45,779 nt of DNA from an uncultured Peptococcaceae bacterium (lineage in GTDB: Bacteria; Bacillota; Dehalobacteriia; UBA4068; UBA4997): NCBI GenBank assembly GCA_947625705.1, contig CANQPG010000008.1, forward strand, positions 1-45,779, read 5' to 3'. The notes under the pieces are model-generated. The model had not been told where the DNA came from. It saw nothing but the letters and a program-made list of their open reading frames with translations, and made no database searches. The position numbers and the translations under genes are program-made. This document shows, piece after piece, positions 1-45,779 of this stretch; within the stretch, counting starts at the first letter, position 1; each line of letters opens with the position of its first letter.

Positions 1-77
1 GTGATGGAGGCTTTCGGCGATTATGAGCTCTCCATATCCTGCACGGAGAGCTCATAATCGCCGAAAGCCTCCAGCAC
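1..77. repeat. Fold-back inverted repeat at the window edge
   Basis: Bases 1-33 are the reverse complement of bases 45-77 with one mismatch, separated by an 11-base loop (34-44). The repeat lies inside rpoD coding sequence and destroys its frame by bringing in a TAA at 21-23. A palindrome of this size inside region 1.1 of a housekeeping sigma factor has no biological rationale, so a chimeric fold-back at a contig end is the likely explanation. Confidence 0.8.
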
Positions 78-353
78 GCCGCCGATCGTCACCTCGGTGC
101 GGTTTTTCAAAACGTCGTCCAGCCGCGCGGCCAGCTCCTTTTTGCTCAGCGTGGCGGCAACGGGCGCGTCAATATCCTCCGGCAAATCGTCCAAATCGGG
201 CTCTGCCGCAAAATCCGCCTCGTCCACACCCTCCGCCGAAATGGCAGCCAGCTCCTCGTCGGTCGGAGCCAGTTCCTCCGCCTCCGCCGTCAAAACCTCG
301 GCCAGCGGTTCAGCCACAGTATCGGTTGGCTTTTTCTTATTCGTTGCAGTCAA
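21..353 (-). CDS. rpoD: RNA polymerase primary sigma factor, N-terminal part only
   Basis: Housekeeping sigma factor that directs RNA polymerase to most promoters; only the N-terminus is present. After an acidic, Ala/Glu-rich lead, the segment reading KKELAARLDDVLKNRTEV followed by GGVLEAFGDYELS resembles sigma-70 region 1.1. The start is taken as TTG at 353 (MTATNKKKP...), because AGAGG lies about 9 bases upstream; the ATG at 377 lacks a ribosome site. It begins 75 bases after the dnaG stop, the classical dnaG-rpoD arrangement. The last residues before the TAA at 21-23 come from the fold-back repeat and are not real, so the true gene continues beyond the window. Confidence 0.85.
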   Translation of the reverse strand: MTATNKKKPTDTVAEPLAEVLTAEAEELAPTDEELAAISAEGVDEADFAAEPDLDDLPEDIDAPVAATLSKKELAARLDDVLKNRTEVTIGGVLEAFGDYELSVQDMESS

Positions 354-428
354 TGAACAAACCTCTTTCCATAACAACGCTTTGGCAGCCCAAAGCCTTC
401 CCCAAACAACCGTCTTCCATATAAAATG

Positions 429-2204
429 CTAAACGCTTCTAAGCTCTCTGATTTGGCGCTCCAGCTCGGATATCTCCCGCAGCAGCCCGGCGGCCTTGGC
501 CGCGTCCGCCTGCAAAAGCTCGTCCCGCAGCTGCTGCAAACGCTGCTGCAAACGCCCGATCTTGATCGCGCGGATACAACCCTCGGCCAGCTCCGGCATT
601 TTGGCCGGCTCCACATCGGCCTGCGCCATGCGCAGCAAAAGCTGATATGCCGCCCCCTCGTTCAGATAACTGAACAGGCTGGCCGGTCGCCAATCGTATT
701 TTTCTTTTATATTCTGTACCAAATGCAATAATTCCTGCAAAGCCGGGCTTTCTGCAAAATTTTCTCCCAATTCCGACAGCGTTCGCTCAAAAATCTCCCG
801 GTTACACAGCATAAAGAACAACAAATTCGCCTGCGTACGCGAAACATTCGCCGGGGCGCCGCTGGCGCCGGGGTTAGGTTGCGCTACCGGGCGCGGCGCC
901 TCCTGGTATTGCTTCGGGCGCAGTTCGGTGTAGATCGTCTCCGGTGAAACGCCCACCGCCCGCGCCAAAAGGTTCACGACGCTTTCCGCCTCCACGGCGT
1001 CGGTACATTCGTTCAGATACGGGCGCAAAGCCCGCACCACCGCCACCTTGCCGGAAACGCCGCTCACGTCATGCTCGGCGAGCGCCTTGTTCAGCTTGTG
1101 CTGCCAAAAATCCGCCGTTTGGTTATCCGCCAGCTTGTCCCACTCGATTTTACCGTATTTATGCAGAAACTCGTCGGGGTCAAGGTTATCCGGCAGCGTC
1201 AGCAGGCGCACGTCAAAGCCCGCCGCGTGCAGAATATCCATCGCCTTGTCCGCCGCGTTTACCCCGGCGCTGTCGCCGTCATAGACCAGCAGCACCCGCG
1301 TGGTATACCGCCGCAGCAGCTTGGTATGCTCCGCGTTGAACGCCGTGCCCAAAGACGCAATGGCATTAGTCACGCCGAACTGATGCGCCGCCAAAACGTC
1401 CATATACCCCTCCATCAGCACCGCCCTATCCTCCTTGCGGATAGCGGCAGCCGCCTGAAACAGCCCGTACAAATTCTGCGATTTATGAAAATACTGCGTC
1501 TCCGGCGAGTTCAGGTATTTCGGCTGGCCGTCGCCCATTACCCGCCCGCCGAACGCCACCACCTGGCCGCGGTAATCGTAGATCGGGAAGATCAGCCGGT
1601 GATGGAATTTATCAAAAAAGCCCTCCTTGGCCTCGCGGCGGCTCACTAACCCCGCCGCCTCCAGCTCGGCAAACTCATAGCCCTGCGAGAGCAGCGCCTT
1701 GGCCGCGCCGTCCCAGCCGTCGGCTAACCCCAGACCGAAGCGCTGCGCCAGCTCCGGGGCAAGCTGCCGCCGCTGCAGATACTCCCGCGCCGCGCGCCCG
1801 GCGTCGCTCCACATGGTGCGGTAATAGTGCGTGGCCGCCGCTTTCATCAGGTTAAAATAACGCCGCCGCTTCTGCATGGCCGCCGTTTCCTCCGGCGTCG
1901 CCTGCTCGCGCGGCATTTCCAGCCCCACCAGGCCGGCCGCTTTCTCCACCGCTTCGGGGAAGCTCAAGCCCTCAATTTCCATCAGAAACTTCAGCGCGTT
2001 GCCGCCCTTGTGGCAGCCGAAGCAATAAAATATCTGTTTCTGCGGCGAGACGCTGAACGACGGCGTTTTCTCATTATGAAACGGGCAGAGGCCGACCAGA
2101 TTGCGCCCCTGCTTTTTCAGCGAGACGTAATTGGATACGACGTCGACCACGTCCAGCCGCGCGTTGACCTCCGCCACAAATTCTTCCGGTATCATTCTTG
2201 CCAC
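429..2204 (-). CDS. dnaG: DNA primase
   Basis: Synthesises RNA primers for DNA replication with the replicative helicase. The 591-residue protein has the N-terminal CHC2 zinc finger (C40, H43, C61, C64), a Toprim core with the acidic segments VLMEGYMDVLA and LLVYDGDSAG, and an Ala/Leu-rich C-terminal helicase-binding region ending in a coiled coil. The start is GTG at 2204 with GGGGAG eight bases upstream; an ATG three codons later is less well placed. It lies between dgt and rpoD on the same strand, a common macromolecular synthesis operon of Firmicutes. A TATAAT-like box near 2368 could give it its own promoter, but the -35 match is poor. Confidence 0.97.
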   Translation of the reverse strand: MARMIPEEFVAEVNARLDVVDVVSNYVSLKKQGRNLVGLCPFHNEKTPSFSVSPQKQIFYCFGCHKGGNALKFLMEIEGLSFPEAVEKAAGLVGLEMPREQATPEETAAMQKRRRYFNLMKAAATHYYRTMWSDAGRAAREYLQRRQLAPELAQRFGLGLADGWDGAAKALLSQGYEFAELEAAGLVSRREAKEGFFDKFHHRLIFPIYDYRGQVVAFGGRVMGDGQPKYLNSPETQYFHKSQNLYGLFQAAAAIRKEDRAVLMEGYMDVLAAHQFGVTNAIASLGTAFNAEHTKLLRRYTTRVLLVYDGDSAGVNAADKAMDILHAAGFDVRLLTLPDNLDPDEFLHKYGKIEWDKLADNQTADFWQHKLNKALAEHDVSGVSGKVAVVRALRPYLNECTDAVEAESVVNLLARAVGVSPETIYTELRPKQYQEAPRPVAQPNPGASGAPANVSRTQANLLFFMLCNREIFERTLSELGENFAESPALQELLHLVQNIKEKYDWRPASLFSYLNEGAAYQLLLRMAQADVEPAKMPELAEGCIRAIKIGRLQQRLQQLRDELLQADAAKAAGLLREISELERQIRELRSV

Positions 2205-2380
2205 CAGCTATTCTCCCCGCCGCTTTTCGGCTCATATTGCTTTCGTTTATCGCCCCAAAATATTCGCCGCGCGGGGTGCGTTTTCCTTTTTTCCGCTTGG
2301 GCGCCGGGGCGGGCGGCCTATTCGTCGGTATATGTTGCCCCCAAAGCCGCCAAAATATACCAATTATAACCGGCTGCCCG

Positions 2381-3346
2381 CTAAATGCCCAGCTCGGCAA
2401 AAACGCGCAGTGCATAAGAGTCCGACATGCCCGCGATATAATCGCAGGCGGCGCGGCGCACATCGCCCAGGCGCAGCAGCTCAGGCGGCAGCAGCTCCGG
2501 CTGGCCGACGAAATGATCGAACGCATAATTCAGCTTCTCTTTCAGTATCTCCTCCTGACGGATCGCCCGCGGCGTGCGGTAGACCCGCTCAAACAGAAAG
2601 TCCCGCAGCTCGTCCATCGCCTGCGCCTCGCGCTGGTTCATGCGGATACCGCGCAAGTCCTGCGACGCTTCAATAACGGAAAGCACCATCGCGTTGATCC
2701 GCTTGCTGTTGGTGCCGCCCAGCACCGCCACCGCGCTCTGCGGCAGCTCGCCCGCGCGGATCAGCCCCGCCCGCATGGCGTCGTCGGTGTCGTGATTAAC
2801 GTAAGCCATGCGGTCGGCCAGCTGCACCAGCTCGCCCTCCAGCGTCATATTTTTCAGCCCGCCGGAATGGTGCAGTATGCCGTCCCGCACCTCCAGCGTC
2901 AGGTTCAAGCCCTGGCCGTCCTTTTCCAGCACGTCCACCACGCGCAGGCTTTGCTCGTTGTGGCGGAAGCTGCCGTATATCTCGTTCAGCGCCCGCTCGC
3001 CGGCATGGCCGAAAGGGGTATGCCCCAAGTCATGCCCCAAGGCAATGGCCTCGGTCAAGTCCTCGTTCAGGCAAAGGGCGCGGGCGATCGTGCGGGCGAT
3101 CTGCATGACCTCCAGCGTGTGCGTAAGCCGGGTGCGGTAATGGTCGCCGTCCGGTGCGATAAACACCTGCGTCTTCATCTTCAGCCGCCGAAAGCTTTTG
3201 CAGTGGATAATGCGGTCGCGGTCACGCTGAAAGCAGGTGCGCACGGGCGATTCCGTCTCGGGCTGGCGCCGCCCCCGGCTGTTCGCGGCGTGCGTGGCCT
3301 CCGGCGCCAGCAGCACCGCCTCTCTTTCAAACGCGTCTTTCAGCAT
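2381..3346 (-). CDS. dgt: Deoxyguanosinetriphosphate triphosphohydrolase-like HD protein
   Basis: Member of the dNTP triphosphohydrolase branch of the HD superfamily, which removes tripolyphosphate from dNTPs and so adjusts dNTP pools. The protein has 321 residues, close to the length of the short (type 2) dGTPase-like group. HD ligands are visible as H76 in RLTHTLEV and H105-D106 in GHDLGHTPFGHAGE; the upstream HCKSFRRLKMKTQV is typical of the family. GGGGGAGG precedes the ATG by six bases. It is upstream of dnaG on the same strand (177-base gap). Substrate preference cannot be read from sequence. Confidence 0.9.
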   Translation of the reverse strand: MLKDAFEREAVLLAPEATHAANSRGRRQPETESPVRTCFQRDRDRIIHCKSFRRLKMKTQVFIAPDGDHYRTRLTHTLEVMQIARTIARALCLNEDLTEAIALGHDLGHTPFGHAGERALNEIYGSFRHNEQSLRVVDVLEKDGQGLNLTLEVRDGILHHSGGLKNMTLEGELVQLADRMAYVNHDTDDAMRAGLIRAGELPQSAVAVLGGTNSKRINAMVLSVIEASQDLRGIRMNQREAQAMDELRDFLFERVYRTPRAIRQEEILKEKLNYAFDHFVGQPELLPPELLRLGDVRRAACDYIAGMSDSYALRVFAELGI

Positions 3347-3441
3347 GATAAAACCTCCCCCGGCGCCGCCGCGCCCGCTGTTTTATCGAGAGTTTTCGCC
3401 AAATGGGCGGCTATTTCCTGCCGTTTGGGGCAAATCCGCCG

Positions 3442-3834
3442 CTATCGCTTCTCGGGCAGGCGTTTGGCGGCCATAAAAGCCTGAAAATCCGCCTCGCTGA
3501 CCACGTATTTGCGCCCCACGCGGCGGCTTTTAAGCTCGCCGCTTTTCACCAGCTCGCTGATGTAGGCATAGCTTAAGGAAAGCTTCGCCATCAGCTGGCG
3601 TATGGTATAGCCGTCCGCGCCGCCGCCCTCGACCCGCCGGCGGCAAAACTCGGCCGCCTCACCGCGTTCGATAAAAAACCGCCGCCCGATACGATAAGCG
3701 CTGATCTCACCCAGATCGATCGCCCGCTTCACTGTGCCGTAGCTGACGCCCGCCGCTTTTGCCACCTCCGCCGGCGATAAATAATCACGCGCCGCGGCAC
3801 CCTCACGCTGTTTTTTATTGTCAATTTCTGTCAT
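3442..3834 (-). CDS. Protein with two excisionase-type helix-turn-helix domains
   Basis: A 130-residue protein made of two successive MerR/excisionase-like winged HTH domains: residues about 18-65 (LSPAEVAKAAGVSYGTVKRA) and 75-125 (TIRQLMAKLSLSYAYISELV), each ending in a short basic wing (YRIGRRFF; RRVGRKYVV). This suggests a DNA-binding protein that recognises two half-sites as one chain. GGAGGG lies seven bases before the ATG. It is divergent from the HD hydrolase gene at 3991, so it could control that promoter; this is inference. No integrase or phage gene is nearby, so excisionase function is unlikely. Confidence 0.75.
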   Translation of the reverse strand: MTEIDNKKQREGAAARDYLSPAEVAKAAGVSYGTVKRAIDLGEISAYRIGRRFFIERGEAAEFCRRRVEGGGADGYTIRQLMAKLSLSYAYISELVKSGELKSRRVGRKYVVSEADFQAFMAAKRLPEKR

Positions 3835-3905
3835 CGTTTAACCCTCCAAGCTGTGCTTTTCTGCTTACAGCTTATGAGCGTCGCCTTATATTTAGACTGC
3901 CGCAT

Positions 3906-3934
3906 TTGCATTTTTGGCGCACTTATGCTAGAAT
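3906..3934 (+). promoter_or_regulatory. Promoter of the HD hydrolase gene
   Basis: TTGCAT at 3906-3911 and TAGAAT at 3929-3934 are separated by 17 bases, 57 bases upstream of the TTG start at 3991. It sits in the divergent region shared with the two-HTH protein. Confidence 0.6.
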
Positions 3935-3990
3935 ATATTTGTTGCGGCTGTAATTTGCCGCCATTATACCACAGAAAGGAAGCGTTTGCT

Positions 3991-4536
3991 TTGACGCCGA
4001 TTAAAGCCACGGCCTCGCATAAAAATCTGGCGAACGAGGACGTCCGTCTGGTGCGGGAATACCGCGCGCTGGTGGACGATCTGCTGACCGCGCCGGAGTT
4101 TGACCAGCTGGCCGATTTCCGCCATCACAAGATGAACCGCCGCCAGCACGCGCTGAACGTTTCGTGGTATGCCTTTCTGTTCGCCCGCCGCTGCCGCATG
4201 GACGCGGCCGCCTGTGCCCGATCCGGCCTGCTGCACGATCTCTACTATTATAACTTCCGCGACGAGGACTGCGGCAAAAGCGAGCATATCCATAACCACC
4301 CGCGCCTGGCGCTGGAAAACGCCAAGGCGCTGACCGACCTCTCCCGCCGCGAGGAGGATATCATTCTGAACCATATGTGGCCGATGAGCGTGGAACACCG
4401 CCGCCACTTCAAGGAAACGTATCTGGTGGCCTGCATTGACAAAATGTGCTGCCTGCTGGAGCTTTCCGCCGTGGCCTGGCAGGGCAGCAAACGCGGCGCC
4501 CGGCGCGTCTGGCAGAATATGCGCGGCCAAAACTAA
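3991..4536 (+). CDS. HD domain phosphohydrolase, function unknown
   Basis: A 181-residue cytosolic HD-superfamily protein. Candidate metal ligands are H53 (RRQHALNVSWY), H82-D83 (GLLHDLYYYNF), two further His in SEHIHNHPRLA, and a late His in ILNHMWPM. This spacing resembles small stand-alone HD hydrolases acting on nucleotides or phosphate esters; the substrate is not known. The start is TTG at 3991, with AAAGGA upstream; longer in-frame ATGs lie before or within the promoter. The gene is followed by a strong terminator and appears monocistronic. Confidence 0.75.
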   Translation: MTPIKATASHKNLANEDVRLVREYRALVDDLLTAPEFDQLADFRHHKMNRRQHALNVSWYAFLFARRCRMDAAACARSGLLHDLYYYNFRDEDCGKSEHIHNHPRLALENAKALTDLSRREEDIILNHMWPMSVEHRRHFKETYLVACIDKMCCLLELSAVAWQGSKRGARRVWQNMRGQN

Positions 4537-4545
4537 GCCCTGACC

Positions 4546-4573
4546 CCCCGCGTCCCGCGCGGGGCATTTTTTT
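4546..4573 (+). terminator. Rho-independent terminator after the HD gene
   Basis: A 7-bp GC stem (CCCCGCG/CGCGGGG) with a 5-base loop is followed by a run of seven T. It starts 10 bases after the stop codon. Confidence 0.85.
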
Positions 4574-4588
4574 GCAAGGAGACACATT

Positions 4589-5428
4589 ATGCCAGCCAAA
4601 ATCACCGCCGCCCGGCAAAATTTCGCCGCCCTGCGGACGCCGCTTCTCTGCCCCGTCTGCAATGAACCGCTTAAATTGGCAGAAAACAGTTTCCGCTGCC
4701 CCGCCGGCCATTGCTTTGACCTTTCGGCCAAAAATTACTTAAACCTTGCCCCGCATTTGAAAGCCCCCGCCCTCTATGACGAGAGACTTTTTGCCGCCCG
4801 CCGCGCCGTGTTTGACGCCGGGTTTTATGCTCCCTTGGCGGAAGCGCTGGTCAAGCAGGCGCAGGCGTTGCAGCAAAGGCTTGGCCGCCCGATAACCGTG
4901 CTGGACGCGGGCTGCGGCGAGGGTTATTTTGCCGCAGAAGTGCTTGCCGCGCTTGACGGTGAAACCTGCGAAATGCTGGCGGTGGACTTGGCCAAGCCCG
5001 GTCTGCTGTTGGCCGCCCGCCGCGCGCGAGAGATGAAATGCCTGCTGGCCGACTTGGCACGGCTGCCCGTTCCCGATAACTCGCTGGATATCATACTGAA
5101 CGTGCTTTCCCCCGCCAACTATCAGGAGTTTCGGCGGGTGCTGCGCCCCGGCGGCCTGCTGCTGAAAGTCGCCCCCGGCGCGGCTTACCTGCAAGAGGTG
5201 CGGCAGGCGTTTAACATAGCGCCCGGCGAAAAAAGCGAGGCGGAACGGCTGCTGGCTGCCGCCGCCGGCGAGTACAGCACAACTACCCTGCATTACACCC
5301 GCCCCGTCACCCCGGAGCAGCGGGAGAATCTGCTCGCCATGAGCCCGCTTGCCGGGCATCATACCGCGCGGGAAGCGGATTTCACCGAAGTGACGATCGA
5401 TTTGCAGATGTTCGTAGCAACATTTTAA
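4589..5428 (+). CDS. 23S rRNA (guanine-N1)-methyltransferase, RlmA family
   Basis: Methylates N1 of a guanine in 23S rRNA helix 35 using S-adenosylmethionine, if the family assignment holds. The 279-residue protein starts with the family's zinc finger (C21, C24, C37, H41), then has the AdoMet motif LDAGCGEGYF at about 105-114 and the Rossmann acidic residue in LAVDLAKPG. The segment NVLSPANYQEFRRVLRPGG matches the RlmA core, and length agrees with RlmA(I)/RlmA(II). The two sub-families (G745 or G748; the latter affects macrolide sensitivity) cannot be separated by eye. AAGGAG precedes the ATG. Confidence 0.85.
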   Translation: MPAKITAARQNFAALRTPLLCPVCNEPLKLAENSFRCPAGHCFDLSAKNYLNLAPHLKAPALYDERLFAARRAVFDAGFYAPLAEALVKQAQALQQRLGRPITVLDAGCGEGYFAAEVLAALDGETCEMLAVDLAKPGLLLAARRAREMKCLLADLARLPVPDNSLDIILNVLSPANYQEFRRVLRPGGLLLKVAPGAAYLQEVRQAFNIAPGEKSEAERLLAAAAGEYSTTTLHYTRPVTPEQRENLLAMSPLAGHHTAREADFTEVTIDLQMFVATF

Positions 5429-5441
5429 TAGGTTTGGCAGA

Positions 5442-5622
5442 GGGGCTTTGATAGATCGGGCGGGCATTGATAATACTTTCCACGTAATTTGCGCAGGTCA
5501 TGGAGTGGAAAGTTTTATCAATGCTCGCCGGGTTAGATGATACGGGGCTTTGATAAATTTTTTCGCTACATGACCTCCGCTTCGCTTCGCTAAATTTCGC
5601 GAAAAAAATTATCAAAGTCCCC
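5442..5622. repeat. Palindromic element pair A (A1, A2) plus a fragment
   Basis: A1 (5461-5530) and A2 (5544-5622) are imperfect palindromes. A1 arms read CGGGCATTGATAA and TTATCAATGCTCG; A2 arms read GGGGCTTTGATAA and TTATCAAAGTCCCC. Their core strings (GGTCATGGAGTGG in A1, CATGACCTCCGCTTCG in A2) are in opposite orientation. GGGGCTTTGATA at 5444-5455 looks like a truncated third arm. The pair separates the convergent rlmA-type and trxA genes and fills this gap; no gene was seen here. Confidence 0.85.
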
Positions 5623-5629
5623 TAAGGCA

Positions 5630-5662
5630 TAAAAAAACGACCCGGTCTCCGGGTCGTTTTTG
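5630..5662 (-). terminator. Bidirectional terminator after trxA
   Basis: Stem AAAACGACCCGG/CCGGGTCGTTTT with a 3-base loop has T-rich flanks on both strands. It lies just downstream of trxA and could also stop transcripts arriving from the plus strand. Confidence 0.85.
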
Positions 5663-5675
5663 CGTTTCGGCAAGT

Positions 5676-5996
5676 TTACTTCAATAATTCCTCTACCGCG
5701 TCACGCGATTTGAAACCGATGGTGGAGTTCACCTGCTTGCCGTCGCGGTAAACGATCAGCGTGGGTATCGTATCCACACCGAAGCGCCGCGCCAGCTCCT
5801 CCTCCTCGTCGATGTTGATCTTGCCGACGGTGAGTTCCTTACCGTCCGCTTCCCAGGCCGCGTCCACCTGCTCCAAAACCGGCTCGATCATGCGGCAGTA
5901 ACCGCACCACGGCGCCCAAAAATCCAGCAGCACCGTGCCCGGCGCCTGCTCCACCTCCGCCGCGAAATTTTCGGCAGTAATTGTTACTTCTGCCAT
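5676..5996 (-). CDS. trxA: Thioredoxin with WCGYC active site
   Basis: Small dithiol-disulfide reductant, 106 residues, the usual thioredoxin length. The active site is W30-C31-G32-Y33-C34, where Tyr replaces the usual Pro; the residue between the cysteines influences redox potential. The cis-proline loop (VDTIPTLIVY) and the DFWAPW strand are intact. The start is ATG at 5996, preceded by AAAGGAG; an upstream in-frame ATG would run into glmS and has no ribosome site. It starts 56 bases after the glmS stop on the same strand and is probably co-transcribed with it. No thioredoxin reductase gene is in the window. Confidence 0.93.
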   Translation of the reverse strand: MAEVTITAENFAAEVEQAPGTVLLDFWAPWCGYCRMIEPVLEQVDAAWEADGKELTVGKINIDEEEELARRFGVDTIPTLIVYRDGKQVNSTIGFKSRDAVEELLK

Positions 5997-6052
5997 AAAA
6001 TCAGCTCCTTTCAGCTTGTCTGCGTTATTTAATATAGCCGCCGCCCCGCCTT

Positions 6053-7879
6053 TTATTCGACGGTGACGGATTTGGCCAAATTCTTCGGCTGGTCGATACT
6101 GCACCCCTTTTGGCTGGCCACGTAATAGGCGAAAAGCTGCAAGGGTATCACCGTCAGCGAGGGCTGCAGCAGCGGCAGCGTCTGCGGCACGCTGAACACC
6201 ACGTCCGATACGGCGGCCATCTGCTCGTCGCCCGCCACGGCCACGGATACCAGATACGCCCCGCGCGCCCGCACCTCCTCGGCGTTGCTCTTGATCTTCT
6301 CCACCAGGGGCTGATACGTCGCCAGCGTGAACACCAGCGTCCCCTGCTCGATCAGCGAGATGGTGCCGTGCTTCAGCTCGCCGCCGGCGTACGCCTCGGA
6401 GTGGATATACGAAATTTCTTTCAGCTTCAGGCTGCCCTCCATCGCCACAGCGTAATCCAAGTTGCGCCCGATAAAGAAAATGCTGTGCTTGTTATACAGC
6501 TGCGACGCCCAATACTGTATCTTCTCCTTATCCGCCAGCACGGCCTCCACCTGCGCGGGCAGCTCCGAAAGAGCCCGGCAGTAAGCCGCCAGCTCCTCTT
6601 GGGTCATGGTGCCCAAAAGCTCGGCGAATTTCAGCGCCAAAAGATCGATGACCACCAGCTGGGTGCTGTATGCCTTGGTGGTGGCAACGGCAATTTCCGG
6701 CCCCGCCCAGGTGTAAAGCACGTCGTCCGCCTCACGGGCAATGGTGCTGCCCAAAACATTGACGATAGCCAGCACCCGCGCCCCCTGCGCCTTGCCCTCG
6801 CGCATGGCGGCAATGGTATCCGCCGTCTCACCGGACTGCGAAATAACGATCATCAGCGTGCGCTCGTCAATGATCGGCTGGCGATAGCGGAACTCGGAGG
6901 CGATATCCACCTCCACCGGGATCCGGCAGGTCGCTTCCAGCACGTATTTGCCCACCACGCCCACATGATAGGAAGACCCACAGGCCACGATGTAGATTTT
7001 GGCCGTGTTTTGCAGCATTTCCCGCGTGATGTGGAAGTCGTCCAGCACAATGCCGCCGTCTTTTAAGCGCGGGCTGACGGTTTTTTGCAGGCTTTGCGGC
7101 TGCTCCATAATTTCCTTGAACATGAAATGCTCATAGCCGCCTTTTTCCGCCGCCGAAACGTCCCAGTCGATGTGCGTGACGGCAACCGGCTTTTCATCGC
7201 GGTTGGTGTCGTATATTTTCACTGCGTCCGGGGCGATAACCACAATTTCCCGGTCGTCCAGATAACAGACCTCCTGCGTGTGCGCCAGGAGCGACGGCAC
7301 GTCGCTGGCGATCAAATTTTCGCCCTGCCCTAAGCCCACCACCAGCGGGCTGTCTTTCCGCACGGCATAGAAGCGCCCCGGTTCGTCCGCCGAAAGCACG
7401 CCCAGCGAATACGAACCCTCCAGCACGTTCACCAGATGGATCATCGTATCCAGCATATCGCCCTGATAAAAATACTCCACCAGCTGGGCGATGACCTCGG
7501 TATCCGTCTGCGATATGAAGCTGAAGCCTTTTTTTTGCAGCATCTCTTTCAGCTGCTGATAATTTTCGATAATGCCGTTATGTACCACCGCAAAGCGGCC
7601 GGAATTGCTCAAATGCGGGTGGGCGTTAACGTCCGACGGCTCGCCGTGCGTTGCCCAGCGCGTGTGGCCGATACCGACATGCCCCGGCACCGTTTGGCCG
7701 TCCTGCGTCAGATCCTTCAGCACCTGTAATTTGCCCGCCGCCTTGGCAATTTCAATTTTGCCCTCGTTGATCACCGCGATACCCGCCGAATCATAGCCGC
7801 GGTATTCCAATTTCTCCAACCCTTTAAGCAGCACCGGCGCCGCCGCAAGCGGCCCGGCATAACCAACTATGCCGCACAT
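6053..7879 (-). CDS. glmS: Glutamine-fructose-6-phosphate aminotransferase (isomerizing)
   Basis: Makes glucosamine-6-phosphate from fructose-6-phosphate and glutamine, the first step to UDP-GlcNAc and peptidoglycan. The 608-residue protein is full length: N-terminal Ntn amidotransferase domain with Cys2 nucleophile (MCGIVGYAG), two SIS domains (CGSSYHVG; SQSGETADT), the EAYAGGELKHG loop, and the canonical C-terminus LAKSVTVE. AAGGGGG precedes the ATG by six bases. Its own promoter lies at 7928-7956, about 45-50 bases upstream; that short leader has no room for a glmS ribozyme, so control must differ from B. subtilis. Confidence 0.98.
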   Translation of the reverse strand: MCGIVGYAGPLAAAPVLLKGLEKLEYRGYDSAGIAVINEGKIEIAKAAGKLQVLKDLTQDGQTVPGHVGIGHTRWATHGEPSDVNAHPHLSNSGRFAVVHNGIIENYQQLKEMLQKKGFSFISQTDTEVIAQLVEYFYQGDMLDTMIHLVNVLEGSYSLGVLSADEPGRFYAVRKDSPLVVGLGQGENLIASDVPSLLAHTQEVCYLDDREIVVIAPDAVKIYDTNRDEKPVAVTHIDWDVSAAEKGGYEHFMFKEIMEQPQSLQKTVSPRLKDGGIVLDDFHITREMLQNTAKIYIVACGSSYHVGVVGKYVLEATCRIPVEVDIASEFRYRQPIIDERTLMIVISQSGETADTIAAMREGKAQGARVLAIVNVLGSTIAREADDVLYTWAGPEIAVATTKAYSTQLVVIDLLALKFAELLGTMTQEELAAYCRALSELPAQVEAVLADKEKIQYWASQLYNKHSIFFIGRNLDYAVAMEGSLKLKEISYIHSEAYAGGELKHGTISLIEQGTLVFTLATYQPLVEKIKSNAEEVRARGAYLVSVAVAGDEQMAAVSDVVFSVPQTLPLLQPSLTVIPLQLFAYYVASQKGCSIDQPKNLAKSVTVE

Positions 7880-7927
7880 ATTAATCCCCCTTTTCCCCGC
7901 GAAACTGACAACTATATACTTACAGCA

Positions 7928-7956
7928 ATTATATTATACCCGCCGCTTTTTTGCAA
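7928..7956 (-). promoter_or_regulatory. Promoter of glmS-trxA
   Basis: On the minus strand, TTGCAA (7951-7956) and TATAAT (7928-7933) are separated by 17 bases. A second overlapping TATAAT at 7933-7938 has poor spacing. Confidence 0.7.
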
Positions 7957-8003
7957 GTTTTAATTCTTCCCCGTTTGCAGGCGGGTTTTTGCCCGTATTA
8001 TGA

Positions 8004-8032
8004 TTGTATTTTGGCGGCGAATGTAGTATACT
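8004..8032 (+). promoter_or_regulatory. Promoter of the thioesterase-secA transcription unit
   Basis: TTGTAT (8004-8009) and TATACT (8027-8032) are separated by 17 bases, giving a leader of about 75 bases before the ATG at 8115. A small GGCC-TTGC-GGCC hairpin lies in the leader. Confidence 0.6.
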
Positions 8033-8114
8033 GTTTAATGGTGTTTTGTTGATATTTTCCAATCCGGCCTTGCGGCCAATGGGTTTGGTTTAACGATGAC
8101 ACAAGGAGGGCAAA

Positions 8115-8639
8115 ATGCGTTATAAGGTTTGCGGTAAACAGTACCGCAACGATAAATGCCTGGTCTGCGGCTTCGATAATCCGCTGAGCCTGGGCATGGA
8201 TTTCTGGCAGCTGGAAAACGGCGAGCTGGCGGCTTACTGCACCTGCCGGGAAGAACACCAAAGCTACCCCGGGCGCACCCACGGCGGTATCATCAGCGCT
8301 CTTTTGGACGAGGTGATCGGCCGCGCGATCTGCATTACCGAGCCGACCTGCTGGGGCGTAACGGTGGAGCTTAACGTGAAATTCCGGCAGCCCGTGCCGC
8401 TGAACGAACGCCTGCTGATCGTGGGGCGGACAACCCGCAACCGCAGCCGCATGTTCGAGGGCAGCGGCGAGATATATGACAACAGCGGCAAGGTGTTAGC
8501 TTCCGCCAGCGGCAATTATATGAAGCTGCCGGCGGACAAGATCGTGCATACCGACGACCCGGCAGGGCCGGTGAACGCGATGAACTGGCGGCTGGTGGAG
8601 GAAGCCCCCGCGCCGGAGTATATTGAGCTGCCCTATTGA
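8115..8639 (+). CDS. PaaI-type hotdog-fold thioesterase
   Basis: A 174-residue hotdog-fold protein. The segment GRTHGGIISALLDEVIGRA is the PaaI/YbgC-like signature, with the helix Asp/Glu expected to act in thioester hydrolysis. A short N-terminal extension carries C18-x-x-C21 (CLVCGFDNPLSLGM), seen in a subgroup of PaaI thioesterases. Substrate is unknown, probably an acyl- or aryl-CoA. AAGGAGG lies six bases before the ATG. It is 24 bases upstream of secA and likely shares its transcript, but this neighbourhood gives no functional link. Confidence 0.8.
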   Translation: MRYKVCGKQYRNDKCLVCGFDNPLSLGMDFWQLENGELAAYCTCREEHQSYPGRTHGGIISALLDEVIGRAICITEPTCWGVTVELNVKFRQPVPLNERLLIVGRTTRNRSRMFEGSGEIYDNSGKVLASASGNYMKLPADKIVHTDDPAGPVNAMNWRLVEEAPAPEYIELPY

Positions 8640-8663
8640 TTTTAAGCATATCTGGAGGATTTT

Positions 8664-11333
8664 ATGGCAAGTTTTTTTAAAAATCTGTTTGACAGCAACG
8701 CACACGAAATAAAAAAATACACCCAGCTGGTTGACCGCATAAACGCGCTGGAGCCGGCTATGCAGCAGCTTTCCGATGAGCAGCTTGCCGCCAAAACGGC
8801 GGAATTTAAGCAGCGGCTGGCGCAGGGCGCCTCGCTGAACGATTTAATGCTGGAGGCATACGCCGTGGTGCGCGAGGCCAGCGTGCGGGTGCTGGGCATG
8901 CGGCACTTCGACGTACAGCTGATCGGCGGCATGGCGCTGCACGACGGACGTATCGCCGAGATGAAAACCGGCGAGGGCAAAACGCTGGTGGCCACCTGCC
9001 CGGTTTACTTAAACGCGCTTTCCGGCAAGGGCGTCCACATGGTGACGGTGAACGAATACCTTTCCGCCCGCGACAGCCAGTGGATGGGCAAGCTTTACAA
9101 ATTTCTCGGCCTTTCGGTCGGCTTAATTGGCCACGCCGTGCCGCCGCCGGTGAAAAAGCTGCAATATAACTGCGACGTCACATTCGGCACCAACAACGAG
9201 TTCGGTTTCGATTATCTGCGCGACAACATGGCCGTGCGGCTGGAAAATCAGGTGCAGCGCGAGCTGCATTTCGCCATCATCGACGAGGTGGATAGTATTT
9301 TGATCGATGAAGCGCGCACGCCTCTGATCATCAGCGGCCAGGCGGAAAAGCCCACCGAGCGTTATTATCAGATGGCCAAAATTGCCGCGCGTATGCGCCG
9401 CGAGGAGGATTTCACCATTGACGAAAAGGCGCGCGCCGTCATGCTGACGCCGGCGGGCGTGGCCAAGGTGGAGCATTTGGTGGGCGTGGATAACCTCTAC
9501 GACAACGCCAACACCGAGCTGAACCATTTCGTCCAGCAGGCTTTAAAGGCGGAATTTCTGTTTAAGCGTGACCGCGATTACGTCGTGAAAGACGGCCAGG
9601 TCATCATCGTGGACGAGTTCACCGGCCGTTTGATGGACGGCCGCCGTTACAGCGACGGCCTGCACCAGGCGATCGAGGCCAAGGAAAACGTCATCGTGAT
9701 GAATGAAACCCAGACGCTGGCCAGTATCACGCTGCAAAACTATTTCCGTATGTATCAGAAGATCGCGGGCATGACCGGTACCGCCATGACCGAGGAAGAA
9801 GAATTCCGCACCATCTACGGGCTGGACGTGGTGGAGATCCCCACCAACAAGCCCATGCAGCGCAAAGACCTCCCCGACGTTATCTACCGCACCGAGCCGG
9901 GCAAATTTCGCGCCGTGGTGGAGGATATCGCCGCCAAGCACGCCAAAGGCCAGCCGGTATTGGTGGGCACCGTCTCGATCGAAAAATCGGAGGTTTTAAG
10001 CCAGCTTTTAAAGCAAAAGGGTATCCCCCATCAGGTCTTAAACGCCAAGTACCATGAGCAGGAGGCCGAGATCATCGCGCAGGCCGGCAAGTTCGGCGCG
10101 GTTACCATCGCCACCAACATGGCCGGCCGCGGTACTGATATCATGCTGGGCGGCAACCCGGAATTCATGCTGCGCCAAATGCAGCTGAAAGACCCGGAAC
10201 GCGAATGGACGCTCTCGGAGGAAAAGGAATACCTCGCCAAATACGAGGCCGAGGTCAAAGCGGAACGCGAAAAGGTGCTGGCCGCCGGGGGGCTGGCCAT
10301 CATCGGCACCGAGAGGCATGAGAGCCGCCGTATCGATAACCAGCTGCGCGGCCGTTCCGGCCGTCAGGGCGACATCGGCCAAAGCCAGTTCTACATCTCG
10401 GTGGACGACGACTTAATGCGGCGCTTCGGCGGCGAGAGCTTCAAGGGCATGCTGGACAAAATCGGCATGGACGACACCATGCCGATCGAAGTGAAGATGG
10501 TCAGCAAGTCCATTGAGAGCGCGCAGAAACGCGTGGAATCCCGCAACTTTGATATCCGCAAAAACGTGCTGGAATACGATAACGTGATGAACCAGCAGCG
10601 CAAGCTGATCTATCAGCAGCGGCAGGACGTTCTCTCCGGCCAGAACCTGCACGAGCAGGTGCTGTTCATGCTGAAATCCTCCATCGAGCATATCGTCGGG
10701 CGATACAGCAACGTCAGCGATTACCCGGAGGAATGGGATCTGGCGGCGCTGCTGCACGACTATACCGATGTGCTGCCGGAGCATGGCCTGGAACCCGCCG
10801 ATCTGGCGCGCCTGGCCAAAGACGAGGTTATCCCCCTGCTTTATGACAAGGCGGCGGCGCATTTGGAAGCCCGCAGCGAAAAGCTGGGCGAGGACATGCT
10901 GCATAATCTGGAGCGCATGATCATTTTGAAATCCGTCGACGAAAAATGGATGGAGCATATCGACGCGATGGATCAGCTGCGCCAGGGCGTGGGCTATCAG
11001 GCGATCGGCCAGCAAAACCCAGTCACCGTCTATAAAAATGAGGCGTTTGATATGTTCGAGGCAATGATCGCCGATATTCAGTTATCCGTTTCGCGCCTGA
11101 TCCAACGGGTCGAGGTGGTGGAAGCGCCAAAAGAACGCAAAAACCTTGTCGCCAGCCACGGCGGCGAAGCCAGCGGCGAAAAGGCCGCGCCCAAGAAGAA
11201 AACGCCCGTCCATGCCGAGCCGAAAATCGGCCGGAACGACCCCTGCCCCTGCGGCTCCGGCAAGAAGTATAAGAACTGCTGCGGCCGCCCCGGCGCCAAT
11301 GCGGGCGCTGAGAATACCGAAAACAACGCATAA
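8664..11333 (+). CDS. secA: Preprotein translocase ATPase SecA
   Basis: Motor ATPase that drives unfolded preproteins through SecYEG. The 889-residue protein has Walker A at 102-107 (TGEGKT), DEVD Walker B at 207-210, the preprotein cross-linking region, nucleotide-binding fold 2 with [13 protein letters not shown], an intact helical wing and scaffold, and the C-terminal zinc-binding tail [16 protein letters not shown] that contacts lipid and SecB-like partners. GGAGG precedes the ATG. It is directly followed by prfB (17 bases), a frequent pairing in Firmicutes. Confidence 0.98.
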
Positions 11334-11350
11334 TTCGGAGGTTGAGATAA

Positions 11351-12448
11351 ATGCTGACAGACTGGAAACCGCAAATTGAACGCGCTGAGGAGAAGCTGCA
11401 CGAGCTGGAAAAAGCGCTCGACATGACCTGAAGGGTTGAGGAGGCCGCGCGGCTGGAGGAGCAAACCGCCGCCCCCGGCTTCTGGGACGACCAGGAAGCG
11501 GCGCAGAGCCTGCTGCAAAAGCTGACCCAGCTGAAATCCGTCATCAACAACTTTAACGATTTAAGCAGCCGCTTATCCGACGTGCAGACGCTGCTGGAGC
11601 TGGCGCTGGAGGAGGAGGACGAGAGCCTGGAAAAGGAGATCGAGCACGATTTCCACGACCTCTCCCGTGATTTGGATAAGCTGGAGATCGAGGTGCTGTT
11701 CAGCGGGCCTTATGACGACCACGACTGTATCCTGACGCTGCACGCCGGCGCGGGCGGCACCGAGGCGCAGGACTGGGCGGATATGCTGTACCGTATGTAT
11801 ACCCGCTTCTGCGAGAAAAACGGCTTCAAATGCGAGGTGCTGGACTATCTGGACGGCGAGGAGGCCGGCTTAAAAAGCGTCACGCTGGGCATTGAGGGCG
11901 CGCATGCCTACGGCCACTTCCGCTCGGAAAAGGGCGTCCACCGGCTGGTGCGTATCTCGCCGTTTGACGCTTCCGCCCGCCGCCACACCTCTTTTGCCTC
12001 GGTGGATATTATGCCGCAGGTGCAGGAGGATAACGAGATCGTCATCAACCCGGAGGACTTGAAGATCGACACCTACCGGAGCGGCGGCGCCGGCGGCCAG
12101 CACGTCAACAAGACAGACTCCGCCGTGCGGATCACCCACCTGCCCACCGGCATTGTGGTGCAGTGCCAGGACGAGCGCTCGCAGTACAACAACAAAGACC
12201 GCGCGATGAAGCTCTTAAAAGCGCGGCTGCTGGAAGAAAAGGTGCGCGAGCGGGAAAAAGAGCTGGCCGAGATCCGCGGCGAACACACCGACATCGGCTG
12301 GGGCAATCAAATCCGCTCTTACGTGTTCCAGCCCTACCGCATGGTGAAGGATCACCGCACCAACGCGGAGACCGGCAACGTGGACGCGGTGATGGACGGT
12401 GAGCTGCTGCCCTTTATGAGCGCCTACCTGAAAGCGTTTAAGGGCTGA
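11351..12448 (+). CDS. prfB: Peptide chain release factor 2 with an in-frame UGA at codon 27
   Basis: RF2 terminates translation at UGA and UAA. Beyond codon 27 the protein has the RF2 recognition motif SPF (VRISPFDAS) and the catalytic GGQ loop ([13 protein letters not shown]). The ATG at 11351 follows CGGAGG and encodes a family-like N-terminus ([20 protein letters not shown]). At the usual frameshift position the sequence is GCG CTC GAC (Ala-Leu-Asp), already in frame with no extra base. Three codons after that Asp comes TGA (11429-11431), and homologous sequence ([19 protein letters not shown]) continues in the same frame, with no ATG, GTG or TTG until GTG 11582. Because RF2 is essential, the UGA is read through, bypassed by unusual initiation, or a sequence error. 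The gene ends in a normal TGA. Confidence 0.92.
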
Positions 12449-12469
12449 TATTCAGGCGGGGCATTGGGG

Positions 12470-12580
12470 CGGGGCATTGATAAAACTTTCCGCTACACGA
12501 CCTGCGCAAGTTTCGCGGAAAGTATTATCAATACCCGCCAGCGCAGGGTCGCGAAAAGCGAAAAAATTATCAATGCCCTG
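12470..12580. repeat. Palindromic element B1 and half-element B2
   Basis: B1 (12470-12539) has arms GGGGCATTGATAAAACTTTC and GAAAGTATTATCAATACCC around the core ACACGACCTGCGCAAG. B2 (12540-12580) keeps only a right arm (AAAAAATTATCAATGCCCTG) and appears truncated. The element lies between prfB and the transketolase genes, outside any coding sequence. Confidence 0.8.
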
Positions 12581-12643
12581 CTTTCTGAACTTGTATTAGT
12601 TAAAATTATATAAAGAATTGCAAAAAAATTGGGGGTTATGTTT

Positions 12644-13453
12644 GTGGATACTGTGGCATTGGAGGCCAAGGCCAAAGAGATGCGGCGCGAGATCGTCAAA
12701 ATGATCGCCGCGGCGGCCAGCGGTCACCCCGGCGGGTCGCTTTCCGCCGCGGACATTCTGACGGTGCTGTACTTTGACAAAATGAATCTGCGGCCGGAGG
12801 AGCCGCATTGGGAGGAACGGGATTATTTCGTCCTCTCCAAGGGGCACGCGGCGCCCGCCCTGTATGCGGCGCTGGCGCTCCGGGGCTTCTTCCCGGTGGA
12901 GCAGCTGGCGACGCTTCGGAAGCTGCACAGCCCTCTCCAGGGTCACCCGGTAAGCAGCAAGGTGCCGGGGGTAGACGTCAGCACCGGCTCGCTCGGCCAG
13001 GGTATCAGCGTGGCCTGCGGCATTGCCAAGGGGCTGAAAATCAGCGGCAAGCCCAACCGCGTCTATGCCCTTTTGGGCGACGGCGAATGTCAGGAGGGCG
13101 AGGTTTGGGAGGCGTTGATGTTTGCCGCCCATTATAAGCTGAATAACCTGACCGTCATCATCGACAAAAACCGCCTGCAAATTGACGGCCCGGTGGACGA
13201 GGTGATGTCTACCGCGCCGCTGGATAAGAAGCTGGACGCTTTCGGCTTCAATGTGCTGCTGGTGAACGGCCATAACCTGGAGAGTATCGGCCAGGCCATT
13301 GACCGCGCGCAGCAAGAGACCAGCCGCCCCACCGCCATCATCGCCAACACGGTGAAGGGGCGCGGCGTTTCGTTCATGGAAAATCAGGTGGGCTGGCACG
13401 GCACGGCGCCCAAGCCAGAGGAAGCCGCCCAGGCCTTACAGGAATTGGCATAA
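12644..13453 (+). CDS. Transketolase, N-terminal subunit
   Basis: Carries the thiamine-diphosphate pyrophosphate-binding half of a split transketolase, which interconverts pentose phosphates and glycolytic sugars. Signatures are GHPGGSLSAADILTVLY, LSKGHAAPALYAAL and the ThDP motif GDGECQEGEVWEA. Length (269 residues) fits the N-subunit family. GTG at 12644 is chosen because GGGGG lies eight bases upstream; the ATG at 12638 is only two bases from that site. The partner subunit begins 18 bases downstream, so both are translated from one message. Confidence 0.93.
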   Translation: MDTVALEAKAKEMRREIVKMIAAAASGHPGGSLSAADILTVLYFDKMNLRPEEPHWEERDYFVLSKGHAAPALYAALALRGFFPVEQLATLRKLHSPLQGHPVSSKVPGVDVSTGSLGQGISVACGIAKGLKISGKPNRVYALLGDGECQEGEVWEALMFAAHYKLNNLTVIIDKNRLQIDGPVDEVMSTAPLDKKLDAFGFNVLLVNGHNLESIGQAIDRAQQETSRPTAIIANTVKGRGVSFMENQVGWHGTAPKPEEAAQALQELA

Positions 13454-13471
13454 GCCAGGGAGGGAAGTTAA

Positions 13472-14410
13472 ATGACAGAAAAAATTGCGACCCGCGACGC
13501 TTACGGCCAAACGCTGGCGGAGCTGGCGGCCACCGACCCCGAACTGGTGGTGCTGGACGCCGACCTGGCCAAATCCACCAAAACCGCCGAGTTTGCCAAA
13601 GTTGCGCCCGAGCGTTTTGTGGAAATGGGTATCGCGGAACAGAATATGATCGGCGTGGCGGCAGGCCTGGCCACGCTGGGCAAGCACGTTTTTTGCAGCT
13701 CTTTCGCTATTTTTGCGGTGGGGCGCGCCTTTGAGCAGGTCAGAAACGCCCTGGCCTATCCGGGGCTGCCGGTAACGGTGGCGGCCACCCATGCCGGTAT
13801 CACCGTGGGCGAGGACGGCGCGACGCACCAGGCCGTGGAGGATATCGCCCTGATGCGCGCCGTACCGAACATGACGGTGATCGTGCCCGCCGACGCGCGG
13901 GAAACGGCGCAGGCCGTCAAAGCTCTGGCGGCATATGACAAGCCCGCCTATCTGCGGTTGGGGCGGCTCGCGGTGGAGACCGTGCTGCCGGAGGACTATC
14001 AGTTTGCTATCGGCAAGGGCTGCGTTTTGCGCGAGGGCAATGACGCGGTCATCTTCGCCTGCGGCCTGATGGTGCAGGAGGCCATGCACGCGGCAGAACA
14101 GCTCGCCGCCGAGGGTATCAGCGTGACAGTGGCGGATATGGCGACGGTGAAGCCGCTGGACGCCGAGCTGGTTATCCGCCTGGCCAAACAGTGCGGCGCC
14201 GTGGTGACGGCGGAGGAACACAACATTATCGGCGGCCTGGGCAGCGCGGTGGCCGAGGTTTTGGCCGAAAACTGCCCCACGCCCCTGCTCCGCGTCGGTG
14301 TGGCCGACAGCTTTGGGCAATCCGGCAAACCCGCCGAGCTGATGGCGGAATACTCCCTCACGGCGGAAGCCATCGCCGCCAAGGTGCGCGAGGTCATCAA
14401 GCGCAAATAG
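13472..14410 (+). CDS. Transketolase, C-terminal subunit
   Basis: Provides the pyrimidine-binding half of the split transketolase. LDADLAKSTKT and the catalytic-Glu segment FVEMGIAEQNMIGVAAGLA are diagnostic, followed by the C-terminal transketolase domain (AEEHNIIGGLGSAVAE). The protein has 312 residues, normal for this subunit. GGAGGG lies before the ATG. It is also similar to the C-terminal half of DXP synthase and pyruvate dehydrogenase E1 beta, but pairing with the N-subunit decides the call. Confidence 0.93.
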   Translation: MTEKIATRDAYGQTLAELAATDPELVVLDADLAKSTKTAEFAKVAPERFVEMGIAEQNMIGVAAGLATLGKHVFCSSFAIFAVGRAFEQVRNALAYPGLPVTVAATHAGITVGEDGATHQAVEDIALMRAVPNMTVIVPADARETAQAVKALAAYDKPAYLRLGRLAVETVLPEDYQFAIGKGCVLREGNDAVIFACGLMVQEAMHAAEQLAAEGISVTVADMATVKPLDAELVIRLAKQCGAVVTAEEHNIIGGLGSAVAEVLAENCPTPLLRVGVADSFGQSGKPAELMAEYSLTAEAIAAKVREVIKRK

Positions 14411-14420
14411 GAGAGTTTCG

Positions 14421-15053
14421 ATGGCTTTCGATTTCAAAAAAGAGTACAAGGAATTTTATCTGCCCAAGAGCAGGCCGCAGATAGTCGACGTGCCGCCCGC
14501 AAATTACATCACGGTGCGCGGCCAAGGCGATCCGAACGCCGCGGGCGGCGCGTATCAGCAGGCGGTCAGCGTTTTGTATGCGGTTGCTTATACCCTCAAA
14601 ATGAGTTACAAGACCGACCATAAGATCGCGGGCTTTTTTGAGTATGTCGTGCCGCCGCTGGAGGGCTTCTGGTGGCAGGAGAATGTGGACGGTGTAGATT
14701 ACAGCCGCAAAGAAAACTTTAACTGGATCTCGGTTATCCGCCTGCCGGATTTTGTCAGCGAGGACGACTTCCGCTGGGCGGTGGAAACGGCAACCCGAAA
14801 GAAAAAGTCGGACTGTTCCGTCGCCGAGTTTTTGAGCGTTAACGAGGGGCTTTGCGTCCAAATCATGCACGTCGGGCCGTATGACGACGAGCCGCAGAGC
14901 GTGGCGCTGCTGGACGAATATCTGGCGGCGAATGGCTACGTCAATGACATGACCGCCGAGCGGCGGCACCACGAGATTTACCTCTCCGACCCGCGCAAAA
15001 CGCCGCCGGAGAAATGGAAAACCGTTATCCGCCACCCCATCAAACAGGCATAA
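14421..15053 (+). CDS. GyrI-like small-molecule-binding domain protein
   Basis: A 210-residue protein without a DNA-binding domain. It resembles the stand-alone GyrI-like/SOUL-type ligand-binding family: the start FKKEYKEFYLPKSRPQIVDV, the PPANYITVRGQGDPN segment, the ENVDGVDYSRKENFNWISVIRLP strand and a C-terminal ERRHHEIYLSDPRKTPPEKWKT are typical. Members bind hydrophobic compounds, and some hydrolyse cyclopropanoid cytotoxins. AGGAGAG precedes the ATG ten bases after the transketolase stop, so it is probably in the same operon, though no metabolic connection is evident. Confidence 0.75.
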   Translation: MAFDFKKEYKEFYLPKSRPQIVDVPPANYITVRGQGDPNAAGGAYQQAVSVLYAVAYTLKMSYKTDHKIAGFFEYVVPPLEGFWWQENVDGVDYSRKENFNWISVIRLPDFVSEDDFRWAVETATRKKKSDCSVAEFLSVNEGLCVQIMHVGPYDDEPQSVALLDEYLAANGYVNDMTAERRHHEIYLSDPRKTPPEKWKTVIRHPIKQA

Positions 15054-15062
15054 AAAACGCCC

Positions 15063-15091
15063 TTGACAAGGGCAGATGAAGTGCGTATAAT
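15063..15091 (+). promoter_or_regulatory. Perfect-consensus promoter for the antisense RNA
   Basis: TTGACA (15063-15068) and TATAAT (15086-15091) are exactly 17 bases apart, the best promoter in the window. No open reading frame follows. The -35 box lies inside a small palindrome (GCCCTTGACAAGGGC). Confidence 0.85.
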
Positions 15092-15097
15092 AAGAAA

Positions 15098-15194
15098 GAA
15101 GACGGTTCGCCATGGCAGTGGCGGGTTGTCCCAAAATTACATCTTTATTTGAGGAACGCCGCTTTCCGCTATGGTGAGCGGTTATCTTCTTTTA
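15098..15194 (+). ncRNA. Predicted antisense RNA (type I antitoxin)
   Basis: A short RNA is expected to start near 15098 and stop after the CCGCT/AGCGG hairpin (15166-15181) followed by a T-rich stretch to 15194. It contains no ribosome site or open frame of note. It overlaps the last codons of the convergent toxin gene (stop at 15182-15184) and its whole 3' region, so it can base-pair with the toxin mRNA. Its first bases (AGAAAGAAGACGGT) nearly match the toxin mRNA's 5' end (AGAAAAAAGACGGT). Assignment rests on position and promoter; the ends are estimates. Confidence 0.65.
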
Positions 15195-15265
15195 TCGGCT
15201 AAGAACAAACCGATAATGCCGATAACGACCAGGCAGAACTCAAAAAAGTTACCGTATGTCATCAT
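15182..15265 (-). CDS. Small holin-like membrane toxin of a type I toxin-antitoxin system
   Basis: Encodes a 26-27 residue peptide beginning MTYGNFFEF, with one hydrophobic helix (CLVVIGIIGLFL) and the charged end ADKRR. This shape matches the holin-like/TxpA-type type I toxins of Firmicutes, which insert in the cytoplasmic membrane. AAAGGTGG lies upstream of two adjacent ATGs (15265 and 15262); the second is better spaced. A longer in-frame reading to 15379 is unlikely because it crosses the promoter. Convergent transcription of an antisense RNA from 15063 supports the call. Toxicity is inferred. Confidence 0.7.
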   Translation of the reverse strand: MMTYGNFFEFCLVVIGIIGLFLADKRR

Positions 15266-15321
15266 CAACATCACCACCTTTGCAGGTAGTGGACAACCGT
15301 ACCGTCTTTTTTCTATGGCAA

Positions 15322-15350
15322 ATTTTAGCACGTTTTCGACACAATAGCAA
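15322..15350 (-). promoter_or_regulatory. Promoter of the small toxin gene
   Basis: On the minus strand TTGCTA (15345-15350) and TAAAAT (15322-15327) are 17 bases apart. The transcript would start near 15315, leaving a leader of about 50 bases. Confidence 0.65.
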
Positions 15351-15376
15351 GAGGGAGCCGCAAGGCTCCCTCTTTT
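15351..15376. terminator. Hairpin immediately after asnB
   Basis: Stem GAGGGAGCC/GGCTCCCTC with loop GCAA starts right at the asnB stop. The T-run (TTTT) lies on the plus-strand side, so it is a better terminator for transcription arriving from the left, but it may also end asnB. It abuts the toxin promoter's -35 box. Confidence 0.6.
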
Positions 15377-17217
15377 CATGCGTCCACGTATTCAACGTGG
15401 TAATGCTTCAGCCAATGGTTTACCTGCAAAAAGTAGGCGATCGTCTGCGGCGTCAACATCAGCTGACCGTACCACGGCGTCTGCACGTCGCTGACCAGCA
15501 GTTTTTCCAGCGCCTCGCGCCGGCAAAAAACCAGCAGCGGCGCGCTGCTATCTGCCAGCACCTGCCGCAGCATATCGCTGACCACCGCCAGGTAAACCGG
15601 ATTGTGCGTTTTGGGATAAGGGCTCTTCTTGCGCCACAGCACCTCGTCCGGCAGCCAGCCGCGCATCGCCTCGCGCAGCAGCCCCTTTTCGTGCCCCTGC
15701 CAGTCCTTGAACGCCCACGGCACGGTGTAAAGATACTCCGCCACACGCCAGTCGCAGAACGGCACCCGCACCTCCAGCCCGCTCCACATGCTCATGCGAT
15801 CCTTGCGATCCAGCAGCGTCTGCATGAACCAGGTCAAATTCAGCGCCATCATTTCCTTGACGCGGCGGTTATCGCCCGCACATTCCGGCAGGATATCCGC
15901 CTCGGCCAGCGTTTTTTCATACGCCGCGTTGATATAGGCCGCCCCATCGATCGTCTCCGCCAAATCCTGCCGCAGAAATTCGCTCCGCCAGGCCGTTGAC
16001 TGCGCCCAGGGGAAGCCGTATTTGGCGCGGATCTCCGGGTCACGATACCACGGGTAGCCGCCGAAAATTTCATCGGCACACTCACCGGAAAGCGCCACCG
16101 TCACTTCCTTTTTGATCTCGCGGCAGAACAGCAGCAGCGAGCTGTCCACGTCGGCCATGCCGGGCAGGTCGCGCGCCTCCACCGCCTCATAGAGCGCCGG
16201 CGCCAGCGCCTCGCTCTCCAGCACCACCAGATGGTTTTCCGCGTTCAGGTACTCGTTCATGCGGCGGATAAACGCCTCGTCGCTGTTCGGCTGGAACTTG
16301 CTGCGCTTAAAATAACGCTCGTTGTCGCGATAGGTGACGGAAAACGTTTTGAGCTTTTGCCCGCTTGCCGTGTAATATTTATCGGCCACGGCGGCGATCA
16401 GGCTGGAATCCAGCCCACCGGATAAGAAGCAGCCCAGCGGCACGTCGCTGACCAGCTGCCGCTCGATCGCGTCCTCCACCAAATGCCGCACCTTGGCCGC
16501 CGCCTCGGCAAAGCTGTCGTGGCAGGGCGCGTCATGCAGCCGCCAATAGGCCTGCTCCCGCCAACCCGCCGCGTCATAAACCGCCATATATGCCGCCGGC
16601 AGCTCCTGCACGCCGCGGAACACGCCGCAGCCCGGCGTGCGCCCCGGCCCCATATAGAACACCTCCGCCAGCCCCCGGCGGTCGATCTGTGGCGAAACCT
16701 GCGGGTGCGCCAGCAGCGCCTTGATCTCCGACGCGAACAGCAGCGTATCCCCCGCCAGGGCATAAAACAGCGGTTTCACGCCAAAGCGGTCACGCGCCAG
16801 AAATAGCCTGCCCGCCGCCCGCTCCCAAACCGCAAACGCAAAAATGCCGTTCAGCCGCGGCAGAACCGCCTCGCCCCACTCGGCAAAACCGTGCAGCACC
16901 ACCTCGGTGTCGGAATGGCCGCGGAACTCATGCCCCGCCGCCGCAAGCTCCGCCCGCAGCTCCTCGGTATTATAAATCTCACCGTTATATACCAGCACCA
17001 AATGCCGCCCCTGCCAGTCCAAATGCATGGGCTGGCGCCCCTTGGCCACGTCAACCACCGCCAGCCGCGCGTGGATCAGCGCCGCGTGGTCGTCCCAGAA
17101 AAGCCCCTCCTGGTCGGGGCCGCGCCGCCGCAAAGTCTCCTGCATCGCCCACCAGGTCGGCAGCCTCGCCTCGCCGAAATTCTCCCGCAAATTGATCTCC
17201 CCGGCAATTCCGCACAT
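15376..17217 (-). CDS. asnB: Asparagine synthase (glutamine-hydrolysing)
   Basis: Converts aspartate, ATP and glutamine to asparagine. The 613-residue protein begins with the glutaminase domain (Cys2 in MCGIAGEIN) and has the ATP-pyrophosphatase loop SGGLDSS at 266-272, followed by GECADEIFGGYPWY and the KDRMSMWSGLEVRVPF segment. Length fits AsnB. GAGGAG precedes the ATG by nine bases. The members of this family that modify peptidoglycan or lasso peptides cannot be excluded by sequence alone, but no such neighbours exist; isolated asnB suggests housekeeping use. Confidence 0.93.
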   Translation of the reverse strand: MCGIAGEINLRENFGEARLPTWWAMQETLRRRGPDQEGLFWDDHAALIHARLAVVDVAKGRQPMHLDWQGRHLVLVYNGEIYNTEELRAELAAAGHEFRGHSDTEVVLHGFAEWGEAVLPRLNGIFAFAVWERAAGRLFLARDRFGVKPLFYALAGDTLLFASEIKALLAHPQVSPQIDRRGLAEVFYMGPGRTPGCGVFRGVQELPAAYMAVYDAAGWREQAYWRLHDAPCHDSFAEAAAKVRHLVEDAIERQLVSDVPLGCFLSGGLDSSLIAAVADKYYTASGQKLKTFSVTYRDNERYFKRSKFQPNSDEAFIRRMNEYLNAENHLVVLESEALAPALYEAVEARDLPGMADVDSSLLLFCREIKKEVTVALSGECADEIFGGYPWYRDPEIRAKYGFPWAQSTAWRSEFLRQDLAETIDGAAYINAAYEKTLAEADILPECAGDNRRVKEMMALNLTWFMQTLLDRKDRMSMWSGLEVRVPFCDWRVAEYLYTVPWAFKDWQGHEKGLLREAMRGWLPDEVLWRKKSPYPKTHNPVYLAVVSDMLRQVLADSSAPLLVFCRREALEKLLVSDVQTPWYGQLMLTPQTIAYFLQVNHWLKHYHVEYVDA

Positions 17218-17289
17218 TCCGCAACACTCCTCGCCCTATTCTCCCTCTCAATATATGCGGGCGGCGGCGGGGTTTGCCTGTTCGGGGCG

Positions 17290-17317
17290 AAAAAAAACGA
17301 CCCGCGCTTAACGCAGG
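17290..17317 (-). terminator. Terminator after the HD-GYP gene
   Basis: On the minus strand CCTGCG-TTAAG-CGCGGG is followed by TCG and a run of eight T. Confidence 0.75.
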
Positions 17318-17340
17318 CCGCAGCAGGCAACGTTTGGTTT

Positions 17341-18342
17341 TTAACTGATCTGACGCAGCTGGCCGCTCTCGGGCAGCAAATCGCTCGCCAGCGAGCGCTG
17401 CCGGAACATACCGGTGAACACCGCCACCAGCTCGGGATCAAGCGCCGTGCCAGCATACATTTGCAGCATATCCAGCGCGTCCTCGGCGGAAAGACGCCAC
17501 GCGCCGTACGGCTTGGTGAACGCATTATACACCCAAGCCAACGCAAAGATACGGCTGCCCAGCGGAATATCCAGCCCGGAAAGGCCGAGCAGACCGCTGC
17601 CGTCCCACTTCTCGTGGTGGGTCAGCACCAGCTCCGCCGCCGGGGCAAGCTCGGGAATATCAGCCACAATATCGGCGCCCAGCTTAGCGTGCGTTTCATG
17701 TGTCGCGCCGTCCACCGAACGGCCAATATCATAGGCATAGCAAAGCGTGCGAATGATCGCCAGCTCGTTAACGTCCAGCTTCAGTGCGCTGCCCAGTTTG
17801 CCGCAATACTGCCACAAAAGCTGCGACTCGTTCTTCTGAATGGCGGCAAAACGCTCCGTCCGCAGATCCTCCGCCGCGCGCTTGGCTTTGGCGCATTTCA
17901 CGGCGTTGGAACGCCGCGAGGGCTGGTTGAACGTGCGTTTGATATGTTCGCTGAAATAGATGGGGCGGTTGGCCACATCGATGTTGGGGTTCTTGTTCAC
18001 ACTCTCCACATAGCTGAAGCCGCGCAGGGTATCGTCGCCGCTGAAGCCCGCGTCATGCGAGGCGGCCAGATAATCGGCGTCGGTGAAAAGCTCGTCCGCC
18101 TGGAAGCCCTCCAGCGGCTCGGCCTGCGGCTTAACGCTGCGGTAACCTAAGTATACGCCGACGAGCAGGCAACACAAAAACACCAGCAAACGCACTGACA
18201 ATCGCAAAACGGAGACTTCCGTAAACAATGCGCCGCTGATGGAGACACTGGGCTGACCGAGCGCGAAAATGATGCTGTCCACCACCCAGATAACACTGCC
18301 GGTGAGTGCGCTGGTCACGATTGGCGAAGAGTATCGACCCAA
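17341..18342 (-). CDS. Membrane-anchored degenerate HD-GYP-like protein
   Basis: A 333-residue protein with two predicted N-terminal membrane helices (about 6-28 and 46-66) and a C-terminal HD-GYP-like domain. HD-GYP proteins normally hydrolyse cyclic di-GMP with an HDIGK core and an HHExxDGxGYP motif. Here the first motif is YDIGRS, losing the metal-binding His, and the second is HHEKWDGSG followed by LLGLSG instead of YP. The scaffold (HAKLGADIV, IPLGSRIFALAWVYNA) remains. It is therefore probably a non-catalytic sensor or scaffold, or uses another substrate. TTG at 18342 is chosen because GGAGGTG lies six bases upstream. A good promoter precedes it. Confidence 0.75.
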   Translation of the reverse strand: MGRYSSPIVTSALTGSVIWVVDSIIFALGQPSVSISGALFTEVSVLRLSVRLLVFLCCLLVGVYLGYRSVKPQAEPLEGFQADELFTDADYLAASHDAGFSGDDTLRGFSYVESVNKNPNIDVANRPIYFSEHIKRTFNQPSRRSNAVKCAKAKRAAEDLRTERFAAIQKNESQLLWQYCGKLGSALKLDVNELAIIRTLCYAYDIGRSVDGATHETHAKLGADIVADIPELAPAAELVLTHHEKWDGSGLLGLSGLDIPLGSRIFALAWVYNAFTKPYGAWRLSAEDALDMLQMYAGTALDPELVAVFTGMFRQRSLASDLLPESGQLRQIS

Positions 18343-18372
18343 TTCCTGCACCTCCAACTATATACTATGTCG

Positions 18373-18401
18373 ATTTTAACATATTTTTCTGCTTTTTTCA
18401 A
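18373..18401 (-). promoter_or_regulatory. Promoter of the HD-GYP-like gene
   Basis: TTGAAA (18396-18401) and TAAAAT (18373-18378) on the minus strand are 17 bases apart in an AT-rich stretch. Confidence 0.65.
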
Positions 18402-18561
18402 TAATATTTCAACATTTAGTGAAAATTTTTTCGTCAAACCACTACAAAAAGTAGTCCATACCGAGTTTTTTCCCATATTTACCGAATATTTCCGCAAAAT
18501 TCCGTGCCGTTTGCCACCGGCGCCCCAAAGCGGCCGGCCAAAATGACCCGCCTCCCCACCG

Positions 18562-18605
18562 CAAAAAGATCCGCCGAGAGCCATTCGCCCCGGCGGATCT
18601 TTAAT
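18562..18605 (-). terminator. Terminator after the G5/3D protein gene
   Basis: Stem AAGATCCGCCG/CGGCGGATCTT with a 14-base loop is followed by TTT on the minus strand, 27 bases after the stop codon. Confidence 0.85.
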
Positions 18606-18631
18606 GCAGCAGTTCATGTTTTGCTTCCGCT

Positions 18632-19666
18632 TTATTTCAGCACATACACGCGCACGGTGCGCACGCCCCAGTTCAGGCACTCCTGCTCGCTGTTGAAGAA
18701 CAGGTCGATACGGTTGCCGTCGATCGCGCCGCCGGTGTCCTCCGCCTTGGCATAGCCATAGCCGTCCACGTATAACATCGAGCCCAACGGAATCACCGCG
18801 GGATCAACGGCCACGGTGTAACCCGCCTTGGGCTTGGTGCCGCTGGCAGTGTTACTGCCGGTATGCGTGTAGGCGCTGGCTTTCATGGCCAGAACCTCGG
18901 TGTATTCATACGTCTGGTTGCCGCGGCTGATCACCCGCCGCGTCCCCACGGCCAGAATTTTGTCCACCGGCTCGGTGGTCACCGCGCGGGAAAGCTCCTG
19001 CTTGGCGATCGGCACACCGTCCTTATACGTCACCAGGCTGGTGATGGTCTTTTCGCCCGCTTTGCCCTCCTGAATGACCTTGCTCTGCCCCACGTTCATG
19101 CTCGCGTCCTCGCGGCGCACCGTTTGGGGCTGAACGGCCTCCTTAACCTGCGTCTGGCGATAGGTTATGCGGTTGATGACCACGTTTTCGCCCTTAGCCA
19201 AAACGTGATCCGGCGCAGGGGATACCCAGTCATGCTCGCCCAGCACCACATTGTTGGCGGCCAGAAAGTCGCTGACCGTCTGCGGCTGGGTGGGATAACT
19301 TTCCGTCTTAAAATCCGCCGTCACCGCCACATCAAACGCGCGTCGGATAACCACCTGCGCTTTGTCCTCCAGACCGGCGTCCAACGCGGGCTCCACCACG
19401 TCCAGCTCGGCCAGCGCAATATCCTGCTGGCTTAAGAAATCGCCCACGGTGTTGGCACGGGTGGCCACAGTACGGCTGACGCCGTCGTCGATCAGCTCCA
19501 CCTGTTTTTCCGTCAGGGCATAGGCAAAGGCGGCGATACCAAACAGCATGACCAGCAGCAGCACAAACACCGTCGGCTTCAGCTTGCGCCGCCGGCGGCG
19601 CGGTCTGGCTGCTCTTGTGCGGTCGGGCTGCCAAAACGCCTGCTCGTTATTCTGTTCCTGTACCAA
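18632..19666 (-). CDS. YabE-type G5 and 3D domain cell-wall protein
   Basis: A 344-residue envelope protein. A basic N-terminus (RARRRRR-type) is followed by one membrane helix (residues about 34-52, TVFVLLLVMLFGIAAFAYAL), two DUF348 repeats (each with a TVxDFL element), a G5 domain (KEAVQPQTVRREDASMNVGQ) and a C-terminal 3D domain with its catalytic Asp signature (AEDTGGAIDGNRIDLFF). 3D domains belong to lytic transglycosylase-like enzymes. TTG at 19666 is selected since AAGGAGGG lies seven bases upstream. It follows metG-tatD on the strand, as yabE does in B. subtilis, but has its own promoter and a 128-base leader. Confidence 0.88.
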   Translation of the reverse strand: MVQEQNNEQAFWQPDRTRAARPRRRRRKLKPTVFVLLLVMLFGIAAFAYALTEKQVELIDDGVSRTVATRANTVGDFLSQQDIALAELDVVEPALDAGLEDKAQVVIRRAFDVAVTADFKTESYPTQPQTVSDFLAANNVVLGEHDWVSPAPDHVLAKGENVVINRITYRQTQVKEAVQPQTVRREDASMNVGQSKVIQEGKAGEKTITSLVTYKDGVPIAKQELSRAVTTEPVDKILAVGTRRVISRGNQTYEYTEVLAMKASAYTHTGSNTASGTKPKAGYTVAVDPAVIPLGSMLYVDGYGYAKAEDTGGAIDGNRIDLFFNSEQECLNWGVRTVRVYVLK

Positions 19667-19800
19667 AAAGTCGCCCTCCTTTTTCCGAGTTTTCAGGTTT
19701 GGCGGCCGGCCACACGTGCGCCCCACATCAAGCTTTTTTGGACGGCAAAACGCCGCATTTTGCGCCACGCTGCTGCCATTTTGGCCGCTCTTTTGCCTAT

Positions 19801-19829
19801 ATTTTAACCTAAAAACGCTCGTTTGTCAA
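19801..19829 (-). promoter_or_regulatory. Promoter of the G5/3D gene
   Basis: TTGACA (19824-19829) and TAAAAT (19801-19806) are 17 bases apart on the minus strand. The predicted leader to the TTG start at 19666 is about 128 bases; no known riboswitch class was recognised in it. Confidence 0.75.
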
Positions 19830-19915
19830 ATTGGCCGGGGGTCAGGCACCTGATCCCCGCGCTCTATTCTGATTATATGCCCTGATTTGGCGTTTATACC
19901 CGCTGGGGCAGAAAA

Positions 19916-20064
19916 GGGCTTAGATAAAACTTTGCCGCTTCATGATCTTCGCTAAATCAGTGAAAAATTATTATCGAAGCCCACACAAAAAATGGCAGGC
20001 ATTGATAAAACTTTCCGCTTCATGACCTGCGCAAATTACGCGGAAAATATTATCAATACCTGCC
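19916..20064. repeat. Palindromic element pair C (C1, C2)
   Basis: C1 (19916-19982) has arms GGGCTTAGATAA and TTATCGAAGCCC; C2 (19994-20064) has arms GGCAGGCATTGATAA and TTATCAATACCTGCC. Both carry the forward core (TTCATGAT/CC followed by CTTCGCTAAAT or TGCGCAAATTA). They lie between the tatD 3' end and the G5/3D promoter. Apart from these elements and that promoter, the gene-free stretch 19667-20081 shows nothing. Confidence 0.85.
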
Positions 20065-20081
20065 AAACTATATGCGATATG

Positions 20082-20858
20082 TTAAATGTTATAAATGCGG
20101 CACGCGTTTGCATAAGTAGCCTCAGCCACTTCATCAACGCTGATCCCCCGTATCGCCGCGATCTTCTCCGCCACAAAATAAACGTTGGCGGGTTCATTCG
20201 TCGTGCCGCGGCGCGGCTCCGGCGCCAGATACGGGCTGTCCGTTTCGATCAGCAGCCGGTCGAGCGGGCAGTTTTTGGCCACCTCCGGGAGCTGCCGTGA
20301 GTTCTTGAACGTCACCGGCCCGGCGATCGAAATATAGAAGTTGCGGCGCAGCGCCTCCTTGGCCAGCTCCCAGCTGGCGGAAAAGCAATGCATAACGCCG
20401 CCGTATTCGCCCGCGTTCTCCTCGCGAATAATGTTGAACACGTCGCCATGCGCCTCGCGGTCGTGGATAGCAATGGGCTTATGCAAGTCCTTTGCCAGAT
20501 GTATCTGCTCGATGAACCAACGCCGCTGCACATCATGCGCGGGCTCCGGCCAGTAATAGTCCAGCCCGATCTCGCCCACCGCTTTCACCTGCGGCAGTGC
20601 CGCCAGCTCCCCAAGCTCCGCCAGCACCTTTTCGTTCAGCCCCGCGCAGTCCGAGGGGTGAAACCCCACCAGCGCGATCAGCTGCGGGAATTTTTCCGCC
20701 AAATGCACGGCATAAAGCGAGCTCCGCCAATCGCAGCCCACCACCGCCATCTTGCGGACGCCCGCCGCCTCGGCGCGTGCCAGCGCCCCCTCGATATCCC
20801 GCGCCAGCTTCGGGTCGTTCAGGTGGCAATGCGTGTCAAACAGCCGTAATTTCTCCAT
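20082..20858 (-). CDS. tatD: TatD family metal-dependent deoxyribonuclease
   Basis: A 258-residue TIM-barrel metallohydrolase, 3'-5' DNA exonuclease family. Metal ligands are in FDTHCHLND (residues about 6-14), GEIGLDYYW (Glu), HDREAH, MHCFS and ETDSPYLAPEP; all five motifs are intact. ATG at 20858 follows AAGGGG; an upstream in-frame extension reaches into metG and is discounted. It begins 13 bases after metG, the same order as metS-yabD in B. subtilis, so co-transcription is likely. Confidence 0.95.
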   Translation of the reverse strand: MEKLRLFDTHCHLNDPKLARDIEGALARAEAAGVRKMAVVGCDWRSSLYAVHLAEKFPQLIALVGFHPSDCAGLNEKVLAELGELAALPQVKAVGEIGLDYYWPEPAHDVQRRWFIEQIHLAKDLHKPIAIHDREAHGDVFNIIREENAGEYGGVMHCFSASWELAKEALRRNFYISIAGPVTFKNSRQLPEVAKNCPLDRLLIETDSPYLAPEPRRGTTNEPANVYFVAEKIAAIRGISVDEVAEATYANACRIYNI

Positions 20859-20871
20859 GATGACGCACCCC

Positions 20872-22431
20872 TTATTTAACGCCCAGCGCCTTTTCGGCGT
20901 CAATGCGCGGGAAGATCGGCTCGCCGCGGGAGATCTGCGTCCCCGCCGGGAAGCCGCCCCATTCAAGCGCCGTCCAGTCGCTGCCCGCCTGTTCGGGGGT
21001 CAAGCCCAGCTGCGCCCAAACCTTTGCCGCCACGTGCGGCATAACGGGCGTGATGAGGATAGTCACCTGGCGCAGCACCTCGGCCAGATTATACATCACG
21101 GTTTTCAGCTTCTCCGTCTCGCCGTTTTTGTTCAGCGCCCAGGGCGCGGTGTCGTCCACATATTTGTTGGCTTTTGCCACCAGCTTCCAAACCTCGGCCA
21201 CGGCGTTGGCGATATCCACCTTGTCCATATACTGCGCCATGTTGGCGGGGGTTGCTTCGGCCAGCTCTTTCAGCTCCGCGTCAAACTCGGTGCCCTCCTT
21301 GCCCGGCGCCACCACGCCGCCCAGGAATTTGGTGATCATGGCGGTGGTACGCGAAAGCAGATTGCCGTAATCGTTGGCCAGGTCGGTGTTAATGCAGTTG
21401 ATCAGGGCTTCCTCGCTGTAATTGGCGTCCATGCCGTAGGCCATTTCGCGCAGCAGGAAGAAACGGATCGCGTCCACGCCGTATTTCTCCACCAGCACCA
21501 CCGGGTCGACGACGTTGCCCTTGCTCTTGCTCATCTTGCCGTCCTGCATCAGCAGCCAGCCGTGCGCCACCACCTTTTTCGGCAGCTCAATGCCCGCCGC
21601 CATCAAAATGATCGGCCAGATGATGGAATGGAAGCGGATAATATCTTTGGCCATCAAATGCACGTCGGCCGGCCAGTATTTTTGGAATTTCGCGTCGTCG
21701 TCGGCGCCGTAGCCCAGCGCGGAAATGTAGTTGACCAGCGCGTCGAACCAGACATATACCACGTGCTTTTCGTCAAACGGCACCTTAATGCCCCAGTCGA
21801 ACGTGGTGCGGGAAACGCAAAGATCCTCCAACCCCTGCTTCACAAAGCTGATCATCTCGTTGCGGCGGGTCTCCGGCTGGATAAAATCGGGGTTATCCTC
21901 AATAAACTTCAGCCAGCGGTCGGCGTATTTGCTCATCTGGAAGAAATAGCTTTCCTCCTGCGCCAGCTCCACCGGGCGGCCGCAATCCGGGCAGGTGTGG
22001 TTCTCGCCCAGCTGGCGTTCGGTGAAGAACGTCTCGCACGGCGTGCAGTACCAGCCGGAATACTCGGCCTTGTAAATATCGCCCTGATCGTAAATTTTCT
22101 GGAACAGCTTTTGGACGACCTGCTCATGCCGCGCGTCGGTGGTGCGGATAAAATCGTCATAATCGATGTCCAGCAGCTGCCAAAGGCTCTTGATACCGGC
22201 CACAATGCCGTCCACAAATTCTTTCGGCGTCTGCCCGGCGGCCTCGGCGCGCTGCTGAATTTTCAGGCCGTGCTCATCGGTGCCCGTCAAAAAATAGGCG
22301 TCATAGCCGCGCTGCTTTTTATAGCGCTTCATCGCGTCGGCGGCCACGGTGGTGTAGGCATGGCCGATGTGCAGCTTGTCGCTGGGGTAATAGATCGGCG
22401 TGGTGATATAAAAGGTCGGTTTCTCTGTCAT
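20872..22431 (-). CDS. metG: Methionyl-tRNA synthetase
   Basis: Charges tRNA-Met. The class I signature is KLHIGHAY near the N-terminus and KMSKSKGN further on; between them two CxxC pairs (CTPC and CPDC) form the connective-peptide zinc knuckle. The protein has 519 residues and ends after the anticodon-binding helical domain, without the C-terminal tRNA-binding (Trbp111-like) domain found in the longer B. subtilis enzyme. ATG at 22431 follows GGAGGG; it is the third of several candidate starts and the only one with good spacing. Confidence 0.97.
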   Translation of the reverse strand: MTEKPTFYITTPIYYPSDKLHIGHAYTTVAADAMKRYKKQRGYDAYFLTGTDEHGLKIQQRAEAAGQTPKEFVDGIVAGIKSLWQLLDIDYDDFIRTTDARHEQVVQKLFQKIYDQGDIYKAEYSGWYCTPCETFFTERQLGENHTCPDCGRPVELAQEESYFFQMSKYADRWLKFIEDNPDFIQPETRRNEMISFVKQGLEDLCVSRTTFDWGIKVPFDEKHVVYVWFDALVNYISALGYGADDDAKFQKYWPADVHLMAKDIIRFHSIIWPIILMAAGIELPKKVVAHGWLLMQDGKMSKSKGNVVDPVVLVEKYGVDAIRFFLLREMAYGMDANYSEEALINCINTDLANDYGNLLSRTTAMITKFLGGVVAPGKEGTEFDAELKELAEATPANMAQYMDKVDIANAVAEVWKLVAKANKYVDDTAPWALNKNGETEKLKTVMYNLAEVLRQVTILITPVMPHVAAKVWAQLGLTPEQAGSDWTALEWGGFPAGTQISRGEPIFPRIDAEKALGVK

Positions 22432-22517
22432 CGTCAAACCCTCCAAAACAAAATAGTCAACTTTTATTTATTCTGGCTTGAGCCGCCATTTCCTTTTTTT
22501 GGCGGCAATTTAGCCGT

Positions 22518-23378
22518 TTATTCCCGTTTTAATGCCAGCCCCAGCGCGTATACCTCGCCCACGGGGAGGCCATAGCGCGCCGCCACCTCGCGGGCTGCGG
22601 CCTTGTGCTTCATGCCCCCGTCCAGCAGGCGTTTCAGCTCCGCTTTCAGCTGCTCTTCGCCCACCTCCGGCGTGTGACAAGCCGGGTCTGCCCCCGCCAG
22701 CACCAGCACGTATTCGCCCTTGGGCTCCCTCTCCTGCCAGATCTGGTTAAGCTCCGCCGCCGTGCCGCGCTGCACCTCCTGAAACTTCTTGGTCAGCTCG
22801 CGGCAGACGGCCATTGGCCGCTCGCCGAACGCTTCCGCCAGCATTTGCATGGTCTCGCGCAGGCGGTGCGGCGCTTCGTAAAAAACCAGCGTCCGCTCCT
22901 CTGCCGCAAGCTGCTGCAAAAATTCGCGCTTCGCTTGGCCGCGCGGCAGAAAGCCCTCAAAGGCAAACCGCTCGGTGTCAAGCCCGGAAAGCACCAGCGC
23001 CTGAATGGCCGCGCAGGGGCCGGGGATCGCGTCCACCTCAAAGCCCGCATGCGCCGCCGCGCGCAGTATCGCCGAACCCGGGTCGCAGATACCCGGCGTG
23101 CCCGCGTCGCTGATCAGCGCGATATCCTCGCCCGCTGCCAGACGCGCCAGCAGTTCGTCCTCCCGCCCGGCCTCGTTATGCTTATAATAGCTTAAAAGCG
23201 GCTTTTTAAGCCCCAAATGCGTAAGCAGCAGGCCGCTGTGCCGCGTGTCCTCCGCCGCCACCAGATCGGCCGCCGCCAGCGTCTGCCGCTGCCGCTCCGA
23301 AACATCGGCCAGATTGCCGATCGGCGTCGCCACCAATGAGAGCTTGCCGCGTTTCTGCTTTGCTTTCGGCTCGTCCAT
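22518..23378 (-). CDS. rsmI: 16S rRNA (cytidine-2'-O)-methyltransferase
   Basis: Methylates the 2'-O of C1402 in 16S rRNA, fine-tuning decoding in the P site. The 286-residue protein shows tetrapyrrole-methylase family features: LVATPIGNLADVSERQ, EDTRHSGLLLTHLG, ISDAGTPGICDPG, IPGPCAAIQALVLSGL and FVFYEAPHRL-type text. ATG at 23378 is selected since it lies 13 bases after the upstream methyltransferase stop with GGTGAGG before it. It corresponds to yabC of B. subtilis. Confidence 0.95.
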   Translation of the reverse strand: MDEPKAKQKRGKLSLVATPIGNLADVSERQRQTLAAADLVAAEDTRHSGLLLTHLGLKKPLLSYYKHNEAGREDELLARLAAGEDIALISDAGTPGICDPGSAILRAAAHAGFEVDAIPGPCAAIQALVLSGLDTERFAFEGFLPRGQAKREFLQQLAAEERTLVFYEAPHRLRETMQMLAEAFGERPMAVCRELTKKFQEVQRGTAAELNQIWQEREPKGEYVLVLAGADPACHTPEVGEEQLKAELKRLLDGGMKHKAAAREVAARYGLPVGEVYALGLALKRE

Positions 23379-23391
23379 TTCCTCACCGCCC

Positions 23392-24057
23392 TTATGCCAA
23401 CTTGGCCGCCGCGAACAGCACCCGCCGCTGCCAGGTTTCTTCCTGCCAAATCTCAAATCCCGCCGCCGTCAGCAGTTCTGCCGCCTCGCTCTGCCGCTCC
23501 TGCGGCAGCAGCAGGCAGAAGCACCCACCCGGCGTAAGAATATACGCCGCCGCGCTGATAAGCGAGTTCAAACCGCCGAAACATTCGCTGCGCGCCGCCC
23601 GCCGCTCCGGGCAGGGGCTTGGCCTGCCGGTTTCCGCCCGCCAAAACGGCGGGTTGCTGACGGCCAAATCGCAGCCGGCGGCGGGGAAATACTGCGACAC
23701 GTTACACCAGTCGCCAAGAACAAAACGTATCTGCCCCAAAAGCCCCGGCACGTTCTTGTTCAGTTCGATACTGCGCCGCGCCAGGCTGACGTTGGCGGGC
23801 ATAATTTCCAGCCCGGTGCAGCAGGCCGCCTTAAGCTTCGCCCAAAGGCAAAACGTCAGGCCGCCGTTGCCGCTCCCCAGCTCGATGACCTGCCGCGCGT
23901 CGGGCGATGTGGCCGCCGCGAAAGCCGCCAGCCGCGCCGCGTCGCCGGAAAAACAAAAAAAGCGGGGGTCTTGTATCAGCCGCAGCCCCCGCTCCTGCAA
24001 ATCAATGATGACTTCGCCGGGGCGGCAGAGCGCCTCCCCCGGCTGGTAAGCTGCCAT
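23392..24057 (-). CDS. TrmN6-type (YabB) methyltransferase
   Basis: AdoMet-dependent methyltransferase related to tRNA1(Val) (adenine-N6) methyltransferases. The 221-residue protein has the AdoMet loop ELGSGNGGLT, the acidic-residue strand GLEIMP, and the catalytic N6-adenine motif NPPFW. Position between yabA and rsmI matches B. subtilis yabB. Modification of A37 in tRNA-Val is the family's role in E. coli; whether this protein has the same target is not shown here. The ATG is 3 bases past the preceding yabA stop. Confidence 0.85.
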   Translation of the reverse strand: MAAYQPGEALCRPGEVIIDLQERGLRLIQDPRFFCFSGDAARLAAFAAATSPDARQVIELGSGNGGLTFCLWAKLKAACCTGLEIMPANVSLARRSIELNKNVPGLLGQIRFVLGDWCNVSQYFPAAGCDLAVSNPPFWRAETGRPSPCPERRAARSECFGGLNSLISAAAYILTPGGCFCLLLPQERQSEAAELLTAAGFEIWQEETWQRRVLFAAAKLA

Positions 24058-24060
24058 AGA

Positions 24061-24333
24061 TCACGCGTTCTCCTTCAAAAAGCTCTGGCAGAACAGGCAC
24101 TCCTCGCCGTGGCGGGGCTGCGCAAAATAGGTGGCGCAAATGTGATAGCCCTCGTCGTAGAGCTTGGTCAGCTCCTCCACGCCCTCGCTCTTGATATTTT
24201 CCTCGCTCAGGCGCTCCAGCAGGCGGGCGTTCTGCACCTCCAGCGAGTCCACTTTGAGGCGCAGCTCCTGCAAGCGATCCTGCAGCGCCGCCAGGGCTTC
24301 CTCAATTTCCCAAATCTCATTCCGCAGCGCCAT
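24061..24333 (-). CDS. yabA: Replication initiation control protein YabA
   Basis: A 90-residue protein that in B. subtilis binds DnaA and DnaN to limit re-initiation. Residues 7-48 form a leucine-rich coiled coil (LAALQDRLQELRLKVDSLEV), the tetramerisation helix. The C-terminal zinc module is visible as H64, C66, C79 and C82 (YHICAT; EECLFCQSF). The ATG at 24333 lies within the last codons of the upstream PSP1-domain gene (17-base overlap), indicating translational coupling. Confidence 0.9.
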   Translation of the reverse strand: MALRNEIWEIEEALAALQDRLQELRLKVDSLEVQNARLLERLSEENIKSEGVEELTKLYDEGYHICATYFAQPRHGEECLFCQSFLKENA

Positions 24334-25297
24334 GTTGCTCACTCTCCCCCTGCCCGTTCTGCTTCGGTTGATTGGGTCGGCGCGAACGGCCGCCGCGGCG
24401 GTTATTGGGCCGCCGGGAATTGCGCCGCGCCCCGTTTGCCTTATGCTCCGGTGTATCCTTGCCGTTCTCCACCGCGTCAACGTTCGGCATATCGTCCGAT
24501 ATCGCCGCCAGCTCCGCCGCCTCCAAATCAGGCTCGTCTTCTGCCGCCAGCGCCGCCAAACGCTCGCGCACGCCGCAGGTTTTGGCGGTGCAGGCGCTGC
24601 AATTCTTGTCGCAGGCGGGCAAAGCCGGCTTCGGTTCGCCCTGCTCGGCGCGCTCCGGTGCGTTCTCGTCATATTCATAGTATAAGCAGCACATCAGCCG
24701 CCCGCAGACACCGGAGATCTTGGCCGGGTTCAGCGCCAAATTCTGCTTTTTCGCCATTTTGATGGAAACGGGGTGAAAGCCGTCCAGAAAAGAGGCGCAG
24801 CAAAGCTCGCGCCCGCAGGTGGAATATCCCCCCACCAGGCGCGCCTCATCGCGCACGCCCACCTGGCGCAGCTCAATACGCGTGTGGAAATGCCCGGCCA
24901 GCACCTTCACCAGCTCGCGGAAATCCACCCGGTTGTCCGACGTGAAATAAAACACTATCTTGCTGCCGTCAAACGTGTAGCTGGCCTTGATCAGCTTCAT
25001 CGGCAGCTTGGCCGCGATGATCTGCTGCTGGCAAAACTCAAACGCCGCCGGCTCCTTGGCCTTGTTCTCCTGATAGCTCTGCTCGTCGTCCTCGGTCGCC
25101 AGCCGGATAACCGGCTTCAGCGGCTGCGATAAGCTTTGCTCGTCGATCTCCTGCGCGGGCGTGGCCACCGTGCCGTAATCCAGCCCCCGGCTGCTCTCCA
25201 CGATAACGTGATCGCCGAAAGCGGCGTCCACCCCGGATAGCTCAAAATAATATATTTTCCCGGCGCGCTCAAAACGCACGCCCACCACTTGTGCCAT
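24317..25297 (-). CDS. ricT: PSP1-domain protein RicT (YaaT)
   Basis: A 326-residue protein of the RicT/YaaT family, which in B. subtilis forms a complex with RicA and RicF that carries iron-sulfur clusters and promotes RNase Y-dependent mRNA processing. The PSP1 core is intact with paired cysteine motifs STCGRELCCASF and GVCGRLMCCLYYE. A second cysteine group (CDKNCSACTAKTC) follows at about residues 228-240, and the tail is a long low-complexity region rich in Arg, Asn and Gly, longer than usual. GAGGA precedes the ATG. The gene lies between holB and yabA, as in B. subtilis. Confidence 0.92.
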   Translation of the reverse strand: MAQVVGVRFERAGKIYYFELSGVDAAFGDHVIVESSRGLDYGTVATPAQEIDEQSLSQPLKPVIRLATEDDEQSYQENKAKEPAAFEFCQQQIIAAKLPMKLIKASYTFDGSKIVFYFTSDNRVDFRELVKVLAGHFHTRIELRQVGVRDEARLVGGYSTCGRELCCASFLDGFHPVSIKMAKKQNLALNPAKISGVCGRLMCCLYYEYDENAPERAEQGEPKPALPACDKNCSACTAKTCGVRERLAALAAEDEPDLEAAELAAISDDMPNVDAVENGKDTPEHKANGARRNSRRPNNRRGGRSRRPNQPKQNGQGESEQHGAAE

Positions 25298-25438
25298 AGA
25301 TAAGTCCTCGCTTTGCTCTTTCGTCCCTATATTTATGCCCAGCTTAGGCCGCCTTTAAGCGCCCGCGCCAAGCGATAAATACCCTATTCTTTAGCGTAAC
25401 ACAAAACGCCGCAAAGTGCAAGGGAGAGCCGGCAAAAT

Positions 25439-26344
25439 TTATTGCTTCCTTAAATTATATATGCGCAGAAACAACACCGAAAGCGTCAGCACGCCGTTCA
25501 CGTTGCCGTCGATATCGCGCGCCGCTTCTTCGGTCAAAAGACCCGCCGCCAGCGCCCCCTGCTCGTCAAACAGCAAACGCGGCGCATAGACGAGCTTGTA
25601 TTCCTCGCCCGCCGCCTGTTTGATCGCCCCGGCGGCCTGCTCGTTCAGCGCCGCCAAAAGCTCGGCCAAAAACACCGCCTGTGAACGCTTGACGCCGGCC
25701 TTTTCATCGCGGAAGCTCTTGGCCAGCACCAGCAGCGCCGCACCGCTGTCCGCCGCCGCGAAAAGCTCAAACAAACGGCGGCATTTTTCCCGCATGGCAA
25801 GGGTCAGTTCCCGCTCCTGCGCCATTTCGGGCAAAAGCGCAGTGTAATACACATCGTCGCCGCCGCTCGGCAAATCGTCCGGCAGCCGCAGCCACACCAC
25901 GCGCGAGAGTATCGTCTCCAACAGGCTGTCGCCCAGGGGCGCGGTCAGGATAAAAAACAAGCCCTCCTGCGGCTCCTCCAGAATTTTCAGCAGGCTGTTC
26001 GCCGCCGCCGGCGGCATGGTGTGCGCCTGATGAATGATCACCACGCGCCGCCCGCCCTCATACGCCTCCAGGTTGGCCGTATACTGCATGGCGCGCGTCT
26101 GCTCGATCTTGACGCTGGCTCCCCGCGGCAAAACCAGCTGTAAGTCCGGGTGATTGCCCGCCGCGAGCTTTTTGCAGCTGGCACACTCGCCGCAGGGCTG
26201 GCCGTCCGCCCGCAAATCGTGGCATAACAGCGCCTGCGCCAGCTGCACCGCCTGTTCCAGCGTCTGCTCCGGCCGCCCCGTCAGCAGCCAGGCGTGGCTG
26301 ATCTTGCCGGCGGCCACAATGCCCGCCAGTTTATCGTACAGCAT
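25439..26344 (-). CDS. holB: DNA polymerase III delta' subunit
   Basis: Clamp-loader subunit of the replicative polymerase. The 301-residue protein has the delta'-type AAA+ fold: HAWLLTGRPEQT (a degenerate P-loop, as expected for a non-hydrolysing subunit), a four-cysteine zinc module (CHDLRADGQPCGECASC), the ILEEPQEGLFFILTA segment, and the arginine-finger region ETILSRVVWLRLP. The ATG at 26344 overlaps the last 14 bases of tmk, suggesting coupled translation. The C-terminal part is diverged. Confidence 0.93.
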   Translation of the reverse strand: MLYDKLAGIVAAGKISHAWLLTGRPEQTLEQAVQLAQALLCHDLRADGQPCGECASCKKLAAGNHPDLQLVLPRGASVKIEQTRAMQYTANLEAYEGGRRVVIIHQAHTMPPAAANSLLKILEEPQEGLFFILTAPLGDSLLETILSRVVWLRLPDDLPSGGDDVYYTALLPEMAQERELTLAMREKCRRLFELFAAADSGAALLVLAKSFRDEKAGVKRSQAVFLAELLAALNEQAAGAIKQAAGEEYKLVYAPRLLFDEQGALAAGLLTEEAARDIDGNVNGVLTLSVLFLRIYNLRKQ

Positions 26345-26984
26345 CTTCCACCAGCCCTCTCTCACGGAGCAGCGGAGCCAACGCCGCCCGCATCGCCGCC
26401 TGCACCTGTGCTGCTTCCTGCGCCGCGTCGATCCGCTTGATACGCTGCGGCTCGGCCTGCGCCAACGCCAGATAGCCGTCGCTTAAACGCCGGTGAAAAT
26501 CCAGCCGCTCCTGCTCCATACGGTCGCTGGCGCCGCGCTTTTGCGCCCGCGCCAGGCCAAGCTCCGGCGGCAGCTCCAGCAGCAGCGTGATATCCGGGGC
26601 AAGGCCGCCCGCCGCCGCGTCGTTCAGCGCGATGAGCCGCGCCATATCCAGCCCCCGCCCATAGCCCTGATACGCAAAAAACGAGTCCGCATAACGGTCG
26701 CAGACGACGATTTTGCCCTGCGCCAGCGCCGGGCGCAGCGTTTCGGCCACGTGCTGGGCACGATCCGCCGCCAGCAGCAGCGCCTCGGTCATCGGAGCGA
26801 GTTCAGTGTTTTCCGGGTTCAGCAAAACCTGCCGTATCTGCCCGCCAATTTGCCCCGCGCCCGGCTCGCGCGTCGCCAGAACGTCTAAACCCAGCGCGGA
26901 TAGCCATTCCGCCAGCATTTTCGCCTGCGTTGTCTTGCCCGCGCCCTCGACGCCCTCTAATGTGATGAATAAGCCTTTATGCAT
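26331..26984 (-). CDS. tmk: Thymidylate kinase
   Basis: Phosphorylates dTMP to dTDP. A 217-residue P-loop protein with Walker A at 11-18 (GVEGAGKTT), the DR(Y/H) motif VVCDRYADS and the LID segment rich in Arg. ATG 26984 is preceded by GGAGAG. Another in-frame ATG at 27095 is a false extension through palindromic element D1 and is rejected. The gene starts the replication/translation cluster and is followed by holB, as in B. subtilis (there with two small genes between). Confidence 0.96.
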   Translation of the reverse strand: MHKGLFITLEGVEGAGKTTQAKMLAEWLSALGLDVLATREPGAGQIGGQIRQVLLNPENTELAPMTEALLLAADRAQHVAETLRPALAQGKIVVCDRYADSFFAYQGYGRGLDMARLIALNDAAAGGLAPDITLLLELPPELGLARAQKRGASDRMEQERLDFHRRLSDGYLALAQAEPQRIKRIDAAQEAAQVQAAMRAALAPLLRERGLVEDAVR

Positions 26985-27023
26985 TATAACTTCTCTCCAA
27001 AAAATTTTAACGCAATTACGCCA

Positions 27024-27182
27024 GCGGGTATTGATAATACTTTCCACGTATTTAGCGAAGGTCATGGAGTGGAAAGTTTTATCAATGCCCGCCAAAACCT
27101 AGAGGACTTTGATAAATTTTTTCCACTACATGAGTTCCGCTTCGCTGCACTAAATTTCGTGGAAAAAATTATCAAAGCCCCC
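27024..27182. repeat. Palindromic element pair D (D1, D2)
   Basis: D1 (27024-27093) has arms GCGGGTATTGATAATACTTT and AAAGTTTTATCAATGCCCGC; D2 (27103-27182) has arms GGACTTTGATAA and TTATCAAAGCCCC. D1 carries the reverse core (TTTAGCGAAGGTCATGGA), D2 the forward core, as in pair A. They lie in the divergent gap between tmk and the membrane-protein/XRE pair (26985-27368); the rest of that gap holds the operator and promoter described separately. Confidence 0.85.
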
Positions 27183-27274
27183 CCCTACAAAACCTGTCCA
27201 AATTTTGTCTACTTATATAATATGGCAATTCACGCCTCAGGTCAAGGCGCAAATTGCCGTTCGGGGAAAATTGC

Positions 27275-27346
27275 CAAGAAAACTTTGCAAAAACATCTTG
27301 ACAAGTACACTTGGCAATGGTACTATATGTTTACCAAGTAAACTTG
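27275..27346 (+). promoter_or_regulatory. Operator of three 12-bp palindromes, probably bound by the XRE protein
   Basis: Two near-identical palindromes CAAGTACACTTG (27302-27313) and CAAGTAAACTTG (27335-27346) are centred 33 bp apart, about three helical turns, flanking the -10 box. A weaker third copy CAAGAAAACTTT (27275-27286) lies upstream. One copy overlaps the -35/spacer and one the start of the transcript, a layout expected for a repressor. Confidence 0.65.
27298..27326 (+). promoter_or_regulatory. Promoter of the DUF6442-like/XRE operon
   Basis: TTGACA (27298-27303) and TACTAT (27321-27326) are 17 bases apart, embedded between the operator palindromes. Confidence 0.75.
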
Positions 27347-27368
27347 TCAAAACGAGGGAGGAAATACT

Positions 27369-27683
27369 ATGAACCGCGAAGAAATATTAGCCAAAAGCCA
27401 AAAAGAAAACACCGGCGGCGACGAAAGAGTGCAGGATATCCGCCTGCGCCGCGACGCCTTTTCCGCCTGGGGCTTCAGCACCTTGGGCATCGTGATGATG
27501 TTTATGAAAACTTTTCAGGGCGAAACGCCCGCCGATATTCTTGCGCTCTTCTTCTGGTCGTCCGGGCTGGGATTTACCTATGCGGGCGTGTGGCTGAAAA
27601 GCAAATGGCAGCTTGCCGGCGGTATCGTGCTGCTGCTGGCGGCGGCTTATTACTTTTATAAATTCTGCGTGGGGTTATACTGA
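27369..27683 (+). CDS. Small membrane protein, DUF6442-like
   Basis: A 104-residue protein with a hydrophilic start (MNREEILAKSQKENTGGDER) and three hydrophobic segments at about residues 35-47, 57-73 and 80-98. The N-terminal pattern and partner gene resemble the DUF6442-type proteins that are usually coded next to a small XRE regulator in Firmicutes. Function is unknown. GGAGG precedes the ATG. The stop codon overlaps the regulator's start (TGATG), so the two are co-translated. Confidence 0.65.
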   Translation: MNREEILAKSQKENTGGDERVQDIRLRRDAFSAWGFSTLGIVMMFMKTFQGETPADILALFFWSSGLGFTYAGVWLKSKWQLAGGIVLLLAAAYYFYKFCVGLY

Positions 27684-27889
27684 TGGACGAGAAACTGATA
27701 CTGAAAAACAACTTAAAAGCCGCGCGTGCCGCCAAAAATTTGTCGCAGACGCAGCTGGCCGAAATGGTCGGCGTGTCGCGCAACACCATCAGCTCCATCG
27801 AAACCGGCCAGTTCAACCCCACGGCCAAGCTGGCTCTCATTCTTTGCGTGGCGCTGGATAAAAAGTTTGAGGAGTTGTTTTACTTTTAG
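27683..27889 (+). CDS. Small XRE-family transcriptional regulator
   Basis: A 68-residue protein consisting of a single Cro/C1-type HTH (LKAARAAKNLSQTQLAEMVG, then VSRNTISSIETGQFNPT) and the short FEELFYF end typical of the YozG-like group. It is translationally coupled to the membrane protein before it. The repeated CAAGT-NN-ACTTG palindromes around the operon's promoter make autoregulation likely; this is inference. What signal it senses is not evident. Confidence 0.85.
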   Translation: MDEKLILKNNLKAARAAKNLSQTQLAEMVGVSRNTISSIETGQFNPTAKLALILCVALDKKFEELFYF

Positions 27890-27930
27890 ACACAGCGGGT
27901 TACTTCCCCGTCCCGCACTGCCCATCACCA

Positions 27931-28089
27931 GCGGGTGTTGATAATACTTTTCACCGATTTTAGCGAAGCGAAGCGGAGGTCATGAGGTGAAAAGTTTTAT
28001 CAATGCCCGTCAAAAGTCATGGGCATTGATAATTTTTTCCACTGATTTAGCGAAGGTCATGAAGTGGAAAAGTTTTATCGGAGCCCGCC
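27931..28089. repeat. Palindromic element pair E (E1, E2)
   Basis: E1 (27931-28011) has arms GCGGGTGTTGATAATACTTT and AAAGTTTTATCAATGCCCGT and the full GCGAAGCGAAGCGGAGGTCATG core. E2 (28021-28089) has arms GGGCATTGATAA and TTATCGGAGCCCGCC and the short core GCGAAGGTCATG. Both are in reverse orientation. They fill the convergent gap between the XRE gene and the decarboxylase gene. Confidence 0.85.
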
Positions 28090-28095
28090 AAAAAT

Positions 28096-29493
28096 TTACT
28101 TTATTACCATAACATTGCCGTCAGTAACCCCCTGCACTTTTCCACCAGCATTGAGCAATTCTTGCAGCATTTCCACCATCTCGGCGGAGATCACCTCGCC
28201 CAGGCCGACGGCAGGTATACCCGGCGGATACGGGGTGAGTAAGCCGGCAGAAACACGCCCCGCCGCCGCAGTCAGCGGCACTTCCTCGCAATCGGCATGG
28301 GCAGCTTCAAACGGCGTCATGGCTTGCTGCGGCAGCGGCAGCGCCGCCGGGTTTGGCGCACCCTCCGGTGTAACCGCCAAAAGTCCCGCGTCCGCCGCCG
28401 AAAGCGCCGCCGCCAGCTGTTTCGGCGCCGTGTCAGCATACGTCAGCAGCAGCAGAGCAAAGCCGCCCGCCGCGAACTCCGGTTCCACGCCACATTCCCG
28501 CAGCTTCCCGGCAATTTGCCCGCCGCTGTGCCCCGCCGCACTGTACAGCAGCGCCTTTGTCTCGTCATAAGTAAACCCGGCCGGCAAATCGCCCTGCCCG
28601 ACCAAACGCAGGTTGGCCGCCCCGGTTAGCGCGTCTGCCAATATCTGCCGCACCCGCCGCAAATGTTCTGCCCGCGCCGCCGCCTGCTCCTGCCATGCCG
28701 CCCGCGCCGCGTCCAACGACGCCAGCAGCGGATAAGACGGGCTGCTGGATTGCAGCAGCGTCAGCCAGCGCTCCGGCTGCAAACCCGGCCGATTGCAGCC
28801 CAAAACTGCCGTCTGGCCGAGGCTGCCCATGCTTTTATGCCAGCTGTCGATCACCAGATCGGCGCCCAGCCGCGCCGCAGACTTATCCGCCGCGATAAAC
28901 GGCAGGGGCGCGCCGTGCGCCTCGTCCACAACAGTAATGACGCCATGCCGCCGCGCCGCCGCAAGACACCCCGCCAAATCGCCGCCGACGCCGTAAAAGC
29001 TGGGGTAGACAAAAAACGCCGCTTTCACCTCCGGGTGGGCGGAAAGCGCCTGCTCCACCTGCCGGGGAGTTACGGCCAGCGGCAGCCCCGCCGCCGTCTG
29101 AGCTACTTCCAGCCACAGCGGGCGGATATCTCCCAGCGTCATGGCCGCCCAGGCCGCACGGTGCGCATTCCGCGGCAGCAGCAGCGTTTCCCCCGGCTTG
29201 GCCGCCGCAAGTATCGCCGCCTGTATGCCAGCCGTCGCCCCGTTCACCAGAAAATGCGCCGCCTCAACGCTGATCGCCTGCGCCATCAGCTGCTCCGCAC
29301 GCAAAATTGCCCCCGCCGGCGCGTGCAGGTCGTCCAGCCCGTCGGCCTCCGTCACGTCCCAGGCCGTAAGCTCGCCAAAACGCGAGAGTAAGCCCGCCGC
29401 CTGCCCCTTGTGCCCCGGCATATGGCCGCGCCGCCGCGCTTTCGCGATATATGCCGCAATGGCGTCTGCCAGCGGCGTTTCAGTCTTGTTCAT
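28096..29493 (-). CDS. Orn/Lys/Arg decarboxylase family protein (YaaO/SpeA-like)
   Basis: PLP-dependent basic amino-acid decarboxylase of the fold type I group, 465 residues (shorter than the 700+ residue enterobacterial enzymes, as usual for the Firmicutes branch). Evidence: HMPGHKGQ near residue 24, FLVNGATAGIQAA, VDEAHGAPLPF (D190, H193) and the PLP lysine K220 in DSWHKSMGSLGQ. Substrate (lysine, arginine or ornithine) cannot be fixed from sequence. It begins 6 bases after lysA, with its ribosome site inside the lysA end, so lysine is a reasonable guess. Its placement next to the tmk cluster parallels yaaO-tmk of B. subtilis. Confidence 0.88.
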   Translation of the reverse strand: MNKTETPLADAIAAYIAKARRRGHMPGHKGQAAGLLSRFGELTAWDVTEADGLDDLHAPAGAILRAEQLMAQAISVEAAHFLVNGATAGIQAAILAAAKPGETLLLPRNAHRAAWAAMTLGDIRPLWLEVAQTAAGLPLAVTPRQVEQALSAHPEVKAAFFVYPSFYGVGGDLAGCLAAARRHGVITVVDEAHGAPLPFIAADKSAARLGADLVIDSWHKSMGSLGQTAVLGCNRPGLQPERWLTLLQSSSPSYPLLASLDAARAAWQEQAAARAEHLRRVRQILADALTGAANLRLVGQGDLPAGFTYDETKALLYSAAGHSGGQIAGKLRECGVEPEFAAGGFALLLLTYADTAPKQLAAALSAADAGLLAVTPEGAPNPAALPLPQQAMTPFEAAHADCEEVPLTAAAGRVSAGLLTPYPPGIPAVGLGEVISAEMVEMLQELLNAGGKVQGVTDGNVMVIK

Positions 29494-29499
29494 CTCGTC

Positions 29500-30762
29500 T
29501 TACTCCATCTTCAGCCCCGGATAATCCAGCGTCGCAAACAGATCGGCCATCGTCTCCGCCCGGCGGATACGGCGGATCGTGCCGTCCTCCTGCAGCAAAA
29601 GCTCCTGGCAGCGCAGCTTGCCGTTATAATTGAAGCCCATGGTCAGCCCGTGCGCCCCGGTGTCGTGAATGGCCAGCAGATCGCCCACGTTTATCTCCGG
29701 CAGCGCCCGGTTCACGGCAAACTTATCGTTGTTCTCGCACAGCGACCCCACCACATCATACACATGGTCGGCGGGCTCGTCCTGCTTGCCCAGCACCGTG
29801 ATATGATGATACGCGCCGTAAAGCGCCGGCCGCATCAGGTGCGCCATGCAGGCGTCGACGCCGATATAATGGCGGTAGATATCCTTGGTGTGGATCGCCC
29901 GGGTCACCAGAATACCGTGCGGCCCCGTCATCAGCCGCCCGCTTTCCATCGCCAGCGTCACATTGCCCAGCCCGGCGGGAACCATCAGCCGCTCATATTC
30001 GCGGCGTATGCCCTCGCCCACCGCGGCCACGTCCAGCTCCGGTTCGTCCGGGCGGTAAGCCAGCCCCAGGCCGCCGCCGAGGTTGATGAACTCCACGGCC
30101 ACGCCCAGCTTATCCTTGATTTCCACCGCCAGCTCAAACATCATGTTAGCCGTGCCGATGATGTAATCCGCCGCCAGCTCGTTGGAGACCACCATCGTGT
30201 GCAGCCCAAAGCGCAAAACGCCCTTGGCGCGGCAGACCTCGACCGCTTGCAGCAGCTGGTCATGCGTCATGCCGTATTTGGCCTCCTCCGGTTTGCCGAT
30301 GATGGCATTGCCGCCGTCCCGCGCCGCGCCGGGGTTATACCGGAACGAAAGCAGCTGCGGCAAACCGCAGTTTTGCTCCAAAAAGGCAATATGCGAAAAA
30401 TCGTCCAGATTGATCGTTGCGCCCAGCGAGAGAGCCTTGGCAAATTCCGCCGCCGGGGTGTTGTTGGAGGTGAAGCAGATCTCCGCCCCGCGCATACCCA
30501 CAGCCTCGGCCAGCAGCAGCTCGGCATAGGAGCTGCAATCCGCCCCCAGCCCCTCATCGCGCAGAATTTCCAATATATACGGGTTCGGCAGCGCTTTCAC
30601 CGCGTAATGCTCGCGGAAGCCGGGCGCCCAGGCAAACGCCTGCATAAGCTCCCGCGCCTGCCGGCGGATCCCCCGCTCGTCATATAAATGAAAGGGCGTG
30701 CCGAATTGCTCCGCCGCCGCTCTAATCTTTTCCTCCGGGCAAAAAAGCCGCTTTTCGGCCAT
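29500..30762 (-). CDS. lysA: Diaminopimelate decarboxylase
   Basis: Decarboxylates meso-diaminopimelate to lysine; fold type III PLP enzyme. The 420-residue protein has the PLP lysine K56 (HYAVKALPNP), the glycine-rich phosphate loop INLGGGLGLAY and the substrate-binding SLCENNDKF, where the usual CESGD is CENND, a variant I associate with a subgroup of anaerobe enzymes. ATG 30762 is preceded by AAGGAG; a GTG three codons upstream is too close to that site. It is directly upstream of the basic amino-acid decarboxylase gene. Confidence 0.9.
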   Translation of the reverse strand: MAEKRLFCPEEKIRAAAEQFGTPFHLYDERGIRRQARELMQAFAWAPGFREHYAVKALPNPYILEILRDEGLGADCSSYAELLLAEAVGMRGAEICFTSNNTPAAEFAKALSLGATINLDDFSHIAFLEQNCGLPQLLSFRYNPGAARDGGNAIIGKPEEAKYGMTHDQLLQAVEVCRAKGVLRFGLHTMVVSNELAADYIIGTANMMFELAVEIKDKLGVAVEFINLGGGLGLAYRPDEPELDVAAVGEGIRREYERLMVPAGLGNVTLAMESGRLMTGPHGILVTRAIHTKDIYRHYIGVDACMAHLMRPALYGAYHHITVLGKQDEPADHVYDVVGSLCENNDKFAVNRALPEINVGDLLAIHDTGAHGLTMGFNYNGKLRCQELLLQEDGTIRRIRRAETMADLFATLDYPGLKME

Positions 30763-30862
30763 AAATCTCACTCCTTAAAATATTGGCGATGCTTATATTA
30801 AACCATTCGCACCGGGCAAAAGTCAAGAGACCGCGCCCATGTATACATTACATCTGCAAGCC

Positions 30863-30901
30863 GAAAAAAATGCACCCGGCCAGCAGGCGTCAGGTGCATT
30901 A
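30863..30901 (-). terminator. Terminator after the ogt gene
   Basis: On the minus strand AATGCACC/GGGTGCATT with a 15-base loop is followed by a T-run. It starts 10 bases after the ogt stop. Confidence 0.85.
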
Positions 30902-30910
30902 GATCAGCTG

Positions 30911-31444
30911 TTACCGTCCGCCGCCGGCTTTGGGCGGCAGATGAAAGTCGTCACGGTACGCGCCCTCCAGCTTTAAGAGGGCGATTTTTTTATCCAGACC
31001 GCCGGCATAACCCGTCAGGTTGCCGCCCGCGCCCACCACGCGGTGGCACGGCACAATGACCGAGATCGGATTGCGCCCCACTGCGCTGCCCACCGCCTGG
31101 GCGGAAAAATGCGGCAGCCCCCGCCGCGCCGCCAGCCTGCGGGCAATTTCGCCGTAGGTAACGGTATGCCCGTAGGGTATGGCGTAAAGCTCGCGCCACA
31201 CCTCCTGCTGAAACGGCGTGCCCAACAGGTGCAGCGGCAGGGCAAAATCAGGCTGCTCACCGGCAAAATAAACGTCCAGCCAGCGCGCCGCCTGCTCCAA
31301 AACCGGCAGTCTGCCCTCGCTTGCCTCGCCCAGCTTGGCGGCATAATACTTCTGTCCGAGGAACCAAAGCCCCGTCAAACCCACCGCGTCCGCCGCCAGC
31401 AAAATATCCCCCAGCGGCGACGCATAACGCGCCGTGTACTGCAT
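30911..31444 (-). CDS. ogt: Methylated-DNA--protein-cysteine methyltransferase
   Basis: Removes alkyl groups from O6-methylguanine in a suicide reaction. The 177-residue protein has the complete C-terminal domain: TPFQQEVWRELYAIPYG, the HTH segment with AVGSAVGRNP, and the active-site P-C133-H-R-V. The ATG at 31444 follows AAAGGAGG. It lies downstream of the YbaK-like gene on the same strand (37-base gap) and ends in its own terminator. Confidence 0.93.
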   Translation of the reverse strand: MQYTARYASPLGDILLAADAVGLTGLWFLGQKYYAAKLGEASEGRLPVLEQAARWLDVYFAGEQPDFALPLHLLGTPFQQEVWRELYAIPYGHTVTYGEIARRLAARRGLPHFSAQAVGSAVGRNPISVIVPCHRVVGAGGNLTGYAGGLDKKIALLKLEGAYRDDFHLPPKAGGGR

Positions 31445-31481
31445 ATTTCGGCCTCCTTTAAGCCAGTTTGCCCAACAAAAT

Positions 31482-31928
31482 TTAATTGAATGTCCCAATA
31501 ATTGTATTGAGGCGCATGACGTCTTGCGGCGTTATTTTCAGCGTCACCAACTCGTCCCCGGTGCCGCCGTATATATAATCGTATTGCAGCAGCGCATTAT
31601 CGAAAATACACGGCAGCCCCAGCCCAATCAGCGGGATTGCGCCAACTTCATATCCCGTTTGGCTGCTGATTTTCTTTTTATCGGCCATTTTTAATTTGGC
31701 ATAACCGAATTTCTGCTTTAAAGCTGCCAAATCCAACCGCCCGCTGCTTACGGACGCGACACACCCTATCAAGCCGTTCTCTGTCTGCAAAACAAAGGTC
31801 GGAGCCGCTTGCTCAACCGGATAGTATCCTGCCGCATCCGCTGCCGACAAAATCGGTTTATCCTGCCCCAGCAAAGCAAAATCCGCCTTGCTCTCACATA
31901 AAAAGGCTTCCATTTCCTTTAGCGTCAT
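31482..31928 (-). CDS. YbaK/EbsC-type aminoacyl-tRNA deacylase domain protein
   Basis: A 148-residue single-domain protein of the YbaK/ProX editing family, which hydrolyses mis-charged aminoacyl-tRNAs in trans. The segment AKLKMADKKKISSQTGYEVGAIPLIGLG contains the conserved Lys and the GxxxGAI-like loop of that family. GC content is lower than that of its neighbours. GGGGG precedes the ATG. Its specific tRNA substrate is not evident. A promoter is present at 31965-31994. Confidence 0.8.
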   Translation of the reverse strand: MTLKEMEAFLCESKADFALLGQDKPILSAADAAGYYPVEQAAPTFVLQTENGLIGCVASVSSGRLDLAALKQKFGYAKLKMADKKKISSQTGYEVGAIPLIGLGLPCIFDNALLQYDYIYGGTGDELVTLKITPQDVMRLNTIIGTFN

Positions 31929-31964
31929 GCCGCCGCCCCCTGCAAATCATGATTTGTCTCTTTC

Positions 31965-31994
31965 ATTATAACAGCACCAACATCTGCCACGCAA
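31965..31994 (-). promoter_or_regulatory. Promoter of the YbaK-ogt unit
   Basis: TTGCGT (31989-31994) and TATAAT (31965-31970) on the minus strand, 18-base spacer. Confidence 0.6.
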
Positions 31995-32001
31995 GTGCAA
32001 A

Positions 32002-32033
32002 AAAAAGGGCGCTCTGCCAAAAGCGCCCTTTGC
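32002..32033 (-). terminator. Terminator after the nitroreductase gene
   Basis: Stem AAAGGGCGCT/AGCGCCCTTT followed by eight T on the minus strand, about 37 bases past the nitroreductase stop. Confidence 0.85.
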
Positions 32034-32068
32034 TGTATTGGTTTATACCCACCCGGCAAATTCAAATC

Positions 32069-32596
32069 CTACTCCACAAAAAACACGCGGTTTGCTTTTC
32101 TGGGGGCGACGGCAGGCGCCTCACCGTCCACATAACCCAGGGCGCAATGGCCGATCCCCTCAAACTCGTCCGCCAGGCCGAGTTTTGCCAGCAGGGCTTG
32201 ATACTCCGCCGTCTCAAACTCTTCCTTGGCGCGGTGGATCCAGCAGCTGCCCAGGCCAAGGGCATGCGCCGCCAGCATTAAATTGCCCATCACCAAGCTG
32301 CCGTCATACACCCGGTTAGGCCAGTCCTTTTCGGCCAGCACGATCAAAATGACCGGCGCGCCGTAAAACGGATCAAAGCCGGCTTCCCAGCCGCCGATCT
32401 TCCGGTTATCTTCGGCGATCTTATCCCGCAGCTCCCGGTTGGTCACGGCGATAATGCGCGTCGCCTGCTGACCCTTGGCACTGGCGGCGTAAAGCCCGGC
32501 CTCGATGATTTGGTCAAGCAGCTCCCGCGGCACCATGTCTGGCTTAAATTTGCGGATACTCCGCCTCTCCAGCATATCTTTAATGGTCTTATCCAT
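32069..32596 (-). CDS. Nitroreductase family flavoprotein
   Basis: A 175-residue FMN-dependent oxidoreductase of the nitroreductase superfamily. Features: the start MLERRSIRKFKPD (flavin phosphate-binding RRSIR), GLYAASAKGQQ, and the C-terminal half with NLMLAAHALGLGSCWIHRA, all typical. The short length indicates the small clostridial-type subgroup. The natural substrate is unknown. AAAGGGTGAGG precedes the ATG. It has its own promoter and terminator. Confidence 0.88.
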   Translation of the reverse strand: MDKTIKDMLERRSIRKFKPDMVPRELLDQIIEAGLYAASAKGQQATRIIAVTNRELRDKIAEDNRKIGGWEAGFDPFYGAPVILIVLAEKDWPNRVYDGSLVMGNLMLAAHALGLGSCWIHRAKEEFETAEYQALLAKLGLADEFEGIGHCALGYVDGEAPAVAPRKANRVFFVE

Positions 32597-32644
32597 TTAA
32601 CCTCACCCTTTCTGCAATTCGCATAATCAATTCGTTCTATCCTT

Positions 32645-32673
32645 ATATTAGCATTAATTTGCCCCTCCCGCAA
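32645..32673 (-). promoter_or_regulatory. Promoter of the nitroreductase gene
   Basis: TTGCGG (32668-32673) and TAATAT (32645-32650) on the minus strand, 17-base spacer. It sits next to the preceding terminator. Confidence 0.5.
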
Positions 32674-32679
32674 GTGCCA

Positions 32680-32713
32680 AAAAAGGGCGCCCCGAATTGA
32701 GGCGTCCTTTTTG
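32680..32713 (-). terminator. Terminator downstream of the ATPase gene
   Basis: Stem AAAAAGGACGCC/GGGCGCCCTTTTTT (imperfect) with T-rich 3' side on the minus strand, about 85 bases after the ATPase stop. Confidence 0.7.
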
Positions 32714-32798
32714 GGAATATTATTCCCGCTCGACAAAGTCTTTGTTTCTCTCAACTATATTTATTTAAGTTTTGTGTTAATACACGCTACTTTTTACT

Positions 32799-33581
32799 TC
32801 AATTACACCATTTATTATAACTTACTTGTTTTGTTAATTTTCCGGCAACCCTGCCATCCGAAAATCCAATATTAAGTAACTCTGCTCCGTTCTTTATTAC
32901 TTGCTCCATTTCTATAGCAGACCAAAGGTCTGCATTTACAGAAACAATACGCCCCGTAAGATCTCCATTAAATATAATTAACTTGTTTTCATCAAGCCAA
33001 ACTCCAACAATGATGAAACATAATTCTGAATTTTCATGAAAAGCTTTTAATTCTATAGCAAAATCCCTTTGTGTTTCTGTTTTTAAATAATGAAAATCTT
33101 CTAGAACAATTTTTTTATTAAAACCCACCTCTTTTAATGCTGCTATTATATCATTAACATCATCGACATCTAATTCAAGTTTTTTACAAGTTGTCTCGCT
33201 ATTTTCATTTCTCTCCATCTCGCTGCCCACATTTGTTTCTCCTAGACCAAAACGAGCTTTAATAGATGCAATTATCTTTGCTTTTCCGCCAACAGAAGTT
33301 TTTGATGAAATCTCCAACTCGTAACCTGCACGTTTCAAAATATTAGTGTTTAAATCCGATAAACTCCATTTGTTACTACATTGTACAACTACGTACTCAT
33401 CTGTATTAAGACAATGTTTTCTTAAACAGGTTTTGCCTTGCTTTGAACTTCCAAAAATCGTAATATGCTTATTCCTATTAAGATTATCCATAAATTTTCT
33501 ATCAACATTTTCTCTTTCTACATAATTTAACGGTATTTCTCTTGAAATACCGTAAACTTCATCCAATTTGTATTTTTCCAT
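32799..33581 (-). CDS. AT-rich P-loop ATPase, probably truncated and horizontally acquired
   Basis: A 260-residue protein with Walker A at 44-51 (GSSKQGKT) and a Walker B-like strand at 158-163 (IVLEDFHYL), then ELCFIIVGVW (sensor-like strand). The N-terminal half resembles a family of ATP-binding proteins of about 400 residues found sporadically in bacteria, so the C-terminal third seems to be missing; the last residues (KLTKQVSYNKWCN) look like out-of-frame tail. Its codon use is strongly AT-rich (for example AAA, TTT, ATA), unlike neighbouring genes, and the flanking DNA is also AT-rich. Function is unknown; defence or mobile-element roles are only guesses. Confidence 0.7.
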   Translation of the reverse strand: MEKYKLDEVYGISREIPLNYVERENVDRKFMDNLNRNKHITIFGSSKQGKTCLRKHCLNTDEYVVVQCSNKWSLSDLNTNILKRAGYELEISSKTSVGGKAKIIASIKARFGLGETNVGSEMERNENSETTCKKLELDVDDVNDIIAALKEVGFNKKIVLEDFHYLKTETQRDFAIELKAFHENSELCFIIVGVWLDENKLIIFNGDLTGRIVSVNADLWSAIEMEQVIKNGAELLNIGFSDGRVAGKLTKQVSYNKWCN

Positions 33582-33732
33582 AATTCTCTCCTAAATTAGA
33601 ATATTATTTTCGCAAAATTTAATAATTAACAACACTATTGTCCTAATATATATTGATAAATTTAACATATATCGTACTCAACTGGTCAATATATTTTCTC
33701 CATTAGTAGCTCAAAAAAATACGCTTTTGCAT

Positions 33733-35283
33733 TTATTCCCACTCGATAGTCGCCGGTGGCTTGGAGGTGATATCATACACCACGCGGTTGATGTGCGGCA
33801 CCTCGTTGACGATACGCACCGAAACGCGATCCAGCACATCGTAAGGAATACGCGCCCAATCAGCGGTCATGAAGTCGGTGGTGGTGACGGAGCGCAGCGC
33901 CAGCGTGTAATCGTAAGTGCGGCCGTCGCCCATTACGCCGACGGAGCGCATATTGGTCAGCACGGCAAAATACTGGTTCATCGCGCCCTCCAGACCGGCC
34001 TTGGCGATCTCGTCGCGGAAGATGAAATCCGCCTCACGGAGTATTGCCAGCTTGGGCTCGGTGATGTTGCCGATAATACGAATGGCCAGCCCCGGGCCGG
34101 GGAACGGCTGGCGCATCACGATATATTCCGGCAGCTCCAGCTCGCGCCCCAGCTGCCGCACCTCGTCCTTGAAAAGCTGGCGCAGCGGCTCGATGATCTC
34201 CTTAAAATCGACATATTCCGGCAGGCCGCCCACGTTGTGGTGGCTCTTGATGACCGCCGCGTCGCCGAGACCCGATTCGATCACGTCGGGGTAGATGGTG
34301 CCCTGCACCAGATAATCCACCCGGCCGATCTTCTTGCCCTCCTCCTCAAACACGCGGATAAATTCCTCGCCAATGATCTTGCGCTTGGTCTCAGGGTCGG
34401 ATACCCCGGCAAGTTTCCCGAGGAAGCGCGCCCCCGCGTCCACGCGCACAAAGTTGATATCCCAACGGGCAAACGCGGCCTCCACCTCGTCGCCCTCGTT
34501 TTTGCGCAGCAGCCCATGATCGACGAAAACGCAGGTCAGCTGCCGCCCTACGGCCTCGGCCAGCAGAGCCGCCGCCACCGACGAATCCACGCCGCCCGAA
34601 AGCGCCAGCAGCACCTGACCATCGCCCACTTTCTCGCGGATCGCGGCAATAGAGCGCTTTTTGAAGTCCTCCATCGTCCAGTCGCCCGAGGCGTGGCATA
34701 TCTCATACAGGAAATTACGCAGCATGGCCGAGCCGTTTTCGGTATGGTTGACCTCCGGGTGGAACTGCACACCGTAAAAACCGCGCGCCGCGTCGGCGAT
34801 CGCCACGTTGGGGCAGGCGGCGGAATGTGCCGTAAGCGAAAAGCCCTCCGGGAGTTTCGCCATATAGTCGCCGTGGCTCATCCAGGAGACGCCCTCCGCG
34901 GGCAGCCCCTTAAACAGCAGGCAGTCGATATCGTAAACGGTGGCGGTTTTGCCGTATTCGCGGGCGGTATCACTTGCCGCCGGGGTCACCTCGCCGCCCA
35001 GCTGCGCCGCCAGCAGCTGGCAGCCGTAGCAGATACCCAGCACCGGCACGCCCAGCTCAAAAACGCCGGGGTCGCATTTCGGCGAGTTTGCCTCGTAAAC
35101 GCTGCCCGGCCCGCCGGTGAAGATAATGCCGATGGGGTGCATCGCCTTGATCTCCGCCAGCGGCGTTTTATATGATTTGACCTCGCAATAGACGTTATGT
35201 TCACGGACACGGCGGGCGATCAGCTGGTTATACTGGCCGCCGAAGTCCAAAATCAGCACTAACTGATGTTCCTGCATTGCCAT
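33733..35283 (-). CDS. guaA: GMP synthase (glutamine-hydrolysing)
   Basis: Converts XMP to GMP using ATP and glutamine. The 516-residue protein has the class I amidotransferase domain ([10 protein letters not shown], nucleophile C85 in GICYGCQ, QFHPEV), the PP-loop [10 protein letters not shown], and the C-terminal dimerisation domain ending [12 protein letters not shown] 35283 lies close behind AAGGGGG; the ATG two codons later (35277) is spaced better and may be the true start. It follows pyrG by 18 bases, so two glutamine-dependent nucleotide enzymes share one operon. Confidence 0.97.
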
Positions 35284-35301
35284 ATGCCCCCTTTTCCCTG
35301 C

Positions 35302-36924
35302 CTATTTCTGCTGCCCCGCCAAGCTGGCGCCGATGAACGAAGCGAACAGCGGGTGCGGCTTGTTGGGGCGGCTCTTGAATTCCGGGTGGAACTGGCAGGC
35401 CACAAACCACGGGTGGTCGGGCAGCTCCAGCATTTCGATCACGCTTTTATCCGGCGCGGCGCCGCACAGCACCAGCCCGGCGCGCTCGTAATCGGCCAGA
35501 TAATCATTGTTCACCTCATAGCGGTGGCGGTGACGCTCATGGATCAGTTCCTCGCCGTAAATGGCGCGAGCATGGCTGCCGGCCGCCAGCGCGCAGGGAT
35601 AAAGCCCCAGCCGCAGCGTCCCGCCGAGGTTGCGCTCCTCGCGCTGCCCCGGCAGAAAATCGATCACCGGATAAGGCGTCGCGTCGTCAAACTCGGTGGA
35701 GTTGGCGCCCGCCCAGCCCAGCACGTCGCGGGCGAACTCGATCAGCGCGATCTGCATACCCAGGCAAATGCCGAAGTAGGGCTTGGCGTTTTCCCGCGCA
35801 TAGCGGGCGGCCAGAATTTTGCCCTCGATACCGCGGTTGCCGAAGCCGCCCGGCACCAAAACGCCGTCCACATCACCAAGGATCTGCTCCACCGTCTGCG
35901 GTGTGATGTCCTCGGAGTCGACCCATTTAATATCCACCGCCGCGTTGTTGGCAAAGCCGCCGTGCTTCAGCGCCTCCACCACGCTCAAATAAGCGTCGTG
36001 CAGCGCCACATATTTGCCGACCAGCGCGATATGTACCGTGTGCTGCAAATTACGGCTGGTCTCCACCATGCGCTGCCAGTCCGTCAGATCGGGACTTGCG
36101 GCACAGGCCAGCTTCAGCTTGTCCACAATGATCTGGCAGAGGTTTTCCTGCTCCAGCGCCAGCGGAATGGCGTAAAGGCTGTCCAGGTCAAGGTTTTCGA
36201 TCACCATTTCCACCGGCACGTTGCAGAGCTGCGAGATTTTCCGCCGCGCGTTATACGGCAGCGGCACTTCCGTCCGGCAGACGATGACGTCGGCCTGGAT
36301 ACCCTGGCTTAAAAGCTCGCGGATACTGTGCTGGGTGGGTTTGGTTTTAATTTCGCAGGATTTGGCCAGATACGGCACCAGCGTCACGTGTACATAGACG
36401 CAGTTTTCGCGCCCCACGTCGCTGCCGAACTGGCGGATAGCCTCGATAAACGGCAGAGACTCGATATCGCCCACCGTGCCGCCCACCTCGATGATCGCCA
36501 CGTCAGCGCTGGCCGTCTCCACGTTCAGGCGGATATTCTCCTTGATCTTGTTGGTGATGTGCGGGATCATCTGCACCGTGCCGCCCTCATAGCTGCCGCT
36601 GCGTTCCTCTTTCAAAACGCTGTCGAACACGCGGCCGGAGGTGACGTTGGAGTATTTATTCAGGCTTTCGTCGATAAAGCGCTCATAATGCCCCAGGTCA
36701 AGGTCGGTCTCCGCGCCGTCGTCGGTGACGAACACCTCGCCGTGCTGATAGGGGCTCATGGTACCGGGGTCAATGTTCAGATAGGGGTCCAGCTTCTGCA
36801 TGGTCACGCGCACGCCGCGCGCTTTCAGCAGCCGGCCGATCGAGGCCGCCGTAATGCCCTTGCCCAGACCGGAAACCACGCCGCCGGTCACGAAAACATA
36901 CTTGGTGGGGTTTTTGCTTGACAT
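35302..36924 (-). CDS. pyrG: CTP synthase
   Basis: Aminates UTP to CTP with glutamine and ATP. The 540-residue protein has the synthase domain with P-loop-like [11 protein letters not shown] and [12 protein letters not shown], then the amidotransferase domain with GGFGNRG and the nucleophile Cys in YFGICLGMQ. Length is normal. GGATAGGAG precedes the ATG. The leader between the predicted promoter (37051-37079) and the ATG is about 120 bases; B. subtilis pyrG is controlled by reiterative transcription at the start site, which cannot be judged here. Confidence 0.98.
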
Positions 36925-37050
36925 AATTTCGTCTCCTATCCTGTTTCGTCATATTCCGCCGAAAAATTGCCATATTAAAAGCGGTTTCCCGACAAATGCG
37001 AAAAAACCGTTGCGATTATGTACCGTGACCATACAAACTATCCACATTTA

Positions 37051-37079
37051 ATTTTAGCTTGTTTTCACATAAATAGCAA
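37051..37079 (-). promoter_or_regulatory. Promoter of pyrG-guaA
   Basis: TTGCTA (37074-37079) and TAAAAT (37051-37056) on the minus strand, 17-base spacer. Confidence 0.6.
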
Positions 37080-37134
37080 GCCTTAGCGGGCATTTTAGCC
37101 GCTAAATTTTGCGAATATTGCCGAGGGCGCGCCT

Positions 37135-37584
37135 TTAGACGCGGCGGCTGCGGAAAAACTCCTGCAACAGCGCCGCGCAGGCCGCCTCGCAGATACCGCC
37201 GATGACCTGCGGCTTATAGAGCGCGTCCTGATACTCCGGCACGTTAAAGGCCGAGCCGCAGGCGCCGAAGCGGCTGTCCGGGCAGCCGTATACCACCCGC
37301 CCCACGCGGCTCAGCACGATGGCCCCGGCGCACATCGGGCAGGGCTCCATCGTGACAAACAGCGTGCAATCGGAGAGAGCGCGGCTTTGCAGGCGCTCTT
37401 GGGCGGCGGCGATGACCAGCATTTCGGCATGAGCCAGCGGATCCTGCCGCGCCTCCGTCAAATTATGAGCGCGGGCGATGATCTCGCCGCCCTGCACCAT
37501 CACCGCACCAACCGGGACTTCGCCCAATGCTGCGGCCTGCCTGGCCAGCGTCAACGCTTCGTTCATGTAATCGGTCAGCTGCAT
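37135..37584 (-). CDS. tadA: tRNA-specific adenosine deaminase
   Basis: Converts A34 to inosine in tRNA-Arg(ACG). The 149-residue protein has the zinc-binding deaminase motifs HAEML (His and catalytic Glu) and MEPCPMCAGA (two Cys), and the YGCPDSRFGACGS loop typical of TadA. GAGGAG precedes the ATG by eight bases. It stands alone on the minus strand between the pyrG promoter and element pair F. Confidence 0.95.
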   Translation of the reverse strand: MQLTDYMNEALTLARQAAALGEVPVGAVMVQGGEIIARAHNLTEARQDPLAHAEMLVIAAAQERLQSRALSDCTLFVTMEPCPMCAGAIVLSRVGRVVYGCPDSRFGACGSAFNVPEYQDALYKPQVIGGICEAACAALLQEFFRSRRV

Positions 37585-37612
37585 AAGTAAATCTCCTCTA
37601 TATTAGGGTTTT

Positions 37613-37772
37613 GCAGGGCATTGATAAAACTTTCCGCTTCATGATCTGCGCAAATTACGCGGAAAGTATTATCAATACCCGCTGGAATAAGCATGGGCTC
37701 CGATAAAACTTTTCCACTTCATGACCTCCGCTTCGCTTCGCTAAATCAGTGGAAAAGTATTATCCGAGCCTG
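37613..37772. repeat. Palindromic element pair F (F1, F2)
   Basis: F1 (37613-37684) has arms CAGGGCATTGATAAAACTTT and AAAGTATTATCAATACCCGC; F2 (37693-37772) has arms GGGCTCCGATAA and TTATCCGAGCC. Both have the forward core; F2 has the long CCGCTTCGCTTCGCTAAAT version. They lie between tadA and the tRNA-Gln terminator; no gene was seen in 37585-37824. Confidence 0.85.
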
Positions 37773-37787
37773 CATAAGGGTTCAATA

Positions 37788-37823
37788 ATAAAAGAAGAAC
37801 CCCTCAATAAACTGAGAGGCTCT
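37788..37823 (-). terminator. Terminator after tRNA-Gln
   Basis: On the minus strand GAGCCTCTCA/TGAGGGGTTC is followed by TTCTTTT, directly after the tRNA 3' end. Confidence 0.8.
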
Positions 37824-37824
37824 T

Positions 37825-37899
37825 TGGCTGGGGTACTAGGATTCGAACCTAGGAATGCTGGTGCCAGAAACCAGTGCCTTACCGCTTGGCCATACCCCA
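37825..37899 (-). tRNA. tRNA-Gln (CUG)
   Basis: Cloverleaf of 75 bases with encoded CCA: acceptor TGGGGTA/TACCCCA, D-arm GCCAAGCGGTAAGGC, anticodon stem CTGGT/ACCAG around loop TTCTGGC giving anticodon CTG, and T-arm with GGTTCGAATCC. The 5' end resembles glutamine tRNAs. It is 64 bases downstream of tRNA-Arg and probably in the same transcript. Confidence 0.95.
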
Positions 37900-37963
37900 T
37901 CATATGACGGACGCGCAAACCGCTTCCGTGAATGTTTCGGCTAAATTCACGGATGCGGCCGGC

Positions 37964-38040
37964 TGGTGTGCTTGACAGGAATCGAACCTGCGACCTGCCG
38001 CTTAGGAGGCGGCCGCTCTATCCAACTGAGCTACAAACAC
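37964..38040 (-). tRNA. tRNA-Arg (CCU)
   Basis: Cloverleaf of 77 bases with encoded CCA: acceptor GTGTTTG/CAAGCAC, D-arm GCTCAGTTGGATAGAGC, anticodon stem GCCGC/GCGGC around CTCCTAA giving anticodon CCT (reads AGG), T-arm GCAGGTTCGATTCCTGT. A strong promoter lies 21 bases upstream at 38061-38089. Confidence 0.95.
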
Positions 38041-38060
38041 CCGTGGTTTAACGCTTGTAT

Positions 38061-38089
38061 ATTATATATTATTCCGCGCCAAAGGTCAA
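38061..38089 (-). promoter_or_regulatory. tRNA operon promoter
   Basis: TTGACC (38084-38089) and TATAAT (38061-38066) on the minus strand with a 17-base spacer, immediately upstream of tRNA-Arg. Confidence 0.8.
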
Positions 38090-38123
38090 GCCCCCGCGAG
38101 GATTTTTTTGCAAATTTTTCCGC

Positions 38124-38768
38124 TCAGCCGCCCAGCGTCACGTCCTGCTGGTCATACCACTGCAAGGCCGCCTGCAAATGCTCCGGCTGGCAGTCCGGCC
38201 AGAGCGCCTCCACCACGAAAAAATCCGCATACACCGCCTGCACCGGCAGCAGCCCGGAAAGCCTGCGCATACCGCCCCAGCGCACCACCAGATCGATCCG
38301 CGACACGTCATGCGAGCGTAAGGCCGCACACAAACCGGGGCGCGTCGGGTTAGCCACATCAGAAAGCCCCGCCAGATCCCATTCCCAGCCGTAATTGACC
38401 AGAAAATTCAGGCGTATGCCGCCGCCCGCCACCCGCTGCCGCGTCTGATAGGGCAGAAGCTCCGACGGAAACTGAGGCGACGCGTAATTGCCCACCACCA
38501 AGAGGTCTGCCCCCTCACCGGAAAGCAGCCGCACGGCCTCCACACACGCGGCGGAGAAGCTATCCCGCTGGGCGCGCGGCCGCTTGCAGTTATCGGTGGT
38601 GAAGCCGTAAAACGTCAGCTCTTTCACGCCCGCCGCCTTGGCCTGGCGCAGCAGCTGCACCCCCGGCGCCAGCCCAAACTGATAGCCCTGCTCTCGCTTT
38701 AGCCCGTGGCGCTCCGCCCAGCGCCGGTTGCCGTCCGGTATCACTGCCAAATGCTCTGGCACCCGCAT
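38124..38768 (-). CDS. Divergent cis-prenyltransferase (UppS family)
   Basis: A 214-residue member of the undecaprenyl diphosphate synthase family, which chain-elongates isoprenoid diphosphates on the membrane face. The N-terminal catalytic motif PDGNRRWA (D12) is present, as are LTFYGFTTDN and the VVEALWPD end. The C-terminal motif, normally R-T-G-G-E, is RWGGM, so the Glu that helps bind magnesium in E. coli UppS is Met167. The protein is also shorter than standard UppS. It may be an inactive or altered paralogue; a canonical uppS is expected elsewhere. GGGGAGGG precedes the ATG. Confidence 0.75.
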   Translation of the reverse strand: MRVPEHLAVIPDGNRRWAERHGLKREQGYQFGLAPGVQLLRQAKAAGVKELTFYGFTTDNCKRPRAQRDSFSAACVEAVRLLSGEGADLLVVGNYASPQFPSELLPYQTRQRVAGGGIRLNFLVNYGWEWDLAGLSDVANPTRPGLCAALRSHDVSRIDLVVRWGGMRRLSGLLPVQAVYADFFVVEALWPDCQPEHLQAALQWYDQQDVTLGG

Positions 38769-38827
38769 GAAACGCCCTCCCCGCCTTGGATTTACACATT
38801 TTGCAGTTTGCCCCAAACGGAGAAAAA

Positions 38828-38857
38828 TATACCCACCGAACTAACTCGGTGGGTATG
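38828..38857 (-). terminator. Terminator after the ribbon-helix-helix gene
   Basis: Stem ATACCCACCGA/TCGGTGGGTAT with a 6-base loop, followed by ATTTTT on the minus strand. Confidence 0.85.
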
Positions 38858-38859
38858 CG

Positions 38860-39012
38860 TTATTTAATTCTTTCCTCTCCCTCTAGATATTTCTTCGCTA
38901 TCAGATTGATATACTGCGAAAGCGAACGGTCATTCTCCTCCGCCAGCAGCTTCAGTTTCTCGATAACATCTTCATCTAAGGAAATGCTTATTACGCGTTT
39001 CAATGGCTTCAT
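38860..39012 (-). CDS. Ribbon-helix-helix DNA-binding protein
   Basis: A 50-residue protein with the CopG/Arc fold pattern: beta strand KRVISISLDEDV, first helix IEKLKLLAEEN, turn with NDRSLSQ and second helix YINLIAKKYLE. Such proteins dimerise and usually repress their own promoter, often as antitoxins. GGAG lies eight bases before the ATG. The direct repeat at 39039-39061 in the divergent promoter region is a likely operator. Its divergent neighbour at 39118 may be under the same control. Confidence 0.75.
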   Translation of the reverse strand: MKPLKRVISISLDEDVIEKLKLLAEENDRSLSQYINLIAKKYLEGEERIK

Positions 39013-39038
39013 CACATCAACTCCAAGCTAAAGACTAG

Positions 39039-39061
39039 CTTTATACTATCACTTTATACTA
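39039..39061. promoter_or_regulatory. Direct repeat between divergent small genes, possible RHH operator
   Basis: CTTTATACTA occurs at 39039-39048 and again at 39052-39061, 13 bp start to start. On the minus strand each copy presents a TATAAAG box that could serve as the -10 region of the RHH gene. RHH proteins bind such tandem short sites as dimers of dimers. Confidence 0.5.
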
Positions 39062-39117
39062 CAAAATATTGACTATTAATAAAAATTAATATAAAGTAAT
39101 AAAAGAGGTGAATTATT

Positions 39118-39348
39118 ATGAAGCATGATGAAGATATTGAAAGAATGGCAAAACAAGCCTTTGAAACCTATCAATCTGACATAGTGCTGATTACGTATCG
39201 AAAATCGGAGCTTGCCAAGGATATTGGCAACATAAAAAACATTCTGAAAGATGAAAACTTGGATTACAGCGCACGTTGCTATCTGATAGAAATGATTATT
39301 GAAAAGATGGAAAAAGAGATAAATGTAAAAAACCGCGAAGATATTTAG
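39118..39348 (+). CDS. Small helical protein of unknown function
   Basis: A 76-residue, AT-rich-coded, highly charged protein ([20 protein letters not shown] ...), predicted to be largely helical, with no membrane segment, signal peptide or motif I recognise. AGAGGTG lies seven bases before the ATG, and a promoter-like TTGACT (39069-39074) with TAAAGT (39092-39097) precedes it. It is divergent from the RHH gene and its 3' end overlaps the last bases of thiC on the opposite strand by four bases. Confidence 0.5.
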
Positions 39349-40658
39349 TCTTTTTCCATCACGTCGACGGTTTCCCCCGCCAGCGCCTTGTTCATGTTGC
39401 GCACGGCGCACATTTTGCCGCACATGGTGCAGGTATCCTCGCAGGCGGGGGTAGACTCCGCCCGATAGCGCCGCGCCTTTTCCGGGTCAATGGCAAGGTT
39501 GAACTGCGCTTCCCAGTCCAGCTTTTGGCGGGCACGCGCCATCGCGTCGTCCCAGTTGCGCGCGCCGGGGATACCTTTCGCCAAATCGGCCGCGTGCGCC
39601 GCGATACGCGAGGCAATTATGCCCTCCTTAACGTCGGCCAGATCGGGCAGCCGCAAATGCTCCGCCGGGGTAACATAGCACAAAAAGGCTGCGCCGTTCG
39701 CCGCCGCCAGCGCCCCGCCGATGGCCGCCGTGATGTGGTCATAGCCGGGGGCAATGTCCGTCACCAGCGGCCCCAGCACATAAAAAGGCGCGCCGTGGCA
39801 GATCGTCTGCTGTATCTGCATATTGGCGGCGATCTGATCCAGCTGCATATGCCCCGGCCCCTCAATCATCACCTGCACGTCCTGCTCCCAGGCGCGGCGG
39901 GTCAGCTCGCCCAGCACGATAAGCTCCTCGATCTGCGCAATATCCCCCGCGTCGGCCACGCACCCCGGGCGGCAGGCGTCGCCGAGGCTCAAGGTCACGT
40001 CATATTCGCGGCAAATTTGCAGGATATCGTCGAAATGCGCAAAGAACGGATTTTCCTCGCCGGTGGCCGTCATCCACGCAAACATCAGGCTGCCCCCGCG
40101 TGAGACAATGTTCATCAGCCGCGGATTGGCGCGGAAGCGCGCCGCCGTCGCGCGGTTCATGCCGCAGTGTATCGTCATAAAATCCACGCCGTCCGCCGCG
40201 TGCATACGAAAAACGTCCAGCCACTCCTGCGCGGTGATCTCCGCCAGCGGCTTGTCATAGTAGACCAGCGCGTCATAGATCGGCACGGTGCCGAGAACCG
40301 CGGGACATTCCGCCGCCAGCCGCCGCCGAAATACCTTGGTGTCGCCGAAGCTGCTCAAATCCATGATGGCCTCGGCGCCCATATCGACGGCGCTCTGCAC
40401 CTTGGCCAGCTCCTGCTCCATATCCAGGCAGTCGCGCGAGGTGCCGAGGTTCACGTTGATCTTCGTCTTAAGCTGCCGCCCGATGGCAAAGGGGCGCAGG
40501 CATTTGTGGTTTTTGTTGGCCGGTATCACTGCCTGCCCCGCCGCCACCAGCCCGCGCAGCTCCTCCGCCGCGATGCCCTCATATTCGGCGCATTTGGCCA
40601 GCTCCGGCGTGATAACGCCCGCGCGCGCCGCCGCCATTTGTGTGGTATATTTTGTCAT
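39345..40658 (-). CDS. thiC: Phosphomethylpyrimidine synthase
   Basis: Radical-SAM enzyme converting aminoimidazole ribotide to the thiamine pyrimidine. The 437-residue protein is the short form without the N-terminal extension. Features: [49 protein letters not shown] and the C-terminal cluster motif [20 protein letters not shown] precedes the ATG. No other thiamine gene and no TPP riboswitch were seen nearby. The related BzaA/B/F enzymes, which make benzimidazole for cobamides, share this fold and cannot be fully excluded. Confidence 0.9.
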
Positions 40659-40710
40659 GGTTGCCTCCTTATGACTTTTTTCTTCCTTATTATATATACT
40701 TTATTGCAAA

Positions 40711-40790
40711 AGGGTATTGATAATTTTTTCCGCGAAATTTAGCGAAGCGAAGCGGAGGTCATGCAGCGGAAAAATTTATCAATGCCCGTC
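40711..40790. repeat. Palindromic element G1
   Basis: A single element with arms GGGTATTGATAATTTTTTCC and GGAAAAATTTATCAATGCCC and the reverse long core GCGAAGCGAAGCGGAGGTCATG. It lies between the thiC start and the radical SAM gene's 3' end. Confidence 0.85.
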
Positions 40791-40815
40791 AGCTTAACGT
40801 GTATTCCATAGCAAA

Positions 40816-41727
40816 CTAACTTTTTTTAGCAGGTAATCTTAATTTAAGTCCTGCAAGAATTGTATCGGGACGAAGTGTCAAAACGCTCCGCATTTCTCCC
40901 GCCATGCAGAAGCCGCACTCGTCGCAGACGCCCGCCGTTTTGCCGGCGCACTCGGCCAGGCGCGTGCCGTCCGCCAGAATAAAGTTCGACACCCAGCAAT
41001 CCTTGGGGAAATCGTTGGTTTTCATCAGCTTAAGCCCGGAAACGCTGTTCATGATCGGATAACCCCGCCGCTTATAGTCGATAATGGTATCCAGCAGCCG
41101 CACCCGCTCCGCCCACGGCAGCGCCATATGCTCCGTGCCCGCGTAGGGCGTGTGGAAATTCAGCGATATCTGCTCAATGGCCGGATTGTTTTTGGCATAT
41201 TCGATCGTCTCGGCCACCGAGGGCGCGTTCAGGCGGTTGATGGCCATGTTCACGCTCAAATGCGGCTGGTGCGATTCGGCAATATGCTGCTCCAGCCGGG
41301 CGAACGCCCCCTCGCCGCGGATCATGTCGTGATATTTGCCCACGCCGTCCAGGCTCACCCAAATGCTGTCGGCGTGCAGCCAGTCGATCGGCAGCTGCGC
41401 GTTGGTCGTCACCGTGCAGGAATAGAAGCCGATCTTTTTGGCCAGCGCCATCAAATCGTTCAAATTATAATCGCCGTCACGCCAGATCGTCGGCTCGCCG
41501 CCCTCAAAATCAATGAACCGCGAACCCAGGCCGTAGGCATACTCCATCTCCCCGGCAAGCTCCTCATAGGTGCGGCTGATACCCCCGGCATGGCCGCTCT
41601 CCGCGCAATGCTTGCAGCGCAGGTTGCAGATATTCGATACGAAAAGCACCGTTTGCAGCGGCCGCTTTTGCCCCAGCACCCGCGCCCGGAAGAACCACCA
41701 CGGCAGGTAAAATAACTGTTTCAGCAT
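40816..41727 (-). CDS. Radical SAM protein with C-terminal cysteine cluster
   Basis: A 303-residue radical SAM enzyme. The cluster motif is C34-x3-C38-x2-C41 (CNLRCKHC), followed by the GGEPT motif (FEGGEPTI). The C-terminal part has further cysteines (CWVSN; ECAG; CDECGFC), a SPASM/twitch-like arrangement for one or two auxiliary clusters. A hydrophobic N-terminus (LFYLPWWFF) may contact the membrane. It begins 24 bases after a UbiA prenyltransferase on the same strand and is probably co-transcribed. Substrate is not known; a prenyl or quinone-type lipid product is a guess from the neighbour. Confidence 0.8.
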   Translation of the reverse strand: MLKQLFYLPWWFFRARVLGQKRPLQTVLFVSNICNLRCKHCAESGHAGGISRTYEELAGEMEYAYGLGSRFIDFEGGEPTIWRDGDYNLNDLMALAKKIGFYSCTVTTNAQLPIDWLHADSIWVSLDGVGKYHDMIRGEGAFARLEQHIAESHQPHLSVNMAINRLNAPSVAETIEYAKNNPAIEQISLNFHTPYAGTEHMALPWAERVRLLDTIIDYKRRGYPIMNSVSGLKLMKTNDFPKDCWVSNFILADGTRLAECAGKTAGVCDECGFCMAGEMRSVLTLRPDTILAGLKLRLPAKKS

Positions 41728-41751
41728 AACGTCTCCTTACCTTATCATATA

Positions 41752-42774
41752 TCACGCCAAAAGCCCCGCCAGCAGGCACAAAACGGCAAACGCCGAAAGC
41801 AGGTTCCGCGCCAGAAACCACCGCAGCATGAACCAATCCAGCCCCGCCGCGCAGAGCTTCGGCCAATCGCCCATCGGGCCATACCAGAACAGGCGCCTCG
41901 GCCGCGCCCCCGGCTGCCGCAGAAACTGCCGAACGGAGCCGTAAAGCGCCGCGGCCAGGGGCAGCGTCAGCCACGTCAGCAGCCACCAGGGCGAAAGCCC
42001 CCACGCCAGCACAGCCAGCCCCACCAGCAGATATGGCAGAAAGCTGAACACCGCCGTCGCCATAAGCTGCCGCCCCGGCGTTTGCAGCAACGCCGCCAAA
42101 GTTCGCTTCCCGGCGAAAGCGTCCGCCTTGATATCCAGCACCGAGTGCGTATAAACGATGTTGGTCACTAAAAGACCCAGCGCCAGCCCCAGCGCCAGCG
42201 CCCGCCAGATATGCGCGCCGCCCGCCGCCAGATACACCCCCAGACCCAGCAGCGGCCCGAAGATAACGCCGATCGTCAGCTCGCCGAAACCGCGATAGCT
42301 CAAACGCAGCGGCTCACCGGAATACTCGATCCCCAGCAGCAGCCCCAGCGCCGCCGGCCAGACGATCGGCCAGCCCGCCGCCAGCCACACCAAAAGACCG
42401 CATAACGCCGCCGCCCCGCCGAAGCCGAGGCAGGCCAAAAGCAGCTCATCAAGCGTCGCCGCGCCCGATGTGATATACGCGCATTTGGCAGTGCGGGCGC
42501 GCTCGCCCTTTTTTGCCAGATCGCTGCGGAAGCCGCTGCCGATCTTCTTATAATCAAAGTAATCGTCAAACAAATTGAGGCTTAAATGCGCCAGCTCCGC
42601 CCCCAGAATGGCCAGCAGGCCGATAAGCGGAGCAAACCCCGCCTCGCCCGCGGCCAGCGCATAAGCCGCCAGCGCGGGCAGCAGGCTTTGCGGCAGCGAT
42701 ACCGGCCGGGCATTGTGATACCAAAACTTGAGGCGCGCCCAAACACCGCGCCGCTTTTCACCCGTCACCTGCAT
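41752..42774 (-). CDS. UbiA-family membrane prenyltransferase
   Basis: A 340-residue integral membrane protein with eight or nine hydrophobic segments. The first Asp-rich motif is NLFDDYFDYKKIGS (N67, D70, D71, D74); the second is SVLDIKADAFAGKRT. This places it in the UbiA/MenA superfamily, which attaches polyprenyl chains to aromatic acceptors or makes related lipids. No menaquinone genes are nearby, so MenA identity is not established. GAGGGGG precedes the ATG, and a promoter with a palindromic operator lies at 42822-42849. Confidence 0.82.
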   Translation of the reverse strand: MQVTGEKRRGVWARLKFWYHNARPVSLPQSLLPALAAYALAAGEAGFAPLIGLLAILGAELAHLSLNLFDDYFDYKKIGSGFRSDLAKKGERARTAKCAYITSGAATLDELLLACLGFGGAAALCGLLVWLAAGWPIVWPAALGLLLGIEYSGEPLRLSYRGFGELTIGVIFGPLLGLGVYLAAGGAHIWRALALGLALGLLVTNIVYTHSVLDIKADAFAGKRTLAALLQTPGRQLMATAVFSFLPYLLVGLAVLAWGLSPWWLLTWLTLPLAAALYGSVRQFLRQPGARPRRLFWYGPMGDWPKLCAAGLDWFMLRWFLARNLLSAFAVLCLLAGLLA

Positions 42775-42821
42775 CGAACCGCCCCCTCGCCCAAAATTTT
42801 GCTTGGCTTTTGCCTCGCTTC

Positions 42822-42849
42822 GTTATACTATATTATTATAGTATGTCAA
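42822..42849 (-). promoter_or_regulatory. Promoter of the UbiA-radical SAM operon with internal palindrome
   Basis: TTGACA (42844-42849) and TATAAC (42822-42827) on the minus strand, 16-base spacer. The 20-bp palindrome ATACTATA-4-TATAGTAT at 42825-42844 fills the spacer, so a dimeric regulator bound here would block RNA polymerase. Confidence 0.65.
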
Positions 42850-42893
42850 CAGGACGCCGTCAAGCGAACAAGCACGCCAAACCGCCCCATTCA

Positions 42894-43078
42894 GCGGGTA
42901 TTGCTAATACTTTCCGCGAAATTTAGTGCAGCGAAGCGGAACTCATGTAGCGAAAAGTTTTATCAATGGCCGGCTTGTGAAGTGTTTTTGTCTCCAGCGG
43001 GCTCGGATAATACTTTTCCACTGATTTAGCGAAGCGAAGCGGAGGTCATGAAGTGGAAAAGTATTATCGGAGCCCCGC
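42894..43078. repeat. Palindromic element pair H (H1, H2)
   Basis: H1 (42894-42975) has arms GCGGGTATTGCTAATACTTT and AAAGTTTTATCAATGGCCGG; H2 (42997-43078) has arms GCGGGCTCGGATAATACTTTT and AAAAGTATTATCGGAGCCCC. Both have the reverse long core. The gap 42775-43158 otherwise holds only the UbiA promoter and the sigma gene's ribosome site. Confidence 0.85.
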
Positions 43079-43158
43079 AAAAAACAAAAAAATTTTTGAT
43101 TTTGTTGTTGCATTTCGGCCATTGCCAAGGTATTAAAGGGTAGAAAGGAGGAAAAAGC

Positions 43159-43671
43159 ATGGTTATCACAGCGTTTGGCGAGCCTGCGGACGACATGACC
43201 CAGCAGGAGCTGGAGCAGCTGATCGCCCGCAACGCCGACATGGTGTATAAGCTGGCCTACGCCAAATGCGGCAGCCGCGAGGACGCGGAGGATATCTTCC
43301 AGCAGGTGTTCCTGCGGTTTATCAGCCGCCGCCCCCGGTTTGAAAGCCCCCAGCACGAGCGCGCCTGGTTTTTGAAAGTGACGGCCAACTGCAGCAAAAG
43401 CTTCCGCGCCGCCGCCCGGCGCCTGGCTGCTCTGCCGCTTTCGGAAAACGCCGCCGCCCCACCCGAGCCGGAAAGTGCGATCGCCGAGGCGCTTTCAATG
43501 CTGCCGCCGCAGGATCGCGTGCTGATCCACCTTTTTTACTACGAGGGCTTGACAAGCGCCGAGATCGCCGAGCTTTTATCCCGGCGCGACAGTACGGTGC
43601 GTATGCAGCTGACCCGCGCCCGACGCAAGCTGAAAGATATTTTGAAAGGAGATGAAGACGATGAATTTTAA
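43159..43671 (+). CDS. ECF-type RNA polymerase sigma factor
   Basis: A 170-residue sigma factor with region 2 (MVYKLAYAKCGSREDAEDIFQQVFLRFI-type, residues about 29-56) and region 4 (LIHLFYYEGLTSAEIAELLS, then STVRMQLTRARRKLKD). Regions 1 and 3 are absent, as in extracytoplasmic-function sigmas. AAAGGAGG lies eight bases before the ATG. Its stop overlaps the downstream gene's ribosome site, so it is coupled to the likely anti-sigma factor. What envelope stress it answers to is not known. Confidence 0.88.
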   Translation: MVITAFGEPADDMTQQELEQLIARNADMVYKLAYAKCGSREDAEDIFQQVFLRFISRRPRFESPQHERAWFLKVTANCSKSFRAAARRLAALPLSENAAAPPEPESAIAEALSMLPPQDRVLIHLFYYEGLTSAEIAELLSRRDSTVRMQLTRARRKLKDILKGDEDDEF

Positions 43672-44539
43672 GGAGAAATACCGCGCCGAAATGCAGCATA
43701 TCCGCCCGGACGCGCAGCTGATCGCCGCCACCGGGCAGAAGCTGGCCGCCAAAAAGCAGAATGCCGCCAAAAATAAGCGGCTGAAAAACTCGGCGCTGGT
43801 GCTGGCCTGCCTGACGCTGGCGCTTTCACTGCCGTTTTTGAACCAAACGCAGACCGAACCGGAACCGGCGCGTCCCCAACGGCAGACGGACGCCCCCGCC
43901 CTGCTTTTTGCGCCCGCCGACGGCGGCGAAAATATATCCTACGGCCAAAATGCCCTGCCGACGCTTGCCGGCCGCAGCGCGGACTGCGCCCCCAAACAGG
44001 CGGAAACCGTCATTAAGCTGACGGCGGAGGAGGTGGCCAACATGATCGCCTGCGCCGCGTATCTGCCGCCCACCCTCCCGGAGGATATGCAGCTGGAGAC
44101 CGCCACCCTGCACCTGGCCGGGGGCGTGCCCGATACCGCTGCTCTGAATGATACCGGCGCCATCACAGGAACTCTGCTGCTTAATTATACCGACGGCGCG
44201 TATAACTATCTGACGCTCAGGATCTCGCCGTATACGGCGGCGGACGAGCCGCGTCTGGCCGAGGCTGACCGGCCGGAAACGTGGGATCAGTCGCTTTATG
44301 CCCTGCCGTATGCCGAGACGATACCGGAGGATATGTGGCAGCAGGTGACCGACCCGATCTTCCCGGCGGCGGACTTCACCGCGGACATTTTGCAGCGGCT
44401 GGCCGGCGAGAGCGATCAAAACGCCAAATACGTGCGCTTCGGCCTTAAGGCGGGCGACACGCTGCTGGAATACACCGCGCACACACCGGATATTAACGGC
44501 GTTTGGCAGGCCATAAGCGAGACCCCCGGCCTGCAATAA
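43661..44539 (+). CDS. Probable membrane anti-sigma factor
   Basis: A 292-residue protein with a short cytosolic N-terminus (MNFKEKYRAEMQHIRPD, rich in charged residues), one membrane helix at about 44-60 (ALVLACLTLALSLPFL) and a large outside domain. The topology and translational coupling with the ECF sigma gene (11-base overlap) point to an anti-sigma factor. No zinc-anti-sigma HxxxCxxC motif is present. ATG 43661 is chosen because GAAAGGAG is nine bases upstream; the ATG at 43652 is too close. The outer domain is not recognised. Confidence 0.7.
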   Translation: MNFKEKYRAEMQHIRPDAQLIAATGQKLAAKKQNAAKNKRLKNSALVLACLTLALSLPFLNQTQTEPEPARPQRQTDAPALLFAPADGGENISYGQNALPTLAGRSADCAPKQAETVIKLTAEEVANMIACAAYLPPTLPEDMQLETATLHLAGGVPDTAALNDTGAITGTLLLNYTDGAYNYLTLRISPYTAADEPRLAEADRPETWDQSLYALPYAETIPEDMWQQVTDPIFPAADFTADILQRLAGESDQNAKYVRFGLKAGDTLLEYTAHTPDINGVWQAISETPGLQ

Positions 44540-44548
44540 ACCACCCCG

Positions 44549-44576
44549 ATATCCGGCATTGTGGTAGGCCGGATAT
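44549..44576 (+). terminator. Hairpin after the anti-sigma gene
   Basis: Stem ATATCCGGC/GCCGGATAT with a 10-base loop lies about 10 bases after the stop. The T tract is weak (AAAAAATTT follows), so termination may be partial. Confidence 0.5.
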
Positions 44577-44670
44577 TACGGAGAAAAAATTTCCAACTAA
44601 GCGCAGTCAAGGGCAAAATCACCGCCTTTAACTGCGCTTTAGCCATATTTGGGCAGGTGACAGGCAGGAC

Positions 44671-44699
44671 TTGATTTTTCCACATTTTTGTGCTATAAT
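44671..44699 (+). promoter_or_regulatory. Promoter of the G5/M23 peptidase gene
   Basis: TTGATT (44671-44676) and TATAAT (44694-44699) with a 17-base spacer. The leader to the ATG at 44834 is about 130 bases and shows no recognised structure. Confidence 0.75.
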
Positions 44700-44833
44700 A
44701 ATGTTCGTGCAAGCAGTATTTCGGCGTTTTCTGTGGTCAAAATGTGGATAAATTGTCGATTACTTGCCAAATTTGTCAACAACGGCGGGGCGTATAAATG
44801 CGGCCGCCAATTATAAAGGAGTCAGTCACTTTA

Positions 44834-45779
44834 TGAGTATAACTAAATCACCGAAGCAGCTTATGTTGCTGGTTTGCGGCGGTCTGCTGCTGGCGGCGCT
44901 GGTTATGGCGCTGATGTGCGGGCTGGACGGCAACCCGGCGGCGATCCTGGTAGACGGCAAGCAGGTGGCCGCCGTGCAGGGCGAAACGCAGGCCGACGCC
45001 GTGCTGGAAAAATACTTGCAGGAGCAGGCCAATACCGTCGGCAACGAAGTTTTCTTTAAGGAAGATGTGACGGTTTCCACCGAGGTCACCCCCGGCACCA
45101 AAACCGTGTCGCGCAGCGAGGCCGCCCAACTGCTGGCCGACGCAACGCATTTGATGACCCACGGCGCGGCGATCGATGTGGACGGCCAGCCGGTCGTTTA
45201 TCTGGCCACGGCGGAGGAAGCCGCCAACGCGCTGGAATATCTGAAAAAATCCTATCTGCCGGACGATTCAACAATGACTGTCTTGGACGCCAAATTTGCC
45301 GAAGAAGTTATTGTTGAGCCTACCGAAGTACAGGTTGCGGATATCAAGGATCTGAACGAGGCGAAGCTCTTTTTGAAGGGCGAAGGTCAAACTGCCGCCC
45401 CCGTTAACGTGGTGGTGGTGCTGGAAAAGACCAAAACCGAGGAAGTTCCGTTCGAGACCGTTTACGAGACCGATACCAAGCTGCGCTATGGCCAGACCGA
45501 GACCAAGCAGGCCGGCAGCAACGGTTCGCGCGAGGTCACCATTCAGATGGTGCAGACCAACGGCGTGGAAACCGCCCGCCAGGAGATCAGCTCTAACACG
45601 CTGGTGGAAGCGGTGGACGAGATCGTTTTGCAGGGCGGCGTGGTGAAGACCGCAGCCCGTTCTTCCACGTATATCACCGACGCGGGCATGATCTGGCCGA
45701 CCACGGCCACCCGTATCAGCTCCTACTACGGCACGCGCGGCGGCGGCCATACCGGCCTGGATATCGACGGCGAATACGG
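44834..45779 (+). CDS. G5-domain M23 peptidase, C-terminus beyond the window
   Basis: Envelope murein endopeptidase. The first 315 residues are present. A membrane helix or uncleaved signal lies at about 9-28 (LMLLVCGGLLLAALVMALM), then a linker region with EAAQLL and EAANALEYL helices, a G5 domain at about 196-270 (VPFETVYETDTKLRYGQT), and the start of an M23 zinc metallopeptidase domain (RISSYYGTRGGGHTGLDIDG), whose first His and Asp ligands (GHTGLDI) are visible. The remaining HxH motif is past the edge. AAAGGAG precedes the ATG. It has its own promoter, separate from the sigma/anti-sigma pair. Confidence 0.9.

Follow-up and report, generated by a model that had tools for sequence, protein, structure and literature searches.

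A UbiA–radical SAM gene pair spread among anaerobic, mostly gut, bacteria without known vitamin-K-like quinone routes may build or recycle such a quinone

The futalosine pathway to menaquinone uses radical SAM enzymes (MqnE and MqnC), and MenG converts demethylmenaquinone to menaquinone. A survey of gut genomes describes MqnP as the UbiA-type prenyltransferase of the futalosine pathway and notes genomes in which quinone-dependent reductases occur without any quinone pathway (PMC4746308), and a further study describes multiple genomes with neither menaquinone pathway (PMC13386864). The word 'radical' is absent from the main text of the former and 'radical SAM' from the main text of the latter. 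Quinones are described as growth factors for gut isolates, with a specificity that differs among DHNA, MK-4 and menadione (PMC5738691). According to a report on vitamin K remodelling in the mouse gut, the whole side chain is replaced on a preserved naphthoquinone ring by enzymes that are unidentified, with MenA proposed as the prenyltransferase; the same report states that UBIAD1 prenylates menadione, and that human stool in vitro used and prenylated menadione and did not remove side chains (PMC7928036). Searching titles and abstract openings in the open-licence literature, we found no paper naming the gene pair described here.

We analysed a 45,779-nucleotide stretch of DNA from an uncultured Peptococcaceae bacterium (the window), in which a gene for a UbiA-superfamily prenyltransferase is followed after 24 nt by a gene for a radical SAM protein (rSAM), both on the minus strand (Table 1). 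Matches to PF01040 and PF04055 confirmed this arrangement, which the initial annotation had noted together with an absence of menaquinone, ubiquinone and haem genes nearby. No men, ubi or haem gene was found among the neighbours tested, and a profile search showed that menD and MqnA/D are missing from the window's genome as a whole too. The neighbouring thiC was ruled out as a third partner, as it adjoins the module within the genus only: it lies next to rSAM or one small open reading frame away in seven of nine genus loci, and its cluster in the wider neighbour survey comprised five loci, every one from the genus. The best model for its product was ThiC; the BzaB model gave 517 bits (cut-off 700).

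Table 1 Coordinates and supporting matches of the features at the locus
Feature	Position in window	Strand	Details
UbiA-superfamily prenyltransferase, MenA/UBIAD1-like	41752-42774	-	340 aa; PF01040 80.6 bits (cut-off 34.2)
Radical SAM protein (rSAM)	40816-41727	-	303 aa; PF04055 47.2 bits (cut-off 29.5)
Predicted sigma-70 promoter TTGACG-17-TATAAT of the UbiA-rSAM operon	42835-42863	-	11/12 consensus matches
20-bp inverted repeat ATACTATA-N4-TATAGTAT, across the -10 box	42825-42844		expected by chance 0.01
ThiC (phosphomethylpyrimidine synthase)	39345-40658	-	157 nt 3' of rSAM; NF009895 650 bits (cut-off 410)
REP-like repeats	37616-37680, 37695-37773, 40712-40788, 42896-42972, 42999-43075	both orientations	

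Several other elements were observed around the pair. Imperfect palindromic, REP-like repeats of about 65-79 nt lie in the intergenic regions in both orientations, and the copies at 37695-37773 and 42997-43075 are 97% complementary. A diverged cis-prenyltransferase (UppS-like; 38124-38816, minus strand) lies 0.5 kb 3' of thiC, before two tRNA genes; it matched PF01255 with 120 bits and fell under every UppS cut-off among the matches listed, and could be a second prenyl-chain enzyme. Rfam searches near the locus returned the two tRNAs and no other RNA family.

The 20-bp palindrome described in the initial annotation is present and above chance, with one perfect match and one three-mismatch match (at 39043) compared with 0.01 expected. 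It had been read as an operator that exactly fills the promoter spacer, placing the pair under specific repression. However, a better promoter, TTGACG-17-TATAAT, puts the palindrome over the -10 box. The same boxes with the same spacing were found 5' of UbiA in four further loci (L031, L032, L033 and L036) and not in L034 or L005; at L035 just 52 nt lie upstream of UbiA. We predict that this is the promoter of the pair; it is conserved in the genus. Among the genus relatives with enough upstream sequence, a similar palindrome (18 bp) was kept only in the nearest relative, L031, and none was found in L032, L033 or L036. Because the palindrome overlaps the -10 box and a similar repeat occurs only in L031, we rejected the spacer-filling operator, and specific repression is unsupported.

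We next consider how far the pair is conserved. A scan for the rSAM family in one genome per bacterial or archaeal species returned 156 relatives, from which the best 80 (55-93% identity) were kept. UbiA lies directly 5' of rSAM in 67 of these 80 loci. The initial annotation had stated that its reading would fall if rSAM occurred mostly in unrelated contexts, and this is not the case. A UbiA of the same clade is located elsewhere in the genome for eight loci (L062, L064, L074, L079, L082, L084, L094 and L103), two loci are cut by a contig end (L037 and L055), and no pair-type UbiA was found in three of the 80 rSAM genomes (L058, L072 and L106). The annotation had proposed a survey of the pair and its possible third partners; the pair proved to be conserved far beyond the genus with no general third partner, as clustering of the neighbours within 9 kb showed no third protein family that recurs outside close relatives. 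By the labels of their records, the carriers belong to Bacillota, Bacteroidota, Coriobacteria, Deltaproteobacteria and Betaproteobacteria, with one Kapaibacterium, and many come from mammal or bird guts or faeces and one from a lake; many of the remaining carriers, judging from isolate names, are presumably from termite guts or digesters. Three loci labelled Ruminococcus flavefaciens, Bacteroides sp. and Lentimicrobiaceae (L102, L105 and L107) have UbiAs that are 81-95% identical and share neighbouring genes, and at least one of these taxon labels is probably wrong.

The two proteins are inherited together. Across 64 linked pairs, UbiA and rSAM distances correlated with r = 0.82 in a mirror-tree comparison, compared with a maximum of 0.11 in 999 permutations; the trees left out L037, L043, L047, L055, L067 and L086, which are cut, short or contain N. 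Among 198 Bacteroidales genomes, nine contain an rSAM orthologue (more than 490 bits), and eight of these nine, and no other of the 198, contain a pair-type UbiA (435-490 bits; next score 174). One genome (G086) has the rSAM orthologue without a pair-type UbiA, and in two (G170 and G196) both genes are there and not adjacent. Seven more Bacteroidales have weaker rSAM relatives (211-246 bits), which we counted as a different subfamily; three of these seven have MqnA/D. The pair is a mobile two-gene module that has spread horizontally.

The window UbiA has the UbiA domain with aspartate-rich motifs that is looked for in MenA. Residues N67, D70, D74, H210 and D218 are invariant in all 52 aligned sequences (52 of 68, with near-duplicates and fragments left out), as are W314, F315, R318, W319 and N324 in a clade-specific C-terminal helix. 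The corresponding motif, W(F/Y/L)xxRWxx(A/S)R(N/S), occurs in 71 of 72 pair-type UbiAs and in none of 21 others. The 72 pair-type UbiAs, whether linked or unlinked, group in a single clade (support 0.73); 19 further UbiAs from these genomes, as well as E. coli MenA and UbiA, fall outside it. The window protein was matched by ten MenA-type or related models, none over its cut-off; the best NCBIfam models were MenA models (best 110.7 bits against a cut-off of 264; TIGR00751, 56.8 against 102.15), and the pair-type UbiA of Odoribacter laneus was likewise under every MenA cut-off. Models for geranylgeranylglycerol-phosphate transferase, 4-hydroxybenzoate transferase and haem O synthase gave no match at E 1e-3. 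In PDB searches with the AlphaFold2 model (pLDDT 93.9), the highest TM score was to human UBIAD1 (8djk_B; 0.66 by query and 0.78 by target, 19% identity), with other UbiA structures close behind. Judged by its sequence, the pair-type UbiA is a MenA/UBIAD1-like clade and is not MenA by curated criteria.

The additional C-terminal cysteines of rSAM, which had been noted from the window protein, are genuine. The CX3CX2C motif (C34, C38 and C41) and five C-terminal cysteines (C244-x15-C260-x7-C268-x2-C271-x2-C274) are invariant in 62 of 62 aligned orthologues (62 of 81 sequences, that is, 80 loci and the window, with near-duplicates and fragments left out). This combination is one expected of SPASM/twitch enzymes and suggests a putative auxiliary cluster; no SPASM Pfam model matched, and the twitch model NF033640 gave 45.5 bits against a cut-off of 170. 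The AlphaFold2 model (pLDDT 92.4) has a hydrophobic N-terminal helix (residues 2-16), which suggests membrane contact, and rSAM is probably membrane-associated. The nearest curated model was PTO1314 (TIGR03961), with 57.9 bits for the window protein and 57.9-69.5 in the family; at a cut-off of 306, rSAM does not belong to PTO1314, for which a literature search found nothing useful. Neither is it the adenosyl-hopene transferase HpnH (TIGR03470, 24.1 bits, cut-off 225), and the MqnE and MqnC models were absent among the 25 listed of 28 NCBIfam matches. GDGT-MAS was one of two PDB sequence matches. Foldseek and VIA-align searches with the rSAM model returned many generic radical SAM folds with unrelated reactions, giving no assignment.

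Two groups of more distant rSAM relatives were also seen. Three genus genomes have a paralogue that is 31-33% identical (L028:1480-2382, L029:1213-2115 and L030:1432-2334), each time directly 5' of another radical SAM protein; the one that was scanned, at L028, is HemN/HemW/HutW-like, under all cut-offs. Relatives with 32-33% identity in other genomes of the phylum (L010, L011 and L012) score higher than the window protein against the PTO1314 model (119-144 bits, cut-off 306), and we take their neighbours to be argJ/argB-like or ruvC-like genes.

The carriers lack the known routes to menaquinone. Gene-family searches covered 36 chosen carriers (28 from the survey loci and eight from the genus, with G007 left out) and, together with the nine Bacteroidales, two of which are common to both sets, 43 different carriers in all; most are draft metagenome-assembled genomes, and related genomes are not independent. 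menD was found over its cut-off in none of the 36 carriers, compared with seven of 14 controls. MqnA/D matches occurred in three of the 36 and scored just 25.6-35.6 bits, compared with 130-263 bits for the Bacteroidales matches printed, so that both menD and a convincing MqnA/D are absent from all 43 carriers tested. Of the 198 Bacteroidales, 72 have menD (71 over the cut-off), 82 have MqnA/D and two have both, leaving 152 genomes with a known route and 46 without. The module rSAM occurs in nine of the 46 genomes without a route and in none of the 152 with one (Fisher p 1.0e-6, uncorrected for kinship and therefore overstating independence, because the genomes are related). The initial annotation had said that clear orthology of UbiA to MenA, with the other men genes elsewhere, would speak against it; with UbiA under the MenA cut-offs and menD over its cut-off in none of the 43 carriers, we rejected an ordinary MenA.

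MenG/UbiE was over its cut-off in 11 of the 43 carriers and in none of the eight genus genomes, of which one (G003) had a match under the cut-off. Such rarity would be expected of a nucleus that comes with its methyl group in place, or of a product that MenG does not methylate. Two carriers, Odoribacter laneus (L117) and the Coriobacteriales genome of L045 (L139), have a canonical MenA (TIGR00751 over the cut-off) besides the module, and MenG. In O. laneus the canonical MenA lies beside MenG (G065:C1:1549675-1551207), with no menD over the cut-off, an apparent remnant of DHNA salvage alongside the module. Salvage of DHNA would therefore already be covered in these two genomes, and the module may make something else there. 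The family Odoribacteraceae is described as containing MK-9 and MK-10, a statement made for the family and not for O. laneus itself (PMC5167729); a search for quinone data on that species found none.

Many carriers nevertheless keep enzymes that depend on quinones. Each of the eight genus genomes searched has one UbiA-superfamily match and a match to b558-type SdhC, five over the cut-off and three under it at 77-94 bits. In the window's own genome the SdhC (92.9 bits, cut-off 96) is followed by a flavoprotein and then an Fe-S subunit, in an SdhC-SdhA-SdhB-like operon whose latter two products are 35.9% and 25.9% identical to E. coli FrdA and FrdB. That genome lacks MenG, and the module UbiA is its sole UbiA. 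Ten of the 36 carriers have CydA, among them Deltaproteobacteria bacterium Smac51 (L075), whose genome is complete; none of the eight genus genomes has it. As a marker in Bacteroidales, b558 SdhC failed to separate carriers from non-carriers: it occurs in 179 of the 198 genomes and, among the 46 without a route, in seven of nine carriers as against 28 of 37 non-carriers. Its presence does not follow that of the module, which is therefore at most one of several solutions.

These results support and strengthen the proposal of the initial annotation that a prenylation and a radical modification are combined in a two-enzyme module, perhaps with a quinone-like product, leaving aside its specific repression. 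The quinone-like product gains strength because the pair is conserved far beyond the genus, in genomes without known routes, many of which keep quinone-dependent enzymes; the chemistry is still something that we infer. The explanation that we favour, although we give it slightly less than an even chance, is that a horizontally spread module supplies a respiratory, menaquinone-like quinone to anaerobes without a known route, most likely from a salvaged nucleus. UbiA would provide an aromatic or quinone nucleus with a polyprenyl chain made by the cell itself, and rSAM would act either before UbiA, freeing or preparing the nucleus, or after it, finishing the prenylated product. The nucleus would most likely come from the microbial community or the diet, as a compound of the menadione or DHNA type or as a foreign menaquinone that is given a new tail. 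The pairing, the co-inheritance, the lack of menD and of a convincing MqnA/D, and the quinone-dependent enzymes of many carriers are observed; a quinone as product, salvage as the source of its nucleus, and the timing and kind of radical step are what we infer here.

The conservation of just two genes, the lack of MenG in most carriers and the wide transfer of the module in dense anaerobic communities lead us to prefer salvage to synthesis de novo. It is unlikely, in our estimate, that rSAM makes the aromatic ring out of a common metabolite, in the manner of MqnE and MqnC in the futalosine route, with UbiA prenylating it and housekeeping enzymes doing the rest. Such a route would fit the same absence of men and mqn genes and the same pairing, as well as a window genome with a single UbiA and a quinone-linked dehydrogenase operon, and the 2016 survey mentions alternative pathways as something that could account for genomes with reductases and no route (PMC4746308). 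However, it would have to run on just two conserved genes with no recurring third partner, MqnE and MqnC models were not among the NCBIfam matches to rSAM listed, and wide transfer among host-associated and anaerobic communities would fit salvage better.

Somewhat less doubtful, though still rather unlikely, is a prenylated membrane lipid or cofactor that carries no electrons, for example a radical-modified isoprenoid ether or phenol, with the absent routes reflecting a shared fermentative anaerobic lifestyle. The weak matches of the rSAM family include HpnH and Tes models, which cover proteins acting on isoprenoid lipids, the PDB match to GDGT-MAS points the same way, and in Bacteroidales b558 SdhC occurs irrespective of the module. 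By contrast, UbiA scores with MenA models and not with those for geranylgeranylglycerol-phosphate or 4-hydroxybenzoate transferases or haem O synthase at E 1e-3, and the module is sharply excluded where a known route exists (0 of 152 genomes). It is very improbable that UbiA is no more than a divergent MenA acting on DHNA taken up from outside, with rSAM an unrelated neighbour or one with a minor role. MenA models are indeed its best curated matches, and DHNA is documented as a growth factor for gut isolates (PMC5738691), but an unrelated neighbour would not be co-inherited so closely (r 0.82, with both genes kept when non-adjacent), MenG is absent over the cut-off in 32 of 43 carriers, and some carriers also hold a canonical MenA.

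Considered more broadly, salvage and synthesis de novo could both fall under a third bacterial way to menaquinone-type quinones, in which rSAM would free or reshape an imported ring or make a new one and UbiA would add the tail. We regard this as possible, with the balance leaning against it; if true, it would partly resolve a long-noted paradox, that of anaerobes with quinone-dependent reductases and no pathway. The module is a concrete two-gene candidate in genomes of that kind and also a concrete candidate for the unidentified enzymes of side-chain replacement in gut vitamin K. Because a named gut species, O. laneus (L052), is a carrier, both questions are directly testable. The pair thus links many unrelated anaerobic, mostly gut, bacteria without known routes to vitamin-K-like quinones, and may build or recycle such a quinone in them.

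Similar to MenA (TIGR00751 and PRK06080 models), which provides its best curated matches, the module UbiA keeps the aspartate-rich motifs; it differs in scoring far under the cut-offs, in being carried by genomes without menD and in having an rSAM partner, and E. coli MenA is without the C-terminal signature of the pair-type UbiA. UBIAD1, the human menaquinone-4 synthase (8djk), has the highest TM score to the module UbiA among solved structures, whereas it is eukaryotic and only 19% identical, and we know of no radical SAM partner for it. The futalosine pathway (MqnA-MqnE and MqnP) likewise makes menaquinone with radical SAM enzymes and a prenyltransferase of the UbiA type, but the carriers have no convincing MqnA or MqnD, and MqnC and MqnE are not among the rSAM matches listed. 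PTO1314 and HpnH resemble rSAM as its nearest curated model and a weaker one, with scores far under their cut-offs (57.9 of 306 and 24.1 of 225 bits). Unlike the module, gut vitamin K remodelling (PMC7928036) is not known to include a radical SAM step. By the sequence tests made, the module is a UbiA prenylation module with an rSAM partner that lies outside the MenA, PTO1314 and HpnH families.
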